57,914 nt of DNA from a virus (IMGVR_UViG_3300005340_000043:1-57914); one strand, 5' to 3'; shown: positions 1 to 57,914, counted from the stretch's first letter. The notes: generated by a model from the sequence alone, not told the origin. Program-made: numbers and translations.

Positions 1-28
1 TTCGTTACCTTTCCTTCTCGGAGGGCGC
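1..28. repeat. Imperfect terminal direct repeat, left copy
   Basis: The first 28 bases match bases 57887-57914 at 26 of 28 positions; the first 21 are identical and the differences are at copy positions 22 and 25. If the two copies are one locus, the Sak4-like gene reads on into 57886 and stops at TGA 57885-57883, two bases before the ATG at 57881. This points to a circular or circularly permuted molecule, with the mismatches probably contig-end errors. Confidence 0.8.
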
Positions 29-842
29 GGCCCACCGATGCCACTGTTGGCTCTGCCAGAAAGTCCGGCAGCGTGTAACCCGACCGATAGCCGGTGTCGT
101 ACATCTCGTGAGGCGAAACGAACAGCCGCCGTTGTGTGGTCGTGGTCGATGTCTTAACCACTACCTTGTCACCGACCTTCACCCGTCGCTTCACCTCGAA
201 TTCGCCACGCACAACGTATATGCGTCCGATCAGGTCAACAACTTGGTTCAGGGGAGAGCGTGCCCCCGGCGAAAGATCAGGGACGTACTGGAAACTAGAC
301 GGTGACGCATCGTCGTCCTCGCCCATGTCTTCCATGTTCTCGATCTCGATCACACGCTCGGAAGCAGTGAAGATAAGACCGACGCCTCGCAACGAATGGA
401 AGTTGTGAAGCATGGCCTCGATCAGCTTGTTGGCTCGTCCGTACAGTCGCCGGTTGTCCTGATCGGTCGGCTTCTTGGTGAGGTCTTTATCGCCGATCTG
501 CGCATTCACGAAGTCGACAGCCATGCCCAGCATTCGGGTCATACCATCCAAGGCGATCCACTGATACGCCTCGCCTGTCTTCGGAGACTTGCCTCCACCC
601 TTAACGAACTGATATACCTCTTCGAGATCAGTCCATTGAGTGATGTGCCAGACCTCTGGGTTCAGCTTCTTCTCCGCGATCGTGCCGTCCTCGGGATCAC
701 AGATCAGCACGTTCGGAGCAGTAGAACAGAACCGCGTCTTCCCCTTCTTGTTCCGGCCATAGACCAGGTAGCGCGGCATCCGGCCAGAGCCAGCGTTGGT
801 GATCTTCGCCCTGGCAATCGCGGCGTAGTCTTTACTGGCCAC
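1..842 (-). CDS. Sak4-like RecA-fold ATPase (partial, continues across contig junction)
   Basis: Probable single-strand annealing/recombination ATPase of the phage Sak4 type. From the GTG start the protein has a Walker A-like GRNKKGKT at residues 29-36 and a Walker B-like WIALDG at about 95-100; it also resembles the AAA_24 NTPases of phages. The GTG overlaps the TAG of the upstream 53-aa gene (TAGTG), which fixes the start. The window edge cuts the gene, but after joining the terminal repeats it is 281 aa ending ...GKVTN, immediately before the SSB-like gene at 57881. Known Sak4 proteins work with an SSB, so this neighbourhood supports the call. Family assignment is by motif and context only. 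Confidence 0.72.
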   Translation of the reverse strand, partial: MASKDYAAIARAKITNAGSGRMPRYLVYGRNKKGKTRFCSTAPNVLICDPEDGTIAEKKLNPEVWHITQWTDLEEVYQFVKGGGKSPKTGEAYQWIALDGMTRMLGMAVDFVNAQIGDKDLTKKPTDQDNRRLYGRANKLIEAMLHNFHSLRGVGLIFTASERVIEIENMEDMGEDDDASPSSFQYVPDLSPGARSPLNQVVDLIGRIYVVRGEFEVKRRVKVGDKVVVKTSTTTTQRRLFVSPHEMYDTGYRSGYTLPDFLAEPTVASVGRALREGKVT

Positions 843-1003
843 TAGACTGCCGGACCGACGAAGAGCTTTCGCTCGGCCTCATGAACTTCGATAAGGGCTC
901 GTACCCTATCGGGTCCAGGAAGACCATTAGAACTATCCATAAGGTCTTTAGCCGCTTTACGAAGCTCACCCTTTTGCTTGTCAATCAATTCTTCTCGAGT
1001 CAT
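842..1003 (-). CDS. Small helical protein, 53 aa
   Basis: Begins MTREELIDKQKGELRKAAKD and is rich in charged helix-forming residues. A good ribosome site (AAGGG) lies just upstream of the ATG. Its TAG stop shares a base with the GTG of the Sak4-like gene, so the two are probably translationally coupled. I recognise no family; no cysteine motif or membrane segment is visible. Confidence 0.65.
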   Translation of the reverse strand: MTREELIDKQKGELRKAAKDLMDSSNGLPGPDRVRALIEVHEAERKLFVGPAV

Positions 1004-1045
1004 TTTCCCTTGTCACCTCATTTCATCGCTGGACAATCATGCCAC

Positions 1046-1318
1046 CTACTTACCGGAGGTCAAACTTGCTTTCTTCTTGGCTCGCTTAGCTCGGGCGTAT
1101 TCTCTCTGTCGGAACAATCGCTTTTCTTCTTGAGAAAGACCACTAGGAATCGCATACTTCTTACGACGATCGCCGAGGTGATCGCATCCCTGAACCCTGT
1201 CGACGTACTTACCACACGCGCCGCAGGGACAGTAATCACGAATCAGCTGACTCCCGCTTATCTTGATAGTAGTCGAGGGGGTCTCCGGTTCGGAATTCTC
1301 GTCTTCTGATGTGGTCAC
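1046..1318 (-). CDS. Small basic protein with Cys cluster
   Basis: About 90 aa. Residues 30-45 hold CPCGACGK and a further Cys and His (GCDHLG), compatible with a zinc knuckle. The C-terminal half is strongly basic (KRLFRQREYARAKRAKKK) and could bind nucleic acid. The reading frame overlaps the 3' end of the upstream nuclease gene by about 80 bases. I chose GTG at 1318 because a G-run precedes it; a TTG at 1330 is also possible, so the start is uncertain. Function unknown. Confidence 0.55.
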   Translation of the reverse strand: MTTSEDENSEPETPSTTIKISGSQLIRDYCPCGACGKYVDRVQGCDHLGDRRKKYAIPSGLSQEEKRLFRQREYARAKRAKKKASLTSGK

Positions 1319-2345
1319 CCATACCCCCAAACATCTCCGTTGTGCACAGTCGACTATACGTGCACCAATCGCAGTGCCGCCCCATGGACCGCTCAGTTAC
1401 ATCGTAGTCGTCGAAGTCCTCGTGCATGCGGTCACGGGTACGCATGGCTGTAGCTATGACGCGAGCAACCATCTCGTCGTCCTTCTCCAGGATATCCCGT
1501 TTGAAGAACTGACTGGTCTGCGGCGCGTCTTCCTTCCACCGTTGCCGATACAACTGTTTGGCTTTGGAGAAGTAGGGTTCGGCGTAAGGATCGAGCCCGT
1601 AGGATTTGATCGCCCTGACATACGTCGGGTAGTCGGTATCCAGTGCCGCCTCGGACAATCGCTCACGTGCTGTACCTACGTAGACGAGCTTCGGTGTGGT
1701 CGGGACCTTGGTCCGGATGTAGTTCCAAAGGAATCCACGAACCTCATAGCCGGACTCACGGGCTGCCCAGATGTAAAGAGGACTCGCCGCGTCCAGAGTC
1801 CGGAAGGTGTGACTCGGCAACGTCTTGTGCGTCTTGTGGTCAACGATGACAAGTCCGTGCCGATCTTCCACCAGGAGGTCAACGCGAGCCCGGTATATGT
1901 CGAGGCCGTCCTCGCTATCCGGCCAGGTGGCTTCGAGCGTGACCTCCGCACCAAGGACTTTCCACCCATGGAACGGGTCGTCTTTGTTCGCTCCGTAGTG
2001 CCAGAGGTAGGAACGGAATAGACGCATGCATTCAGCCGGGAGGTCACCGAGTTCTTCTTTCTCCACGTCCATCAACTTATTGAACTTGGCTGTGTTGTCG
2101 GCGTGAACCTTGCGCCAATCTTCACGTTCGTAATACGCCTGCAACAACTCGTGCACCCAGGTGCCGCGCCGGAGAGGCTGATCACGCCGCGTCAGCGATT
2201 TCGGCTTCAACCTCTCGGCGTACTTGTACTGCCCCTGCTTCGGACACGATAGGTACGTTTTCAGCATCGAGTGGGTCGTTACCCGCTTACCGCCATCCTC
2301 ATAGATCGCAGGAAGGCCAAGCGGACCGACTAGTACTTTGGGCAT
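1236..2345 (-). CDS. PD-(D/E)XK nuclease, Cas4/RecB type with Fe-S cysteines
   Basis: A 369-aa exonuclease-like protein. It has GTWVHELL around His65, Asp156 in RARVDLL and the catalytic D-H-K (169-171) in IVDHKTHK, the order seen in RecB/Cas4 nucleases. Cys34 plus a C-terminal CDWC-x5-C set (325, 328, 334) matches the iron-sulphur cluster of Cas4, AddB and phage relatives. It probably resects DNA ends for recombination or replication, consistent with the downstream Sak4-like ATPase. The ATG lies inside the end of the 56-aa zinc-finger gene, so the genes form one operon. Confidence 0.85.
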   Translation of the reverse strand: MPKVLVGPLGLPAIYEDGGKRVTTHSMLKTYLSCPKQGQYKYAERLKPKSLTRRDQPLRRGTWVHELLQAYYEREDWRKVHADNTAKFNKLMDVEKEELGDLPAECMRLFRSYLWHYGANKDDPFHGWKVLGAEVTLEATWPDSEDGLDIYRARVDLLVEDRHGLVIVDHKTHKTLPSHTFRTLDAASPLYIWAARESGYEVRGFLWNYIRTKVPTTPKLVYVGTARERLSEAALDTDYPTYVRAIKSYGLDPYAEPYFSKAKQLYRQRWKEDAPQTSQFFKRDILEKDDEMVARVIATAMRTRDRMHEDFDDYDVTERSMGRHCDWCTYSRLCTTEMFGGMGDHIRRREFRTGDPLDYYQDKRESADS

Positions 2346-2500
2346 GCGTCATCGTCCTCAGGTGTCTCATGGTGCCACAGCCCGACAGGATTAATAGCAT
2401 CCGTTGGGTGCCTCCACCACCATAAAGGCTTATTGCAAAAAGGGCAGAGTTTGGTGTGGTTAGTTCGCACATCCCTTCGGATTTCAATTTTCGACTTCAC
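2330..2500 (-). CDS. Small zinc-finger-like protein, 56 aa
   Basis: The GTG start overlaps the TGA of the DNA polymerase gene (GTGA) and its TAG lies within the first codons of the nuclease gene. The protein reads LCPFCNKPLWWWRHP, then WHHE, then a distal Cys (DACP), a plausible treble-clef or zinc-ribbon arrangement. Tight packing on both sides is the main evidence that it is real. Likely nucleic-acid or protein binding; the exact role is unknown. Confidence 0.7.
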   Translation of the reverse strand: MKSKIEIRRDVRTNHTKLCPFCNKPLWWWRHPTDAINPVGLWHHETPEDDDACPKY

Positions 2501-5130
2501 ACCGACACCCTCGCATTCTCATCCAGCCATTCCGTCAGGGCGACATTATCCTTCTCCGACCAGGTCAACAACTCAGCCGGGACTTCCTTCGCTTGACCCC
2601 AACGCGTGCCGACCTTGCAATCGGCGATGATCGGAACGTCTACGACAACGTTGAACAGCTCTTCCAGCGGAAGGTTTTCCATGGTGTCTTTGATGATCGG
2701 CAGCGCGTATTCCAAGTCCTCACCATGGATCTCCCAGTTCACTGCATCATGAACCGTTCCGATCGGATACGCCCTGACGCCTTCCTTACGGAATCGCTTG
2801 GCCAGCAATACCATAGACAAGGCACACATGTCCGAGGCGAAACCTTGCACGGGCGAATTGATAGCCTGGCGCTCCGCTTCAGCCTGAACCCCCTGATCAG
2901 GTGAGTAAATGTCGGGCAGGTGCCGGACACGACCCATCGGGGTCTCTACGCGTCCGTACTTGTGCGCGAGTGACCGCTGCTTTGAATGCCAAGGCAATAG
3001 CCCCGGGAACTGGGCGAAGAACGCCTTGCGGAACGCAACCGCCTCTTCCTCTGTAACCCGTAGCCCATAGTTCTCCCATGCCGTCTGGATGAACTTACGC
3101 CAACCCATGCCGTACAGGAAGCCGAAGTTAACCGCCTTGGCCATCTTACGATCGTGAGCTGTGACGCACTGACCACACTCACACTTGCCGCCATGCCAGG
3201 GCTTGCCAGTCATCGTCATGGCCATGGTGGTATGGATGTCCTGGCCGGTGTTGTACAGATGAAGCATGGTTTCCTCGCGGGCCAGCAATGCAGCCACGCG
3301 CAGTTCAACCTGAGAATAATCGAATTCGACGAAGTAGGATCCAGGCGGAGCGCCAAAGACTCCACGCGTCAGATCCCCCCGTGGGACCTGTTGGAGGTTG
3401 ACGCCCCGGATCTTTCTACTTGCGGTGATTTTCTCTGCATCTTCCTTGCCGGAAGACAAACGTCCGGTGACCGTGCCCCACGGCTTGAACACGGAGTGCA
3501 TACGCGAGTTATGGTCAATCTGCTCGGACCATGGAGAGAAGAACGAGGTATCGAATTTGTTCCACTTCACCCGATCCACAAGCAGCTTGGCTACGCTTGA
3601 TCCCGCGATATTGTTCGACTCTTCCGCCAGATAAGCCAGCGTCGCTTCATCCATCGACGGCGCGCCTGGCGACCCATCGTCCTTCGCCTTACCGCGTTTG
3701 AGTACCGGTAGACCAAGGTGATCGTATAGGAACCATCGGGCGAAGTTAGACGCATTCCAGTTCACCCCAAACGACTTGACGTTGCCTTGCCTATCGTACT
3801 TGATGAACGGGTGTTCCTCCGGTACATAGACGTCTAGGGCGTCATGGATTTCCTCGAGCTTGGCCTTGACTACGTTCCAGTTGGTCTTGACCTGTTCTCG
3901 ATCAACGAACACCCCTCTACGTTCTACGTAGCATAGTTCTCTAACAAGAGGCATTGTGAGGTATCGAAAAAACCGCGCCAGCCGGGGCTGGTCCAGCAGG
4001 TTCTTCCGCAGAACAAAGAACAGACGCAATGTGTGCCAGGTGTCTAGCCCATTGTATTCCAGCACCTTCATGATCGGCTCGTTCAGCAGGTCTTTGGTGT
4101 CGATACCCCACGGCTCCGCGCCGAGCAACATCTGACCCAACGGTTTCAAACCCTTGGGACGATTCTCGTCCAAGAGAGCGGCAGCAACGATCGTATCGAA
4201 GGTAGGAACAAACGCTTCCTCACCGGTGAAATGCTGCATCCACTTCGTGTCGTACTTGGCGTTATGGGCCACACGGCGGGGGCACTTCATCAGGGCGCGT
4301 GTGATGTAGCGAAGGATACGTTCCCACTGGCTACGGAACCAGGACTCCGGATGGAACAAAGGCACGTTGAAGGTGTGTGCTGTCTTCATGTCCGGACCGT
4401 CGGTCACTGTGACCGAGATGGACACCACGCGGGCGTCTGATTCGTACTCAGCAGCCCCCGTCGTTTCGATGTCGTACGATGCCGCCCATCCATGCTTTAT
4501 GCGCCTTAGCATGAATCTCAAGTCGTCCAGAGACCGAACCGTGGTCACGTGGTCCGCGTTGGTGTGGTGATCCGGTTCTTCACCTAGACCCCGGATCAAC
4601 CGGCCGAAGTACTGAAGATCGGCGATGAACCCACCTCGGAGGCCTGGGTTCCTGTTCACCGCGCTGGGGCTGATGGTGGGATAGATGAACCCTTGCCCCT
4701 CTTGGATGTTGAACAGCTTCCCTCGGTTCTTCGTGATGTCAGCCCAGCCGGACGCTGCGAACCAGGCTTCACTACCGAGGCATAGGACATAATCGAAGTC
4801 CATGAAGGCGAACTCGGCACGAAGGAACAGAGAGCACTTCTTCTGATCGGTCTTCGTCGGATCCAGGCTATACGTCCGACATTTCAGGGCAGACAACCAC
4901 ATGACTTCGTTGGAGTCAATGCCCGCCTCGATCAGGTAGTCCACCATCTCCCGATGCATCTTGCCACCCGGAGCAATGGGGAACTTCGTAACGATGGCTA
5001 CCCGAGGTTTACCCTTCCCTTCGACCTGGCCGGTAATGCAGACCTCATCATCCTCCGCATCTCCACACAGCCTGCACTCGGTGCAAGCGGCATTGCGTAC
5101 AGCAAGCTCAAGGGCCGGGTATCGTTTCAT
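2497..5130 (-). CDS. DNA polymerase, family A, with UDG-like N-terminal domain and 3'-5' exonuclease
   Basis: Replicative polymerase of 877 aa. Residues 1-180 resemble family 4/5 uracil-DNA glycosylases: Cys16, 19, 22, 84 and 99 could hold an Fe-S cluster, and LKCRTYSLDP and VLCLGSEAW fit. The usual HPS motif, however, reads PTISPS (151-156), so the histidine is lost. A DEDD-type exonuclease follows (DIE 220-222, AHNAKYD near 289, NGLD near 360). The polymerase domain has motif A DYSQVELR (604-611), motif B R661/K665 before NFGFLYG, and motif C VHDAV (793-797). An unusual CxCxxC (650-655) sits just before motif B and may bind zinc. The glycosylase-like domain may recognise uracil without cutting. 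Confidence 0.95.
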   Translation of the reverse strand: MKRYPALELAVRNAACTECRLCGDAEDDEVCITGQVEGKGKPRVAIVTKFPIAPGGKMHREMVDYLIEAGIDSNEVMWLSALKCRTYSLDPTKTDQKKCSLFLRAEFAFMDFDYVLCLGSEAWFAASGWADITKNRGKLFNIQEGQGFIYPTISPSAVNRNPGLRGGFIADLQYFGRLIRGLGEEPDHHTNADHVTTVRSLDDLRFMLRRIKHGWAASYDIETTGAAEYESDARVVSISVTVTDGPDMKTAHTFNVPLFHPESWFRSQWERILRYITRALMKCPRRVAHNAKYDTKWMQHFTGEEAFVPTFDTIVAAALLDENRPKGLKPLGQMLLGAEPWGIDTKDLLNEPIMKVLEYNGLDTWHTLRLFFVLRKNLLDQPRLARFFRYLTMPLVRELCYVERRGVFVDREQVKTNWNVVKAKLEEIHDALDVYVPEEHPFIKYDRQGNVKSFGVNWNASNFARWFLYDHLGLPVLKRGKAKDDGSPGAPSMDEATLAYLAEESNNIAGSSVAKLLVDRVKWNKFDTSFFSPWSEQIDHNSRMHSVFKPWGTVTGRLSSGKEDAEKITASRKIRGVNLQQVPRGDLTRGVFGAPPGSYFVEFDYSQVELRVAALLAREETMLHLYNTGQDIHTTMAMTMTGKPWHGGKCECGQCVTAHDRKMAKAVNFGFLYGMGWRKFIQTAWENYGLRVTEEEAVAFRKAFFAQFPGLLPWHSKQRSLAHKYGRVETPMGRVRHLPDIYSPDQGVQAEAERQAINSPVQGFASDMCALSMVLLAKRFRKEGVRAYPIGTVHDAVNWEIHGEDLEYALPIIKDTMENLPLEELFNVVVDVPIIADCKVGTRWGQAKEVPAELLTWSEKDNVALTEWLDENARVSV

Positions 5131-5597
5131 CGTCTAGTCAAGTGATCCACAGTCAGTCCGGCAGCCCGGAGAAGGTTGATGCCCGCTTGATCGCGGTAAT
5201 CGCGAATGTACGCGACACGGACGAGCCCAGCAGCAATGATGAGCTGAGAGCACGAGTAGCACGGTGAAAGCGTAGTGTAGATGGTTGCACCCTCGACGGA
5301 GATGCCGAACCGCGCACAGTAAGCGAGGGCATTGGCTTCCGCATGGATAGCCACCTGACACCCCCTATTGAGAGCCCTCACCAGTGATTCAGCCCCAGCG
5401 GGAGCATTAGACGTCACATCAAACCTTGCTACCATGTGCTCGCAGTGTGGCATGCCCGCCGGAGCGCCGTTGTACCCAGATCCGATGTGCCGCCCGTCTT
5501 TGGCAATCACTGCCCCGACATGATTACGGCTGCACGTACTCCGATCCTCCCAGACGCGAGCAATAGTCATCAGAGTCTCATCGATAGTAACTCTCAT
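5127..5597 (-). CDS. dCMP deaminase
   Basis: A 156-aa zinc deaminase converting dCMP to dUMP. HAEANA (His85, Glu87) and PCYSC (Cys113, Cys116) form the zinc and catalytic site, and SGYNGAPAG near residue 40 is typical of phage and bacterial dCMP deaminases. The start overlaps the end of the thymidylate-synthase-like gene and the stop overlaps the polymerase start, so these genes are co-transcribed. Here dUMP would feed thymidylate or modified-pyrimidine synthesis. Confidence 0.93.
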   Translation of the reverse strand: MRVTIDETLMTIARVWEDRSTCSRNHVGAVIAKDGRHIGSGYNGAPAGMPHCEHMVARFDVTSNAPAGAESLVRALNRGCQVAIHAEANALAYCARFGISVEGATIYTTLSPCYSCSQLIIAAGLVRVAYIRDYRDQAGINLLRAAGLTVDHLTRR

Positions 5598-6535
5598 ATC
5601 CCCGCCCCCCAGATGCCCTCGTCCTCATCGTATTTTGAAACCAGCTTCATCCGGTTCTTGATCTTGTCCTTGTCACCGGTGAATGCGTGCAAGTTGGCGA
5701 TGTGCATCACCAGCTTACCAGGCCGGACGTTCAGACCTACCTGGTTGTCCATGGTCCGGCGCTTCATCTCAGCGCAGATCCACCTCATGAGAGCGGCGGC
5801 GAAATACGCATCGTTGGACAGGTGACGGTACAGATCACACGACCTAATGTAGTACCGACAGGAGAGATATCCGCCTCGCTGCATGAAGTGGTACCCGAGT
5901 GTACACGGTACTCGGATTGATGACCTAAACTCCAGAGGATTGTCATACGTAGCCAACCCAGCCCCGGTATCCTCGGGAAACCAGATGGGCAAGTATGCCT
6001 GGCGCGTGAGAGGATTGCGGATCAAAAGGGACACCACATCGTTCAGGTCTCCGTAATGAAAGCGGATGCCCGGCGTACCTCCGCATAGGATATCCAAATC
6101 CTTTGGATCAGTCACATGATGAACCGCGCCATCTTGATCCACGTATTTATGCTCATGCCCAGCATGCTTCGGCCAGAACCGCTCCGGGTAGGTGTGGTCG
6201 AAAGTCTCGGCCTGCATGTGCCGGGAATTTCCACCGACTGCATACGGCCAACGGACGTGGGAGGGAGCCGGGTTCAACGGCTGGCCGGACACCCGCTCGG
6301 CGAAGTGTTCTCGCGCCCAGGAGGTATCGACAGCGGGCATCACATCCTGCGGGTTATCCGGCGTAGTCTCCCAGACCAGAGACACGTCCTCGAGCTCGTA
6401 TGTCTTGTGCATATCCGAGCCCCGGGTATCCATGGCCTGCCATTCACCGGTATGCACAGGCTTCTGGTCGAGAAGATCACTCGCCAGCCGCAGATACGAC
6501 GGACGAGGGTTGGTGTGGAAGTAGTACACCTGCAT
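5594..6535 (-). CDS. Thymidylate synthase-superfamily enzyme, candidate dCMP/dUMP (hydroxy)methylase
   Basis: A 313-aa ThyA-fold protein. LLIRNPLTRQAYLPIWFPED (171-190) matches the TS phosphate-binding Arg loop; VPC with Cys211 matches the catalytic nucleophile; LSCRYYIRSCD (224-234) matches the conserved RSxD motif. Aligning RSCD with E. coli ThyA puts Asp242 at Asn177, the residue that selects uracil. Asp there is the hallmark of T4-type dCMP hydroxymethylase. His283 corresponds to the TS histidine, but the nearby Tyr is Phe. It may therefore act on dCMP rather than dUMP. The neighbouring deaminase and the second TS-like gene support a nucleotide-modification or takeover pathway. Substrate is inferred. 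Confidence 0.8.
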   Translation of the reverse strand: MQVYYFHTNPRPSYLRLASDLLDQKPVHTGEWQAMDTRGSDMHKTYELEDVSLVWETTPDNPQDVMPAVDTSWAREHFAERVSGQPLNPAPSHVRWPYAVGGNSRHMQAETFDHTYPERFWPKHAGHEHKYVDQDGAVHHVTDPKDLDILCGGTPGIRFHYGDLNDVVSLLIRNPLTRQAYLPIWFPEDTGAGLATYDNPLEFRSSIRVPCTLGYHFMQRGGYLSCRYYIRSCDLYRHLSNDAYFAAALMRWICAEMKRRTMDNQVGLNVRPGKLVMHIANLHAFTGDKDKIKNRMKLVSKYDEDEGIWGAGI

Positions 6536-6753
6536 TACTTATCGTCCTCCGTCAGTAGTCCTTCACGAACCAGAACTCCACGAAGAGACATGGAAGTCTT
6601 GGCATGGCTTTGCGCAAGTTGAGCCAGGATCTGTTGTGCTCCAACATAATCGTCAAGCTCAAGCGCGAGATAGGCCTCTTGATACTTCCCTTCAATTCGT
6701 TTCATGAACGCTTTGAAGTTCCGCATCATGAGAGCTTTCTTGCGCGGGTTCAT
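6535..6753 (-). CDS. Small helical protein, 72 aa
   Basis: Begins MNPRKKALMMRNFKAFMKRI, a basic amphipathic start followed by an Ala/Leu-rich helical stretch. No known motif is visible. It lies between two thymidylate-synthase-like genes with 1-base junctions on each side, so it may be an accessory subunit of that pathway. That is an inference from position only. Confidence 0.65.
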   Translation of the reverse strand: MNPRKKALMMRNFKAFMKRIEGKYQEAYLALELDDYVGAQQILAQLAQSHAKTSMSLRGVLVREGLLTEDDK

Positions 6754-7736
6754 CAGTCGTCCTCATCATCGGGGATGTCGTCGTCATGGTCGAAGTATGA
6801 CTGATCGCCTCCCCTCCCGGATAGAGGTGAGAAGTCCAGGTTGCGAACCCAGGTGTCCGGCAGTGCGGAAAACGCTCCCTTACCGCCCCGATTGCGAGTC
6901 CCCCCGGCGAACTGGTCCGCGTAGTCCGTCCCGAAGGCCTCCGTGTGGAACCGACGACGTACCCTCGCGAAGGAGGAGAATGACTCATCCCCATACAGAG
7001 TCCCAGCCCGATCGGATTTCAGGATCCGAGCGTAGCCATCCAGGCACTTTCGGTAGCCGGGCTGTCCCCGAGGAGAGAATTCCGTCCGGTTGTCTACGTC
7101 CTCATCCATCTGTGCCCGAATTTCCTTGTCCATCAGCATCCATGCCAGTGATCGGAAGCCATGGAACTGGGCAAGCTCGAGGGTCCACACGAACTGGACG
7201 TCGGCCAGATCGTAGCCGCAGCGTTCGGCACACTCGGCAGCAAAGGCACGGGCTACGGCCATGTCCACCATTGCCAGGTAGCCGAAGTATGTCGTCCGGC
7301 TGTGAAGAGAGACGGTGGGGATTGGCGTAGCCCGGAAGCTGAGAGACAGCATGCAGGATCCCCAGCGACGCCGGACACCCCGACCTACCCCTCGACCCTG
7401 CACGAGCCGTGTACGGACAACTGAAATGCCTCTACGGTCCCCTTGCCGTCGGGGCGGACCCATCCGATCTGAGACCTTGTCCATGCAGTCTTTGAGAGCG
7501 ATGGGATCGAGGTACTGCCGAACCATCATCGACCACCGAGTCGGGGGAACCCAAAGTCGTTTGAGGTTGTAGTCAAAGTCGATCGTGTTGCAGTGGATCG
7601 CAACGTTGTGCAGACCTACCTCTGTACCATGCACGAAGTCCCAGTCCACGCCTTTGCTGTTGTCGCCGTAGACGAGCTGTTCGCACATGGCATCGTGCGC
7701 GTCGACAGGGTTCTTGAATTCGTAGGCGCGAATCAC
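6753..7736 (-). CDS. Second, divergent thymidylate synthase-like protein
   Basis: A 327-aa protein with a weaker TS signature. WGSC with Cys128 is a candidate nucleophile and TVSLHSRTTYFGYLAMVDMA (141-160) can be aligned on the TS LYQRS...FNIA segment. Arg147 matches the phosphate-binding Arg and Asp158 falls at the Asn177 position, as in its neighbour. FVWTLELAQFHGF near 182-195 resembles the TS W-x-H region. The segment 96-125 is very Arg/Gly-rich and is not typical of TS. The C-terminus is an acidic tail. It may be a paralogous pyrimidine-modifying enzyme or a partner subunit. Confidence in the fold is moderate. Confidence 0.6.
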   Translation of the reverse strand: MIRAYEFKNPVDAHDAMCEQLVYGDNSKGVDWDFVHGTEVGLHNVAIHCNTIDFDYNLKRLWVPPTRWSMMVRQYLDPIALKDCMDKVSDRMGPPRRQGDRRGISVVRTRLVQGRGVGRGVRRRWGSCMLSLSFRATPIPTVSLHSRTTYFGYLAMVDMAVARAFAAECAERCGYDLADVQFVWTLELAQFHGFRSLAWMLMDKEIRAQMDEDVDNRTEFSPRGQPGYRKCLDGYARILKSDRAGTLYGDESFSSFARVRRRFHTEAFGTDYADQFAGGTRNRGGKGAFSALPDTWVRNLDFSPLSGRGGDQSYFDHDDDIPDDEDD

Positions 7737-8278
7737 GTTACCGGGTTACCTTCCGAGTCGATGAACCGCTCCCTCTCCGAGCAGAACGCGAGAACCAACT
7801 CCTCACCCGCCATGGTGGAGGCGTAGCACTTTACGTCCTCGTCGTCGAAGGCACGACCGCATCCCTTGCATTTGGTAGATTTCGCGTCGTAGCCTTTCAT
7901 CCACCGACCCAGGTTCTTGTCCTGCTTGACGTTTACCGCTTCAGCCAGCTCGTTCATGGTGACGTCACCAGCCAACATCAGATTCATCAGGAAGATGAAC
8001 ACGTCAGCCAACTCACCGGTGTACCTCTTCTTGCTGATGACCACTCCTTCGCCCTCGGGAGGAGTAGCCCACGGCTTCCAGTGCGTCTCGTCGACCGCCT
8101 CGTGTACTTCGGCGTTGAGAGCAAACGCCTGCACACGGATGAAGTCGGCCAACTCCTTGAAGTCGAGATCGGCCACACGGCGACCCAGCAGAAACGCCTG
8201 TAAATCGTCCTGCCTGGTCAGAAGGCGAGCGAAGCGAGGATCGAGAGTCAAGTTGACCACCACATCTCTAGTTGCCAT
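7733..8278 (-). CDS. All-alpha NTP pyrophosphatase (dimeric dUTPase/MazG-like) with zinc ribbon
   Basis: A 181-aa protein. The first two-thirds are helical with E57-x2-E60 (NAEVHEAVDE) and E89-x2-D92 (GELADVF), the metal-binding pattern of dimeric dUTPases and MazG-type enzymes that hydrolyse dUTP or other dNTPs to the monophosphate. The C-terminal third has KCKGCG and two later cysteines, likely a zinc ribbon not found in the core family. In context it would lower dUTP and supply dUMP. Its first bases belong to a 13-bp tandem duplication shared with the end of the kinase gene. Confidence 0.75.
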   Translation of the reverse strand: MATRDVVVNLTLDPRFARLLTRQDDLQAFLLGRRVADLDFKELADFIRVQAFALNAEVHEAVDETHWKPWATPPEGEGVVISKKRYTGELADVFIFLMNLMLAGDVTMNELAEAVNVKQDKNLGRWMKGYDAKSTKCKGCGRAFDDEDVKCYASTMAGEELVLAFCSERERFIDSEGNPVT

Positions 8279-8295
8279 CTCTAGTTGCCATCCAA
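8267..8295. repeat. 13-bp tandem duplication at a gene junction
   Basis: On the minus strand GATGGCAACTAGA occurs twice in tandem across the end of the kinase gene and the start of the pyrophosphatase gene. One copy supplies the kinase stop and the other the next start, so a small duplication may have created this junction. Confidence 0.6.
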
Positions 8296-8829
8296 CTTCT
8301 GGATTGTCTCGATCAGGTTCTTCGGGGTGTTAAGGGTCCAGTCGTAGCGAACGACAGTCCCGGGCCAGGTGAAAGCACGATACCGATTGAAGATGGTGTA
8401 CCGGTTCTCGAACACCCCCGGCATGTGGGAATCTCGACCCCCCTCTTGTAGCGTGCGCTCCACCTCGGCATATGCCGGATCGCAGATGACAAGGATGGCG
8501 TGATCAGCCATCTGTCGCTGGGCCTGGATAATCCACTTGACGTCGGTGAACTTGCCCGTGAGTCCGCGCTTGATCTTGCGCAGATCGGCGTAGATCAGCT
8601 CACTAATCAGCGGATGCCGATCGTATATGAAAGGGGGACGGCCGACCTGAGTCCAATTGCCAAGCCGATGGAGATCGTCATCCACCCAATCGCTCAGCGA
8701 ATCTACCGGCCCCCCAAGCGATGTGCTGGCCCGCGCATGTTTCACGAACTGCTTGGTTTGCATGAGCTGATCGATCAGTGTTGTCTTACCAGATCCGTCG
8801 CAGCCCTCGATGATAAGGTGTTTCACCAC
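8281..8829 (-). CDS. Deoxynucleoside monophosphate kinase (thymidylate kinase-like)
   Basis: A 182-aa P-loop kinase. The Walker A is GCDGSGKT (9-16) after LIIE, as in thymidylate kinases, and FIYDRHPLISELIY resembles the DRY/DR segment of this family. It would phosphorylate dNMPs, possibly including the modified nucleotides made by the adjacent enzymes. Translation starts at one of two adjacent GTG codons after GAGGAAAC. It is part of the same leftward operon as the nucleotide enzymes. Confidence 0.8.
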   Translation of the reverse strand: MVKHLIIEGCDGSGKTTLIDQLMQTKQFVKHARASTSLGGPVDSLSDWVDDDLHRLGNWTQVGRPPFIYDRHPLISELIYADLRKIKRGLTGKFTDVKWIIQAQRQMADHAILVICDPAYAEVERTLQEGGRDSHMPGVFENRYTIFNRYRAFTWPGTVVRYDWTLNTPKNLIETIQKLDGN

Positions 8830-8854
8830 GTTTCCTCTCGTTTCATTCGTTACC

Positions 8855-10384
8855 CTATCGGCATGATCCCGAGCGGCGCAAAATTTCCGGACGAGTCAGA
8901 ATTTGCTTGGCTACGTTCCCGTCATTAGTCAGGGTGTCGTAGAGCAATTGATCGACAGTTCCTGGTGCGATAAGAAAGGTGTGCTGTACGGCGTTCGGAT
9001 GTAGCGCGTTTCGATCTCTCATCTGGGTGTAATTGACATAGGATGATGTGAGAGAATACCAGATCGTGTGGCCAGCCACCCGCATGTCTAGTCCGACGCC
9101 ACCGGCCGCAGGCTGCACCACCATGGCGGCCGCTTGCCCCTCGTGCTGAGCGAATCGTCTGAGAGCATCATCAGTAGACGACCGGGACATGCCTCCACGG
9201 ATGGACATGGATGGGATCTTCAACCGCTTACACAGCTCGCTGATAGCATCGAGATTATGTCTCCATTGAGCCACAATAATGGCTGGCTCTTCCTTCTCAA
9301 TTACTTCTTCGACCAGTATCTCTTCGAGCGCTTTGATCTTCTCTTTGCCGATAGAGACTGGGCGGGATACTTGCTTGTTGGGATTACTCGGATGCGGCTC
9401 GATGATGCCGACATACCCGGACGTGATTTGGGCCAGGCGTAAAGTGACGACGAGGGGAATAGACGCTTCGGCAATATCACCGTTCTCAAGCTGAGTGATG
9501 AACTGCTCGGCCATCTCGTCATAGTGACGCGCAGAAGTAGTGAGCGGGACATCGATAATGCGATCTGGGAGAACTGGCGGGAGATCGAAACAATCAGCTC
9601 GCGCAATGACGAGGCCATCCGCATGAATGCCTCTTTGCAGATCCCTAAGGCCGCTCTCACGCGCTCGAAGCCACTGGGGGAATCCATTCCGCTCCGTCCA
9701 GACTCCGGTGTGGGTTCGGAAGTCCTCATACGTCGCACCCCATCTCATGAATCTACCTGGGTTAATCAGCCTCCACTGCATGTAGATATCGGCAGCACGA
9801 CGGGCTTTCGTGATCGGCGTACCAGTCAGGATCAGCTGATACTTGAACCACTTCCTCATCCCGACCACCATGTTGCTGGCCTTGCCAGAGGGATTCTTCA
9901 GCTTGTGGCTCTCGTCGCAGATGATGACCGCATCATCATTGCCTATCCACTTGGCGATCCAGTCTCGGTTCTTGAATCGACCTGTCGATCGGCTTCGACG
10001 ACCGCTCTCTAACCGTTTGCCCGGAGTACCGAAGGTTTCGTAGTTAGTCACCACTACCTGAATGTCCAGATGTCCATCCGGCTGACGAATGGCTCCCTTT
10101 CGGCGCTCCTTCGCATCCCACACGATGATCTGATACACCAGCGGACAGTGTATGTGGAATTCCTTGGCCCATGTCCCGAGGACACGGTTAGGAGCGATAA
10201 TGACTATCTTGCGCACGCCTCTCTTCATGTACAGTGCAGAGACGATGTCAATGGACGTCTTGGTCTTACCGGTACGAGGCTCGAACAGAAGGGCTGCCCC
10301 ATAGCCTCGATTGAACTGGCGAAAGGCAAACCGCATGCCCTGGACTTGGTGAGCATACGGTTTGGTCTTGAATGGGTATTTCAC
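8855..10384 (-). CDS. SNF2-type superfamily 2 DNA helicase/translocase
   Basis: A 509-aa protein. The Walker A variant EPRTGKT lies near residues 35-41, DESHKLKNPSG is the DEAH-type motif II in SNF2 form, LILTGTPITK is motif III, and QMRDRNALH near 450 resembles motif VI. These features match phage DEXH helicases found beside PolA-type polymerases. It may remodel forks or displace bound proteins. The start is GTG and overlaps the TGA of the 34-aa membrane peptide. Confidence 0.9.
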   Translation of the reverse strand: MKYPFKTKPYAHQVQGMRFAFRQFNRGYGAALLFEPRTGKTKTSIDIVSALYMKRGVRKIVIIAPNRVLGTWAKEFHIHCPLVYQIIVWDAKERRKGAIRQPDGHLDIQVVVTNYETFGTPGKRLESGRRSRSTGRFKNRDWIAKWIGNDDAVIICDESHKLKNPSGKASNMVVGMRKWFKYQLILTGTPITKARRAADIYMQWRLINPGRFMRWGATYEDFRTHTGVWTERNGFPQWLRARESGLRDLQRGIHADGLVIARADCFDLPPVLPDRIIDVPLTTSARHYDEMAEQFITQLENGDIAEASIPLVVTLRLAQITSGYVGIIEPHPSNPNKQVSRPVSIGKEKIKALEEILVEEVIEKEEPAIIVAQWRHNLDAISELCKRLKIPSMSIRGGMSRSSTDDALRRFAQHEGQAAAMVVQPAAGGVGLDMRVAGHTIWYSLTSSYVNYTQMRDRNALHPNAVQHTFLIAPGTVDQLLYDTLTNDGNVAKQILTRPEILRRSGSCR

Positions 10385-10485
10385 CAGATCCCCACCGGAG
10401 CGGGCAAGAGAATGGTCCAGATTACTCCGAGAGCAAAGCCAATAGCCATCCCTATGATCATCGCTCGGCGTATCTCTCGTTCCAT
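10381..10485 (-). CDS. 34-aa single-pass membrane peptide
   Basis: MEREIRRAMIIGMAIGFALG... has a charged N-terminus then a single hydrophobic helix of about 22 residues. The ATG shares a base with the upstream TGA (TGATG) and the TGA overlaps the helicase GTG. A longer in-frame extension exists, but this start fits the junction better. Function unknown. Confidence 0.65.
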   Translation of the reverse strand: MEREIRRAMIIGMAIGFALGVIWTILLPAPVGIW

Positions 10486-10781
10486 CAGATCTCCATTGGC
10501 CGGAAGGTGTGCCGGAAACAGGTATTGCACGTCAGGTCCATTTGCGTGTGAGAACACATGCGACGCATGGCCTCCCACTCAGCAGAACTGGGCTTATATG
10601 GGTGGTAGCCAGGAGGGCCAACCCATACAACCTGGCTTCGCCAACCCGACTGATTCTTGACGTTCCATGTGTTCGGCAGGGACTCATGCCGCTCGGTCTC
10701 GAAGTCCCAGTAGTAGTGGACCTTGCAATACCGATCACAGGTATATGGCCAGTCGGGATGGGCGAGCTTAGTGAATATCAT
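10485..10781 (-). CDS. 98-aa Trp/Cys-rich protein
   Basis: MIFTKLAHPDWPYTCDRYCK at the start and MCSHTQMDLTCNTC near the end give paired cysteines and histidines compatible with a zinc site. The ATG lies 14 bases inside the 3' end of the 124-aa gene. A longer frame reaches 11030, but the upstream part overlaps coding sequence of its neighbour and looks spurious. It and the next gene have similar Trp-rich composition. Role unknown; early-type accessory gene by position. Confidence 0.65.
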   Translation of the reverse strand: MIFTKLAHPDWPYTCDRYCKVHYYWDFETERHESLPNTWNVKNQSGWRSQVVWVGPPGYHPYKPSSAEWEAMRRMCSHTQMDLTCNTCFRHTFRPMEI

Positions 10782-11142
10782 AGTCCCAAACCTTCCAGAG
10801 TACTCGACACCATCCGCTCGCGTTCTGGGGCTCCACCTCATACACCCAGGCACATCCCTTTGAGGGATCAATAACCTTCTTAGCATGCCACGACTGCCAC
10901 CCGGGATAAGACAAGTCGTCGTGAGGAATCTGGGTATACACCGGTCGAGGAGGATCAAGCTTGACCTTGGCAGGAAGGGGGGCAGCAGGACCAATCCAGA
11001 CGAGTACGATTCCGTCGTATACGTCATCAAATGGAGGATCAGCCTCGACCCACTTCACTTGCCCAAGCATTGGTACTTGAAGGGGATACTTTACCCAGCC
11101 GAGACCAACCATCCAGGCGAAGTGTACGTATCGCTCCTTCAT
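10768..11142 (-). CDS. 124-aa Trp-rich protein of unknown function
   Basis: MKERYVHFAWMVGLGWVKYP begins a protein rich in Trp, Pro and aromatic residues (GIVLVWIGPAAPL, GWCRVLWKVWDYD). It could be a beta-rich domain. It has no membrane-length helix and no metal motif. It overlaps both neighbours by a few bases within the same operon. No family recognised. Confidence 0.65.
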   Translation of the reverse strand: MKERYVHFAWMVGLGWVKYPLQVPMLGQVKWVEADPPFDDVYDGIVLVWIGPAAPLPAKVKLDPPRPVYTQIPHDDLSYPGWQSWHAKKVIDPSKGCAWVYEVEPQNASGWCRVLWKVWDYDIH

Positions 11143-11708
11143 TCCGGCCTCCGCTCCATCTTGACCATCTGGTCAATGCCGGGCATAGCGATGTACCGAA
11201 TCCCACAGATATGACACCGGTAGTTGTCTTCCTCAGCAATAGCCGGTGACCGGCGGAGTGCGTGGTGAGTCTCGCCTAACGGCTGCCAGTATGTGGGACG
11301 GCGGCATCGACCACACCACGCGAACTCGTGCCCTTCCCAGAAGAACGTCTGCCGCCAACGCCATTCCAGCTTCCACTGCCACGTGCTCTTGTCATCCGGC
11401 GTCGGCCGACGCGAGGTTTTGACCTTGACGCGGTACCACTCACCAGGAGGGGCGAAGAACACCCGGCGGCTCACCAGGGTCACGTCCCGATGGTCGTCAC
11501 GGGAGGCTTTGTAGTGGTGGACAAACACCTTCCACGCGTCGGCGTACGTTGGCTTCAAGGCCGTACCCCAGTTACCATCTCGGTTGACCCAGATCTGGTA
11601 CGGGTTACCGGTGCGCAAGTTCTTCGGCAAGCGCGGAGGAATCTTCATGTATTGACGGAAGAGGGGGTCCTCCATAAGGACTCGCATGGTAGGGATCTTG
11701 GTGCGCAC
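11139..11708 (-). CDS. 189-aa protein with C-terminal zinc ribbon
   Basis: The basic, Trp-rich N-terminal two-thirds has no recognised fold. CGRCRRPTYW near 134 and CHICGIRY near 168 form a probable four-Cys zinc ribbon, then a helical tail. Translation begins 2 bases after the upstream stop and overlaps the next gene by four. Possibly DNA or ribosome binding; function unknown. Confidence 0.7.
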   Translation of the reverse strand: MRTKIPTMRVLMEDPLFRQYMKIPPRLPKNLRTGNPYQIWVNRDGNWGTALKPTYADAWKVFVHHYKASRDDHRDVTLVSRRVFFAPPGEWYRVKVKTSRRPTPDDKSTWQWKLEWRWRQTFFWEGHEFAWCGRCRRPTYWQPLGETHHALRRSPAIAEEDNYRCHICGIRYIAMPGIDQMVKMERRPE

Positions 11709-11709
11709 G

Positions 11710-12093
11710 TCAACTCCCGTGGATGGCAGTGTAGATCAGCAACGATATCGGCTCGTTCAGGAGCCATCCAAACGCCATCAGGACCAGCCCAAGGAGGATC
11801 AGAGCCACGGGCCATACCGGTACCGGCGGACGCGCTGATCGAGCCTCAGCGTGCGTCTGAGGTGCCTCTGCGAACGCATCCATGACGCCGGTCCACGTCA
11901 AACCGTCGTTACGCATGCCGTCAGAGGTGATGTAGGTCGTATCCCCGACCGAGGTGCTCTTCCACTTCACCGGCTGTGGAATCAACGCGGTAGTTCCGTC
12001 ATTCAGGATGATCTCCCCGATGGGCAACATCTTCGGACGGGGAATCTCCTGAGAGTCATAGATGTAGGCGTCACGCAAGTTATATGTGGTCAT
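11710..12093 (-). CDS. 127-aa membrane-anchored protein
   Basis: Residues 1-90 are soluble-looking (MTTYNLRDAYIYDSQEIPRP). WPVALILLGLVLMAFGWLL near 95-113 is a strong transmembrane helix, followed by a short hydrophobic end. Likely a tail-anchored cytoplasmic protein. The start overlaps the end of the helix-turn-helix gene (ATGA). Confidence 0.65.
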   Translation of the reverse strand: MTTYNLRDAYIYDSQEIPRPKMLPIGEIILNDGTTALIPQPVKWKSTSVGDTTYITSDGMRNDGLTWTGVMDAFAEAPQTHAEARSARPPVPVWPVALILLGLVLMAFGWLLNEPISLLIYTAIHGS

Positions 12094-12512
12094 CGCTTGT
12101 CCCCAAGTTGAGAAACGTGCAGGCCGACCGCCATCAGGCGGAGTTCAAGGCGGTCCTCAGCGGCTCTCGCGTCCGCCAAGGCACGAGCACGTACCCGAGG
12201 ATCGCGGATGTCCGGCAGGACCACAAGTCCCTCTTCCTCCCACACCTTGCGATCGCGAATTTCTCGCGTACTCAGCTTGAGAGATTTACGGGAGGGTTTC
12301 GGGTCAGCCTTGGCATTCGAAGCAGTCGGGCGAGGCTTGCCAGCCTTCTGCCAGGCTTCGAAACGCTTCTTCAACGTGGGGATCTCACGGTCGGTGAAGT
12401 CATACCGTGCACCAGATCCAACGGGGACGAAAGTCGAGTGTGCTGATCGCAGGAACACCCGAAGTTGCCGTGCGTTGGTGCCCAGTAATTCAGCGGCCTG
12501 TGCCGTATCCAT
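12090..12512 (-). CDS. 140-aa protein with N-terminal helix-turn-helix
   Basis: MDTAQAAELLGTNARQLRVF resembles the MerR/excisionase-type winged HTH. It is followed by FTDREIPTLKKRF and a basic linker (KADPKPSRKSLKL), then a helical tail. A good GAGGGAG ribosome site precedes the ATG. It may regulate phage transcription or bind DNA structurally. It is not typical of a lysogeny repressor and no integrase accompanies it. Confidence 0.65.
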   Translation of the reverse strand: MDTAQAAELLGTNARQLRVFLRSAHSTFVPVGSGARYDFTDREIPTLKKRFEAWQKAGKPRPTASNAKADPKPSRKSLKLSTREIRDRKVWEEEGLVVLPDIRDPRVRARALADARAAEDRLELRLMAVGLHVSQLGDKR

Positions 12513-12552
12513 TCTTGCTCCCTCGGTGTAAGCCGCCCGGATGCGGCTTGGT

Positions 12553-12759
12553 TCAGTTGTTGTTCAAAAGTCGAATCGTTGCATCCTGGGTCATCCAATA
12601 TGGCTCATCAACTTCCGCATCGGGAAGAAGCTGTTCCACCATAGACCAGAACTGAGCATGGAACCACTGATGCTCATTGGGGATAGCCGGATGCCATTCC
12701 TGGTCCGGCCCCAGGCCCAGAGTCATCAGACCCCGAGCCCAGAGCTCGAGTTCATCCAT
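12553..12759 (-). CDS. 68-aa acidic protein
   Basis: The ATG overlaps the TGA of the DUF6011-type gene (TGATG), giving MDELELWARGLMTLGL. It is rich in Trp, Glu and Gln with no motif recognised. An in-frame extension upstream exists, but the junction favours this start. Translation is probably coupled to the gene before it. Confidence 0.6.
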   Translation of the reverse strand: MDELELWARGLMTLGLGPDQEWHPAIPNEHQWFHAQFWSMVEQLLPDAEVDEPYWMTQDATIRLLNNN

Positions 12760-13598
12760 CAGATCTTGCCCTCGCATTCCGGACCGATCCCATTCGCACG
12801 GGAGGTTTCGTCGGTGAGGGTCCGGTGGCAACGACCACACGAACCGAGTTCCTGTCCGTACAGGCGCATGGAAGCCTCCGGACCAGCGGCGATGATGGCG
12901 CGCAGGATTTCGTTCTTCCGAGCCACATTCTTGATGGGGTGGAACTCATCGGAGGCCTGCGCGTCGATCCACCACCAGCCGGGCTTCGTCCCCGCCTTCA
13001 CGCGATAGAACTTGACCACGCCGTCCTCGCGCAACGCGTAGTACTGCGGCATCGGCTTGCCGGACCGGTTCTCCCGGACGATCAGCGCATCGTGACCCAC
13101 GTTACCGGTGAGGACAGGGCCAGCCGTCGTGCGCGGATCGTTCTTGACAGCCGCGTTCAACTCCGCGTTCTTGGCCTTCAGTCGGTCGATCCACGCGCTG
13201 ATCGAAAACTTGTCGGCCTTGTCGTACGACCACTTGCCCGCAACCGTCACGTTGTCCGTCCAGGTACGAGCGGCCGCACCGGCGTCGCCGTCCTTCTCCA
13301 TGATCCAGGAAATGAGGTTGTCCATGTACCGAACCTGGCCCTCGGACCTCGCGTCATGCGGATCGCCAGGGGTCGTCATCGGGGAGTCGTCACCCGACCA
13401 GTCGGAGGTCTTGACCATCCCCGGAGCCTTGGGGGCCGGACGCGACACCTTCAGATCATCGGCACCCTCAACGGTGCGGATCATGTTCTTCGGCCTCCGG
13501 GACACATACACCGGACGAGGCGCGTCATCGAAGCTGGACGACACGCCCTCAAGCGTGTCAGGGGTCGTCTCGCGGATCCGGTCCAAGATGCCGGTCAT
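12759..13598 (-). CDS. 279-aa protein with DUF6011-like C-terminal zinc motif
   Basis: The ATG follows a near-perfect AAGGAGGG six bases upstream, so I reject the longer frame reaching 13919. The middle contains helical segments (YMDNLISWIMEKDGD). The C-terminus GSCGRCHRTLTDETS ... GIGPEC is typical of DUF6011-like domains of actinobacteria and phages, and four cysteines may bind zinc. Some related proteins carry it next to nucleic-acid enzymes. A promoter candidate lies at 13637-13665. Function unknown. Confidence 0.75.
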   Translation of the reverse strand: MTGILDRIRETTPDTLEGVSSSFDDAPRPVYVSRRPKNMIRTVEGADDLKVSRPAPKAPGMVKTSDWSGDDSPMTTPGDPHDARSEGQVRYMDNLISWIMEKDGDAGAAARTWTDNVTVAGKWSYDKADKFSISAWIDRLKAKNAELNAAVKNDPRTTAGPVLTGNVGHDALIVRENRSGKPMPQYYALREDGVVKFYRVKAGTKPGWWWIDAQASDEFHPIKNVARKNEILRAIIAAGPEASMRLYGQELGSCGRCHRTLTDETSRANGIGPECEGKI

Positions 13599-14004
13599 CG
13601 TGGCCCTCCTTCGTCGTGTGGTCCGTTGCGTAGGTAACGCTACACGACTCTGACGCGAGACGCAACACCCCGAGAGGAGCACGTGCTTGGTGACTCCCCT
13701 CGGGATGCTGCGGAGACCAAGAGTTGATCGTGGGGCAACTCCAAAATCTCTTTCTCCCCCGGTGCCTTGCGGCTGACCCTTCCGGGCTCCCTCCGCCGGG
13801 GACGAAGTTAGTGGATCGACAGGCCCGGTTCTGCACGGACAAGTCAACGTGCATCCCGAAGTGGATGAGACTGCCGCCTGCCGATCCAAGGGGGGTAATG
13901 GAGACTCGAACTCCATCACGGGACAGGTGCACCTGTGATCCCGCCGCTCCCGGCTACCCCCTGTGTGTGCGTTGAACGAGCCGCACCCCTCGATGATACG
14001 TCGA
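13599..14004. other. 406-bp noncoding spacer with stem-loops
   Basis: No convincing gene is present. The minus-strand reading has a promoter candidate near the left end and several G+C-rich inverted repeats. The clearest is CGGGA-CAGG-TGCA-CCTG-TGA-TCCCG at 13919-13943. Beside it is a tRNA T-arm look-alike (TGGAG-TTCGAGT-CTCCA) at 13899-13915. These could form a structured 5' leader or terminators between the 214-aa and 279-aa genes. Confidence 0.6.
13637..13665 (-). promoter_or_regulatory. Promoter candidate for the 279-aa gene
   Basis: Minus-strand TTGCGT and TAGCGT separated by 17 bases resemble the actinobacterial vegetative TTGACN-N17-TAGRRT consensus. The -10 ends about 39 bases before the ATG at 13598. 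Confidence 0.5.
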
Positions 14005-14649
14005 TCAGGACGAGGCGCGAGTACGCCGGGCCGGAGTCGCCTTCGCAGGGGTCGCCTTGGCCGGAGGCTTGGCAGCCGCCGTACGAGTCCGACGAGGACG
14101 CGGAGCTTCCTCCTCGACCTCCTCCACAGCCTCGGCCTCGGCCTCCGCCTTCTTGGCGGCAGCGGCCTTCTTGGCGGCGGCCTGCTCCTTGACCTTCTCG
14201 AGGCCCGCCTGCTTCATGGCCTTCGCCTCGCCGGACTTGACCATGGCGACCACGGCCTTCACGGTGGGGTCGTTCGGGCCGGTGAAGCTGTACCGGTCGC
14301 GGGTCTCGCCGACCACGCGGTCGAGCTTGCCGTCCTTGGCCAGCTTGCGGAGCAGCATGCGGACGCCTCGAGCGTCGTACTTGTCGCCGGTCGACTCGGT
14401 GATGTAGGCCGCCAGCTCGACGGAACCGAACTTCGGTGCGCTGGCCGCCTTCGCGGCGGTAGCCTTCGCGGTGGAACGCTTCGGCTTGGCCGGAGGCTCC
14501 TCCTCGTCCTCGTCCTCGCCGACCTCCTCGAGCTCCTCGAGGTCCTCGTCGCCGTCCTCGACCTCTTCGAACTCGTCCTCGTCTTCCATGTCCTCGGGCT
14601 CTTCGGCCTGGGTGGCCTTGGCCTTGGTGCTGGTGGCACGTGCCGCCAT
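14005..14649 (-). CDS. Histone-like or regulatory DNA-binding protein: acidic N-terminus, wHTH-like core, Ala/Lys-rich tail
   Basis: The ATG follows a good AAGAGGA site, giving 214 aa. Residues 1-60 are very acidic; about 70-135 form a compact domain (FGSVELAAYITEST, RMLLRKLAKDGKLD, RYSFT) that looks like a winged helix. The rest is Ala/Lys/Glu-rich with PAKATPAKATPARR repeats like a histone-H1 tail. The core resembles the C-terminal domain of the plus-strand gene at 51000 (ELAA...LR.L...R.Y), and both genes have almost identical promoters. It may compact or coat DNA, or regulate it. Expression is probably high. Confidence 0.7.
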   Translation of the reverse strand: MAARATSTKAKATQAEEPEDMEDEDEFEEVEDGDEDLEELEEVGEDEDEEEPPAKPKRSTAKATAAKAASAPKFGSVELAAYITESTGDKYDARGVRMLLRKLAKDGKLDRVVGETRDRYSFTGPNDPTVKAVVAMVKSGEAKAMKQAGLEKVKEQAAAKKAAAAKKAEAEAEAVEEVEEEAPRPRRTRTAAAKPPAKATPAKATPARRTRASS

Positions 14650-14711
14650 GGTGTCCTCTTCCCTTGATGGGTGGTGCTCGTCTAATTCACTGGTTGAAGC
14701 GTCGTGGAGCA

Positions 14712-14740
14712 ACATTACCGACTCATCGGCTCATCGTCAA
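14712..14740 (-). promoter_or_regulatory. Strong promoter for the 214-aa gene
   Basis: Minus-strand TTGACG, 17 bases, then TAATGT. This nearly duplicates the promoter at 50920-50948 on the opposite strand (TTGACA-N17-TAATGT), and the spacers both end in CGG. It lies 62 bases upstream of the ATG at 14649. Confidence 0.7.
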
Positions 14741-14830
14741 AGCGGCCACATTTAGCTTCCACCGACGGGCATAGCATGGGACCAACAGGAACCACCCCAC
14801 CGCCCATTCTAGTTCTCTAGGAGCAATCTC

Positions 14831-15163
14831 ATGGCCCACATAGCCATCGTCCACGTACCGGATGGTCCACACCCCGCTGGCATTGCGTATCGGCTAGAAG
14901 AAGATCTACCGGACGGTTACCACCTCGTCGGTATCTTCATCTATCCAGCCCGGCGAGACCTTGCAGACCATCCGAGCTGCACGATCAATGGAAAGGCGGC
15001 ATGGTCAAGGGATCGGATGGGCTTCATGAAGTGCGGCGTCTGCGGAAAGCGGAACAAGCGAGTTCGTCGTTTTCTGATCAACGCCCTCTTCGACTTCCTG
15101 GGAGCAAATCTGTACGGAGGGGCACCGGGCGCCTTCCGTACCCCCGAAGGATATGGGCAATGA
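14831..15163 (+). CDS. 110-aa protein with zinc-finger-like motif (isolated plus-strand gene)
   Basis: The only convincing plus-strand gene between 1 and 50.7 kb. AGGAG precedes the ATG. It begins MAHIAIVHVPDGPHPAGIAY; MKCGVCGKRNKRVRR near 66-80 is Cys/Arg-rich and RFLINALFDFLGANLYGG follows. It is divergent from the histone-like gene and converges on the holin-like gene, with the motif-rich spacer 15164-15396 between them. Unknown family. It may be expressed with the other plus-strand genes. Confidence 0.7.
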   Translation: MAHIAIVHVPDGPHPAGIAYRLEEDLPDGYHLVGIFIYPARRDLADHPSCTINGKAAWSRDRMGFMKCGVCGKRNKRVRRFLINALFDFLGANLYGGAPGAFRTPEGYGQ

Positions 15164-15396
15164 CTGACCCCCTTATTAACCCAGCATGCTTTAACCCTAC
15201 GGGTTATTAAAGCCCGCTGGGTTTAAACGGGAGGTGTCATAGTCACGGCTGCATCATGGTTTTCTCAAACATAGCACGTGCTGGGTTTGAGTGCTGGGTT
15301 TACACCCGTTTTCTACGTGGTGGCTACGTCATAAACATAGCAAACTTGATCATGGCCCGCTGGATTTAACGTCCAACGGGCCATGCTTGGTTTGGG
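15164..15396. repeat. Repeat cluster A: YAAAC-nn-AGCR motif, at least 6 copies
   Basis: An A+T-rich spacer between convergent genes. Copies are 15176-15186 (TTAACCCAGCA), 15215-15225, 15279-15289 and 15292-15302 (minus orientation, YAAACCCAGCR), and 15266-15276 and 15332-15342 (YAAACATAGCA). A degenerate copy is at 15358-15368. The same motif forms cluster B at 48096-48362. It may bind a phage protein at the boundary of the structural module. Confidence 0.75.
15351..15385. terminator. Hairpin terminator between convergent genes
   Basis: CATGGCCCG (15351-15359) pairs with CGGGCCATG (15377-15385), a 9-bp stem with a 17-base loop that contains a degenerate motif copy. The plus side is followed by CTTGGTTTGGG. 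It could end the structural operon and the 110-aa gene. Confidence 0.65.
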
Positions 15397-15786
15397 TTAG
15401 GACACGATGCGATTCGTGTTCCGCACCTCCCCGTTTGCCGGGACCGTCGTCCCGTTGATGACCGTGGTCACCGGCTGCGGAGTGAAAGCCACGCCGAGTG
15501 CCGCCAGGCCGGTGATCACCAAGTTGATGATCTCGTTGGTGTCCAGGCCGCCGGTGATCAGCGTTACAAGCAGAGACACCACGGCGATTGCCGCAGCCAC
15601 CCAGGTCTTCATCCGTGTGTACTGCGGCAGGTTGGCAGTGGCCCAGACGTTGAACGCCATCAGAGCCTGAAGCGCCACCTGCACCCATTCCGAGGCGGTG
15701 ATGCTGTTGTCAGCGTTCGCCTGCTGAATCGTGGTCAGGACGGCCATCACGATCAGGCCGAGAATCGGCCAAATCAGCTTCCTCAT
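15397..15786 (-). CDS. Holin-like membrane protein
   Basis: A 129-aa protein with a strong GAAGGAGGGG ribosome site. A signal-anchor-like start (MRKLIWPILGLIVMAVLTTI) is followed by a hydrophobic segment near 60-82 (WVAAAIAVVSLLVTLITGG) and a weaker one near 88-103. The size, topology and position at the end of the lysis cassette fit holins of actinobacteriophages. The start lies 77 bases inside the end of the preceding membrane-protein gene. Confidence 0.7.
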   Translation of the reverse strand: MRKLIWPILGLIVMAVLTTIQQANADNSITASEWVQVALQALMAFNVWATANLPQYTRMKTWVAAAIAVVSLLVTLITGGLDTNEIINLVITGLAALGVAFTPQPVTTVINGTTVPANGEVRNTNRIVS

Positions 15787-16117
15787 GTCCCCTCCTTCGG
15801 GGTGTGGTCAGTCTGTCGTGTTTGATTCTAGGGGCAAGCAATTGCGCCCAGATAAGAGCCATGAGTCCGGACCACACCGCGAGGGCGAACATCCAGAACA
15901 TCATGGCCCTCCAGACCATGAAGTGAGGAATGCCGATGTGGAGCATCCGGAGGATCGTGGTGATGAGGACTAGAGATACTGCCCCCAGAACCGCTGCGAT
16001 TACTCGTCCGAGAGGATCAGTCCACCACCGGACGATCATGAAGTAGATCACAGCAACAGCGATTAAACCGACTGCGCCTACTTGGTAGCCGAGATTACCG
16101 AGCCCTTCAAGTCCCAT
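15710..16117 (-). CDS. Membrane protein of the lysis region, 135 aa
   Basis: Three or four hydrophobic helices (VGLIAVAVIYFMIV, VIAAVLGAVSLVLITTI, MMFWMFALAVWSGLMALIW) are followed by a charged, hydrophilic tail after residue 98. The tail overlaps the holin-like gene by 77 bases, which is unusually long. It could be a second holin or antiholin. The tail may be disordered or the frame may really end earlier. Confidence 0.65.
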   Translation of the reverse strand: MGLEGLGNLGYQVGAVGLIAVAVIYFMIVRWWTDPLGRVIAAVLGAVSLVLITTILRMLHIGIPHFMVWRAMMFWMFALAVWSGLMALIWAQLLAPRIKHDRLTTPRRRGHEEADLADSRPDRDGRPDHDSAGER

Positions 16118-16292
16118 TCTCTTGCACTCTCTGCCCCAGTTTACGAAGCATTTGACGGAAGTTGTTGTCCTGACGGGACCTTACCCAGCCCTGAGCAATT
16201 TTAGCACCACGATCGACCATCCGGTCTGCGCGGGCCAGCGCGGCATCTGCTTCTTGACGCGCTTCTTGTCGTTCGTGCTCCGCCTCGGTCAT
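16107..16292 (-). CDS. 61-aa charged helical protein
   Basis: MTEAEHERQEARQEADAALA starts a Glu/Arg-rich coiled-coil-like protein. The ATG overlaps the upstream TGA (ATGA). A longer frame to 16325 exists but lacks this junction. Cassette position suggests a lysis-related accessory, but the function is unknown. Confidence 0.6.
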   Translation of the reverse strand: MTEAEHERQEARQEADAALARADRMVDRGAKIAQGWVRSRQDNNFRQMLRKLGQRVQENGT

Positions 16293-16732
16293 TGTCCGAT
16301 AGCCCTTCGTGCTTCGGATTGCCAAGCCTGGAGAAGTCGGAGCATGGTTTCGCCCTGGTCCTGCAATGGTTCCAAGCCAGAGGCCAGCATTTCGCTAACC
16401 GCCTGCCATTTCTGGGCTACGTCACGCCACTCATTCTCACGTGTACGGGCATCATCAGCCCTCTTTTCTAGCAGCTCGACAGTTCGAGTGATGTGAGTCT
16501 CATACCGGGCTTTGAGGTCTGTCACTTGTTGCTCGTGATTCCGAGTCAAAGTGGTTACCTCTCGGTCATGTTGCTTAGTCAACTCATCGACCTGGCGCTT
16601 GGTCCAGAGTCTAGAAGTGAACAGCCCCATGAGGATGAGCATCACGAGACCACCGATCGATAGCCCATTGAGAGCCCACGTCGGCAGTCCCGCTATCTCG
16701 GGAGGAACACCCTCCGCCAGCCAGTCAAGCAT
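16289..16732 (-). CDS. Membrane-anchored coiled-coil protein (possible spanin-like role)
   Basis: A 147-aa protein with one transmembrane helix (LNGLSIGGLVMLILMGLF, about 21-38), then a long charged heptad region to the end (VDELTKQHDREVTTLTRNHE). Such N-anchored coiled coils are common beside actinophage lysins. Actinobacteria lack a typical outer membrane, so a true spanin role is uncertain. Confidence 0.65.
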   Translation of the reverse strand: MLDWLAEGVPPEIAGLPTWALNGLSIGGLVMLILMGLFTSRLWTKRQVDELTKQHDREVTTLTRNHEQQVTDLKARYETHITRTVELLEKRADDARTRENEWRDVAQKWQAVSEMLASGLEPLQDQGETMLRLLQAWQSEARRAIGQ

Positions 16733-16751
16733 TCCTCCCCGTTTCTAATCG

Positions 16752-17729
16752 TCAGGCCGGTGGTGTGGTCAGAGCGGCGAGCATGGTCTTGATCTCAGCC
16801 ATGTCCGTCTTCAGCTGGTCGACATTGGAAGGAACGTCGGCCATCTGGGCCAGGCGCTTGTCCGGCGTGACCTTGCTGTACTTCGGATCCGCCTCGGTCT
16901 CGCCGCCGGTCAGGAAGTCACGCGCACCGTGGAGATCGAGAAGGAAATTCAGCAGCGTACGGTTCGGGTAGACCTGGGATCCGTACTTGGCCGACACCAG
17001 ACCAGTCAGAAGCGCCTGCGATCCCTCGGGCGTCTTCGCCCACGCGGTCATCTCCGCCTGGAACTGGGCACGGTTGGTGATGAAGCTCATGAAGTCATCC
17101 TTTGCTGCCGGAGTGACGGACCGGAGCCAGTCGTCGTAGGTCCAGCCCATGTCGATGGTAAGGGCCTTCCACATGGCCCAGAAATCGCCGATGATGTTTC
17201 GGCGGTAGGAGTCGTGGCGATGCCAGAGGTGCGTCTTGTCCGCACTTGTCTCGTCATCGTCCCTGTACTCGTTGTAGCCCTCGACTATCGGATCTCCGTC
17301 CGTCTGTCCGAGGGTGTACGCGAAGACGTCATCGGGACGCAAGTCATTCGGGTCTCGCATCGCTGCGATGAGACGCTTCGTGTACTTCTGGATCGTCTTG
17401 TAGTCGCCCTTCTGGGCATCCAAGAACGTCCAGTCATGCGCGGAGGTGAAATCCTTCCACCACTTGCCTGTACGGTCGGGAGCACGCCGGATTGAATGAT
17501 CCGTCTTGATGTTGCCCAGACCATAGTCGGGTAGCCGAGATCCATAACTGTGGTATCCAGGCTTGAGAGCAAGTGTGCCCCCGTTCTCGCTGAGCGTTGG
17601 TTCCAACGCTTCGCGCATGCAGACAAGCCACCAGAGCGCATCCGTCATGCGACTCGGGTTGGGGTTCGGCTTCGGAAGCGTGAAGTCTGGCCTTGCTCCG
17701 CGAGGATGTGTCCTCGGGTTCATTACCAT
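16752..17729 (-). CDS. Endolysin-like peptidoglycan hydrolase
   Basis: About 325 aa from an ATG following TTGGAGGGCCC; a second ATG at 17723 is also possible. KPGYHSYGSRLPDYG, TDHSIRRAPD, SAHDWTF near the start and KTHLWHRHDSYRRN near 190 provide His/Asp residues like the Zn-peptidase-like lysins of Streptomyces phages. The exact class (amidase versus DD-peptidase) is not certain. The C-terminal third (SNVDQLKTDMAEIKTML) looks like a linker/coiled-coil end. The position between tail and holin genes supports lysis. Confidence 0.7.
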   Translation of the reverse strand: MVMNPRTHPRGARPDFTLPKPNPNPSRMTDALWWLVCMREALEPTLSENGGTLALKPGYHSYGSRLPDYGLGNIKTDHSIRRAPDRTGKWWKDFTSAHDWTFLDAQKGDYKTIQKYTKRLIAAMRDPNDLRPDDVFAYTLGQTDGDPIVEGYNEYRDDDETSADKTHLWHRHDSYRRNIIGDFWAMWKALTIDMGWTYDDWLRSVTPAAKDDFMSFITNRAQFQAEMTAWAKTPEGSQALLTGLVSAKYGSQVYPNRTLLNFLLDLHGARDFLTGGETEADPKYSKVTPDKRLAQMADVPSNVDQLKTDMAEIKTMLAALTTPPA

Positions 17730-17850
17730 GGGCCCTCCAATCACCCCCATCATCGCACGGGCGCGTATGGAGAACCTACGTAAGGGGCACCCAGATCCAC
17801 GCTGAGGGAGTGGCGGACCACACCGCATGGTTCCGGATGCCCCGGGCGAT

Positions 17851-17967
17851 TTAATCCTCTTGGTCGGGCTCTGGTTCGGGATCGGCCACTGGTCCTACGG
17901 TGGGTACTTCCTCTTGCTCCTGGGGAGGGGGTGGATTGCTGTACTGCTCGGGGATCGGCTCGGTCAT
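17851..17967 (-). CDS. 38-aa Pro/Glu-rich peptide
   Basis: A short, good-context ORF (MTEPIPEQYSNPPPPQEQEE) with AAGGTGAG directly before the ATG and starting 9 bases after the tail gene's stop. Very acidic and likely disordered. No function can be inferred. Confidence 0.5.
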   Translation of the reverse strand: MTEPIPEQYSNPPPPQEQEEVPTVGPVADPEPEPDQED

Positions 17968-17976
17968 GATCTCACC

Positions 17977-18582
17977 TTACGCGTATCTGGTAATGCGGAA
18001 GTAACTCCCGCCCTGGAGGTTGGTGTTGTTTGCCGAGGAAACGGCCTGTGCCCAGTTCAGGGAGAGATTTCCTGCTACCGTTACGTTGAATCCGGTTGCG
18101 ATCTCTCTCACCGAAGAATAACCGGCGGACGCAGCGGTAAAGTACAGAGCATCCTGGCCGGTCGCTTGGAAGCCTTGCGCCATGATAGTTGCGTTAACGT
18201 TCGGAGCGCTACCCGAGTCACCGGGACCAAGACAGTTCCGGACCGGATTGCTGATCGTCCCCGTGAAGCCGAATCGAGTGCGAAACCCCTGGGTGCCCGT
18301 TGTCGTCAGAGTGAAGTACCCAACGAACTCGATTTCGTAGGTACCAATCTCTAGCGGGATACCGGCCAACAACTGTCCGGTTCCAGTATCAGGTGCAACT
18401 GTTCCTGTGGACGCTCGAGACGTGGGGTTCGCCTTGATGTAGTACCGAGGCAACAGCGATCCCTCGATCGCCGAAAGTCTGGCGTCAGCGTTGATCAGGT
18501 AGTTCCGGACCTTCTGCCCGAAAGCACCGCTGGAGATCGGCTGGCCCTTGACGGGAAGACCGATGTCATCGTAGTTGCCCAT
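17977..18582 (-). CDS. Minor tail protein
   Basis: A 201-aa protein beginning MGNYDDIGLPVKGQPISSGA, a start common to small tail-tip proteins of actinophages. Residues 10-40 are helical; the rest is beta-rich (GTYEIEFVGYFTLTTTGTQG) and suggests a receptor-facing jelly-roll. It follows the large tail protein by 3 bases. The name rests on position and composition. Confidence 0.7.
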   Translation of the reverse strand: MGNYDDIGLPVKGQPISSGAFGQKVRNYLINADARLSAIEGSLLPRYYIKANPTSRASTGTVAPDTGTGQLLAGIPLEIGTYEIEFVGYFTLTTTGTQGFRTRFGFTGTISNPVRNCLGPGDSGSAPNVNATIMAQGFQATGQDALYFTAASAGYSSVREIATGFNVTVAGNLSLNWAQAVSSANNTNLQGGSYFRITRYA

Positions 18583-18585
18583 GCC

Positions 18586-21500
18586 TCATTCTCCCCAAAC
18601 CGCATCGTCCCAGTTGGACTCGTCCCACACGCCGGTAGTGCCGACGCGGATCAGAGTCACATCCTGAGTAAACATCGGCCCGTTGTAGTTGCAATCAATA
18701 GCGGTGATCCGCCAGGTACCTTCGGCAGCAGTTCCCGTTGAATCTACGACCTGGCACAAGTTACCCGGCTTTCGCCGAGGGTCTCCCTGCACGTTGACTG
18801 TGATCATCGGCCGAGGCTGCGCCAGAATGCCGACCAGTGTAGAGCTAAGTGCCTGTGCGGTAGCCCGGTCGTGAACCCAGCTCATCCCAGTTGTGAGAGC
18901 CCGCTCACGCCGCCGGACGATTGACCCCGTGTCTGTCGTCGTGGCGTATCCATCACTCTGGCTGATCGCATAGCCGAGAGCACGAAGGAACGGGATCTGA
19001 TCCCCGTTGTTCGTCAGATACAACGTCTTGCCATTGTTGTTGATGAACTGTACGTCAATGCTGTTAGACGTCCAGTCAACGATTCGGGCGGTGAAGTCAG
19101 AGGACGTGATCACCGTACCTGTACCATCCGGCAAGGTGTTGACCGACATCACATTCTCATTCTGGATAGGCGTTGCGCCCGAGATTTGCGATGCGGTCAA
19201 CTTCTGGAAGGTTGGAGTGGCAGTCCACCACTGTGCAGCACCATGCGTTTCTGCCGTCGGCGTATCCAAGGTGAACGTTGCGTAGGACGTGCCAACTGGT
19301 ACAGCAAGGGCGGTGTTCATGTCCAGGATAGGCGACCGGTTAGAACCCACACGAGTGTCTGTGAAGGAAACTGTCACCACGTTTCGAGTACGCGAGGGAT
19401 CGAGAGCCAAATTGATCTCTCCTGCGTTGAAGTCTGTATCCAAGACGTTCAACGTAGTGACAGTCATCTGATCGGTCTCGCCGAAGTAATCGAGATTGAC
19501 CAGTTCTACAGCATCTAGTTCGTTGCACCGCATCCACGAAAGAGTGGATTCTGACACTTCTTGCAGTGTGGTCCATCCCTGCACGGGCGTTGGTTCAGCG
19601 ATCACCGCAAGGGGTTGCCTACTTGCGCGATAGGTCACTCCGAGGGACGGAGCAGTCGGCGTTGGGTAGAACCGACTCCAGTCATCCGTGTAGGGCATTC
19701 CAGCTTCCAGCTGAATCTCGGCTACCGGAAGCTGAGCCTTGTAAGCAAAGCCTACGTATCCACCCGAGTTGTATAGTGCCGCTTCGCTAGACGGCAGTGC
19801 TTCTGCACCTCCGCCGAGTACACCAGTGTTCCAGGTGAGGTTATCACGCCGGAACTTTCCCGTTCCTGTGTCGTAATCCCACATGAAGGAACAGTAATGC
19901 CACAGCCCATCGGTTGGTAGGTCGCCGCCAGTTAGTACGATGGAGGACCCAACCCAGACGGTGAAGTTTCGATTCGGGTTGACGTTCACTCTCACGTAAT
20001 TCGTGGTCACGTCTCCCGGTAGTGAATTCCACAGGGTAGCCCTAAACAGCAAGTAGTCGTCGGGATTACCCGAGTCAACGCACGTAGGTGTCTGATCCGC
20101 CGCATCTCCTCGGATCCAGAAAGACAACCTTCCCGTGCTACTTTGCTGGCTGAGCAAGTCCTTAAACAGGGCATCTGGCTGCCCCGGTACTTCAGTGCCC
20201 CAGTTTCGATCCGCAACGACGGAGGTGTATACCGTTTCTGCATTGGTTTGCTTGGCGTACATAGCAGTAACGAAGGGACCGTCTACCACGTCTGGCTGAC
20301 GTCTGAAACTACCCGCGCGGCCGGTAATCCACGACCTACACTCCGGGTATGTAGTGGATCCATCCACGAAGGGATGCATGGACCCATGACCAGGTGCCCA
20401 CCAACGAGTATAGATCGAGGGTGCTACGCCGTTGTACTGACTTCCTTGGGCAAGAAGATACCCGGCCAACCAGTCGGTTTCCAGCCCTTCTCGCCAGCCG
20501 TACACCACCGGTAGTTCATGGGCATCATCAAGAAGTAGTCGAGTATTACTTACTCCGGTCGCCTGGGCAGTTCTTCCCGAGACAGATATACCCGTCATCT
20601 GACCCGTAAAGATCCGAGTAGTTTCTGTCTGGTTTCCATCTACCGCGATGTTGTTGGTAGACATAGTAACCGGAGCAGTATCTCGATCAAATCCATAGAT
20701 CGGAGAGAACTGGTTGAGAGGGCTGAAGTATCCTGACGCATCCAGCTGAGGACGATCCCGAACCTGCATCGCAATATGCACACCAGTTGCTAGCTGGGTC
20801 GCGACAGCAGTAGTTCCCACCATCCCGTAGTTGCCTGGGAAAGAACGAAGGGGAGAGATCACGATGGCCTGGGAGATGTTGGTTCCCAGCAAAGAAGCGA
20901 AGATTGTGTTACCAGAAGACGTCCATGCCCCCGCCGCATTAGGAGCAGCAAAGACACCAATCGTCCACCCCCGGTTCCCCAGGTCCACATTAGGCAGCGT
21001 GTGAGCAGTTACGGCCGAAGCACCTTCAGCAAATGTCTCTGTCTCTCCCGGAGTGACTGGTACAAGAACATTTGCACTCGGGGTCCGACCACACTTCAAC
21101 GCGACCATGATCCAGTTGTAGTTGGAAGATGTATCGATGTCAAAGGTCGGGACTACGACACCCGAGGTGTAATGCTTTCGTCCAAACACGAAGGTCCGTT
21201 GGAAGGAACCCCCCTGACTGTCAACCACATCTCCAAGAAGCTTCCAGGTCCAGTATGAATCAGGATCCATAGAAGTCTCGGTCACGATGGTGTCGGCTGA
21301 CACAGTAACTGCGCAGATCACATAGTCCCAGAACGCAAGACCAGATGGATAGGTAGTCGTGATACTGGTACCTGTCCCCTGACCACTGGTTGTACTGACC
21401 ACACTGCCGATCGAAGTGTCGGAAGCGATGGCAGAAGGACGTCCGACGAGGTCCATACTCCAGGTGCCGCAGGCGTCGTTCTGCCCCGTGGACGTCACCT

Positions 21501-21702
21501 CGTCCGGCATTCCATCGTCAAAAGACTGCGATACAGACGCACCGTCGGGACCAATCTGCTGCCCAAGCTGAATGATGGACTCAGCAGAAGTAGCGGTTGC
21601 CAGGCTTGCATACCCGGGCTCTAGCTCCGGAAAGATCGCTACAACCGAGGCCGGGTAATACACCAGACTGCTGGAATTCAGCAGATCATCCATGGCTGTC
21701 AT
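18586..21702 (-). CDS. Large minor tail protein with concanavalin/LamG-like domain
   Basis: A 1038-aa protein. The N-terminal third is Ser/Thr-rich beta structure. Around residues 490-640 a LamG/concanavalin-like segment is suggested by RLSFWIRGD and DGLWHYCSFMWDYD-type motifs with GTGKF. The C-terminus has PRKPGNLCQVVDSTG-like strands typical of tail-associated proteins. It probably forms the baseplate or tail spike and may bind cell-surface sugars. It overlaps the upstream Dit-like gene by four bases. Confidence 0.75.
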   Translation of the reverse strand: MTAMDDLLNSSSLVYYPASVVAIFPELEPGYASLATATSAESIIQLGQQIGPDGASVSQSFDDGMPDEVTSTGQNDACGTWSMDLVGRPSAIASDTSIGSVVSTTSGQGTGTSITTTYPSGLAFWDYVICAVTVSADTIVTETSMDPDSYWTWKLLGDVVDSQGGSFQRTFVFGRKHYTSGVVVPTFDIDTSSNYNWIMVALKCGRTPSANVLVPVTPGETETFAEGASAVTAHTLPNVDLGNRGWTIGVFAAPNAAGAWTSSGNTIFASLLGTNISQAIVISPLRSFPGNYGMVGTTAVATQLATGVHIAMQVRDRPQLDASGYFSPLNQFSPIYGFDRDTAPVTMSTNNIAVDGNQTETTRIFTGQMTGISVSGRTAQATGVSNTRLLLDDAHELPVVYGWREGLETDWLAGYLLAQGSQYNGVAPSIYTRWWAPGHGSMHPFVDGSTTYPECRSWITGRAGSFRRQPDVVDGPFVTAMYAKQTNAETVYTSVVADRNWGTEVPGQPDALFKDLLSQQSSTGRLSFWIRGDAADQTPTCVDSGNPDDYLLFRATLWNSLPGDVTTNYVRVNVNPNRNFTVWVGSSIVLTGGDLPTDGLWHYCSFMWDYDTGTGKFRRDNLTWNTGVLGGGAEALPSSEAALYNSGGYVGFAYKAQLPVAEIQLEAGMPYTDDWSRFYPTPTAPSLGVTYRASRQPLAVIAEPTPVQGWTTLQEVSESTLSWMRCNELDAVELVNLDYFGETDQMTVTTLNVLDTDFNAGEINLALDPSRTRNVVTVSFTDTRVGSNRSPILDMNTALAVPVGTSYATFTLDTPTAETHGAAQWWTATPTFQKLTASQISGATPIQNENVMSVNTLPDGTGTVITSSDFTARIVDWTSNSIDVQFINNNGKTLYLTNNGDQIPFLRALGYAISQSDGYATTTDTGSIVRRRERALTTGMSWVHDRATAQALSSTLVGILAQPRPMITVNVQGDPRRKPGNLCQVVDSTGTAAEGTWRITAIDCNYNGPMFTQDVTLIRVGTTGVWDESNWDDAVWGE

Positions 21703-22634
21703 TTGGCCAACTCCCGCAGCGTCATCTGGGTACTGGTGCGGAATCTTCCGTCAAAGGGAACAGTCTCGCCCAGCGCTACTATCTCAACTGGCCGAATTCC
21801 AGACCCCACAGCCCAGGTGTTTACTACATTGTCTTGTTCCCACAGTGCCTCATCGATGAACAGCGCACCACCAACTGCCATCGTCGCCCCACCCAGAACC
21901 CACCGAGGAACGGCATAGACCGCATTTGCCGGAGCGGTAGCAATCACGCTCAACTGGGTCCATCCGGTAACCGCAGTGACAGTACCTGACGATTCTGACA
22001 ACTCCACGCCAGTCTTGTCCAACCACCCCAGGCGAACCGACACCGACGCGTTCGTCTCTACCGTGCCATCTACGGTCACCCAGCTGGAGAACGCGTAAGG
22101 AAGCCCTGCGATAACGGGATGTCCGAACCAGTTACGGAACTGCGGGGCTGGGATCAAGATACACGTAGCATCCGGTGTGCTGTTGAATATCCACCGAAGG
22201 GAGGCCCATCCGGCACCCCTATGAATGTACTGGGGCAGAACGTTCTGGCCGATCGATCCCTGTCCCGCACCACCAGTAGGCAAGATGAAATCGGGGATTT
22301 GTAGTGACGTTACTCCGGTCGGGGCGGACACATTTGCAGGGAGCAGATTGGGCGCAGAGGGGTCGATCAACACGAAAGGACCAGGACCGTTTGCTCCAAC
22401 TCGATACTGGTCAATCTTCGTAAAGGTATCGATGTGCATAGATGCCCAGTTGATCGTATACGGTCGAGAACCCACCGACAGTGATGACACCTGATGTAGG
22501 CCTGAGCCGGTCAGGAAGTCAAATGTCTGTCGTTCATACGGCTTGTCAATCCCACCGGTGGGCCAGGGCAACGCTTGCATCTGTCTTCCAGGCTGACCGA
22601 AGTACAGAGTAGGCGTAATTCGTGCTGACCGCAT
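21699..22634 (-). CDS. Distal tail (Dit-like) protein with carbohydrate-binding-like fold
   Basis: A 311-aa protein. The start (TPTLYFGQPGRQMQALPWPTG) resembles Dit-like N-termini, and SVGSRPYTINWASMH continues a beta-rich domain. From about residue 155 the composition (FSSWVTVDGTVETNASVSVR, WTQLSVIATAPANAVYAVPR) looks like a carbohydrate-binding beta-sandwich. Position just after the tape measure is as expected. Tail-tip assignment by position. Confidence 0.7.
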   Translation of the reverse strand: MRSARITPTLYFGQPGRQMQALPWPTGGIDKPYERQTFDFLTGSGLHQVSSLSVGSRPYTINWASMHIDTFTKIDQYRVGANGPGPFVLIDPSAPNLLPANVSAPTGVTSLQIPDFILPTGGAGQGSIGQNVLPQYIHRGAGWASLRWIFNSTPDATCILIPAPQFRNWFGHPVIAGLPYAFSSWVTVDGTVETNASVSVRLGWLDKTGVELSESSGTVTAVTGWTQLSVIATAPANAVYAVPRWVLGGATMAVGGALFIDEALWEQDNVVNTWAVGSGIRPVEIVALGETVPFDGRFRTSTQMTLRELAK

Positions 22635-22636
22635 GA

Positions 22637-25324
22637 TTACCTCCGTCCAGACCCAGCGAACTTGGACTGTCGATTGCCTTCGTCCGCCGCCTTCTTCACT
22701 GTTACTGGGTTGCCGGTGATCACGTCAGTAACCAGCGTGGCAAACCGCTTGTCACCGATCTGGATGTGGTATTCACGCGTTCCGCCGGACACGGGTTGTG
22801 TGGTCGTGGGGGTCGTAGAGGCCCCTGATTTCGTCGTGGAGCCGCTGGGAACGATCGCACGCGACAACGGTTGGACCGCGCCCATCAACGCGGCTGAAGG
22901 CTTCTGAGACCCGTCATCGATGCCCTGTGCAAAGTCGTTCATGAAGCGCCGAGCACGAAGCAACACATAGCCCTTGCCGGACAGTGGTCCTTCCTTCGCC
23001 GGGGAGCCAGGCAAGAAGTCAGTCACAGCCGAGACGATTGATCGAGCTTTGTTTCTAACGGCACCGATCATAGCCCCGATGCCATTGATGAAGCCTTGGA
23101 TGATTTGCTTACCTTTGTTGTACAGAAGCGACCCAAGGTTTCCAAGAGCTGAAGTGATTCGCCCCGGGATACTACGAACCGTAGACAGCAATGAGTTGAT
23201 CATATTCACCGCTGCGTTTCGGGCGTTTGTAAACGCGTTCTTCACGTACGTAACTACAATCTTGACGCCAGCAATTACGTTCTTGATGAAGTTGATGGCG
23301 TTCCGGACAATAGCCACGATGGCATTCCAGACAGTCCGAGTAATGATCTGGATGCCCTTGAGCCAGTTGTTCCAGGCTGCTTTCACGAAGTTAATCACAG
23401 CCATGATGACAGTCTTATAGACGTTGATGTAGGTCTTGACTGCCGTGACGATCGCGTTCCAGATCGTCTGCGAAATGTCCTTGATCCAAGTAAGCGCGGA
23501 CTTGATGGCGTTGAAGATGCCGGTCCACACGGCCTTGGTGATCTGCCAGAGCAGTTTATAGTAACCGATGATGAAGTCGATTACCTTCTTGATCCATGGC
23601 CAAGCAGTGTTGACGAACCAGTCCACTGTGGCCTTGATTGCTACCTTGATAGCCCCCCAGACAGCGAGCACGATCTTTCGGAACGTTTCGCTGTTCTTCC
23701 AGAGAAGAATGATGCCAGCGACGAGAGCGGCGACAGCAAGGACGATCAGGCCAATCGGGTTGGCGTTGAGGGCGACGTTCAAGGCCCATTGCACGGCGGT
23801 CCAGGCGATCGTAGCCGCCCGAACCACTCCCATCGTGACCGCAACTGCCGCAACGGCTACCCGGTTTGCCACGACGACTGCGGTGTTCGCCACCCAGGCT
23901 GCAACTGCCTGCGTTCCGGTAACCACCGCTGATGCGGCTTGCGCAATGCGATTAGCTACCACCGCAGCGGTATTGGCAATCCACGCCGCAGTACTGGCAA
24001 CCATCTTGGACTTCAGAACGGCCTGAACTGCAGCAACAGCTTTAGCTGCCGCAACGTAGACCTTGTATGCGGCCGCAAGAGCCACAACTGCCCCGGCAAC
24101 AGGTCCCAGCCAACTCATGTTGTCAGACAAGAAGTTGGAGATGTTGAGCAGCAAAGGCGCAAGGGCGTTGATCGCAGGCACCAGAACAGATACAAGCTGT
24201 GTGGCCAGTTGAGTAACCGCAGGAGCCAGGGCGATGATTGCCGGAGCCAATGCTTGCAACAGGGCAAGAAACACCTGACCGGCCCCGGTACCAATCGCCT
24301 GCATTGCCTGGCCGATCGAGTCAAGAACAGCTGCACCTTGAGCTGACTGCAAGAACGCGGCAAACTGCGACACCAGGTTAGCAATCACACCGACAGCATT
24401 TTGCCCGTCACCAAGGAAGATGGAGAACAACGACTTGGCAATCGTGGCGATATCCGCCAGGAAGGCACCCAACTGCTGGATAATGGGCAGGGCCGTAGCG
24501 AAAATCTTGTCAAGATCAAGGCTGTTCAACCAGATCGAGAACTTGGCAATCGCATTGGCCGCCTGACCACCCAGAGCACCACCAAACTTCGACGCCTGGG
24601 CAGCAAGACCAATGAAACCCGTCACCACCGGACCAAGAGATCGCTTGATCTGCAACAAGAAAGCATTCACGCCAGACAGGATCGTCCGAAGACGTTCAAT
24701 GTTGACAGAGTTGGTAGCCGTCTTGATGACGTTCTGAGCGATCTGGCCCATGGCAAAGGCTACGCCTCGAGCTTGCGCCGTCAGCGACACCAATCGCTTG
24801 ATGATCGTGCCTACCGCTTGATCTGCACCCTGGAAGAAAGCATCCTGAATCGCTTTCTTCGAGTCTTGAAGTGCAGGGACTCCCGCTCGCACGGCCTTGG
24901 CGAACGCCTGAGCATTTGGAGACAGCTTCTCGAGCGCCTTGTTGAATTTCTCTGCATCTCCAAAGGCGGCACTCATCGCGTCCCCTACCCCGGAGACAGC
25001 GATCTTGGCGACTGCGAGTGCAGAGGCGAACGAGAGAATGATGGCAGGGGCAACGGCTAGACCAGCACCGATAACGGGGCCAAGTGCTGCCACGGCCGAA
25101 GTGAGTACACTCACTCCACTCGTGACGACATTGATAGCACCGCCTACCTTCAAGAACGTCTTGGTAACCGACCCGAAGATAGAAATGACTTTGGAACTCG
25201 CGCCATCAAGTGACCCAAAGGACTTCTTGGCCTTATCGGTGTCCCGCACGGCCTTGACGATCCCAGCCCCATCGTAATCGATCTCGATGGTTCCCCGGAT
25301 CGTGCCAAGGTTATGGTTAGCCAT
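22637..25324 (-). CDS. Tape measure protein
   Basis: An 895-aa protein with alternating helical and hydrophobic regions. A N-terminal stretch (GPVIGAGLAVAPAIILSFAS) and a central one (GLIVLAVAALVAGIILLW) are the usual membrane-like segments. Many short W/K-rich repeats (AVWGAIKVAIKATVDWF, AVKTYINVYKTVIM) suggest the long coiled rod. At about 0.15 nm per residue a tail near 130-135 nm is predicted. It is preceded by the chaperone genes, as in other siphoviruses. Confidence 0.93.
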   Translation of the reverse strand: MANHNLGTIRGTIEIDYDGAGIVKAVRDTDKAKKSFGSLDGASSKVISIFGSVTKTFLKVGGAINVVTSGVSVLTSAVAALGPVIGAGLAVAPAIILSFASALAVAKIAVSGVGDAMSAAFGDAEKFNKALEKLSPNAQAFAKAVRAGVPALQDSKKAIQDAFFQGADQAVGTIIKRLVSLTAQARGVAFAMGQIAQNVIKTATNSVNIERLRTILSGVNAFLLQIKRSLGPVVTGFIGLAAQASKFGGALGGQAANAIAKFSIWLNSLDLDKIFATALPIIQQLGAFLADIATIAKSLFSIFLGDGQNAVGVIANLVSQFAAFLQSAQGAAVLDSIGQAMQAIGTGAGQVFLALLQALAPAIIALAPAVTQLATQLVSVLVPAINALAPLLLNISNFLSDNMSWLGPVAGAVVALAAAYKVYVAAAKAVAAVQAVLKSKMVASTAAWIANTAAVVANRIAQAASAVVTGTQAVAAWVANTAVVVANRVAVAAVAVTMGVVRAATIAWTAVQWALNVALNANPIGLIVLAVAALVAGIILLWKNSETFRKIVLAVWGAIKVAIKATVDWFVNTAWPWIKKVIDFIIGYYKLLWQITKAVWTGIFNAIKSALTWIKDISQTIWNAIVTAVKTYINVYKTVIMAVINFVKAAWNNWLKGIQIITRTVWNAIVAIVRNAINFIKNVIAGVKIVVTYVKNAFTNARNAAVNMINSLLSTVRSIPGRITSALGNLGSLLYNKGKQIIQGFINGIGAMIGAVRNKARSIVSAVTDFLPGSPAKEGPLSGKGYVLLRARRFMNDFAQGIDDGSQKPSAALMGAVQPLSRAIVPSGSTTKSGASTTPTTTQPVSGGTREYHIQIGDKRFATLVTDVITGNPVTVKKAADEGNRQSKFAGSGRR

Positions 25325-25328
25325 TTAT

Positions 25329-25577
25329 TCACCCTACCGATCGGAATCTCTCGGGTTGTTCCGACAGTTCCACGCCGAGGTATTCGTCAAGTACCCGCTG
25401 CCTGGCTCTCCTGTGCGCCGCTTCCTTGGCATTCTTGGGAAGCCTGGTTTCGGCTTCGTCCATGTCGCCTTCAACGGTTGTTCCGAAGGTGAAGAGTGCC
25501 CGGTCCGTACAGAACGCGACCCAGGAATCGGTGACACCAAGAAGTGCGGAAGGACGACACCGAAGTCGGTTTGCCAT
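25329..25577 (-). CDS. Tail assembly chaperone, second ORF (possible frameshift product)
   Basis: The 82-aa frame has its own ATG with GGGAGGTG upstream (MANRLRCRPSALLGVTDSWV). However, the same frame remains open back through the stop of the first chaperone at 25606 and reads DPRLIWEVWN there, which looks like coding sequence. The first frame could therefore shift +1 (or -2) near GAG-TGA-C to give a fusion, as in the usual G/GT tail chaperone pairs. The second frame is +1 relative to the first, not the common -1. Both alternatives are open. Confidence 0.75.
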   Translation of the reverse strand: MANRLRCRPSALLGVTDSWVAFCTDRALFTFGTTVEGDMDEAETRLPKNAKEAAHRRARQRVLDEYLGVELSEQPERFRSVG

Positions 25578-25605
25578 GTTCCACACCTCCCAGATCAGCC
25601 TCGGG

Positions 25606-26154
25606 TCACTCGCGAAAGGCAAGCATCGTGCCGAGGCCACCAGCAGACCAGTCGAAGAGGAACATCTTGTCCTCGAGGCCGATCTGGTCGGTGAAGACAA
25701 CCACCTTATCCGGGGTCTCGGCGCGGATCGCCTCGCGGTCTTCTTCCGGAACCATCTTCGTCACGGTGGTCTTACCGACGGTATGCTCCGTATAGTGCAG
25801 CTTGACGATCGGAGACACCACGATATAGGGAATAACCCTATCCACCATCTTGACCATCTCTGCGACGGCTTTCTTATCCTTCAACAGCGAAGGAATGTCG
25901 ACGGTTTGAGTGGTGTCCTTGGGAGCGGTCGGGCCCTTGACCTTCCGCTTCACCTTCGGAGCCTGGAGGTGTTTGGCGATCTGGGCAGTGATCGCGTCCG
26001 ACTCCACCAGCAAGCCCTCCGCAATCATGGCCTCGATGGACATCTTGCGAGCCCGGCACGTCTGACCAGTCGGTGTGGTCAGCTCTTCCTCGTGTCCGGT
26101 AGGCTGGGTGGAAGCCCATACTGAGTTGGGAGTGAACTCCTGGGAGGAGGGCAT
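25606..26154 (-). CDS. Tail assembly chaperone, first ORF
   Basis: A 182-aa protein between major tail and tape measure, the usual chaperone position. It contains helical segments (SIEAMIAEGLLVESDAITAQ) and ends KMFLFDWSAGGLGTMLAFRE. No known enzyme motif. It probably binds the tape measure during tail assembly, alone or as the frameshifted fusion with the next frame. Confidence 0.8.
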   Translation of the reverse strand: MPSSQEFTPNSVWASTQPTGHEEELTTPTGQTCRARKMSIEAMIAEGLLVESDAITAQIAKHLQAPKVKRKVKGPTAPKDTTQTVDIPSLLKDKKAVAEMVKMVDRVIPYIVVSPIVKLHYTEHTVGKTTVTKMVPEEDREAIRAETPDKVVVFTDQIGLEDKMFLFDWSAGGLGTMLAFRE

Positions 26155-26184
26155 CGAGTGCTCCTAATTTCCGAGAGGGGTCGA

Positions 26185-27033
26185 TCAGGCGTAGGTGTAC
26201 GTGGACTGCGCGCCAGCGCCGTTCGCGCCAGCCGGAGTGGTGATGACGATGTTGGCCGCACCAGCCGCGTGAGCCGGAGTGATCAGCGTCACCTGCTGGT
26301 TGTTGTCAACCTGCCAGTCGGTCGCGGCAGTGCCGCCCACCGTGACAGCCGTCGCACCGGTGAAGCCGTAGCCCGTGACGATGACGATCTCGCCACCAGA
26401 CGTGGTGCCGCCAGAGTCCGAGATGGAGTATACGACCGGAGCGGCAGGCGTGTCGAGAACCGGAGCAGCGATGGTGCCAGCCGTCTCCCGGTACACGAAG
26501 TCGTAGAGGGCGTCGTTGATCTCGCTGCCGTTCACCAGGCCCGTCACCAGGCAGGGGAACCCAGTGCCAGAAACGGAGGGAATCAGGAATTCACCGTCTC
26601 CCAGCTCGCCCTCGACATTGCCCGTGGACCGGCAGCGGTAGAGGATCGGCTGGAAGTCTCCGCCGTTGTCGTTGATCGCGCGCCCGATCGCGGTGAAGAA
26701 CGGACGAACGTCCAGCGACTTCTTGCGGTATCGGCGCACCTGGTTGGGCGAGATTCCGGTGTCGATGACCACACCGCCTGCGAGGATGGCGTGAGCGTCG
26801 AATGAGATACCGCCCGATTCGAGCTCCCACTCCAGCTTTGCGCCCTGACCGTGCGAGGTGTATAGCTTGTCGTCACCGCGCAGGTCTTCGTAGTCCTCAG
26901 TGTCGTTGAAAGACAGAGTCCGGGAGACCGGAAGGTCGGTCAGGGTGCTACCGAAGGTGTCGGCAGCCAGCGTCGGGTACTTGATCAGCTGGACATCCCG
27001 CAGCCCGTACGGGAGTGCGTTTCCCAGAGCCAT
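26185..27033 (-). CDS. Major tail (tube) protein with C-terminal IPT/TIG Ig-like domain
   Basis: A 282-aa protein. Residues 1-200 match a tail-tube protein by size and by LSFNDTEDYEDLRGDDKLYT and LEWELESGGISFDAHAIL segments. From residue 195 (APAAPVVYSISDSGGTTSGG, then VGGTAATDWQVDNNQQVTLI) a classic IPT/TIG immunoglobulin-like domain is visible. Such domains decorate tails and may bind the host. It is transcribed just after the Com-like gene. Confidence 0.88.
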   Translation of the reverse strand: MALGNALPYGLRDVQLIKYPTLAADTFGSTLTDLPVSRTLSFNDTEDYEDLRGDDKLYTSHGQGAKLEWELESGGISFDAHAILAGGVVIDTGISPNQVRRYRKKSLDVRPFFTAIGRAINDNGGDFQPILYRCRSTGNVEGELGDGEFLIPSVSGTGFPCLVTGLVNGSEINDALYDFVYRETAGTIAAPVLDTPAAPVVYSISDSGGTTSGGEIVIVTGYGFTGATAVTVGGTAATDWQVDNNQQVTLITPAHAAGAANIVITTPAGANGAGAQSTYTYA

Positions 27034-27233
27034 TACTGTTTCCCTCCCTCAGGAGATCGGTACTGACGAGTCGCCAGCAGTTTTCCAGTGCTTGTACTGA
27101 ACCTGTGTAGCACCACCACGTTGCTTCGTTTACCGCAGAAGCGAGAGGGGCACGTAACCTCGATGATGCCTTCATCTATCGAGGGAACGGGCAACTCCCC
27201 GAACTTCTTGTTGCGGCAACGAAGCTCGATCAT
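27033..27233 (-). CDS. Com-like zinc-finger protein
   Basis: A 66-aa protein (MIELRCRNKKFGELPVPSID, then CPSRFCGKRSN) resembling Mu Com-type zinc fingers. The ATG overlaps the stop of the preceding gene and the TAA overlaps the ATG of the major tail gene (TAATG). In phage Mu, Com activates translation of mom; here its place suggests a minor structural or translational-coupling role. Confidence 0.6.
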   Translation of the reverse strand: MIELRCRNKKFGELPVPSIDEGIIEVTCPSRFCGKRSNVVVLHRFSTSTGKLLATRQYRSPEGGKQ

Positions 27234-27649
27234 CAGTGAACCGTGCTTCCTGCCATCTCCCCGCCAGAGCCACCGCTGGTCACCGTACCGGTCGGCGCGG
27301 CACCACCGGGGGCGACAGAGGGGTCTGAGTTGTCCGCAGAGACGTTGTCGTCGCCGTTGGCCCACGCGATCACGTCGATGGGGTTCTCAGTCGTCTGAGC
27401 GAGCGCGGAGGGGGTCATGTCGGTCTGCTGCGGTTGCGGAGTGAAGTCCTCGTCCCCGCCGGTGATGACGAAGTTCGGATCCGACTCGATCGCCTTCCGA
27501 ATCTGATCCTCGGTGAACGCGTCCAGAGGGACAGCGAATCCGTTCTGCGCTGACCACTGCACCGTGTCTGCGGAGATGCCGACCGATCGCCAATCCTGGG
27601 CAGTGATCTGCCGGATGTGGGCCAGGCCGATGTACGTTACGTAGCGCAT
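27233..27649 (-). CDS. Head-to-tail region protein of unknown function
   Basis: A 138-aa protein. The start MRYVTYIGLAHIRQITAQDW has an AGAGGAAT ribosome site. The first 80 residues look globular; the Gly/Ser/Thr-rich tail (GGAAPTGTVTSGGSGG) is probably flexible. Position between tail terminator and tail tube suggests a minor head/tail component. Confidence 0.6.
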   Translation of the reverse strand: MRYVTYIGLAHIRQITAQDWRSVGISADTVQWSAQNGFAVPLDAFTEDQIRKAIESDPNFVITGGDEDFTPQPQQTDMTPSALAQTTENPIDVIAWANGDDNVSADNSDPSVAPGGAAPTGTVTSGGSGGEMAGSTVH

Positions 27650-27661
27650 ATTCCTCTCCCC

Positions 27662-28051
27662 TTACTGGCCCGATCCAACCAGCACGAAGCCAGTGTTCCG
27701 AGCGATTGTCCTGTGACCGTCGTCGGTCAGGTCTTCGCTGTCGCCTGTCCACTCCACCCCTTGCAACCAGCCGTTGGCATCTCGACTGGAAATCAGGGTT
27801 GGAATCAGAGTCCGAAGACGAAGAATGATGTTATCTATCTTCGTGTAATCTCCGGGCTTGTCGTGCACCCATATTACGAGGGATCTCCGAGTTGAGACGT
27901 CTAGTCCCTCATCGTTTCTACCCCACCGCAGTTGAAGAAAAGGCCGGGCAGAAGGAGTATCCACATCCACTGCAAAGGACGAAGGCCCTGTAATCCCAAG
28001 GCTATTCAACGTAGAATCCCCGATGATCGCCTGGTAAACCAAAGTCCTCAT
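27662..28051 (-). CDS. Tail terminator-like protein
   Basis: A 129-aa protein at the tail-terminator position, following the HK97 gp10-like gene and overlapping it by four bases. Motifs include ARPFLQLRWGRNDEG and a beta-rich core (SLVIWVHDKPGDYTKIDNII). It probably caps the tail tube and joins it to the head connector. Confidence 0.7.
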   Translation of the reverse strand: MRTLVYQAIIGDSTLNSLGITGPSSFAVDVDTPSARPFLQLRWGRNDEGLDVSTRRSLVIWVHDKPGDYTKIDNIILRLRTLIPTLISSRDANGWLQGVEWTGDSEDLTDDGHRTIARNTGFVLVGSGQ

Positions 28052-28416
28052 GATGTCTTCACCGCCCGGTTAACCGCTGCCGCAATGTCCGCAGCCAATC
28101 GCGGAGCAATTTCCACCAGCGTAGGACCGATGATCGCGTACTTACCTGACCACCGAACTTCAAGCCAGAACGTATAAGGCATCGTTCCGTAGACTGTCAG
28201 CTCGTGCCGAACCATGTTCTCTGCATCATGCTGGGCGAAGAGACCGTTTCGAGCGTTACCCGTTCGGTCAGTCCACGGAGCATTTGTCCGAGCATAGGTC
28301 TCGGCCACGGCCTCATAGTTGTCAAATACCAAGTCTACCGCAGCATCCACCCGGGGCAGCAATTCCTTCAACCGGGGGGTGAGCGAGTCAAAAACGAACG
28401 TTCCCTTACGTGCCAT
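28048..28416 (-). CDS. HK97 gp10-like head-tail connector protein
   Basis: A 122-aa protein whose pattern (ETYARTNAPWTDRTGNARNG) and later H and Y motifs (VYGTMPYTFWLEVRWSGKYA) match the HK97 gp10 family. It sits between head closure and tail terminator, as in the family. Start and stop overlap the neighbours by 1-4 bases. Confidence 0.82.
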   Translation of the reverse strand: MARKGTFVFDSLTPRLKELLPRVDAAVDLVFDNYEAVAETYARTNAPWTDRTGNARNGLFAQHDAENMVRHELTVYGTMPYTFWLEVRWSGKYAIIGPTLVEIAPRLAADIAAAVNRAVKTS

Positions 28417-28805
28417 CAGGGTCTCGCCCCCCGAGGAATGTGCCGGGAAACGAAGGCTTTGGTCATGTAGTCCCAGCCCTCAGAGAATCCGATCACATCG
28501 TAGCGAGTTGTATCTGCATCCACCCAGTAGTCCCCGACGGCTATCGCCATGTCGTGTGGTCCAATGAGATGGAAGTCAGCGATACGTTCCACACCCGCTA
28601 CGGTCAAGGCAGGGCGCTGGTCGTACGAGAGAGCGGATAGCTTGAATGTCTGCGCAGCTCGAGCGGTTCCTTCAGTCTCCTGGAATCCGCCATTTGGCTG
28701 CTCCACTCGCGTGACTGGAATCAACTGCGCTGTAGTCGGATCGTCAGCGATGAATGCCGCAGTGGACGATCGAAGCGCAGCGAGAGTCACGGAGTTGGCG
28801 GTCAT
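28416..28805 (-). CDS. Head closure/stopper-like protein
   Basis: A 129-aa protein with beta-rich stretches (ADFHLIGPHDMAIAVGDYWV, YDVIGFSEGW) typical of the head-closure (gp16/gp9-type) proteins. It lies between the adaptor and gp10-like genes. Assignment mainly by position. Confidence 0.65.
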   Translation of the reverse strand: MTANSVTLAALRSSTAAFIADDPTTAQLIPVTRVEQPNGGFQETEGTARAAQTFKLSALSYDQRPALTVAGVERIADFHLIGPHDMAIAVGDYWVDADTTRYDVIGFSEGWDYMTKAFVSRHIPRGARP

Positions 28806-29110
28806 ACCCGTTCGATCTCCACCGTGAAGGAACGACCATTGGCAGTCGTCGAGTCTTCCTCGGTACCAGATGCGTTGGCCATCTCCAGGTATCCCTTGCG
28901 AAGGCCACTCAAAGCCCGACTGGACCCAGATTCGGTGATGTCCACCAACCCCGACACAGCAGCGGCCTTCTCGCGCCAGACTTGCTTTACAGCGGGATCC
29001 ATACCCAGGTCGTCGATCATGCCGCCCAGGAGTGAGTCCGTGTAGACGGGATCATCGGAGTCTAGTGCCGTCATTCGCCGGAGCATTGCAATTTCGCTGG
29101 TAGTCGCCAT
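28802..29110 (-). CDS. Head-tail adaptor-like protein
   Basis: A 102-aa helical protein (MATTSEIAMLRRMTALDSDD; IDDLGMDPAVKQVWREKAAA) at the position of the HK97 gp6-like adaptor. It starts after a noncoding gap holding a terminator, so its expression may need readthrough or a nearby promoter. Assignment by size and position. Confidence 0.62.
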   Translation of the reverse strand: MATTSEIAMLRRMTALDSDDPVYTDSLLGGMIDDLGMDPAVKQVWREKAAAVSGLVDITESGSSRALSGLRKGYLEMANASGTEEDSTTANGRSFTVEIERV

Positions 29111-29193
29111 CGGGATTCACCTCCAAACTCTGAGATGACCCCATCGTATCACCATACACGGAAAGAGCCAGTTAGCTCAGAAACTCACAGAGA

Positions 29194-29223
29194 AGCCCGG
29201 CAGGGCGCTCCCGCTGCCGGGCT
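29194..29223 (-). terminator. Terminator-like hairpin after the capsid-gene cluster
   Basis: AGCCCGGCAG (29194-29203) pairs perfectly with CTGCCGGGCT (29214-29223) around a 10-base loop. On the minus strand it is followed by TTCTCTGTGAGTTT. It may reduce transcription from capsid genes into connector genes. Confidence 0.7.
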
Positions 29224-29241
29224 CCTCTTTCCCGAGAGAGG

Positions 29242-29685
29242 TTAGTCCTCGGATGGCTCCGGTACTTCCGGGTTCTCGGAGTCCCACAGTCGCAGACCCT
29301 TGATCAGGTCGGACTTGGTCACGGAGCCATTCTTACCGGTCCCGATGACCTCCACCTGGGGAGTGTCGGCCATCGTATTCCGGGTCTCCACCTCCTCCTT
29401 CAGATCGGAGACGGTCCACGTGTCGTAGTCGTCTTCGACCTGGGGATCGGCCTGGGTCGGATCGATCTTGATCGGCCCGTCGCCGGTCTCCGCCGGAGTG
29501 TTGGCCCGCGCATTGGGGTCAAGCGCGGACTGGGTTGCCGTGTCCTCGGGAACCTCGATCTCGGGGACCTCGGCATCGAACTGGGCCTGATGCGCAGCAA
29601 TCTGCTCCTCGGTCCGAATGCCAGCCGCCCGAACCCAGGCGACATCATCGTCCGAGAGCTTCTCGTCCCAGTTGAGCTTCCGCAT
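29242..29685 (-). CDS. Capsid-region protein with HeH/Rho-N-like domain
   Basis: A 147-aa acidic protein. The start MRKLNWDEKLSDDDVAWVRA is helical; YDTWTVSDLKEEVETRNTM and GSVTKSDLIKGLRLWD resemble the HeH/LEM-like domain seen in small capsid proteins of actinophages. It directly follows the capsid gene. It may join the head or connector. A longer competing frame to 30558 reads through the capsid gene and is rejected. Confidence 0.7.
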   Translation of the reverse strand: MRKLNWDEKLSDDDVAWVRAAGIRTEEQIAAHQAQFDAEVPEIEVPEDTATQSALDPNARANTPAETGDGPIKIDPTQADPQVEDDYDTWTVSDLKEEVETRNTMADTPQVEVIGTGKNGSVTKSDLIKGLRLWDSENPEVPEPSED

Positions 29686-29699
29686 GTCATCCCCTCCGA

Positions 29700-30989
29700 T
29701 CAGGCGTAGATCGCCGGGACAGTGTAGGTGCCGGAAGACGTCAGCTGCATGAGGATCGCGCCGCCACGCTGCCGGACGCCGGAACCGAAGCCCGTGACCC
29801 AGTACGAGTCGATCAGCGGGTAGTCGGCATTCCGACCCTTGACCAGCCGCAGACCACGGAGGTTGGTGTCCGCGTGCTGCCGCAGGCCGATCGGGTTGTT
29901 GAGGTTGTCCGTGCCGCCGGTCGCGAAGCTGGCCAAGTAGTCGGTCGGCATGTAGTCGTCGGCCACGACCAGCAGCGGACCGTAGGAACCGGTGACCGTC
30001 AGACCGCCCAGCGAGTTCGGAACCTGACCCGCACCAATGACCTGCGTGGTCGTCGGCACGATCTGACCAGGCTGACCCTGCGCGGGGATGAAGTCGTACC
30101 GGCCGTAGTTGCCGCCGACCGCCTGCACCGCGTTGACTGCCGAACGGAAGTTGCGGATCTGGTTCGCCAGGGCGGTGTTCACCATGACGACCAGTCGGTA
30201 GCCGTTCTCTTGCGAGTATCCGTGGCTCGCGAAGTCGTCGATCACCATCGTGTCGAGGTCCTGCGCTTCGAGCACGGAGTTCGCGCCGGAGGTCTTGTAG
30301 TGCGTGTGGCTGCCGCTGAACGTGTTGTTCTTGTACGCAGGCGGGACCGTGCCGTCGGCGTTGTAGAACTTGTACACGTTGTAGTTGTTGCCGTTGATCG
30401 TGGCGGTGAGGTTGGTCGGGTTGAACAAGGTCTTGAGAACCTGGTTCAGAAGAAGCCGCCAGTAGGCCTCGACAGCGGCGTTTCCGACGGAGTTGACCAT
30501 GGCCTCCGTGGCATCGGCCAGGTACTGCCACGTGTACCGCGAGCCCAGGTCGTACCACTTGAACGTGTAGCCGAGCTGGAAGTACGTCGGCTGGATACGC
30601 GAGCCGACGGGCACACCAAACTCGGTGGCCTCCTCGAAGTCAACGCCCTGACCAGGCTGAGTCACGGTCTCGGTGTTCTGCGTGACACCGAAGGTGAGGA
30701 AGTTGATCAGGTTCTGACGCGGCTGGTTCACCGCATTCAGAAGATCCATGAAGTTGTTCCAGACCTCATTGAGGTCCGTGCCGTCAGCAGTCCGAGTGAC
30801 CACATCCGCGTTGGTGTGGAAACCCAGCCGGTTGGCACCACCGGCGACGCCGGGCAGAATGCCCAGGGACCGCAGATCCACCAGTTCGTGACCGGGCATG
30901 GCAACGCCCGAGTGCAGGCCGGGGAACACCATGTCAGGAACGACGAGGCCCCGCTTGTTCAGCGTAAGGGCCGGACGAGAGATGTTCAT
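29700..30989 (-). CDS. Major capsid protein
   Basis: A 429-aa protein at the capsid position after scaffold and decoration genes. It has an abundant neutral composition, long helix (YWRLLLNQVLKTLFNP) and TDNLNNPIGLRQHADTNLRG and GVRQRGGAILMQLTSSGTYT at the C-terminus, as in HK97-fold capsid proteins. No N-terminal protease domain is visible, and there is no separate maturation-protease gene; scaffolding is likely the 295-aa protein upstream. Confidence 0.9.
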   Translation of the reverse strand: MNISRPALTLNKRGLVVPDMVFPGLHSGVAMPGHELVDLRSLGILPGVAGGANRLGFHTNADVVTRTADGTDLNEVWNNFMDLLNAVNQPRQNLINFLTFGVTQNTETVTQPGQGVDFEEATEFGVPVGSRIQPTYFQLGYTFKWYDLGSRYTWQYLADATEAMVNSVGNAAVEAYWRLLLNQVLKTLFNPTNLTATINGNNYNVYKFYNADGTVPPAYKNNTFSGSHTHYKTSGANSVLEAQDLDTMVIDDFASHGYSQENGYRLVVMVNTALANQIRNFRSAVNAVQAVGGNYGRYDFIPAQGQPGQIVPTTTQVIGAGQVPNSLGGLTVTGSYGPLLVVADDYMPTDYLASFATGGTDNLNNPIGLRQHADTNLRGLRLVKGRNADYPLIDSYWVTGFGSGVRQRGGAILMQLTSSGTYTVPAIYA

Positions 30990-31006
30990 GTCAGTCAGGT
31001 CCCTTC

Positions 31007-31432
31007 TCAGCCCTGGAACGAGCCGAAACGGACCACGAGGCGGCCTGCCTCGACAGTCGAGCCGACATAGGCCGCATTCGTCCCAGCCGCCGGAGCGGTG
31101 GCCGTGAGACGAGAAGCGGTGGTGTCCAGGTAGTACTTGGTGCCAGCGACCGGGCTGCCGGTCTGAAGGTCGTTCGCATCCAACTCGACGATCTCTCCGC
31201 CGGTCATCACGTCCACCGGGGTACCCGCATCCTTGGCGCTCGGCAGGCAGACCACACCGACGGCGGAAACCGCAGTCGTAGCCTTGATGAGACGGCCGGA
31301 ACCGTTGAGTGCGACCACGATCACGCGGTTCAAGTCGGACACGCCGGAAGGCCCTGAGGTGGCATTCCAGGCCGCATTCAGCGGCGCACGGAATCCACCG
31401 GCCAGAGGCGCATACTTATCGATTCGGCTCAC
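31007..31432 (-). CDS. Capsid decoration/DUF2190-like protein
   Basis: About 141 aa from a GTG with AAGGGAG upstream; an ATG at 31447 is another option. The segments GGRLIKATTAVSAVGVVC-like and VAGTKYYLDTTASRLT are characteristic of small beta-rich decoration proteins. It lies between the scaffold and major capsid genes. It probably trims the outside of the head. Confidence 0.65.
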   Translation of the reverse strand: MSRIDKYAPLAGGFRAPLNAAWNATSGPSGVSDLNRVIVVALNGSGRLIKATTAVSAVGVVCLPSAKDAGTPVDVMTGGEIVELDANDLQTGSPVAGTKYYLDTTASRLTATAPAAGTNAAYVGSTVEAGRLVVRFGSFQG

Positions 31433-31516
31433 GTCCACTCCCTTCATTGTCTTGGGAACGTAGCCCTTTTGTTCTTCGTTTTCCGTTAGGCCACAGACCA
31501 TTCCGGAGAGTGAACG

Positions 31517-32404
31517 TCACATGCGGTTGAGGACCGGAAACTTCTTCGCGAGCGCAGCCCGATTCGTAGAAGACCGAGTTCCCTTTCGCTTGCTGTTCTG
31601 GGTGTTTGCCGATCGACGCGAGCCCGGCTCGTCGTCTTCTTCATCCTCATCATCGTTGGTGTCTTCGGTCGACTTCCGGCCTCGAGCCTTCTTGTCGTCC
31701 TCAACCTTCTTGACGAGGTGTGGCTTGCGCTTGGCGAGATCACGAAGACCGCGCCGGAGTTCGCGCTCATCCACGTTACCATCCTCGTCAACCACATCGT
31801 CAAAGAGCCCCGAACGCTCTGCCAGGGCAAACGCGTCCGAAGGGTCCACCCAGTCGACGGTGTTGGACTTGAAGAAGGCGAGCTGAGCGGTCATCACCCG
31901 AACGTTCTCTTCGAGCGTCGTGTTCTTGTCCCGCAACTCCGTGATCGTACGAGTGGCCACCTCGTCCGGAGTCTTGTTCTCGTCCTCGATCGCTTGGAGT
32001 CGCTCCTTCAGCTCGTTACGCTGGCGCTCCGCCTCTCGAAGTCGAAGTCGATATCGCTTGGCTTGCTCCGACACCTTGTGGACGCGAGAATCTTCCTCGT
32101 CATCCTCATCCTCGTCGTCTTTCTTGGACGACTTCTTTGACGACTTCTTGGAGGATTTGGAATCCTCGTCCTCATCCTCCTCTTCGTCGTCTTCTTCGTC
32201 CTCGTCCTGATCGTCTTCGTCGTCACGACCAGTGAAGTGAGGGTCATCGGTGTCGGTGTCGTCTGGCGCTGCCCCGATAACGGGCCACACGGCCGATCCG
32301 TTCTTCAGGTACCCGAGCGGGACCAGCAATTCGCCAGTCTTGGGGTGACGCTTGCCAGACAGGTTCGCGGAACGCATGCCCGGCTTCGTGAGTCGCAGAC
32401 TCAT
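31517..32404 (-). CDS. Scaffolding protein
   Basis: A 295-aa protein from ATG at 32404 (CTGGGAGC upstream); a longer frame to 32575 lacks a good start site. Residues 55-110 are extremely acidic with KSSKKSSKKSSKK patches, then a long coiled coil (AKRYRLRLREAERQRNEL and following), and a basic C-terminus (RRSANTQNSKRKGT). This is the usual layout of phage scaffolds, and its position before decoration and capsid genes agrees. Confidence 0.82.
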   Translation of the reverse strand: MSLRLTKPGMRSANLSGKRHPKTGELLVPLGYLKNGSAVWPVIGAAPDDTDTDDPHFTGRDDEDDQDEDEEDDEEEDEDEDSKSSKKSSKKSSKKDDEDEDDEEDSRVHKVSEQAKRYRLRLREAERQRNELKERLQAIEDENKTPDEVATRTITELRDKNTTLEENVRVMTAQLAFFKSNTVDWVDPSDAFALAERSGLFDDVVDEDGNVDERELRRGLRDLAKRKPHLVKKVEDDKKARGRKSTEDTNDDEDEEDDEPGSRRSANTQNSKRKGTRSSTNRAALAKKFPVLNRM

Positions 32405-32406
32405 CG

Positions 32407-32634
32407 TTAGCTCCCAGGGGTTGCTTCTTGAAAGTTCTTCCAGTCCTCGAACTCGGGTTCGGTACCCGGTGCGAACTCCCACACTATCGTATTTTTCTGA
32501 CTCTTCGTTGGAGTCGTGTGGGACCCTCCATCGAGAATGAACCGCTCTGGGATTCCCTCCTGGAAGGCATCGCAAGTGGAGTCGGAAATCCTGTGAATGC
32601 AGGAGTCACAGATGCTCGGCAGATTCTGACTCAC
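32407..32634 (-). CDS. 75-aa Cys-rich protein
   Basis: Begins MSQNLPSICDSCIHRISDST with C-x2-C and a further Cys eight residues on, then an acidic tail (PEFEDWKNFQEATPG). It sits between the metallopeptidase and scaffold genes, overlapping the former by four bases. It may bind zinc; function unknown, perhaps a chaperone or minor head protein. Confidence 0.65.
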   Translation of the reverse strand: MSQNLPSICDSCIHRISDSTCDAFQEGIPERFILDGGSHTTPTKSQKNTIVWEFAPGTEPEFEDWKNFQEATPGS

Positions 32635-34385
32635 TTGATTCTCCCCTCAATGAGTCCCTTCAAGACGTCACCCAGCTTCTTGATCTTTGGCCGAGGACGA
32701 GGGTTCATCGTATACTCGGCCCAAACTTCGGCGATTAGTTCGTTCGCGTTGGTAGTTCCGTACTTGCTAACGGCAGATTTCAGCTTCTTCTTGTTGTCCG
32801 GATGCTGAACAACTCTATCAAGCTGGCCAACCCCCCAGAAGGGAACATCTCCCCCGTAAGGATTCTTTAGGTTAAATTCCTCGACGAGGGTATTTGCCAG
32901 GATCTTTCGCTGATTCGGAGTCATTTTGAAATCAGTGAGGAAGGCATGGCCCATCTCGTGAGCAATGGTTTGCTCTATGCCCTGGCCACCCTTCGTAAAC
33001 CACCCTGACTCCATTGAGTAGTTTACGGCATCACCCTTGTTATGCATGTCTTTATGCAGGTGGATTTTGCCATCGTGCATACAGACCGCGAAAGTACCTT
33101 CGTGTATCTGAAGAGCCTTCCCCCGAGTACTTTCGGGATCAGGAAGATTATTATCGATCGACTTGATTCGAGTAATCTTCCCTCCCACGTGGTCAGACTG
33201 GATCTTAAGAACACGATCCACAGCGGCCTTTACACGAGGATCGACATTTACTGCGCCTTGGACCTTAGCCAATCCGACGGTATCCGGAGTAGTGGGGGTG
33301 GGTACACTCCCGGTATCAGCTACCTTCTTAGCCACCACTTTCGGAGCGGCAGGCTTGACGTCCGTAGCCTTGGGTCCTGAACCACCCGACCCCTTACGCG
33401 GGTAAACATGGTTAGGAACCCCATACTGAACCAGCATGTTATCGATGACTTTGTTGGTGTCTTCTTCAGATAGCTTACTGCCCTTCACGATGAAGTCACG
33501 ACTCGCACCCAAGCGAAGAGCATTCTGGATCTTCACCAATTGCAACTGTCGAGCAGCACTACCAGTGACGGAACCCTTTCCAGTAGCCGGTGGAATGAAG
33601 TCTGTCATGTGACCGGCCTCTGGGACCTTGTCCGGGTTTGGCTGCTTAGGTCGAACGCTGATCGTTCCAGAACGAGGAACGGCATCGATTACCTTGCCGT
33701 TCTTGTCCACGAAGATTAGTGTGCCACCAACAGCACTAGACCCTGATTCCACAGATCCAACTTGATTCCAAGTACCGTCTGGTCCCCGAATCTCCATTAC
33801 TTCGGCATTGAAATCTCCCGGAGAAATCTTTCGCTCACCCGGAACAGGAAGTGGAGCAGGGAATGGCGTCTTCGAGGGCATATCCCGAACGGTAATTCTC
33901 TCGTTCGGGGAAGCCTCACGAATCAGATTTCCCTCTGCATCTCGGAATGAGTACTGACCACCCCGCGCACCAGCCGATCGAGATCCACCACCAGGAGCCT
34001 TGATGAAAGTGGCTACCGTACGCCAGTTCCCCTTACCATCCTTGATCTGCATCTTGGTCTTGTCAAAATGCTTAGGAGTGATATCCCGCTCACCCCCAGT
34101 TGCCGTCGGGGCCTCGGGCTTCTTAGCCGTTGGAGGCTTGGGGTCGCCGTGGTCCTTCGGTACCGTCGGCCCCTTCTTCACCGGAGGAGCAGCCGGTGGC
34201 TTAGGAGTCTTCGGAGTAGTGTTCACCGGACCTCGAGGGACGTGTGGCTTCTTGTCATTGTCACCCTTCTTGGCTACCGGCGCATCACCGCCGATCTTGC
34301 CAATGAAGCCCGTACCTCCATTTGCCCGGCAAAGCGCCCGAGCCTTGGGAGTGGACGGATGGGGATGTCCGGTGTGGTCGATCAC
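32631..34385 (-). CDS. Virion-associated zinc metallopeptidase with N-terminal HP/TP motif
   Basis: A 584-aa protein. The C-terminal domain has HEMGH (476-480) and a downstream ELIAEVWAEYT near 549-559 supplying the third ligand, so it is a zincin/gluzincin-type peptidase with likely active residues. The N-terminus IDHTGHPHPSTPKARALCR is the same short His/Cys motif as in three plus-strand genes. Between lie low-complexity Pro/Lys/Gly-rich linkers (residues 35-110) and two similar beta-rich modules (ERDITPKHF, ERKISPGDF), suggesting repeats. It follows MuF directly; such effectors are known on MuF-type head proteins. It may be ejected with DNA or mature the head. Confidence 0.8.
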   Translation of the reverse strand: MIDHTGHPHPSTPKARALCRANGGTGFIGKIGGDAPVAKKGDNDKKPHVPRGPVNTTPKTPKPPAAPPVKKGPTVPKDHGDPKPPTAKKPEAPTATGGERDITPKHFDKTKMQIKDGKGNWRTVATFIKAPGGGSRSAGARGGQYSFRDAEGNLIREASPNERITVRDMPSKTPFPAPLPVPGERKISPGDFNAEVMEIRGPDGTWNQVGSVESGSSAVGGTLIFVDKNGKVIDAVPRSGTISVRPKQPNPDKVPEAGHMTDFIPPATGKGSVTGSAARQLQLVKIQNALRLGASRDFIVKGSKLSEEDTNKVIDNMLVQYGVPNHVYPRKGSGGSGPKATDVKPAAPKVVAKKVADTGSVPTPTTPDTVGLAKVQGAVNVDPRVKAAVDRVLKIQSDHVGGKITRIKSIDNNLPDPESTRGKALQIHEGTFAVCMHDGKIHLHKDMHNKGDAVNYSMESGWFTKGGQGIEQTIAHEMGHAFLTDFKMTPNQRKILANTLVEEFNLKNPYGGDVPFWGVGQLDRVVQHPDNKKKLKSAVSKYGTTNANELIAEVWAEYTMNPRPRPKIKKLGDVLKGLIEGRIK

Positions 34386-35272
34386 GATTGCCTCCCAAGA
34401 CGAGCCAGGTTAGCCCGAGTTCTGCGATCTATCTCATCGTCAAAGTCCCCCCGACCCAGGGCCTTCTTGAAATCGGAAGAACTCATCATTATGTACGTTA
34501 GGTAGCAAAAGCAGTTTGGATGAGGCTTGTCCGGAATGTCATCAACTGGCCACTCTCCGTTACCGCCGTGATTGGCATAGACGTTGCACAGATCGGGCAC
34601 TCGGTGGCTTCCGGAGAGGTTCCATTGAACGGCTTTAACGCCTGGTCTCTTTGCTCCTTCCACTTGTCGCTCGTGGAAGGCGTTGTTGATTTCAGTTCGG
34701 GCAAGTCGCATAGCCGCATACGAAGAACCTCCGGGAGCGGTGGGGCTAACAAACTTATAAACGTCCGCTGCCAGTTCTTTAGCCGACAGCCCAGAAATGA
34801 GTCCTTGTCTGATGACCTGTTCCACACGACCGTCGTCCAAGGCTCGCTGCCGGTATACCCGCTGAGACAATGCCCGCTTGCGTCGTGTCGCGTCGCTCTT
34901 GAGCCCGGATGCACCAGCGGCTCTCAGCGACCGCACAAGGACATCAGCGGCCCGATCGCCCAGTCCCGCATACGCAACGCGTTCCATTGTCTCTATGGCA
35001 TCCTCAGAGGCCTCTAATGACTCCTGAATGGCCCGCGCCACCAGTGGATTGATCCGGCCGACCCACATAGTCTGCATGAGTCGATTGATGGCAGCCAGTG
35101 TAACTCGAAGCTGTGCCGCACGAACTTGCCCACCTACGCCAACAGGAAGCGCAGCGATCCGGCGTTGAATCGCCTTCGCTGTCGCTTCCAGAATCTTCCG
35201 AAGTTCAGCCTCCGTCTTACCCTGAAGTCGACGGTATGGCTGAAATTCCTTAGGCGTCGGCTGGGCTGCCAT
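34382..35272 (-). CDS. MuF-like minor head protein
   Basis: A 296-aa protein between portal and peptidase genes. The N-terminal half is helical. The C-terminal half contains RLARTEINNAFHERQVEG and the conserved Cys/His set with DLCNVYANHGG and KPHPNCFCYLT, a classic phage Mu gpF pattern. It starts 23 bases inside the portal end and overlaps the peptidase gene by four bases. Confidence 0.88.
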   Translation of the reverse strand: MAAQPTPKEFQPYRRLQGKTEAELRKILEATAKAIQRRIAALPVGVGGQVRAAQLRVTLAAINRLMQTMWVGRINPLVARAIQESLEASEDAIETMERVAYAGLGDRAADVLVRSLRAAGASGLKSDATRRKRALSQRVYRQRALDDGRVEQVIRQGLISGLSAKELAADVYKFVSPTAPGGSSYAAMRLARTEINNAFHERQVEGAKRPGVKAVQWNLSGSHRVPDLCNVYANHGGNGEWPVDDIPDKPHPNCFCYLTYIMMSSSDFKKALGRGDFDDEIDRRTRANLARLGRQS

Positions 35273-36734
35273 CAGCCGTTTCCGCGTTCAGCTGCCCAGT
35301 ACCAAGCTGAGCCTCGTTCCGAGTCTTGAACTCCGCATCAGCCTTGGCCTTGATCCCCTCCGGGAAGGTATACCCCAGCTTCGTCACCTCGGCACGATAG
35401 AAGTCGGTGTCGATGACACCCCGATCGAGCATATCGTTTAGCTCGGCGAAGCGCCCGGCCCGATCGATCGGGATTGCGTCTCCGGTCACACACGTGACGT
35501 CCACACCAGCGAATGTGGTTGCCTCGTAGGCTGCCATCCACATGAGCAAGATGTCATGCCACATCTGCGTCTCGGTGTCCACCAGCAACGTGTTTTTCTC
35601 GCCCGCTTTGGACAGCATCGGCCCGAGCTGAAGCTGAAGCGCAACACCTGACTGGGCGATGGACACGTCAACTGCCCCGACGGCTACTTCCGGCGTAGAC
35701 GAAACCCGGTAGAGGGCCTCCCACAGGCGATCGTAGTGAACCCCGAAGACCTCGCCGATCCCTTGCGCACCCTGAACCTTGTTGAAGTGAGTCCCGTTGT
35801 GATGCAGAACTCGACCAGGACCCATCTGCCAAGCGATGGTGTTGCCCTTTTCATCCGTCGGCTGGGCAGCATCGGTAGCGTACATCCCAATGCCCTGAAG
35901 CGCAACGGACAGGTCCTCATCGCTCATGGTCTGGTTGACAGCACCCATGATTCGCTCGAGGCCACGAACTTCACTCGAGCCAAAGGGATCCCCTGGCTGT
36001 TCCGAGTTCTTGGTGTGGTATACCGGGAGCGCGGTGATTTGCGCGGGCAGTTCGGTCACCGCCTGGATGACCGTTTCTGGTGCCTTGGTGGGATCCTCCC
36101 ACTCGTCGACTTTGAAGATGCCTTCCTCAACGGAGATGGTTCCCTTGTCCGTCTTCCGGTAGGTCAACCGCTGGATACGAGGATCTCCGTCGTCGTTTGT
36201 GGTCTCTTGCACCAGGTGACAGCCAATGATCTCCTCGATGTCGTCATCTTGGAAGATGGGGAAGTACATCCCCGGATCGAGCGATGTCATCTTGATGCGT
36301 GAACCCTGGGGCTTGTCAGGATCGGCAGTGATATGCCAGATCGAGTCACCCCAGATCAAATTGTATCGCTTCTTGCCGTTGAACTTGCTCTTGTATCGCT
36401 CACGACGCATCAGGTCAGCGATTGCCATCTGAGCACCAGCGACCGCCTGGGCATCCCCCGGGGTGAGTGATGCAGGGATCGCCACGACTTGGAAATCTGC
36501 ACCGTAGTAGCGGTTCGTCGTGTCGATGATCGTCCGAGTAGAAGGAATGTAGATCGGCTGGCTGTTGCTGCCCCGGAGCGCCACCTTCAGGATATCCGGC
36601 ATGTTCCAGTACATTTGCTCATACAGTACGTACGAGGACACCCGAGCCGAATCCAGCTCGTCAGAAATCCACGCAGGCTTCTGTCCGAAAAATTCCTGCC
36701 CCGTTGAGTATGGGGTGAAGGTCCCGCTAGCCAT
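35250..36734 (-). CDS. Portal protein
   Basis: A 494-aa protein of typical portal size between terminase and MuF. Features are YYGADFQVVAIPASL near the start, ERIMGAVNQTMSDEDLSVAL near 260, GAVDVSIAQSGVALQLQLGP near 350 and DGRFAE-like wing segments. Assignment by position, length and these SPP1/HK97-type patterns. Confidence 0.88.
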   Translation of the reverse strand: MASGTFTPYSTGQEFFGQKPAWISDELDSARVSSYVLYEQMYWNMPDILKVALRGSNSQPIYIPSTRTIIDTTNRYYGADFQVVAIPASLTPGDAQAVAGAQMAIADLMRRERYKSKFNGKKRYNLIWGDSIWHITADPDKPQGSRIKMTSLDPGMYFPIFQDDDIEEIIGCHLVQETTNDDGDPRIQRLTYRKTDKGTISVEEGIFKVDEWEDPTKAPETVIQAVTELPAQITALPVYHTKNSEQPGDPFGSSEVRGLERIMGAVNQTMSDEDLSVALQGIGMYATDAAQPTDEKGNTIAWQMGPGRVLHHNGTHFNKVQGAQGIGEVFGVHYDRLWEALYRVSSTPEVAVGAVDVSIAQSGVALQLQLGPMLSKAGEKNTLLVDTETQMWHDILLMWMAAYEATTFAGVDVTCVTGDAIPIDRAGRFAELNDMLDRGVIDTDFYRAEVTKLGYTFPEGIKAKADAEFKTRNEAQLGTGQLNAETADGSPADA

Positions 36735-36742
36735 TCCTCACC

Positions 36743-38119
36743 TCAGCCATTCATGTCAGCGGTAGATACAAATGATCCACCGACTCCGGCAGCACCAAAG
36801 TAACCACGGAAGAACCGGCCTAGTGCCTCGACTCCGTGGTTGTCTTTGTCGAGGGGATTCTCGGAATCTGACCGCTGTTCGCTTTTCTTTTCCGGCCATT
36901 TATAGCCTTCTCTCATTTCCCAGATCAATGTCTGGCAATGAGTACGGTCGATCATAAGACGCGGACGGCGTTCCGCATCACCCTCGGGAAGGTGAGAGTT
37001 TTGAACTTTCATGGACCGTCTGATAAGGGCAAGACGGGTCCGAATCTCACCCCCGGTATTCCGACTCGCCGGTATCCGCAACTCTCGCTGCATCGTACGC
37101 GTGTCGTCCGGCTCCGCAGGGTCAGGGTAGATCATTCGGCAGACACGAACCAAGCCAGGAAACTCCAGTTTGAGGTCGTGACACACCTCCGAGGTGTCCA
37201 GCTCCTGCCGCCGGAATTCACGAATGACCCGGATGTCCCCGAACGGTCCTACCTGGATGAACAGAACAACGAAGGGATTAGTAAACCCGTAGTCCACGGC
37301 CATGTAAAGAGGCCAGTCAGGTTCGTAATCGAAGTCCCCAAGATGTTCGTCTTCGTCAAATTCCTTCATGACGACACCGGTCTTGTCGGTGAACTCCGCA
37401 CCGTACTGCCGGTCAAACTCGTCCTTGGTTAGGTCAGATTCCGCTTCGAGGATTTCTGGATCTTGCCGACCTCCGGGGAAGATGATGTCGTTAGTCCAGG
37501 ACGGCCGCTTCCATGACTGCCATGAAGCAAACCGTGCACTCTGGCCGCGCTCGTACAGGTGATACAGCAAGGACGAGGAGGAAGTACCTTCCGGGACGCC
37601 GGAGAATACAGCGATGCCGCGACGGTCAGAAAGCGTAGGCCGGATGTACTGACCCCAGGTGTTTCGTCGGTGCCGACCAGCTTCGACCATGAGGACCCAA
37701 TCCAGTCCATCACCGACGAGCTTATCGGGGTGTGCTGCGCTTTTGCCAATGATCTCAGCTCCATTCGCCAATGCTATGTGCAAAGCACCAGCGTCGGAAT
37801 TCTTCTGGAACTTGATTGCATCTTTATCAAGCCCGAGTTTACGAAGGGCGTCGTAGATGATTCGGAATTCCTTCTCCGCATCGGAGTAGTTCGGCCCGAC
37901 CACCCAGCCAAGCGTTGGTGTTCTACCGTCGAATCGGGAGGGTGTGAGAGCCCGTGTGGCCATCTCGAAGCCACCAAAGTACGTCTTGCCCCAGCGCCGA
38001 CCACACCGCACGACCTTGAATCTGGTTCGGTTCTGGTGTAGGTCACGCTGACCGGCATGAGGGTAATACCCCCAGACATCTTGGAACAGCCCGGTCTTGG
38101 TCAGAACTGGGGCAGACAC
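36743..38119 (-). CDS. Terminase large subunit
   Basis: About 458 aa from GTG at 38119. The Walker A is CGRRWGKT near residues 38-45, and LDWVLMVEAG near 125-134 supplies the Walker B acid. MAVDYGFTNPFVVLF is the first nuclease motif and KDNHGVEALGRFFRGYF is the C-terminal motif. The longer frame to 38380 is rejected because a well-formed 53-aa gene occupies 38101-38262 in another frame. A weak ribosome site (GGGGG) precedes the GTG. It packages DNA into the portal. Confidence 0.92.
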   Translation of the reverse strand: MSAPVLTKTGLFQDVWGYYPHAGQRDLHQNRTRFKVVRCGRRWGKTYFGGFEMATRALTPSRFDGRTPTLGWVVGPNYSDAEKEFRIIYDALRKLGLDKDAIKFQKNSDAGALHIALANGAEIIGKSAAHPDKLVGDGLDWVLMVEAGRHRRNTWGQYIRPTLSDRRGIAVFSGVPEGTSSSSLLYHLYERGQSARFASWQSWKRPSWTNDIIFPGGRQDPEILEAESDLTKDEFDRQYGAEFTDKTGVVMKEFDEDEHLGDFDYEPDWPLYMAVDYGFTNPFVVLFIQVGPFGDIRVIREFRRQELDTSEVCHDLKLEFPGLVRVCRMIYPDPAEPDDTRTMQRELRIPASRNTGGEIRTRLALIRRSMKVQNSHLPEGDAERRPRLMIDRTHCQTLIWEMREGYKWPEKKSEQRSDSENPLDKDNHGVEALGRFFRGYFGAAGVGGSFVSTADMNG

Positions 38120-38262
38120 AGATCCCCCAACGGCTCGAAGAATCGTGAAAGGTCGGGCAGTTCTTCGGGAGGATCGGGGCAGGAAACACCCAGCGCGGGC
38201 ATACAGCCCAAACATGATCTGTCGATGCAATAGGGCCAGTGAATGCCCGGCTGGGTATCCAC
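38101..38262 (-). CDS. 53-aa Cys-rich protein preceding the terminase
   Basis: GTG overlaps the TAG of the upstream gene (TAGTG). It reads VDTQPGIHWPYCIDRSCLGC with further Cys at 27 and 48 and ends near the terminase start. This hidden small gene was obscured by the long terminase frame. C-x4-C-x2-C may bind zinc. Function unknown; packaging accessory by position. Confidence 0.62.
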   Translation of the reverse strand: MDTQPGIHWPYCIDRSCLGCMPALGVSCPDPPEELPDLSRFFEPLGDLCLPQF

Positions 38263-38546
38263 TACTCCATCCCGATGGTGTTAAAAGCGCCCTCGAGCTC
38301 GGGGGCAGCCACCCCATCACCGGGGTCAGTCGGGTCGATGGCGTAGATCTGACGCATCCGCTCGACACCGGTTGGCACATGCGGAGCCGGTTGAGTCAAT
38401 CCAACCACTCCACCGAACTCGGTAGCCGTCAGGTCGTCGTATTTCGTCGAGTTCGTGAGAACGTCACGGCTGGTGTAGTTCTTCTCCGGTTCTGCGTGGT
38501 CCAGGCGGGGATTCAGCCCGTACTGCGGACCAATTGGCTCCGTCAT
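38262..38546 (-). CDS. 94-aa protein of the packaging region
   Basis: ATG with CGGAGGTAG upstream gives MTEPIGPQYGLNPRLDHAEP. It contains FGGVVGLTQPAPHVPTGVER and a Pro/Asp-rich tail; no motif recognised. It runs into the 53-aa gene through a TAGTG overlap and lies in the run between small and large terminase. Confidence 0.65.
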   Translation of the reverse strand: MTEPIGPQYGLNPRLDHAEPEKNYTSRDVLTNSTKYDDLTATEFGGVVGLTQPAPHVPTGVERMRQIYAIDPTDPGDGVAAPELEGAFNTIGME

Positions 38547-38548
38547 TG

Positions 38549-38719
38549 CTACCTCCGGCGTGAGGTGTTGATCCGGCGTCCGCCTCGCCAATCACCCTTG
38601 TTGGTGTTTCTATTGTGTGCCCACTTCTTTGCAGCCTTCGGGTGGACTGCCCACATCCATCGACGCTGCCTCTCTGACTTGAACTTACCCCCTCCGTGTG
38701 CCCTCTGTCGGCTGGGCAT
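38549..38719 (-). CDS. 56-aa basic protein
   Basis: MPSRQRAHGGGKFKSERQRR is followed by WMWAVHPKAAKKWAHNRN, a pattern seen in tiny basic proteins near terminases of actinophages. An AAGGCGG site lies upstream and the start is inside the 3' end of the preceding gene. Likely DNA-binding; no exact family name is known to me. Confidence 0.65.
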   Translation of the reverse strand: MPSRQRAHGGGKFKSERQRRWMWAVHPKAAKKWAHNRNTNKGDWRGGRRINTSRRR

Positions 38720-39077
38720 CTTGTCCGCCTTCCTGTTGAACGTTAGCCAACGCTTCCCGAAGCTGTTCTTCCGCAACAACCAAGTCGGCTGGCGTGAGAA
38801 TACCCCGATTGATCAATGCTATCCGGAGTACGGCATCGTGGGTAAACCCAGCGATTTGAGGCCTGTCAGAGCCACGCTGAGGGCTTGAGTGGTCCCGCCG
38901 GTCATCACGCCCACGTCGGCGTTTCAGAAAGTCTGTGGATCCATCCTGACCATTATTGAAGGGATGCTTCGTCATGGGATTGGCTTGGTGCCAGCCGAGC
39001 GTCTGCCCACACGTCCGACACCGTTCAGCAAGGGGATTCGATCCCTCGTCGTCCTCATTCACCGTCGGCAGATCCAT
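38685..39077 (-). CDS. 130-aa protein with Cys pair
   Basis: MDLPTVNEDDEGSNPLAERC, then TCGQTLGWHQ gives C-x2-C with a downstream His. The rest is polar with FTHDAVLRIALINRGILTPAD, a possible helix-turn-helix. ATG at 39077 fits the AGAGGA site better than ATG at 39083. It overlaps the end of the small terminase gene. Packaging accessory by position. Confidence 0.62.
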   Translation of the reverse strand: MDLPTVNEDDEGSNPLAERCRTCGQTLGWHQANPMTKHPFNNGQDGSTDFLKRRRGRDDRRDHSSPQRGSDRPQIAGFTHDAVLRIALINRGILTPADLVVAEEQLREALANVQQEGGQDAQPTEGTRRG

Positions 39078-39657
39078 CTTCATCTTCCTCTACGATCTCG
39101 CCATCGAGTACGATTGGTTCGTCTTGCGCCAGCCCATCATCTAGAACGATGGCGGAGGCAATCATCTTGCGAGTGAAGTCAAGACCCTCCGCTTCCACGA
39201 TCATCGTCGCCTTACCCTTGACGTGCTCGATGATGAACTTGCACGCATCTAGCTTCGTACGCGCATCGACGATTGGGCGACCCTTGTCATCAACCTCTTC
39301 ACTCTTGATGAGATCGATCATGGTCTTGACTGCGAACTCTACTTGAGATCCTAGCAAGGCATGAGTCTCATCTACCAACCGGCGGCGAGCCTCACGCACA
39401 ATCTCGGGAGTAAGCCACCGAGGACCACGACCAGAGAACTTGCCTCGCTTGTTCCGAGGCTTTCCCCGAGCAAGTTCTTCGATGTCCCAGTCTTCGACGG
39501 GCTTGAAGTTGGCATGCTCGTAATACAGCTTCAGGTCTTCCTGGTAGTTATCGGTACCCACTGTGCGCCGAAGCCTACGACGAATTTGCTCCGGCTTCGT
39601 CGACAGTTTCGTCGGGTCTTTGGCCCGACCCCCCACGTAGTTGGCTGGCTTGGTCAC
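39055..39657 (-). CDS. Terminase small subunit-like DNA-binding protein
   Basis: A 200-aa protein upstream of the large terminase. The N-terminus is basic and helical (STKPEQIRRRLRRTVGTDNY), followed by a helix-rich core (EIVREARRRLVDETHALLGS). The C-terminus is acidic (EIVEEDEDGSADGE). It probably recognises the packaging site. Start is GTG with GGGAG upstream. Assignment by position and fold impression. Confidence 0.7.
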   Translation of the reverse strand: MTKPANYVGGRAKDPTKLSTKPEQIRRRLRRTVGTDNYQEDLKLYYEHANFKPVEDWDIEELARGKPRNKRGKFSGRGPRWLTPEIVREARRRLVDETHALLGSQVEFAVKTMIDLIKSEEVDDKGRPIVDARTKLDACKFIIEHVKGKATMIVEAEGLDFTRKMIASAIVLDDGLAQDEPIVLDGEIVEEDEDGSADGE

Positions 39658-39680
39658 TGAGTGGACTCCCTACAAGAAAA

Positions 39681-39699
39681 GGCGGCCCGCAAGGCCGCC
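39681..39699 (-). terminator. Intrinsic terminator upstream of small terminase
   Basis: On the minus strand GGCGGCC-TTGCG-GGCCGCC is followed directly by TTTTCTT. It would separate the 93-aa gene from the packaging operon. Confidence 0.8.
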
Positions 39700-39729
39700 C
39701 ATCAAGTATAACGCACTCAGTTATGGAGA

Positions 39730-40011
39730 TTAGTGCAATCTCTTGGTCGGCCGATCGGGATCATCCACCTTCACATCCTCATCTTCCGGACCGAGCCGAT
39801 CTGTACGAAGTTCCTCCGACCGGTCCCACTCCGTATCCGCAGTGAAAGATCGATCGGGGACCACACCGCCCGACCGATTCACCGCAGCCACCAGAGCCTC
39901 AGCCCATCGTGCGTACCTGATGTAGCCGATGCTGATGTCGGTGTCAGCCGGTTCCTCACCGATCTGCATGTATAGATTGTGAGGGTTCTTCCGACCCTGG
40001 CGAATTCTCAC
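39730..40011 (-). CDS. 93-aa protein of unknown function
   Basis: GTG overlaps the TGA of the 31-aa peptide (GTGA). It begins VRIRQGRKNPHNLYMQIGEE; a central helix (YARWAEALVAAVNRSGG) and acidic C-terminus follow. A longer frame to 40164 exists but ignores the small-gene junction. It ends just before the 39681 terminator. Confidence 0.65.
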   Translation of the reverse strand: MRIRQGRKNPHNLYMQIGEEPADTDISIGYIRYARWAEALVAAVNRSGGVVPDRSFTADTEWDRSEELRTDRLGPEDEDVKVDDPDRPTKRLH

Positions 40012-40103
40012 TTCATCACGTCCCGGAGATACCACATCGCCCAGCCGACACATCCGGCTACTCCCAGAGCCGCGCCACAAGCAACGGCTGCCAGCGTTTT
40101 CAT
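40008..40103 (-). CDS. 31-aa single-pass membrane peptide
   Basis: MKTLAAVACGAALGVAGCVG and WAMWYLRDVMK form a lone transmembrane helix with a possible lipobox-like LGVAGC. ATG overlaps the preceding stop (ATGA) and its TGA overlaps the next GTG. Function unknown. Confidence 0.6.
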   Translation of the reverse strand: MKTLAAVACGAALGVAGCVGWAMWYLRDVMK

Positions 40104-40366
40104 TCTTCATCTCCCGAAAGTTTAATTGCAGCGGATGCAGATTCAAGCAAGCCGATCGCTGCATATCCGGCTATGCCCCCATTGCGGAAGAGAGTGATGT
40201 GTGCGTAGCGAATGTCTCCCTCTTCGTCCATCCACTGGGTAGCTCCGACTACGACGAAGTCACCGAGCATGTCCTGATGGCGAAGAACTCCGCTCAACCG
40301 CGCTACCTTCTCGATGGAAGCAGTGAGTTCCTCATCAGCTTCCATCTGCTCTGGAGTACGACCCAT
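40100..40366 (-). CDS. 88-aa protein of unknown function
   Basis: MGRTPEQMEADEELTASIEK is followed by a beta-rich core (FVVVGATQWMDEEGDIRYAH) and helix. No motif recognised. It shares a base with the upstream stop and is coupled to the 31-aa gene. Confidence 0.65.
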   Translation of the reverse strand: MGRTPEQMEADEELTASIEKVARLSGVLRHQDMLGDFVVVGATQWMDEEGDIRYAHITLFRNGGIAGYAAIGLLESASAAIKLSGDEE

Positions 40367-40593
40367 CAGGCAGTCACCAAAGCACGCTCGATCTGGAGCT
40401 GACGAACGAGATACATCGCACTGATGCCTCGCACGAACCCTCCATCGTCATGTTGGCGACCGAAGGGATTCACCCGAAGCCCGTGACCAGTCCCAGCACG
40501 CTTGGGCCGGTACGAGATGAATAGGGCCCTGAAGCCATAGCGCCGTGTGGTCAGGCGCACCCATCGGTAAAGCACGATCAGGTGGAAGAACAT
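40366..40593 (-). CDS. 75-aa basic protein
   Basis: ATG with GGAGAGACA upstream gives MFFHLIVLYRWVRLTTRRYG, a hydrophobic-basic start that could insert in the membrane, then KRAGTGHGLRVNPFGRQHDD. A longer frame to 40701 is less likely. Function unknown. Confidence 0.6.
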   Translation of the reverse strand: MFFHLIVLYRWVRLTTRRYGFRALFISYRPKRAGTGHGLRVNPFGRQHDDGGFVRGISAMYLVRQLQIERALVTA

Positions 40594-40870
40594 TGTCTCT
40601 CCATTGTCGCAGGGTGGGGGACCGTCCCGCCTTTTTGATCTCCGTTTCCACCGGGCCAGTAACGGTCCTGGCGCGGCTTCCCAGCAGCGACGGTCCCCCA
40701 TGAGGGGCGGGAGTATTTCTCGGACCGGTGCCAGGCCGCGACGCTAAGCACGGGTTTTCCGAGGGGTTTCTCCCGCCCCAGGAGGCAGTCGAATACCGGA
40801 GAGGCACGGGGGCAAGAACGCTATCCGGAAAGGACTGCCCACCGACCATATCATCTTGATTGTGGAGCCG
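40594..40870. other. Intergenic region upstream of the 75-aa gene
   Basis: A 277-bp G+C-rich spacer with no convincing gene. An ORF on the minus strand (40448-40849) is not gene-like. It probably contains the promoter of the 40593-39730 operon, but I see no clear -35/-10 pair. Confidence 0.5.
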
Positions 40871-41014
40871 TTACTTCTTCCGCTTGCGCACGGGACGAGT
40901 CCCAACCTTCGGCGCGCGATTCGGACTTTTCCAGGAGAAAGAAGTATCGACGCTCAGCACCGGATACGGATGAGCAGCCAGGGTCGCATTGAAGATATGC
41001 AGTATTTCGGTCAT
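40871..41014 (-). CDS. Possible 47-aa protein
   Basis: MTEILHIFNATLAAHPYPVL, then SWKSPNRAPKVGTRPVRKRK at a basic end. It lies directly after the terminator at 41033-41070 and lacks a good ribosome site. The gene-like composition makes it plausible but unproven. Confidence 0.35.
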   Translation of the reverse strand: MTEILHIFNATLAAHPYPVLSVDTSFSWKSPNRAPKVGTRPVRKRKK

Positions 41015-41032
41015 GCAGTGATCATGCAGGAA

Positions 41033-41070
41033 AAAGCGGAGCCCGGCAAAGAGAATCCAGGCTCCGCTTT
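41033..41070 (-). terminator. Intrinsic terminator
   Basis: On the minus strand AAAGCGGAGCC and GGCTCCGCTTT form an 11-bp stem around a 16-base loop and are followed by TTCC. It ends the gene at 41076-41858. Confidence 0.85.
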
Positions 41071-41075
41071 CTCGA

Positions 41076-41858
41076 TCAGCTGAGGATTCTGCCGATCATC
41101 GTCTCGCCCCGCTCCATGCCAGCAGCCAAGTTGCTGGTGACGTTCTCGAGCGCCGGGACCGCCTGGTCGATCTGACCCTCGGCATCCTCCAAGAGGGCCA
41201 GGTATTCGGTCAGGGTTTGCGCGCCGGACCCGTCAAGGGCAGCCGCAATGTTGGACTTGGCTCCTTGTATCGAAGCCTTGGCGGCCTGGAGGGTCTGCAC
41301 GCACTGCATTGCCGCACCGGCAGCCTCGCCAGCCATGACGTTGGCTTCTGTGATCTGGCCAACCAGTTCTTGAGTACTCGCCACGTGTCTTCCTTGTCCT
41401 CTTCCAAGAGATTGCCCGCTGCTGTCAGTGGGCATCGGCTTTTCTGGATCACCCGGCCGTGGAGGATTCCACACACCGGAGTTGGGTCCCGGTTCCCTCC
41501 CAAGTCGTCCAGGAAGCTTACCAGGTCCTCGCTTGTATAGCGGTCGCAGGGGAAACAATCCGCCCTCTCGAGCTGTCTCATCCCGTTGCTGCTGACCGCG
41601 CTCGTTCTCCCTTTCGATGCGCTGCTCGATGGCAGCTCGATCGATAACTGCTCGGTCGGTGAGCATCTCGACCACTTGTTCTGAAAAGGGAATCCACATC
41701 AGGGATGCCGGGCAGTCTCCCTTAATCCAGCTGTGATCGACCTCGTGCCGGGGGATCATCTGCTGTTCTGCCTCTGGATTATGAGGATCCGTTTGCATCC
41801 ATTTGACCTCAACGGTCGCAGAACAGAACACATACGGGCAGGAGATTCGCTGGCTCAT
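41076..41858 (-). CDS. 260-aa protein with N-terminal zinc-finger-like region and helical C-terminus
   Basis: MSQRISCPYVFCSATVEVKW supplies C-x4-C, with His38, His42 and Cys49 downstream (GDCPASLMW); zinc binding is likely. The middle is Pro/Gly-rich. The C-terminal 110 residues are Ala/Gln-rich helix (TLTEYLALLEDAEGQIDQAV) reminiscent of methyl-accepting coiled coils. A strong terminator follows. Function unknown. Confidence 0.68.
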   Translation of the reverse strand: MSQRISCPYVFCSATVEVKWMQTDPHNPEAEQQMIPRHEVDHSWIKGDCPASLMWIPFSEQVVEMLTDRAVIDRAAIEQRIERENERGQQQRDETAREGGLFPLRPLYKRGPGKLPGRLGREPGPNSGVWNPPRPGDPEKPMPTDSSGQSLGRGQGRHVASTQELVGQITEANVMAGEAAGAAMQCVQTLQAAKASIQGAKSNIAAALDGSGAQTLTEYLALLEDAEGQIDQAVPALENVTSNLAAGMERGETMIGRILS

Positions 41859-42316
41859 CGATACAGCCTCGAATCAAATCCCTTCCGCCACAATCGCGCG
41901 GCCTTGAGCTTGTGCGTCACCATGATGGGCCGGACGTCTTGCCTGGTCCTGATGTTGCGCAGATGAACCATGCAGTTACCATCCACCATCGTGCGAATCG
42001 CGCCTACTTCGTACATCGTTTTCTTGACGATCACATGGTAGCCAGTGCGCAGCTCAATCGTGGTCCAGTAGTCAGTAGAACTACGCTGGTTGAGCGGGGT
42101 GTCTTCCTCCGGCTGAGGATGGTATCCGGTCTTTTTGTCTCTTCTACTCACCGCCTTGTCTACGGCTCGCTGTCTCCGACCCTGACAATCCCAGCAATCG
42201 CACGTAGCCTGGTCATGCCCCAGGGATTTGGCAATCACGTAGGGCAAACCCACGACGGCTGCAAGAACCACCGCGAGTCCGATGCCCAGGAAACCAACGA
42301 TTTGCAGCATCCACAT
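41855..42316 (-). CDS. 153-aa membrane-anchored protein
   Basis: MWMLQIVGFLGIGLAVVLAA-type hydrophobic N-terminus (about 30 residues) is an anchor, with a Cys-rich CDCWDCQGRR just after it. The C-terminal half is beta-rich and basic, with YHVIVKKTMYEVGAIRTMVD. It overlaps the 260-aa gene by four bases. Function unknown. Confidence 0.65.
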   Translation of the reverse strand: MWMLQIVGFLGIGLAVVLAAVVGLPYVIAKSLGHDQATCDCWDCQGRRQRAVDKAVSRRDKKTGYHPQPEEDTPLNQRSSTDYWTTIELRTGYHVIVKKTMYEVGAIRTMVDGNCMVHLRNIRTRQDVRPIMVTHKLKAARLWRKGFDSRLYR

Positions 42317-42359
42317 CAGCTATTGCCCCCTTCGTCATCCATTGTGCACGACTCACGAA

Positions 42360-42391
42360 AGCCCCGCCAGGGACATTCACCAGACGGGGCT
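42360..42391 (-). terminator. Hairpin terminator
   Basis: Minus-strand AGCCCCG and CGGGGCT form a 7-bp stem with an 18-base loop followed by TTCG. It lies just after the 30-aa peptide gene. Confidence 0.6.
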
Positions 42392-42397
42392 ATTCGT

Positions 42398-42490
42398 TTA
42401 CGGGTGTGGTACAGGTGTCGTGATCGCGGGGATCGCGAACACCACGAAAGCGTTAAGCATCACGTACAGAACCCGGGCTACCCACTTCAC
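42398..42490 (-). CDS. 30-aa membrane peptide
   Basis: GTG with a clear GAGGAG site inside the upstream gene gives VKWVARVLYVMLNAFVVFAI and a Pro/Thr-rich tail. A single transmembrane segment. Its ribosome site is one of the best in the region, which argues that it is translated. Confidence 0.6.
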   Translation of the reverse strand: MKWVARVLYVMLNAFVVFAIPAITTPVPHP

Positions 42491-42677
42491 GATCTTGCTC
42501 CTCGCGCTCGATGGCTTCGAGGTGCATTGTAAAGAGGGATTCAAACTCCACTTTGTGGCGGAGCCCAAGAGTGGCATACGCGCGGTTCTTAGCCTTCTGA
42601 CGCTGCTTCTGTTTGTGGAGAGCCGCCCGACCAGCGTCTGTTTGGCGGTATTCGCGCATGTACTCGTTACTCGGCAC
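42453..42677 (-). CDS. 74-aa basic helical protein
   Basis: MPSNEYMREYRQTDAGRAAL and QKQRQKAKNRAYATLGLRHK suggest a nucleic-acid-binding helix. Many phage DNA-binding proteins have a comparable MREYR-type start. The 3' end overlaps the 30-aa peptide gene. Confidence 0.65.
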   Translation of the reverse strand: MPSNEYMREYRQTDAGRAALHKQKQRQKAKNRAYATLGLRHKVEFESLFTMHLEAIEREEQDREVGSPGSVRDA

Positions 42678-42846
42678 GAAACTCCACCTCGAGCTTGATC
42701 TTCTTGATCCGGCCGTTTAAGCCGATCTCCACCTTCGGCACCATGTCAGGCGAGGCTTGGGAGAGAATGGTCAGGAGCTCGAGGGCGGTCATCCCTCTCT
42801 TGGTGTCGTCTGCCTCGATCTCAACCTTCCGCGTAACCGGCCCCAT
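42667..42846 (-). CDS. 59-aa protein
   Basis: ATG overlaps the upstream TGA (TGATG), giving MGPVTRKVEIEADDTKRGMT; an amphipathic helix and a beta-type end (KVEIGLNGRIKKIKLEVEF) follow. Function unknown. Confidence 0.62.
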   Translation of the reverse strand: MGPVTRKVEIEADDTKRGMTALELLTILSQASPDMVPKVEIGLNGRIKKIKLEVEFRAE

Positions 42847-43034
42847 CAGTCCTCTTTCTCCGTCACCATCAGCACATTGTGAAGAGGAATCGTAACGTAG
42901 CTCACCTGATCCTGCCAATCAGTTTCCTTGGCATTGCTGAGGATGATGTTCCTGCTTCCATGACCATAGCTGGCGCTCGTGCAGGTGAAAACAAGAACAT
43001 CCCCGTTCAGCCAAGCCACCCGTATCTGCTTCAT
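42846..43034 (-). CDS. 62-aa beta-rich protein
   Basis: MKQIRVAWLNGDVLVFTCTS begins a beta-rich protein that ends NVLMVTEKED. No motif recognised. It overlaps the neighbours by one base and probably belongs to the same small-gene operon. Confidence 0.65.
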   Translation of the reverse strand: MKQIRVAWLNGDVLVFTCTSASYGHGSRNIILSNAKETDWQDQVSYVTIPLHNVLMVTEKED

Positions 43035-43543
43035 CAGAGATTCCTCTCCACCATGCCGAGAACGTACCGGATCCGAGCCTTCGCGTTAAGTCGCTCTTGA
43101 ATCGGCTTCGCCCAGTCCGAGTCAGTAGTCCTGCCGTCCGGCGGAATAGCGCGGCTCACCTGAAGACGGATCTCACGAGAAAACTGATCCATACATACGC
43201 AGGAAACACCGTGCCTCGGGTTGTCCAGTCCATGCTGCACCACATCAGCCATGATGTCAGACAGACTTCGACGTGAAGGGATGAACGAGACGTCCCACAC
43301 GATGGGTACCTGGACCAGCGGCGTTTCTCCGTCCTCACGGACTAGATGCCGGGCGTCCTTCAACGCAAACTGAAGGTTTCGCAACAGATCGTAGTCAAAG
43401 ACCGTCACTCCGACCGGCATACTCTGACCTGCGCTGACGAGGTACGGGCTCGTCACGTGGAAGGTGAGTGGCTGTCCGTCCTCACACCTCTGCGCACCAG
43501 CAGGCATATTGTCGGGATTGAACACCGATACGAGGAGTTTCAT
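43034..43543 (-). CDS. 169-aa protein of unknown function
   Basis: MKLLVSVFNPDNMPAGAQRC starts a beta-rich N-terminus; VPIVWDVSFIPSRRSLSDIM and RIRYVLGMVERNL form a helical end. CVCMDQFSREIRLQVSRA may be part of a metal site. No known domain recognised. Confidence 0.65.
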   Translation of the reverse strand: MKLLVSVFNPDNMPAGAQRCEDGQPLTFHVTSPYLVSAGQSMPVGVTVFDYDLLRNLQFALKDARHLVREDGETPLVQVPIVWDVSFIPSRRSLSDIMADVVQHGLDNPRHGVSCVCMDQFSREIRLQVSRAIPPDGRTTDSDWAKPIQERLNAKARIRYVLGMVERNL

Positions 43544-43617
43544 GACAGAACTGACACCATCCCTATGGTTACGATGCAGATGCCGATAATCAGGACGGCT
43601 ACCTCGCGCCAGGTCAT
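43540..43617 (-). CDS. 25-aa membrane peptide
   Basis: MTWREVAVLIIGICIVTIGM then VSVLS is a single hydrophobic helix. The ATG overlaps the upstream TGA (ATGA) and the stop overlaps the next ATG. Tiny, but the coupling supports it. Confidence 0.5.
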   Translation of the reverse strand: MTWREVAVLIIGICIVTIGMVSVLS

Positions 43618-43904
43618 GACTCGCCCTTCCACTTCTTCACGATCGGCGCGGCAGGCAGATTGGGCTTCCAGTAATCGCTCTCCTTGTAGAAGGCATAGAA
43701 CACCATCGTCGGATAAAGGCCGACAAGAATAGTCGTTGCCTTCCAACCATCACCCTTTTTACGGGCCAGGTTGTAGATGACGCCCTGGAATGAGACGGGT
43801 TCGCAGTCGAACTCGCTCCCCTGTTCCGCTCCGAATACCTCACCGCCCTTCAGCTTGCGGACGTTGGATAGAAGGTAGTCGTACTTACTCCCCATGCCGA
43901 TCAT
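43614..43904 (-). CDS. 96-aa protein of unknown function
   Basis: MIGMGSKYDYLLSNVRKLKG follows AGGAGGCA. Another start is at 43895. It contains FDCEPVSFQGVIYNLARKKG and a C-terminal aromatic region. No domain recognised. Confidence 0.62.
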   Translation of the reverse strand: MIGMGSKYDYLLSNVRKLKGGEVFGAEQGSEFDCEPVSFQGVIYNLARKKGDGWKATTILVGLYPTMVFYAFYKESDYWKPNLPAAPIVKKWKGES

Positions 43905-43966
43905 TGCCTCCTGTTGGGGGTGGAGCCATGACCATAACACCGTGTAAACAAAGACCAAAATGGAGC

Positions 43967-44230
43967 CTACCGAACCAGATCAATGACCGGCGGAGGCTTG
44001 TGTTGCGTCTTCCACTTGAACAGCACCTTCCCCACACCCTGGATGGCATAGGTCGATCGATGCATTCCGCCGTGTGGACCACCCGGGGCGGTTGGCAACG
44101 TGCACCTCGGAGGCATCCCCACAGGCCCGTAGAGCGCACGGGGTACGGTTTCGGTACACCGGGGACCGGATGGGCCGTGCTTGGGCTTAAACGGGCTCTG
44201 AGACATGTCGTATGTGGAGTACTTGGCCAT
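43967..44230 (-). CDS. 87-aa Pro/Gly-rich protein
   Basis: MAKYSTYDMSQSPFKPKHGP begins a basic Pro/Gly-rich protein with C25 and C43 (PRCTETVPRA, PPRCTLPTA). Mostly disordered-looking. It may be a structural accessory near the fibre gene. Function unknown. Confidence 0.55.
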   Translation of the reverse strand: MAKYSTYDMSQSPFKPKHGPSGPRCTETVPRALYGPVGMPPRCTLPTAPGGPHGGMHRSTYAIQGVGKVLFKWKTQHKPPPVIDLVR

Positions 44231-44254
44231 GCGTCCGACCGTACAGGACGAGAT

Positions 44255-45667
44255 TTAGCCCGTCACGTCCTCGATAACAGCTGCAATCTCTTGGGTACCG
44301 TCCCAGATCGACACCGAAGCCACACTGATCAGAGTCGCACCGGACCACACCTGCACGATCAGTCCTTCTGGGCTGTCCCCGAAAACGATCCAGGTGGAGG
44401 TGTAGTCTCTAGTGAACGACCGGAAGACACGCCATGTGCTGGCGTAATCTCTGGTCAGGGAGTTCAGCACGCGCCAAGTCGACGCATAGTCGCGCGCAAA
44501 CGGGCCGAAGACTCGCCAGTTGTCGGTGTAGTCCGTAGCGAACGAGTTGAATACCCGCCAAGTACTGGCATAGTCTCGGTTGAACGCAGTGCCAGACAGG
44601 ACAGCCCAGGTCGACGAGTAGTCCCGAGCAAAGGAATTGAACACTCGCCAGTCTGACGCATAGTCCCTGGTTAGGGCATTGAATACCCGCCAGTCTGAGG
44701 CGTAGTCCCTAGCCAAGGTGTTGAAGACGCGCCACGATGATGTGTAGTCAGTGGTCCACGAGTTCAAGACACGCCATACCGACGAGTAGTCTGCCGTGAA
44801 GGCGTTCAGAACCCGCCAGGTGCTCGAGTAATCTCGAGTGAAGGGGTTGAATACCACCCAGGACCCGGAGTAGTCACGGGTGAAGGCGTTGAACACTCTC
44901 CACGAGCTGGCATAGTCCCGAGTGATGCTGTTGAACACGCGCCAGGTGGAAGCGTAATCCCTAGTGAAGGGGGTGGTTCCACCAATCGGTGCTGCGTTAA
45001 TCGCAAAGACTGCATGCTCACGGTCTGGAGTACTGTTCGTACCACCCACTGTTGTGGTGGCGTCCGGTGTAGCACTGGTAGCCGTGACATTGATCTGATG
45101 TCCGGTAGTAAGATAGCCAGTATCTGTCCCGGTAGTAAACGCCTGGAAAACATCGCTATCTTCAACCCAAGGCGAGTTCCATACCGAAGACATTGACGTT
45201 GTAGCCGTAGCAGTGACCACACGGCCGCGAGCACCGATGATGACTCGCTCATTGCCCGCCCCGCCGGTTAGACCGCTTAGAGTGGGCCAGGTGTCAGAAC
45301 TGGGTGTGCTACTGGTGCCTGAGACATACGAAGAACCGGCTGGGAACTCGTAGACGCATGCCATCTCGTCATAGTTCGAGCCGTTGTTGGTGATTGTAAT
45401 GCTACTCGGAGGAGCAGTAGAAGAGTTGTTGGTGGATGTGAAGACACTTAGCTCACCAGAAGACACCGGCTGAAGTTGCTCAGTCCAAGACCCAGAAGTA
45501 GCGTTGGTAACCGCACCGAAAACGACAACTACCAGAAGGCTACCCGTGGCTGGCGTAAAGGGCGCATCGCCGAAGGTGCTGAAAGTAAGAGTCCGAGAGG
45601 TAGTGCCATTGCGAGCGGATACCCCGGAACTCTTGTGCAAGTACGGAGGTTCCGTCGTGGTGGTCAT
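44255..45667 (-). CDS. Fibre/adhesin-like protein with fourteen 14-aa repeats
   Basis: A 470-aa protein. Residues 1-230 are Ser/Thr/Gly-rich beta structure (FTSTNNSSTAPPSSITIT, TLSGLTGGAGNERVIIGARG). Residues 235-432 consist of 14 tandem repeats with consensus TRDYASTWRVFNSF, with aromatic-hydrophobic alternation that suits beta-hairpins or a repeat solenoid. One repeat is 16 aa long. A small C-terminal domain (VQVWSGATLISVASVSIWDG) caps the end. It resembles surface fibres, so tail-fibre or head-fibre function is possible. Confidence 0.7.
   Translation of the reverse strand: MTTTTEPPYLHKSSGVSARNGTTSRTLTFSTFGDAPFTPATGSLLVVVVFGAVTNATSGSWTEQLQPVSSGELSVFTSTNNSSTAPPSSITITNNGSNYDEMACVYEFPAGSSYVSGTSSTPSSDTWPTLSGLTGGAGNERVIIGARGRVVTATATTSMSSVWNSPWVEDSDVFQAFTTGTDTGYLTTGHQINVTATSATPDATTTVGGTNSTPDREHAVFAINAAPIGGTTPFTRDYASTWRVFNSITRDYASSWRVFNAFTRDYSGSWVVFNPFTRDYSSTWRVLNAFTADYSSVWRVLNSWTTDYTSSWRVFNTLARDYASDWRVFNALTRDYASDWRVFNSFARDYSSTWAVLSGTAFNRDYASTWRVFNSFATDYTDNWRVFGPFARDYASTWRVLNSLTRDYASTWRVFRSFTRDYTSTWIVFGDSPEGLIVQVWSGATLISVASVSIWDGTQEIAAVIEDVTG
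44372..44965 (-). repeat. Fourteen 42-bp coding repeats
   Basis: The repeats encode TRDY(A/S/T)xxWRVxN-type units of 14 aa. They are diverged at the DNA level, so the repeat length is selected at the protein level. One unit has two extra codons. This is not a CRISPR because the reading frame is continuous. Confidence 0.9.
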
Positions 45668-45670
45668 GGC

Positions 45671-46195
45671 CTAACCGTCTCCACCAATCCGGAGGGTGGC
45701 GCTGTCCGGGTTCAGAGAGGCGGTGGAAGCACCGGTCACGCGCCGGACCCAGAAGGGGGCCACAGAGCCCGCTGGGATCGTCCCCAGAGACGCAGAGGAA
45801 CCGAACGTGCCCACACCAGCACCACCGGACGGCGCGGTGTTCTCATTGGCAACCGTGAGAGCCTGGGCGCTGCCGGATCCCTTGGCGGTTACTCCGATGT
45901 TGTCGGCAGCGACAGTCCACGTCGACCTGGTGGCCTGGCTCTGGATAGAGATAGTCACGTTGGTAGCCGAGTCGGTAGCGTGGTCGTTGCAAACGAAGAA
46001 GCACCGGTATTCGGTGTCGCCAGCCGAAGCCTCAGCCGAAGAGACGTCATCGAACTGCACGTTGGCACCAGAAGTCCCGAGCTGTGTGGTCGAGACCTGA
46101 TCCCCCAGAGACGTGGCTTGTGCACCAGCCGTGGTGTTACCGGCGGCAGCACTCACCGAGTACTTGAGGTTCATGTCGGTGCCAGCAACAGACAT
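45671..46195 (-). CDS. Beta-rich virion-type protein, 174 aa
   Basis: MSVAGTDMNLKYSVSAAAGN starts a protein of repeated Ser/Thr/Ala strands (TNVTISIQSQATRSTWTVAA, GAGVGTFGSSASLGTIPAGS) ending SATLRIGGDG. This looks like a fibre-associated structural protein. It is three bases upstream of the repeat-fibre gene. Confidence 0.65.
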   Translation of the reverse strand: MSVAGTDMNLKYSVSAAAGNTTAGAQATSLGDQVSTTQLGTSGANVQFDDVSSAEASAGDTEYRCFFVCNDHATDSATNVTISIQSQATRSTWTVAADNIGVTAKGSGSAQALTVANENTAPSGGAGVGTFGSSASLGTIPAGSVAPFWVRRVTGASTASLNPDSATLRIGGDG

Positions 46196-46197
46196 TT

Positions 46198-46701
46198 CTA
46201 CGCCGCCTCTCGAATGATCACAGTGCCAGCCGGAGTACCCGGCGGAACGTCCTCACCAGGACCGAGAATCAAGAACCCTACCTGGGTCGGAGTGTGCTGA
46301 TGGTTGATCGGGGCGTAGAGAGCAGACTGGCTCAACTGCCCGGCAGGAATGATGTCGTTCAGGGTGAGAGTTGGCCCCAGATTATGGGGAACTCCAGCAT
46401 GGAACGGAGCGCCCTGCTTACCGTTGTCGATCGGATCGAAGAAGCAGCGGAAGGTCCAGTTCGTCCCGACGATCTGGCCATTCAGAACGTAGTCCCAAGC
46501 CGGATCGGTCGAAGCTGGTACCGAAAAGGAGATGGCACCATTGGAGTCTGCGACGCCTTGATAGACAGTCGGCTCAACAATGGTGCCATCGGCATGCATC
46601 AGATAACCCTGTTGCTCCATCACCACCCGGAAGGTGGGATCAGGAGTGCTCGGCGGAGTCTGCACATTGCCGGTCAGTGTGACCATCGTCGGCTGTGCCA
46701 T
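46198..46701 (-). CDS. Fibre-region structural protein, 167 aa
   Basis: MAQPTMVTLTGNVQTPPSTP resembles the N-terminal beta-sandwich of phage fibre proteins, with NGAISFSVPASTDPAWDY and a C-terminal INHQHTPTQVGFLILGPGED that recalls fibre chaperone or repeat ends. A GGGAAGGGGAG ribosome site lies upstream. Structural by composition and context. Confidence 0.68.
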   Translation of the reverse strand: MAQPTMVTLTGNVQTPPSTPDPTFRVVMEQQGYLMHADGTIVEPTVYQGVADSNGAISFSVPASTDPAWDYVLNGQIVGTNWTFRCFFDPIDNGKQGAPFHAGVPHNLGPTLTLNDIIPAGQLSQSALYAPINHQHTPTQVGFLILGPGEDVPPGTPAGTVIIREAA

Positions 46702-46818
46702 GACTCCCCTTCCCTACTTCGAAGGGGGCCAGAACCACCCCAACGAGGTCCCGACCCCCGAACCATTCGGCGGCAACGGCCATCATCGCACATCCCACCG
46801 ACGAGTTTGCCCCCGTTC

Positions 46819-47946
46819 TCAGGCCTGCGGCTGGTCCTTGATCGGTCGAGGCTGGACTTCATAAGTAGTGTGATCCGACTGAGGCCGGTCACATCGCTGA
46901 CCGTGACCAACCCTGTAAGAGCAGTGCCGTCGGTCCGAAGCCGTAGGGCGGAACGCATGATCGGCGATCTTCAGATGTTGCTCGTTCGGAAGGCCGCACA
47001 TCGACTCAGTGAGGTTGTTCGTCCACCCGCAGATCCACGGCCCCTCCCCACCCTTTTGAGTAGGCCAGAAGGTGTGATCGACAACCTTCTGAATTACTGC
47101 CCCGACTCGAAACGGATCCTCTTCTCCTCGAAGGGCACGGACCACACCGCCGATCGTGGCCTCGGAGAAGTGCCCGTTCATCGCCTCTCGAATTCGGCGC
47201 TCTGCGACGTTGAGGGTTTGCTCATCGGAGAGATACCGCACTGGTTCCGAAAGAACCTTCATCGGCTCGGTCTTGATCCGCTCTTTGATCGCCTGGATTT
47301 CGGCCTCAGTGTGGACCATGTCCACCGGCTTCGTGAGAACACCTGTCAACTCGTTCTCGATTGAAGTCAACCGCCGCTCGATGGCGTTCTGAACTTCGGC
47401 CTGGGTCTCCTGGATCCAGTCCATTCGAGACCGGAGTCCGGCCTGAGCTTCAGTGATGTCACCAAGGGATCCGGTGCCAACGAGCCGCGATCCGTTCTCG
47501 AGGGCCGTGATCCGCTCGAGAACTTGTCGATGGTCGAATCGCGGTTCCTCTTCGATCCGTCGAATTCGGCTGATCAGGTCTTGGAAGCCCACCTCTGTCA
47601 CGTAGTTCTCTCGGATCTCGTGAACCACGACCCTCATCGCATTGACAGTTGTCACTTCGTCCGACAACCGTCGTTCGAAGTTGGAGATCCGGCTCTCGAG
47701 CTTTCCGGCCTGAATTCTCGTTTCGGAGAACTCCGAACCAACTAGACGACCCAACGCCTCGAGCCTTTGTTCGAGAACCTTCAGCTCGTTACCCTCGTCG
47801 AGCTGTCCGCCTCCAAAGGTCCGGTCCTCGTCCCGAACCGATTTCAAGACAGCGTGCCGGAGAGGAGCGTTCCGGCTCTTGAGCTGATTCCATTCCTCCG
47901 GGGTCATGGTGAGAACTACTTGGCCTTTCGACATCATCACATCCAT
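46819..47946 (-). CDS. Coiled-coil protein with C-terminal Cys/His region
   Basis: A 375-aa protein. Residues 45-290 are almost continuous heptads (LEQRLEALGRLVGSEFSE, LTSIENELTGVLTKPVD). The C-terminal 80 residues contain FWPTQKGGEGPWICGWTNNL, then several Cys and His (SMCGLP, DHAF, HCSYRVGHGQRC), a probable zinc-binding module. It could link fibre proteins or act as a scaffold. It starts downstream of the motif-rich spacer 47947-48388. Confidence 0.65.
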   Translation of the reverse strand: MDVMMSKGQVVLTMTPEEWNQLKSRNAPLRHAVLKSVRDEDRTFGGGQLDEGNELKVLEQRLEALGRLVGSEFSETRIQAGKLESRISNFERRLSDEVTTVNAMRVVVHEIRENYVTEVGFQDLISRIRRIEEEPRFDHRQVLERITALENGSRLVGTGSLGDITEAQAGLRSRMDWIQETQAEVQNAIERRLTSIENELTGVLTKPVDMVHTEAEIQAIKERIKTEPMKVLSEPVRYLSDEQTLNVAERRIREAMNGHFSEATIGGVVRALRGEEDPFRVGAVIQKVVDHTFWPTQKGGEGPWICGWTNNLTESMCGLPNEQHLKIADHAFRPTASDRRHCSYRVGHGQRCDRPQSDHTTYEVQPRPIKDQPQA

Positions 47947-48388
47947 ACCTGCATCCCATCACAGTAGCCCGCAGCCGCACAACTCGTTGGTGAATGCGAT
48001 AGGCACAGACAGAGACAAAGACCAATACGGTAGATCTAGCCGTTTCTAAAAACAACGAAGGTTAGCTTTAGAAAGCTTCTCCTTCATACGGTAGTTGCTT
48101 TGTTTACCATTCTCTCACCCCACCATCGCCAATAAGCATCTACCGGTTTAAACCCAGCGGCCGTACCCCCCATGGGGGTTTACAGCCAATGCTGGGTATA
48201 ACACCGTAGAAGATGCGGCAAACCCAGCATAAACCCAGCACCTCATCTATCGTAAACCCAGCAATGATAACAAGCATCTGCTTTGTTTGATGTCGGACAC
48301 GCCCGATTGTTACTACACGCATCAAATCCATTGACCAACATGAATCTATGCCAAACCCAGCATTTGCTACAAGCGCATACAAAAAGGA
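47947..48388. repeat. Repeat cluster B: YAAAC-nn-AGCR motif, 8 copies (possible origin or operator)
   Basis: A 442-bp noncoding spacer. YAAACCCAGCR copies: 48149-48159, 48219-48229, 48230-48240 (adjacent to the previous, 11-bp period), 48253-48263, 48352-48362; minus-strand TGCTGGGTATA at 48190-48200. TGCTTTGTTTR at 48096-48106 and 48279-48289 is the same motif as YAAACAAAGCA. It lies next to the primase-polymerase gene and could be an iteron-type origin or protein-binding array. A minus promoter candidate TTGTTT-N17-TACCGT spans 48027-48055. Confidence 0.8.
48027..48055 (-). promoter_or_regulatory. Promoter candidate upstream of the coiled-coil gene
   Basis: TTGTTT and TACCGT on the minus strand, 17 bases apart. 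The reverse TACGGTAG matches the -10 of plus-strand promoters, so the direction is uncertain. Confidence 0.35.
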
Positions 48389-50539
48389 CTAGCGGGAGCC
48401 CCGCCGATTGCGTACTGCTCGCATATCCACTTCACCAGGGGTTGCTCTTCGAGCACGATCGCCTTCGGGCTTTTCATACCCCTTCACATAATGCCGCTTT
48501 GCAGCCCGGCCGGGCCCAGAGCTATCCGCCCGAACCTCGATGAAATCGGCCTCGATTGCGTCTTCGACATATTGGCTGGCTACCCGTGCACTCATTTTGC
48601 CTTTAAGAGCGGCCAGCAACGCGGTACTCGTAATGCCGGGTGAGTCCCGGACCACACGGACGACGGTCTGTACCGCGCCGTCATTCTTCACTTCTTCACG
48701 TCCACCGTAACCCCGGTTAGAGTGGCCCGTAGCCTCGTCATAGATGAGGGGAGCAGCGTCCATTCCAACTCCTCGGCCATCGACAGCAAGGAAACGCACC
48801 CCACCCTCGTTGGTCATGACCCAGCGAGCATCAGGCCAGTCATCGATAGCCGTTGCCCCGCGTGCTCGTTCCTTGCCCATCTCTTGCTCAGCACGACCGG
48901 TATGCGTAATCAGAAACAAGACATCTACCTCGGCCTGGACTTTGATCTCATCAAGAGCCATCAGCAAGTCGAACATCTCATCATTGTCCTTCTCACTGAC
49001 ACCAGCCATTCGAGCAAGGCGCGCCAGGGAGTCAATGGTCCACACCTTGACCTTGCGATCGCGGAGCCACTGTACTGCCCACGCCTTGCCTTGGTCGCTG
49101 AGGATATTGACCCGATGACCACGCAGATTGGCGCCTACCAGATTCTGGTCATTCTCGATAACTGCGGGGATCACATAGTCAGAAGCCATCTCAGCGGGAT
49201 CCATCTCGCAGTTCCAGTGACCCACGACTAGACCGCCTGGGGGTGTGTGGACCGGTATGTCTCCCATGAACTCGGTTCCGTCACACAGCGACTTGGCGAG
49301 AGTACTGATGACGAACTTCGTTTTACCTGTCTTGTACTGCGCGGTGATGATGACGTTATGCCTCACTCCGCACAAGCCCCGGGTGCCGCCCGGCGGAATG
49401 CCAATCAGGTACTGGGCAGGTGGTGGAGGGTCTGTCAGGATGCTTGTAAGGGACCAGGACACGTCGACGGGTGGTGGAACCCACCCACGTTCGGCCTCAA
49501 TTTGCCGTGCTCGCTTACGGGCCTGATTCCGCTTGAACTCGAGAAGAGCCCACTTCTCAATATCTTCTTCGGTTTCAGCATCCCGTGCTCGATCGTAGGC
49601 CGCGTCATCCAGGTCCTCGAGAGCTTCCCCGTCCTCGTTATCTCCCTGCTCCTCCACCACGCGGAAGTAGGCAACACACTTGTCTACGTCTCTATGCACA
49701 TCGTAGCCATTTTCCTCAGCCGCCTTGCTGAGGGCAGCAGGGAACGTGTGCATGAGGGTATGGATGGTGTCTGCGTCGTATCCCTTGCGAATGAGATCAG
49801 TGGTGATGGCCCACACCGCCTTGTGGCGGTTGCCGTACCGAGATTTAGCCTCATCGGTAGGCATGTTCACGAGCCGCGTAACTCTTGACGATAGGCCTTC
49901 TGGCTCGACGAACTCCCACTCGCTGGCTGTCCAGTCGTCCTCCACCTTGACGTCCCGGAAGACACGGCGCTTCATCAGGGCGGCCCTAGACGTCCCTCTG
50001 CCGTGCCCGCCTGCGATCGTGACAGGACTCCCAGCGGCTGTCTTCCAGTTGGTGGTGCCAGGCAGTCGCAAGAGACTGTTGTCGGGGTGCTTGGCATCTG
50101 CCAGGAGGTAAGCTCTGAGGCCAGTATTCAGCCGCATGTGCTCCGTGTGGTCAACTGGCGTACCTAGGTCCACGTAGACGTGTCGGTTGGTCCCAGAGCC
50201 AGATGAGACTACGAACGTGCCAAGCTCCTTGATCCGCGCCTCAATGTCAGAACGGTTCTCGGCGGGGATGTTCTGCATGTCCACATCAGCCCAGAGCCAC
50301 CTGGTGGGGACCATGTCTCCCTTCTTGCGGGTGTGTTCATCCTGCCGGAGCGCCGGGCAGATGAAGACGTTGGCATCGGCATGCACCTCAGCCCAGCCCA
50401 TGAGCTTGGTGCGTTCATCCGGCCAGGAGAACTGAGCCTCCTGCCACGATGAGTCTCGATCTTTATAGGCAACAGCGACGTGCCCTCGTTGGTCGCCAAA
50501 GAGGGTGTCAAGGTAGATCCCTGCGTCTCGCTTGTTCAT
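48389..50539 (-). CDS. Primase-polymerase fused to RepA/DnaB-like ATPase and winged helix
   Basis: A 716-aa replication protein. Residues 1-180 look like an archaeal-type PrimPol: WLWADVD (Asp85, Asp87), SSGSGTNRHVYVDL (112-125) and NSLLRLPGTTNWK (154-166). An acidic/Arg-rich linker follows. From 380 a RecA-fold (AAA_25/RepA-like) ATPase has Walker A AQYKTGKT (400-407), TIDSLARLARM as Walker B and LITHTGRAEQ as a sensor-like loop. The end (PGITSTALLAALKGKMSARV) is a winged helix. It likely primes and unwinds at the origin, perhaps at the adjacent repeat cluster B. It is fourth in line after the RHH gene. Confidence 0.85.
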   Translation of the reverse strand: MNKRDAGIYLDTLFGDQRGHVAVAYKDRDSSWQEAQFSWPDERTKLMGWAEVHADANVFICPALRQDEHTRKKGDMVPTRWLWADVDMQNIPAENRSDIEARIKELGTFVVSSGSGTNRHVYVDLGTPVDHTEHMRLNTGLRAYLLADAKHPDNSLLRLPGTTNWKTAAGSPVTIAGGHGRGTSRAALMKRRVFRDVKVEDDWTASEWEFVEPEGLSSRVTRLVNMPTDEAKSRYGNRHKAVWAITTDLIRKGYDADTIHTLMHTFPAALSKAAEENGYDVHRDVDKCVAYFRVVEEQGDNEDGEALEDLDDAAYDRARDAETEEDIEKWALLEFKRNQARKRARQIEAERGWVPPPVDVSWSLTSILTDPPPPAQYLIGIPPGGTRGLCGVRHNVIITAQYKTGKTKFVISTLAKSLCDGTEFMGDIPVHTPPGGLVVGHWNCEMDPAEMASDYVIPAVIENDQNLVGANLRGHRVNILSDQGKAWAVQWLRDRKVKVWTIDSLARLARMAGVSEKDNDEMFDLLMALDEIKVQAEVDVLFLITHTGRAEQEMGKERARGATAIDDWPDARWVMTNEGGVRFLAVDGRGVGMDAAPLIYDEATGHSNRGYGGREEVKNDGAVQTVVRVVRDSPGITSTALLAALKGKMSARVASQYVEDAIEADFIEVRADSSGPGRAAKRHYVKGYEKPEGDRARRATPGEVDMRAVRNRRGSR

Positions 50540-50540
50540 A

Positions 50541-50720
50541 TCATCCCTCGGTCAGACCGGCCATGGCCTGCGCGTTCGTCTCTTCCCTGGTCAGTACCTC
50601 TACCTCGCGACGGATCATCTCCCGGATGCGGGCAGATCGCTTTCCGCGATCGTAGAACTCCTGGAACGCCTCCCAGTCCTGTTCGTCCATGTGCACGAGG
50701 ACAGGCTTGTACTGACTCAC
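50541..50720 (-). CDS. Ribbon-helix-helix DNA-binding protein, 59 aa
   Basis: GTG with GGAGAGG upstream gives VSQYKPVLVHMDEQDWEAFQ; the short strand then helix (RSARIREMIRREVEVL) fits a CopG/Arc ribbon-helix-helix domain. It precedes the primase by one base and might autoregulate the operon through the nearby 50864-50948 promoter region. Confidence 0.7.
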   Translation of the reverse strand: MSQYKPVLVHMDEQDWEAFQEFYDRGKRSARIREMIRREVEVLTREETNAQAMAGLTEG

Positions 50721-50863
50721 GGCCTCTCCAACCTGATATCACCGGCAACGGATGACCATCATCCCACGGGCTCCACAACTCGTTGACGGAGGCATTCTCA
50801 TACCTAGGGTACGGGCTACCCTTCACAGGGCAGCTGAGAGCGTTCTGCCTGGTCAACGAGAAA

Positions 50864-50893
50864 TTGAAACGTTTCATGATCTCTACGTACGGT
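50864..50893 (+). promoter_or_regulatory. Promoter P0, TTGAAA-N18-TACGGT
   Basis: TTGAAA (50864-50869), 18 bases, TACGGT (50888-50893). The -10 is of the TANGGT type seen upstream of the following plus-strand genes. It lies upstream of the stronger P1. Confidence 0.5.
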
Positions 50894-50919
50894 AGACGAA
50901 AAGATCTTGCATCAGGCTG

Positions 50920-50948
50920 TTGACAGCTTCTGACGGTGCGGGTAATGT
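50920..50948 (+). promoter_or_regulatory. Promoter P1, TTGACA-N17-TAATGT
   Basis: TTGACA (50920-50925), 17 bases, TAATGT (50943-50948), 52 bases before the ATG at 51000. A near-copy of the minus promoter at 14712-14740. Likely a strong early promoter. Confidence 0.75.
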
Positions 50949-50999
50949 AGTTCATGTGAACGGGCCGACCGGCGGCCCACACGAACCGAGGGAGATACC

Positions 51000-51452
51000 A
51001 TGAACACCACCTCCGCCACCGACTTCGTTACCGCCAACAAGGGCGAATTCGTCACCATCACGAAGACCGACGGCACCATGATCGACGGCTTCGTTCTTTC
51101 GGTCAACTCGAAGGGTTTCAACGTCAAGGACGACGACGGCAAGACCTTCTCCGTCTCCCTCTCGAAGATCTCCTCGATCAACCTGGCGCACGCCGACTAC
51201 GATGGCGACCAGGACGGCGACTCGGACGACGAGGACATGACCGACGAGGACATCTACGCCGAGCTGGGCGACGGCATGACCACGGCGGAACTGGCGGCGC
51301 ACCTTTCGGACGCGCTCTCCACGGAGATGACCCCCAAGGAGCTTCGGGTGCACCTGCGGGCCCTGGGCCTGGGTGTCGGCAAGGGCCGCAAATACTCCCT
51401 CACCGCGACGGAGTACCGAATGGTTCGGGACCTGGTCAAGGCGAACGCCTGA
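51000..51452 (+). CDS. Two-domain DNA-binding regulator-like protein
   Basis: A 150-aa protein with GAGGGAG before the ATG. The N-terminal half (GEFVTITKTDGTMIDGFVLS, GKTFSVSLSKISSINLAHAD) looks like an SH3/Sm-type beta barrel. An acidic linker (DQDGDSDDEDMTDED) follows. The C-terminal 55 residues (MTTAELAAHLSDALSTEMTP, ELRVHLRALGLGVGKGRKYS) resemble the winged-helix core of the 214-aa protein at 14005. It may be an early transcription regulator or nucleoid protein. A terminator follows. Confidence 0.65.
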   Translation: MNTTSATDFVTANKGEFVTITKTDGTMIDGFVLSVNSKGFNVKDDDGKTFSVSLSKISSINLAHADYDGDQDGDSDDEDMTDEDIYAELGDGMTTAELAAHLSDALSTEMTPKELRVHLRALGLGVGKGRKYSLTATEYRMVRDLVKANA

Positions 51453-51463
51453 CGGACTTGGAT

Positions 51464-51485
51464 GGGGCACTCTTCGGGGTGTCCC
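51464..51485 (+). terminator. Terminator hairpin after the 150-aa gene
   Basis: GGGGCAC (51464-51470) pairs with GTGTCCC (51479-51485) with one wobble, followed by TTCCC. Confidence 0.6.
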
Positions 51486-51522
51486 TTCCCTGGTTCATCA
51501 GGAAAGATCTTCGCTGAATCTG

Positions 51523-51552
51523 TTGAGATGTACGGCAGGTATGCGGTAGGAT
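51523..51552 (+). promoter_or_regulatory. Promoter P2, TTGAGA-N18-TAGGAT; leaderless start
   Basis: TTGAGA (51523-51528), 18 bases, TAGGAT (51547-51552). The ATG of the 44-aa gene lies at 51559, about where transcription should begin, so its mRNA is probably leaderless. This agrees with the lack of a strong ribosome site. Confidence 0.65.
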
Positions 51553-51558
51553 CTAAGC

Positions 51559-51693
51559 ATGACAAACGCTACGGCAATCACCTCGACCCAGATTCGCATC
51601 GCACTCGAGAAGCGAATGACTTCGGACGAGGCCCGTGCCTACGCAATGGAACGGCGTAACGCTCGCGCCCGGTATGCGCGTCACTACCGCTGA
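51559..51693 (+). CDS. 44-aa basic peptide
   Basis: MTNATAITSTQIRIALEKRM then SDEARAYAMERRNARARYAR is Ala/Arg-rich and helical. It probably binds nucleic acid or a partner protein. No ribosome site is needed if leaderless. Downstream is the 51704-51719 hairpin. Confidence 0.6.
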   Translation: MTNATAITSTQIRIALEKRMTSDEARAYAMERRNARARYARHYR

Positions 51694-51703
51694 CCAAATC
51701 TCC

Positions 51704-51719
51704 GGGGGCTCCGGCCCCC
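51704..51719 (+). terminator. G+C-rich hairpin
   Basis: GGGGGC-TCCG-GCCCCC, a compact stem of six G-C pairs, followed by TCTCTACC. It separates the 44-aa gene from the DUF2637-like gene. Confidence 0.65.
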
Positions 51720-51745
51720 TCTCTACCTTCAAGGGGCCACACACC

Positions 51746-52186
51746 ATGGACGTTCGCAAGCTGACCGCAGCCATTCGTGCCAAGGGTCCGACCTGGGTCG
51801 TCTTTGGGGCTGCGGCCTACCAATCGTTCGGCCACTCCGTTCACGTGGCCCGTGAGCATGGATCTTCCGATCCCTGGCTCCTTCCGGTCTCGATCGATGG
51901 CGTGATGCTGGTTGCCTTCTCGTACGCCTCGCATGGTAAGACCCGGTCGGCGCGCGTTCTCGCGTGGATCGTCCTGGGGATCTTCATGGCAGGTGTGGTC
52001 GGGATCAACTTCCTCGCGGCCCCGGCTGGAGATCCGGTTGGTCAAGGTCTGTCGGTCGCGCCTGCGGTCGGCATGATCGCGACCACCGTCCTCATGCACC
52101 TCGTGCCGAAGGCCAAGACCCCGGTCACCCGTCGGCGGCCCGCCAAGAACGTTACCTCGATCACGAAGGCCCGGAAGGTTTCCTGA
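51746..52186 (+). CDS. DUF2637-like membrane protein
   Basis: A 146-aa protein from the ATG after AAGGGG; a longer frame from 51635 is less likely. Four hydrophobic segments (TWVVFGAAAYQSFGHSV, WLLPVSIDGVMLVAFSYAS, VLAWIVLGIFMAGVVGINFL, VAPAVGMIATTVLMHLV) and the P-x4-DG pattern match the DUF2637 family of Streptomyces plasmid SpdB-like and phage proteins. A basic C-terminal tail follows. It may remodel the host membrane or affect exclusion. Function inferred by family only. Confidence 0.75.
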   Translation: MDVRKLTAAIRAKGPTWVVFGAAAYQSFGHSVHVAREHGSSDPWLLPVSIDGVMLVAFSYASHGKTRSARVLAWIVLGIFMAGVVGINFLAAPAGDPVGQGLSVAPAVGMIATTVLMHLVPKAKTPVTRRRPAKNVTSITKARKVS

Positions 52187-52194
52187 TCCCTCTG

Positions 52195-52224
52195 TTGCCC
52201 GAGACCTGCCGTTCCTGGTAAGGT
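52195..52224 (+). promoter_or_regulatory. Promoter P3, TTGCCC-N18-TAAGGT
   Basis: TTGCCC (52195-52200) and TAAGGT (52219-52224), with CCTGG before the -10. GTTGCCC (52194) and GGGCAAC (52234-52240) form an inverted repeat around it. Confidence 0.6.
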
Positions 52225-52256
52225 AAGGGGGTAGGGCAACCACCGAGGAGGACAAA

Positions 52257-52631
52257 ATGTCAATCCAACCGCCGCTTTCCACAGCCGAAGCCAAGGTCGT
52301 TGTTTGCGACTTTGGGACCGACAACTGGCGCGACGCATTGGACTTCGATCCGGTCATGATTCCAGTCGAAAGCCTGGACACGACGGATGTCTTCGACTCC
52401 AACGTGATCGGCCTGATGAACGGCCTGATCGAGGCGGAGATTGAAGGATCTGGCCCGTCTGGCAAGGGCCCGATGTACGGCCTCGTGTGGTCCGCCACCG
52501 GCCACCCGGTCAAGGGTGTGTGCCCGGTATGCGATGATGTCTTCCCCGTGTCTGACGGCGCGCCCGGGGATGAGCTGAATGAGGGTTACGACGCGGTGTG
52601 CTGCGGGTGCGACCCCCGCGACAACGACTGA
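52257..52631 (+). CDS. 124-aa acidic Cys-rich protein
   Basis: MSIQPPLSTAEAKVVVCDFG is followed by an acidic core and a CPVCDDVFP ... CCGCDPRDND end, consistent with a zinc-binding C-terminus. GAGGAGGAC upstream is a strong site. Function unknown; acidic nature fits a DNA-mimic or host-modulating early protein, but that is speculative. Confidence 0.68.
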   Translation: MSIQPPLSTAEAKVVVCDFGTDNWRDALDFDPVMIPVESLDTTDVFDSNVIGLMNGLIEAEIEGSGPSGKGPMYGLVWSATGHPVKGVCPVCDDVFPVSDGAPGDELNEGYDAVCCGCDPRDND

Positions 52632-52639
52632 CGATGGCT

Positions 52640-52664
52640 GGGGGTGGCGTGCCTGGCCACCCCC
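52640..52664 (+). terminator. Terminator hairpin overlapping P4
   Basis: GGGGGTGGC (52640-52648) pairs with GCCACCCCC (52656-52664), a 9-bp stem that ends just before the -10 of P4. Confidence 0.7.
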
Positions 52665-52673
52665 TGGTACGGT
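52645..52673 (+). promoter_or_regulatory. Promoter P4, TGGCGT-N17-TACGGT
   Basis: TGGCGT (52645-52650) is a weak -35, TACGGT (52668-52673) is a good -10 with CCTGG before it. The hairpin overlaps the -35. Confidence 0.5.
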
Positions 52674-52699
52674 AGGAACTTCAATAACCGAGGGAGGAC

Positions 52700-53782
52700 A
52701 TGATGGGCTTCGACTACGCATCCAAAATCCGAGGCTTGCTCGCCACCGCCGATAGCCACGAGGCTGCGGGCAACGAGGGTGCGGCTGCATCATTCCGGGC
52801 CAAGGCCTTGGAATGGATGGACCGCTACCGGATCGCGGAAGAAGACGCTCTCGCCGAAGATCCCACCACCGCCGAACCGAAGTTGACTATTGTCGACCTG
52901 GCGCACGAGACGTCCGACATCTCCGGTTACCTCCCGCTGGTCGCCCAGGCAATTGCTCGGCATTGCGAGGTCCGGCTGCACATCGTGCGCCCAACCTGGG
53001 GCAACTACCGAATGAAGGTAGTCGGGTACGAAGGTGACGTGCGGTACTTCGAGTTCCTCTGGACCTCGGCTTACCTGATGTTCGCCACGCGGATCGATCC
53101 CGTCTGGGACAGCACCATCTCACCGGAAACCAATATCCACCGTCTCCGCCGAGCTGGCCACACGCGCAAAGAGATTGCGTTCAAGGCGGGTTGGAATGGT
53201 GATGACCCGAAGGCCCGGCAGAAGGTCCAGCGCGTGTATGTCACCGAGGCGAAAGCCGCCGGTGAGGATCCAGCCGCAGCCGGTCTTGGATTCCAGGCCA
53301 AGGACTATCGATCGGCATACGCGCAGGCGTTCCTGGACCGACTCTCTCGGCGGCTCCGTGAGGCCCGTGACGCGGCTAACGCGTCGGGCGGTGTAGTCGT
53401 CCTGGCCGGACGCGCGGAACGCGTTCAGGAGTCGTTCTACACCCTCGTGCCGGAGGCCCGGCCCTCGACCGAACCGAGTCGAGAGTTCGCGGACCCGACC
53501 TTGACCTGCTCTCGGTGCATCAAACTCCGTGCTGACGAGTTGAAGAAGCCCATCCAGACCCAGCGTCCACCCGCCGAGGTGACGTGCCGGGACCACAACT
53601 GGACCAAGCCCCGGAGGTGGACCGATGCTGACGAGGCACGGTGGCAGCGCCAGCAGAACGGTTCTTCCGCCAGGGCCGGTCGTGCGTCTGGTCGTCAGGC
53701 TGCTGATGGGGTGGTTCTTCGGGGTACGGCCTCCCCGACAGCCAATCGGGTAGAGGCTGCCAACCAGGCCCTCGAAAGCTAA
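52700..53782 (+). CDS. DUF2786-like protein, 360 aa
   Basis: The first 45 residues (YASKIRGLLATADSHEAAGN; FRAKALEWMDRYRIAEEDAL) match DUF2786. The middle has RLHIVRPTWGNYRMKVVGYE and helices; a later segment (ADPTLTCSRCIKLRADELKK) contains a Cys pair and TCRDHNW another, possibly a zinc site. DUF2786/DUF7168-like proteins are widespread in actinophages with no known role. Two adjacent ATGs follow GAGGGAGGA. Last gene before a terminator/promoter cassette. Confidence 0.72.
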   Translation: MMGFDYASKIRGLLATADSHEAAGNEGAAASFRAKALEWMDRYRIAEEDALAEDPTTAEPKLTIVDLAHETSDISGYLPLVAQAIARHCEVRLHIVRPTWGNYRMKVVGYEGDVRYFEFLWTSAYLMFATRIDPVWDSTISPETNIHRLRRAGHTRKEIAFKAGWNGDDPKARQKVQRVYVTEAKAAGEDPAAAGLGFQAKDYRSAYAQAFLDRLSRRLREARDAANASGGVVVLAGRAERVQESFYTLVPEARPSTEPSREFADPTLTCSRCIKLRADELKKPIQTQRPPAEVTCRDHNWTKPRRWTDADEARWQRQQNGSSARAGRASGRQAADGVVLRGTASPTANRVEAANQALES

Positions 53783-53792
53783 TCCGAAGTTG

Positions 53793-53826
53793 GGGGGCGA
53801 GGGTGTTGCATTCAACCTTCGCCCCC
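53793..53826 (+). terminator. Terminator hairpin overlapping P5
   Basis: GGGGGCGA (53793-53800) pairs with TCGCCCCC (53819-53826). The stem ends just upstream of P5's -10, and its loop contains the -35. Confidence 0.7.
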
Positions 53827-53835
53827 TGGTACGGT
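53806..53835 (+). promoter_or_regulatory. Promoter P5, TTGCAT-N18-TACGGT
   Basis: TTGCAT (53806-53811), 18 bases, TACGGT (53830-53835), with CCCCCTGG before the -10. It drives the 78-aa gene. Confidence 0.6.
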
Positions 53836-53863
53836 AGAAGCTAACACGACGAAGGGGGTACTG

Positions 53864-54100
53864 ATGGAACTGCAAACGGCCGAACAGCTTCAAAACCTGA
53901 TCGGTGTGCGTGGGTACGTGATGATCTTCTGGAAGGGACGGGCCGTTCAGGTTGACCGCTGCGTCAGGACGCGGGATGAAATCTTCTTCTCGGGTATCCT
54001 GCGCAACGGGGACAACCTCGACTTCTCCGTAACCCAGGAGCACATGTACGAACCGCAGTTCGTCATTACCTCCAAGGCTCGGGTGAACTGGCCGTGGTGA
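53864..54100 (+). CDS. 78-aa beta-rich protein
   Basis: MELQTAEQLQNLIGVRGYVM is followed by FWKGRAVQVDRCVRTRDEIF and strands to ARVNWPW. It is likely a small beta-barrel (SH3/Tudor-like). AGGGGGTACTG precedes the ATG. Unknown function. The stop overlaps the next GTG. Confidence 0.65.
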   Translation: MELQTAEQLQNLIGVRGYVMIFWKGRAVQVDRCVRTRDEIFFSGILRNGDNLDFSVTQEHMYEPQFVITSKARVNWPW

Positions 54101-54204
54101 AATACCTGATGGCGACGGTCCATGCTCTTGGGCCGTCCGCCCTTCTCGGCCTGGTGGTCCTGGCCACCGGCCTCATGACTCTCATCCCGCACCACACGCA
54201 CTGA
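54097..54204 (+). CDS. 35-aa membrane peptide
   Basis: GTG overlaps the upstream TGA (GTGA). VKYLMATVHALGPSALLGLV and VLATGLMTLIPHHTH form one transmembrane helix with a His-rich end. Tiny, but the coupling favours expression. Confidence 0.55.
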   Translation: MKYLMATVHALGPSALLGLVVLATGLMTLIPHHTH

Positions 54205-54216
54205 AAGGATCCGATC

Positions 54217-54507
54217 ATGGCCGTCTCTCACGCCAACTGCACGCACCCTCGTACTCCGGCCGGACGCCGTGCCTGTCGGAACTCTCCCCGACTGATCACA
54301 GATTCCACCCTGCCAACCCAGGTGGCAGCTGACCGCCTGTGGAAGGGCATCGTCAGCCGTCCCAGGCGCACGGAGAAGCCCGTACGCATCCAGCCGCGTC
54401 GGTCGGGTGCCCGCGTGACTGCCAACGCCTCTGCGTGCGTTCAGGCTGCCCTGCATACCCGTGGCCGATGCGCCTGCGGTTGGGAGAATTGGGAGGTTGC
54501 GGCATGA
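54217..54507 (+). CDS. 96-aa protein with N-terminal H/C-x-HPxTP motif
   Basis: MAVSHANCTHPRTPAGRRAC begins with the shared motif H-x2-C-x-HP-x-TP-x2-R-x2-C. The rest is basic with CVQAALHTRGRCACGWEN near the end, giving more cysteines. Probable zinc-binding protein. It overlaps the next 22-aa gene (ATGA). Function unknown. Confidence 0.68.
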   Translation: MAVSHANCTHPRTPAGRRACRNSPRLITDSTLPTQVAADRLWKGIVSRPRRTEKPVRIQPRRSGARVTANASACVQAALHTRGRCACGWENWEVAA

Positions 54508-54572
54508 CGGAACAGGAGATGTGCCCCTGCGGGTGTGGATACCCGAAGTGGCCGGACAAGCCGAAGAGATGA
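54504..54572 (+). CDS. 22-aa Cys-knuckle peptide
   Basis: MTEQEMCPCGCGYPKWPDKP with a good TTGGGAGG site upstream and ATGA overlap with the previous gene. CPCGCG may bind metal. Very short, but context is strong. Confidence 0.5.
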   Translation: MTEQEMCPCGCGYPKWPDKPKR

Positions 54573-54586
54573 TCCCCCGGAACCTG

Positions 54587-54615
54587 TTGCGCCTACCCTG
54601 CCGTCCTGGTAGGGT
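54587..54615 (+). promoter_or_regulatory. Promoter P6, TTGCGC-N17-TAGGGT
   Basis: TTGCGC (54587-54592), TAGGGT (54610-54615) with CCTGG before it. CCTACCCT/AGGGTAGG (54592-54599, 54611-54618) forms a hairpin over the -10. Confidence 0.6.
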
Positions 54616-54646
54616 AGGTGTGTTGGTTACGACGGAGGAGGACATC

Positions 54647-54922
54647 ATGGCAAAGCGCATCGACCACTCGGGCTGTACTCACCCGCGTACGCCGAAGGGC
54701 CGGGCACTTTGCCGGGCTGGCCGTCCGACCTTCAACCCGGAGACGGGTGTCTTGGACATGGGTACGGCTCCGATGATCGTGGTCGTTCCTTCGTCTGAAT
54801 GTAACATCCACGAAGCTCACTGCGAGATGTGCGGCACGATCAACCCGGAAGATGAAGAGGGTTACACCACCTGCTGCAACGAACCGGTTGTCTACGCGCC
54901 CTGTGGACACGATCACTCCTGA
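54647..54922 (+). CDS. 91-aa zinc-binding protein with N-terminal H/C-x-HPxTP motif
   Basis: Begins MAKRIDHSGCTHPRTPKGRA; the motif Cys10, His12 and Cys22 are shared. A second Cys set near the end (HCEMCGTINPEDEEGYTTCC, then PCGHDHS) makes a probable treble zinc site. GGAGGAGGAC lies upstream. No known enzyme. It is one of four phage proteins with this motif. Confidence 0.68.
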   Translation: MAKRIDHSGCTHPRTPKGRALCRAGRPTFNPETGVLDMGTAPMIVVVPSSECNIHEAHCEMCGTINPEDEEGYTTCCNEPVVYAPCGHDHS

Positions 54923-54933
54923 CCTGGTAAGGT
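54904..54933 (+). promoter_or_regulatory. Promoter P7, TGGACA-N18-TAAGGT
   Basis: TGGACA (54904-54909), 18 bases, TAAGGT (54928-54933). GACCT-GGTA-AGGTC (54921-54934) is a palindrome over the -10. It lies inside the 3' end of the preceding gene. Confidence 0.55.
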
Positions 54934-54959
54934 CGAAGCTGAACGGAGGAGGGAATAAG

Positions 54960-55541
54960 ATGGCGATCTCGCACAAGGACCACGACCACCCCAACACACC
55001 TGCGGCTCGAGCTGCCTGCCGGAAGCGTATGGCCAAAGGCCAATCTCCCCTGGACGCCCCGACCGAACGGGCCCTGAACCCGATGCGCGAGGAAGCGGGC
55101 ATTATGCCCGTCCGGCACTCTCAGGAAGAGATCGAGAAGATCGATCGCAGGCGTGGGGCCGTCTGGACCGTCAAGCCCAAGGTCAACAACCGTGGCGCGC
55201 TGAAAAGCACCAAGCGGATCAACAGCTTGATCAAGAACCGATCCGACATGGCTGACGTTCCTCGCGCCCTGGTGCACGGAATCGAGGAAGCTTGGGCACG
55301 TGATCTTGACGTCCGCGTGGGAGATCGGTTCCGTGATGACGAGGCTCGTGTGGTCATCCAGGCCGAACTCGGAGAAATCTCCCTCGTGTGGAAGGTGACC
55401 AACCCGCACGGGATAAACGCCATCTTCGTTCGCAACTGGGACTCATCCCGAATCTTCAAGGTCAACAGCGTGGCCGAAGCCTTCACCGTTACGGAGGACC
55501 GTGACATGTGGGACGAATTCGGCAACCTTCGCACTGCCTGA
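54960..55541 (+). CDS. 193-aa protein with N-terminal H/H-x-HPxTP motif
   Basis: MAISHKDHDHPNTPAARAAC uses His8 where others have Cys. After an Arg/Lys-rich linker (IDRRRGAVWTVKPKVNNRGA) comes an alpha/beta domain (VVIQAELGEISLVWKVTNPH, AIFVRNWDSSRIFKVNSVAE). GGAGGAGGGAATAAG is a strong site. Motif plus larger C-terminal domain suggests the motif is a modular tag. Function unknown. Confidence 0.68.
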   Translation: MAISHKDHDHPNTPAARAACRKRMAKGQSPLDAPTERALNPMREEAGIMPVRHSQEEIEKIDRRRGAVWTVKPKVNNRGALKSTKRINSLIKNRSDMADVPRALVHGIEEAWARDLDVRVGDRFRDDEARVVIQAELGEISLVWKVTNPHGINAIFVRNWDSSRIFKVNSVAEAFTVTEDRDMWDEFGNLRTA

Positions 55542-55563
55542 CCACACCACCGGCTTGGCCCTG

Positions 55564-55593
55564 TTGCATGGGGGTCAGGCCTTGGTGTAGGGT
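55564..55593 (+). promoter_or_regulatory. Promoter P8, TTGCAT-N18-TAGGGT
   Basis: TTGCAT (55564-55569), 18 bases, TAGGGT (55588-55593), with TTGG before the -10 as in the other copies. Confidence 0.55.
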
Positions 55594-55624
55594 TGGTCAA
55601 ACAACCCCAATGATGGAGGACCCA

Positions 55625-56011
55625 ATGATCATCACCCGGGAAACCGCAACCTACGTGAAGTATGCGATCATGGCGATCGACCTGGGAAAGGTCGAAATCC
55701 CGCTGACCAACCGTTGCCCGGAGTGTGGAGAGACGATCGACACGTACCTGTCCGCTGCGAGTGACGACCCCCACCTGGTTTACCAAAACACCTCTGACAC
55801 CTTCGTCATCCTGATCGGGTGCGAGGGGTACTGGGTCGTCAACCCCGAACTGATCGGTCTTCCGCGCGGCGAGTGGCAGGACTGGACCGACAATCCCCTG
55901 GGCGATGAGGCGACCGGTGTCGGTTCGGACGACGCCGTGTGTGTCCTGAACCCGGAACCCAATTCTGGATTCAATCCTCGGCCGATGGCGGAGCGGAACG
56001 GATTCGCCTGA
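55625..56011 (+). CDS. 128-aa protein with zinc-finger-like pair
   Basis: MIITRETATYVKYAIMAIDL begins with a helix; NRCPECGETIDTYL supplies C-x2-C and GCEGYWVVNPEL another Cys. The end is acidic and flexible. GATGGAGGAC is the ribosome site. Function unknown; the last gene of the plus operon, ending at the terminator 56025-56058. Confidence 0.65.
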   Translation: MIITRETATYVKYAIMAIDLGKVEIPLTNRCPECGETIDTYLSAASDDPHLVYQNTSDTFVILIGCEGYWVVNPELIGLPRGEWQDWTDNPLGDEATGVGSDDAVCVLNPEPNSGFNPRPMAERNGFA

Positions 56012-56024
56012 TCCATCCTGCACA

Positions 56025-56058
56025 ATGCCCCGGCTCCCGATTGGGATGTCCGGGGCAT
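56025..56058. terminator. Bidirectional terminator between convergent operons
   Basis: ATGCCCCGG (56025-56033) pairs with CCGGGGCAT (56050-56058), a 9-bp stem. It lies between the plus gene ending at 56011 and the VRR-NUC gene starting its stop at 56085. Confidence 0.78.
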
Positions 56059-56084
56059 CGTCGTGTTCGGTCCGTTAAGGGGTT

Positions 56085-56450
56085 TCAGGTGCCTCGAGAA
56101 GCGACATCACGCCGTGGTGGTACACGATGCCACCCCATGGCCTCCAACGCGCGTACGGCCTCCTGAACGGATCGGGGCACAATCACCTGTCCGTACGCGT
56201 CACCGATCTGCATATGTCGATGCTGCTGGATGGGTGAAGGATCACCCCCGCTGGGCATCTTGGTCTCGATGCCAACAAAGATACCAATGAGATTACTGTG
56301 AGGTCCCTCGGGGCGGATCGGGATGCACGCCAGGATGTCCGGCGTACCGGCTTCCATCGTCGGGCCTCCATGAATCTTCACGCAGTAGCCACCTCCTGCG
56401 CGGATGGCAGCTTTGATAGCTCGTGACAGCCTGGACTCTGGCTGCGCCAT
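56085..56450 (-). CDS. VRR-NUC domain nuclease, 121 aa
   Basis: ATG at 56450 gives MAQPESRLSRAIKAAIRAGG. HGGPTMEAGTPDILACIPIR and GIFVGIETKMPSGG supply the PD...E-x-K catalytic set, and QQHRHMQIGDAYG continues the fold. It is likely a Holliday-junction or structure-specific endonuclease. A longer frame to 56633 overlaps the 71-aa gene and is rejected. Ends at the 56025-56058 terminator. Confidence 0.83.
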   Translation of the reverse strand: MAQPESRLSRAIKAAIRAGGGYCVKIHGGPTMEAGTPDILACIPIRPEGPHSNLIGIFVGIETKMPSGGDPSPIQQHRHMQIGDAYGQVIVPRSVQEAVRALEAMGWHRVPPRRDVASRGT

Positions 56451-56452
56451 AC

Positions 56453-56668
56453 CTAGGTACCCGACTTCTTCCACGACCAGCCCCAGGACGGCATCCAGGG
56501 CTCTCGGACTCCGATTGGCACATATCTCTTGGCGTACATCACTCCAGAGTACGCCTTCGCGTGAGCAAAATGAGTTGTCCCATGCCGCCAGTTGGCCGGA
56601 CGAGATCCGGTCTTGGCGACGTACCTCTGCCATCTAAGAAGGCGACGCTTGGCTCTACTAACTCTCAT
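56453..56668 (-). CDS. 71-aa basic protein
   Basis: MRVSRAKRRLLRWQRYVAKT starts a strongly basic Trp/Arg-rich protein (HFAHAKAYSGVMYAKRYVPI). The ATG overlaps the stop of the 90-aa gene (TGATG) and it ends two bases before the VRR-NUC ATG. Likely nucleic-acid-binding; unknown family. Confidence 0.65.
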   Translation of the reverse strand: MRVSRAKRRLLRWQRYVAKTGSRPANWRHGTTHFAHAKAYSGVMYAKRYVPIGVREPWMPSWGWSWKKSGT

Positions 56669-56940
56669 CAGTAACAGTCCACCTGTCCAGGTGCATGGAT
56701 GATGAAGCACCGATCACATCGATCACGTACCGTCTTGCCCCGAGGCATGACCTCTGGTGCTTTGGATGAAGACTCGGCTCCGATCGGCGCGTCTTCGTAA
56801 TCTAGTTCGCCGTCGGTGTGGTTCGGGTCAATGGACCGTAGAACGCCATCAGATCCAAACTGGGCCAAGCTTCCCTCGGGCTGGACCACACCGCAGCATG
56901 CACATGTGAAGGGCCAACGTGCAGTAAACTCGCGTGTCAT
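56668..56940 (-). CDS. 90-aa protein with two Cys pairs
   Basis: MTREFTARWPFTCACCGVVQ and RDRCDRCFIIHAPGQVDCY supply C-x-C-C and C-x2-C pairs, suggesting a zinc ribbon. ATG follows GATGAGGAAAG. First gene of the three-gene operon that includes the VRR-NUC nuclease. Function unknown. Confidence 0.68.
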   Translation of the reverse strand: MTREFTARWPFTCACCGVVQPEGSLAQFGSDGVLRSIDPNHTDGELDYEDAPIGAESSSKAPEVMPRGKTVRDRCDRCFIIHAPGQVDCY

Positions 56941-57098
56941 CTTTCCTCATCCGTCTATGGTTTGGGGCACGACCAACGACCACCGAGGGAGGGAATCGTC
57001 AGCCGTGCCCCAGGGCAACGGACCGAACCAGCGGAGGTTTCCGGCCACCCGCACGTTCATCAACCATGTTGCCCCATGTGCCCGACTAGTTCAACTGG
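56941..57098. other. Noncoding spacer with large hairpin
   Basis: GGGGCACG (56964-56971) pairs with CGTGCCCC (57004-57011) around a 32-base loop. It could be a terminator for the SSB-like gene or a regulatory hairpin upstream of the 90-aa gene. No gene is visible. Confidence 0.5.
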
Positions 57099-57881
57099 TT
57101 AGCCGTCCAGGTCGTCGAGATCCAGGTCTTCGTCGTCCTCGTCCTCCGGTTCCGGAGCAGGCTTGCGCCGACGGGCGGGGGCGGCCGCCTTCGCTGGGGC
57201 CTTCCGACGCCGGGGCGGGGGCGCGGGCTCTTCTTCCTCGTCCTCTTCCTCTTCGTCTTCCACCTCCGGCTCGGGTTCCGGGGCGGGCTTCCGGCGACGC
57301 GCCCTCGGGGCCGGGGGTTCCTCGTCCTCTTCCTCCGGCTCGGGCTCCACCTTGCGTCGGGTGGTCCGCTTGCGCGGGGCGGGCTCTTCCTCCTCTTCCT
57401 CCTCGATCTCCTCGTCGTCGGGGATCTCGACCTCGTCCTCGTCGATGATCTCTTCGTCCTCGGGCGCGTCCTCATCGGCGTTCGCACCGACCTCGCTGAC
57501 GGGAAACATCTCGGCCACGACGGACTTCGGACGGCCTTCGTACTCGTCGTCCTCGAGGAACACACCGATCGACTTGCCGACCAACTTGTTGGGGTCGAAG
57601 CGAACTCGCGTGTTCTTGACGTTCAGACCGGCCGCGCGGCACGCCTGGGCGATCTTCCACGCTTGCTTCTTCTCGGGATTCAGGTACACCGGGTAGGTGC
57701 TACGGGCGTCGCCCTCGACCTGGACCGTCATGACCCAGCCGGGCTCCTTGCCCTCCTTCTTGTGGTCGTCCGCCTTGACGAACTTCGCCCGGTAGTCCCC
57801 CTCGGGCTTGCGGCGAGGCTTGAAGTTGCCGCCACCCTCGTTGGCACCGGTGAGATCTACGGCGCGTGCGGTTGCTGCCAT
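57099..57881 (-). CDS. SSB-like (DUF669-type) protein with long disordered acidic/basic tail
   Basis: A 260-aa protein. The first 125 residues (EGDYRAKFVKADDHKKEGKE, PGWVMTVQVEGDARSTYPVY, VGKSIGVFLEDDEYEGRPKS) look like the DUF669/OB-type single-strand binding domain found beside Sak4. The rest alternates long acidic runs with RRRKPAPEPE-like repeats, a low-complexity tail that could recruit partners. GAGAAGGAAAGG is its ribosome site, inside the Sak4-like gene end. Annealing partner for the Sak4-like ATPase by context. Confidence 0.68.
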   Translation of the reverse strand: MAATARAVDLTGANEGGGNFKPRRKPEGDYRAKFVKADDHKKEGKEPGWVMTVQVEGDARSTYPVYLNPEKKQAWKIAQACRAAGLNVKNTRVRFDPNKLVGKSIGVFLEDDEYEGRPKSVVAEMFPVSEVGANADEDAPEDEEIIDEDEVEIPDDEEIEEEEEEEPAPRKRTTRRKVEPEPEEEDEEPPAPRARRRKPAPEPEPEVEDEEEEDEEEEPAPPPRRRKAPAKAAAPARRRKPAPEPEDEDDEDLDLDDLDG

Positions 57882-57886
57882 GTCAG

Positions 57887-57914
57887 TTCGTTACCTTTCC
57901 TTCTCGGTGGTCGC
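57887..57914. repeat. Imperfect terminal direct repeat, right copy
   Basis: Twenty-six of 28 bases match the window start (1-28). The differences are T at 57908 and T at 57911, versus A at 22 and G at 25. Read as one locus it carries the ribosome site for the SSB-like gene and the Sak4-like 3' end. Confidence 0.8.

Follow-up and report, generated by a model that had tools for sequence, protein, structure and literature searches.

The most probable reading of the two genes analysed here, to which we assign a probability of about 0.6, is that the 313-residue protein P1 belongs, as a cytosine-specific enzyme, to the thymidylate synthase (TS)/pyrimidine hydroxymethylase superfamily and acts within a dedicated gene block, together with the 327-residue protein P2, a diverged and P1-dependent companion. 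The window, meaning the whole stretch of DNA that was analysed (57,914 nucleotides), has 62 of its 69 selected open reading frames on the minus strand and contains no tRNA genes. Since it encodes weak matches to a terminase and an SPP1-type portal and a clear match to a major tail protein (36743-38380, 35250-36734 and 26185-27033), it represents a tailed-phage genome. P2 (6753-7736) and P1 (5594-6535), both on the minus strand, exist as the two TS-like genes that the initial annotation had described. Between them, a 72-residue open reading frame (6535-6753, minus strand) overlaps each neighbour by one base, and profile searches of Pfam and PHROG assigned it to no convincing family. The block, which lies entirely on the minus strand, starts with an SNF2-type helicase (8855-10384; PF00176, 1.6e-20). 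This is followed by a P-loop dNMP-kinase-like protein (8281-8829; PHROG 761, a weak match at 3.1e-8; TIGR00041, 5e-4) and an all-alpha NTP pyrophosphatase of the dUTPase/dCTPase type (7733-8278; PHROG 18650, 4.7e-24; Pfam dUTPase_2, slightly below cut-off at 1.8e-4). Beyond the pair lie a dCMP deaminase (5127-5597; PF00383, 6.4e-22; PHROG 174, 5.5e-51) and a family A DNA polymerase with a 3'-5' exonuclease and an N-terminal UDG-superfamily domain (2497-5130; PF00476, 4.5e-66; PF01612, 1.2e-9; PF03167, 8.4e-9). These profiles bear out the deaminase, pyrophosphatase, kinase and UDG-like-domain polymerase that had been proposed as neighbours, the kinase by its weak match. No tailoring genes, glycosyltransferases included, were recognised among the window proteins scanned. 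The UDG-like domain spans residues 29-164 of the polymerase and occurs in 59 of the 60 loci with the module. UDG family 4 is characterised by an HPS motif, and as the window polymerase has SPSAVNRNP at that site, its domain may bind without cleaving.

P1 aligned to TS both through PHROG 160 (E 5.5e-27) and, with hhalign, through a small TS alignment (probability 99.3, E 4.2e-20). When E. coli ThyA and T4 gp42, taken from genome records, were used as references, the RSCD motif of P1 placed Asp242 (codon 5810-5812) on ThyA Asn177 without a gap, exactly as had been claimed. In the same register, C211 corresponded to Cys146, T212 to the His147 position, R231 to Arg166, D234 to Asp169 and H283 to His207. 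Relatives of P1 and P2 were gathered from viral contigs and phage records. Cys146, Arg126, Arg166, Asp177 and His207 were invariant across 156 distinct P1 relatives, the controls at position 177 reading Asp for T4 and Asn for ThyA and M6. Position 147, which is His in ThyA, was Thr (129) or Ser (27) in every relative, and the phosphate site Arg166/Ser167 was retained as Arg in 156/156 and Ser in 149/156. The Gly173 position was mostly His and the Tyr209 position Phe or Trp, and the Tyr94 equivalent received no confident placement in the alignment. The catalytic Glu58 is highly conserved across TS, CH and dCH enzymes (PMC6400193). In P1, an invariant Glu80 lies in the helix that matches the one bearing ThyA Glu58, and the automatic alignment of the relatives put Asn, Asp or Arg at this position; the alignment is unsure there in either case. 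Structure prediction and alignment to gp42 and ThyA, the check that had accompanied the initial annotation, gave a TS fold for both P1 and P2. The AlphaFold model of P1, with an overall pLDDT of 69 and a poorly predicted conserved insertion, matched E. faecalis TS in Foldseek at 9e-12. The best solved matches of the P1 profile were the CMP hydroxymethylase MilA (E 2e-8) and a phage dCMP hydroxylase.

Asp at position 177 shifts ThyA to dCMP, and in the MetaGPA analysis positions 177 and 147 were the two best markers separating modified-cytosine TS from ordinary TS (PMC8670742). The Asn177 by which ThyA is fitted for dUMP is replaced by Asp in all P1 relatives. Judged by its residues, the most likely identity of P1 is a folate-dependent enzyme resembling dCMP 5-hydroxymethylase. 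TS homologues with Asp177 were also seen in Pseudomonas phage AAT-1 and Gordonia phage GMA2 (loci L029 3620-4516 and L027 3908-4750), which may therefore be of the dCMP type too.

P2 is a near full-length match of PHROG 13667, a family annotated as 'unknown function' (8.8e-78); with this match and the relatives found, a chance open reading frame was ruled out. Its C128 corresponds to Cys146, R147 to Arg166, D158 (codon 7263-7265) to Asn177 and H192 to His207, while Y150 occupies the position of Asp169. Asp158 lies eleven residues past Arg147, the spacing found in ThyA. Cys128, Arg147, Tyr150, Asp158 and Gln190 were invariant in 71 rows (69 distinct), and His192 was kept in 67 of the 71. The helix RWSMMVRQY contains Gln74 and no Glu, the Glu58 position being inferred there. 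A remote, proteobacterial-type P2 was linked to P2 by hhalign (probability 93, E 3.4e-7), and in its 52 rows (48 distinct) Cys110, Arg136, Glu139 and Asp147 were invariant, with the His207 equivalent in 41. The earlier assignment of Asp158 to the substrate-selecting site thus holds in 71/71 P2 rows and, as Asp147, in 52/52 rows of the remote family, and its recurrence there and in 156/156 P1 relatives argues that Asp at site 177 is not due to chance. P2 retains the substrate-side and nucleophile residues and, as far as sequence can tell, is changed on the cofactor side. P2 lacks Asp169 and apparently Glu58 as well, and therefore probably does not perform the standard folate reaction.

The divergence of P2 was confirmed; the Arg/Gly stretch described as an insertion peculiar to it turned out to be a motif conserved among its relatives. 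Aligned with 19 of them, residues 102-128 read approximately RGiavlRT..V..RGG...tR.WGSCML and lead to the strand of the catalytic Cys, the window copy being short and without five residues that most relatives have. A frameshift or assembly error behind this stretch was ruled out by its conservation in 20 and then 71 sequences. The AlphaFold2 model of P2, built from 16 rows, reached a pLDDT of 82.4 and a pTM of 0.84. In a Foldseek search of the PDB its top match was the dCMP hydroxylase of phage HY126 (9iqu, 3.7e-6), with modest TM-scores (0.40/0.57) and many TS structures close behind; below it came MilA, then T4 dCMP hydroxymethylase and numerous structures of ThyA. Among predicted viral structures (BFVD), P2 matched gp42 of phage Acj9 (3e-6) and an uncharacterised protein of Pseudomonas phage PMBT14 (7.6e-7) whose length equals that of the gene which takes the place of P2 in PMBT14, a link to PMBT14 that is independent of the profile comparison. 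Its best BFVD neighbours (A0A8S5NA65, A0A8S5VMM2 and A0A8S5MQL3) are uncharacterised, and one BFVD match carries the annotation of a CMP/dCMP deaminase domain protein, possibly a fusion. Profile-profile comparison of P2 with P1 or TS gave no significant link, so that fold and motif alone connect them, and a sequence-profile search of the PDB returned no match for P2 even at E 10. A search of GTDB genomes found P2 on two metagenome-bin contigs only, which are probably viral. A literature search yielded neither a description of P2 nor a known TS heteromer; the sole hint in records or literature was that two entries name the remote P2 'pyrimidine hmase synthase'. Nevertheless, the models and alignments identify P2 as a real TS-fold family that is large and conserved. 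The earlier suggestion that P2 may do something new is thereby better founded, given a conserved TS-fold family with its substrate residues kept and its cofactor side changed.

The block, ordered as kinase, NTP pyrophosphatase, P2, P1, dCMP deaminase and UDG-domain polymerase, recurs in phages of Actinobacteria, Gamma- and Alphaproteobacteria. It was found in Gordonia, Streptomyces, Microbacterium, Curtobacterium and Mycobacterium phages, hosts for which more than 80 phage records carry the pair, and, with the remote P2, in Serratia, Pseudomonas, Yersinia and Brevundimonas phages (the Brevundimonas loci having some genes unannotated). An iterative search of 60 loci, in which a few short matches may be false, recovered the kinase, the deaminase and the polymerase in 59/60 each, the pyrophosphatase in 47/60 and the SNF2-type helicase in 51/60. 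The helicase belongs to the actinophage-type module and was not found in the proteobacterial-type loci.

P1 lay directly downstream of P2 in 66/66 untruncated loci, with three more ending at a contig edge, and adjoined the remote P2 in 44/44, one being cut by the contig end. Taking both P2 types together, P2 was never found without an adjacent P1 (0/110 untruncated loci). Conversely, 29 of 80 P1 loci had no recognisable P2 nearby, and a search of 22 contigs with such P1 genes found no P2 elsewhere, a search that had no positive control and in which the contigs may be fragments. The idea that P1 and P2 are always paired was thus rejected in one direction: P2 goes with P1, while P1 need not have P2. 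The P2-less P1 genes form a 14-row clade and the loci L112 and L118, with active-site residues unchanged. In the P1 tree they sit at two positions, lying between the P2 groups or inside them, which would fit loss of an old P2 partner; the root of this tree is unsure, as it rests on very long outgroup branches. Several loci among L123-L183 represent a P1 clade on phage contigs that reach 154 kb, where P1 has no P2 and mostly follows directly after a GMP-reductase/IMPDH-like gene. In L112 and L118, the genes after P1 encode a P-loop kinase, a MazG-like protein and a protein whose PPC motif resembles that of cytosine-5 DNA methyltransferases. At locus L052 (4953-6883), tandem P2 genes precede P1 (385.8 and 257.7 bits).

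The strict P2-to-P1 adjacency could be explained by an obligate heteromer, in which P1 and P2 swap phosphate-binding arginines between their active sites and P2 is largely non-catalytic. Arg126/127 are indeed shared across the interface in TS dimers, the Arg before the matching strand is kept in both families, and the conserved P1 segment 86-161 was not confidently folded alone. However, the P2-less lineages keep the same active-site residues in P1 (within the limits of the P2 search noted above), and a mirror-tree test on distance matrices showed no co-evolution of P1 and P2 above shared ancestry (partial correlation 0.14). Moreover, P2 itself has invariant substrate residues, whose conservation would not be required in a dead partner. 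We therefore regard this arrangement as doubtful, although it fares best among the alternatives.

The preferred reading of P1 as a hydroxymethylase was also weighed against a dCMP 5-methylase of the Xp12 type, in which hydride transfer would complete the methyl group and the phage DNA would carry 5-methylcytosine. ThyA N177D yields 5mdCMP, according to a report cited in PMC8670742, and P1 retains W121, the equivalent of Trp80. On the other hand, P1 lacks the ThyA-type C-terminal tail that closes over the cofactor: the tail after His207 has a median of 22.5 residues in the P1 relatives and 30 in the window P1, whereas ThyA has 57 and T4 gp42 has 30. This short, gp42-like tail points to probable hydroxymethylation rather than methylation, and we consider a methylase unlikely.

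Slightly less probable still is that P2 or the pair acts as a flavin-dependent dCMP 5-hydroxylase of the AfhB type known from RB69-like phages, which would yield 5-hydroxy-dC derivatives. It would account for the top fold match of P2, a related entry of which is described with FAD, for the good score of P1 against the dCMP hydroxylase, and for the loss of the folate-side Asp169, which is Tyr in P2 (71/71) and Asn in the hydroxylase. Against it stand the modest TM-scores, the many TS structures of similar rank and the Glu at position 169 in the proteobacterial P2 (52/52).

That both proteins work on dUMP as ordinary or diverged thymidylate synthases, as the annotation of P1 relatives as 'thymidylate synthase' in dozens of GenBank records implies and as a dCMP deaminase and dUTPase-like protein feeding dUMP would allow, is very improbable in view of Asp177 and Thr/Ser147 in 156/156 P1 relatives, a PF00303 match of the window P1 that is under the Pfam cut-off and far under the NCBIfam TS cut-offs, and the separate thymidylate synthases of some carriers. 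A canonical ThyA adjoins P1 in Microbacterium phage Huwbert (gp68, E 8e-123), another strong ThyA is present on contig G003 of the L123-L183 clade (E 2e-83), and ThyX is annotated in two Manatee Spring phages carrying the pair; in Huwbert and these two phages, therefore, dTMP has another source than the pair. From the two marker residues in all P1 relatives and these dedicated synthases, cytosine is more likely than uracil to be the modified base. Phage M6, whose DNA carries 5-(2-aminoethyl)deoxyuridine (5-NedU; PMC6449724), has Asn at both 147 and 177 of its TS in our alignment, and an Ackermannvirus TS has Asn at 147, with an alignment slip at 177. The modified-pyrimidine pathway of the initial annotation is well supported by sequence at the nucleotide level, with its product in DNA predicted. 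Since two TS relatives with the dCMP signature lie in a block common to many phages, the phages that carry it probably incorporate a modified cytosine during replication.

Homology, residues, fold, gene order and co-occurrence were computed; from these we infer the chemistry, the order of steps and the modification of virion DNA in the following scheme. Cys211 of P1 would attack C6 of dCMP, with Asp242 binding and protonating the cytosine N3, and the methylene of CH2-THF would be added to C5 and most likely be quenched by water to give 5-hydroxymethyl-dCMP. Candidates for the product of the pathway would be 5hmdC, 5mdC, 5-OH-dC or another derivative. The NTP pyrophosphatase would lower dCTP and dUTP and supply dCMP, the kinase would lift the modified monophosphate towards the triphosphate, and the phage PolA would incorporate it, while spare dCMP could pass through the dCMP deaminase to dUMP and dTTP. 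P2 may act on the product of P1 or support P1, or it may depend on flavin as its nearest fold neighbour does. As a tentative extension, P1 would form 5-hydroxymethyl-dCMP and P2 would then carry out a further C5 reaction, new to the TS fold, giving a hypermodified cytosine that a large, partly cultured group of actinophages and proteobacterial phages would make before the polymerase incorporates it. If this were true, the TS fold would be used twice within one pathway. If P1 works as predicted, the carriers have modified cytosine, which is relevant to restriction, CRISPR and the sequencing of phages.

Among known systems, the TS homologues of M6/ViI-like phages are of the pyrimidine-modification kind, like P1, and belong to a 5hmdU pathway; the 5-NedU of M6 derives from 5hmdU. 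The Ackermannvirus homologues are weak tblastn relatives of P1. In contrast to P1, the M6/ViI-like proteins have Asn at 147 (M6 also at 177) and long C-terminal extensions, and no P2 was recognised beside them. T4 gp42 (1b5d/6a9a) is like P1 in Asp177, Thr147, Cys146, Arg166, Asp169, His207, Arg126 and the short tail, and T4 has genes of similar role for a dCTPase, a dNMP kinase and a dCMP deaminase. P1 differs from gp42 by a conserved insertion some 45 residues long (ERVxGxPLNPxPS...HTYPERxWP) and by Gln for Arg127, His for Gly173 and Phe for Tyr209; unlike in T4, it is accompanied by P2, and no glucosyltransferase was recognised. The CMP 5-hydroxymethylase MilA (5b6d), the top solved match of the P1 profile and high on the fold list of P2, differs in using a ribonucleotide substrate, in serving an antibiotic pathway and in being a single protein. 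The HY126 dCMP hydroxylase AfhB (9iqu, 9iqc), a segment of which is identical in RB69, is the best fold match of P2 and shares with it the retained Asp177 and the replaced Asp169, and its substrate is dCMP; residue 169 is Asn in AfhB, whereas it is Tyr or Glu in the two P2 types. PHROG 13667 itself, of which P2 is a near full-length member, previously had no assigned function. What is new here is that this family is assigned to the TS fold, is connected with a remote sister family of proteobacterial type and depends one-way on P1, and it thereby gains a fold, a partner and a substrate that can be tested.
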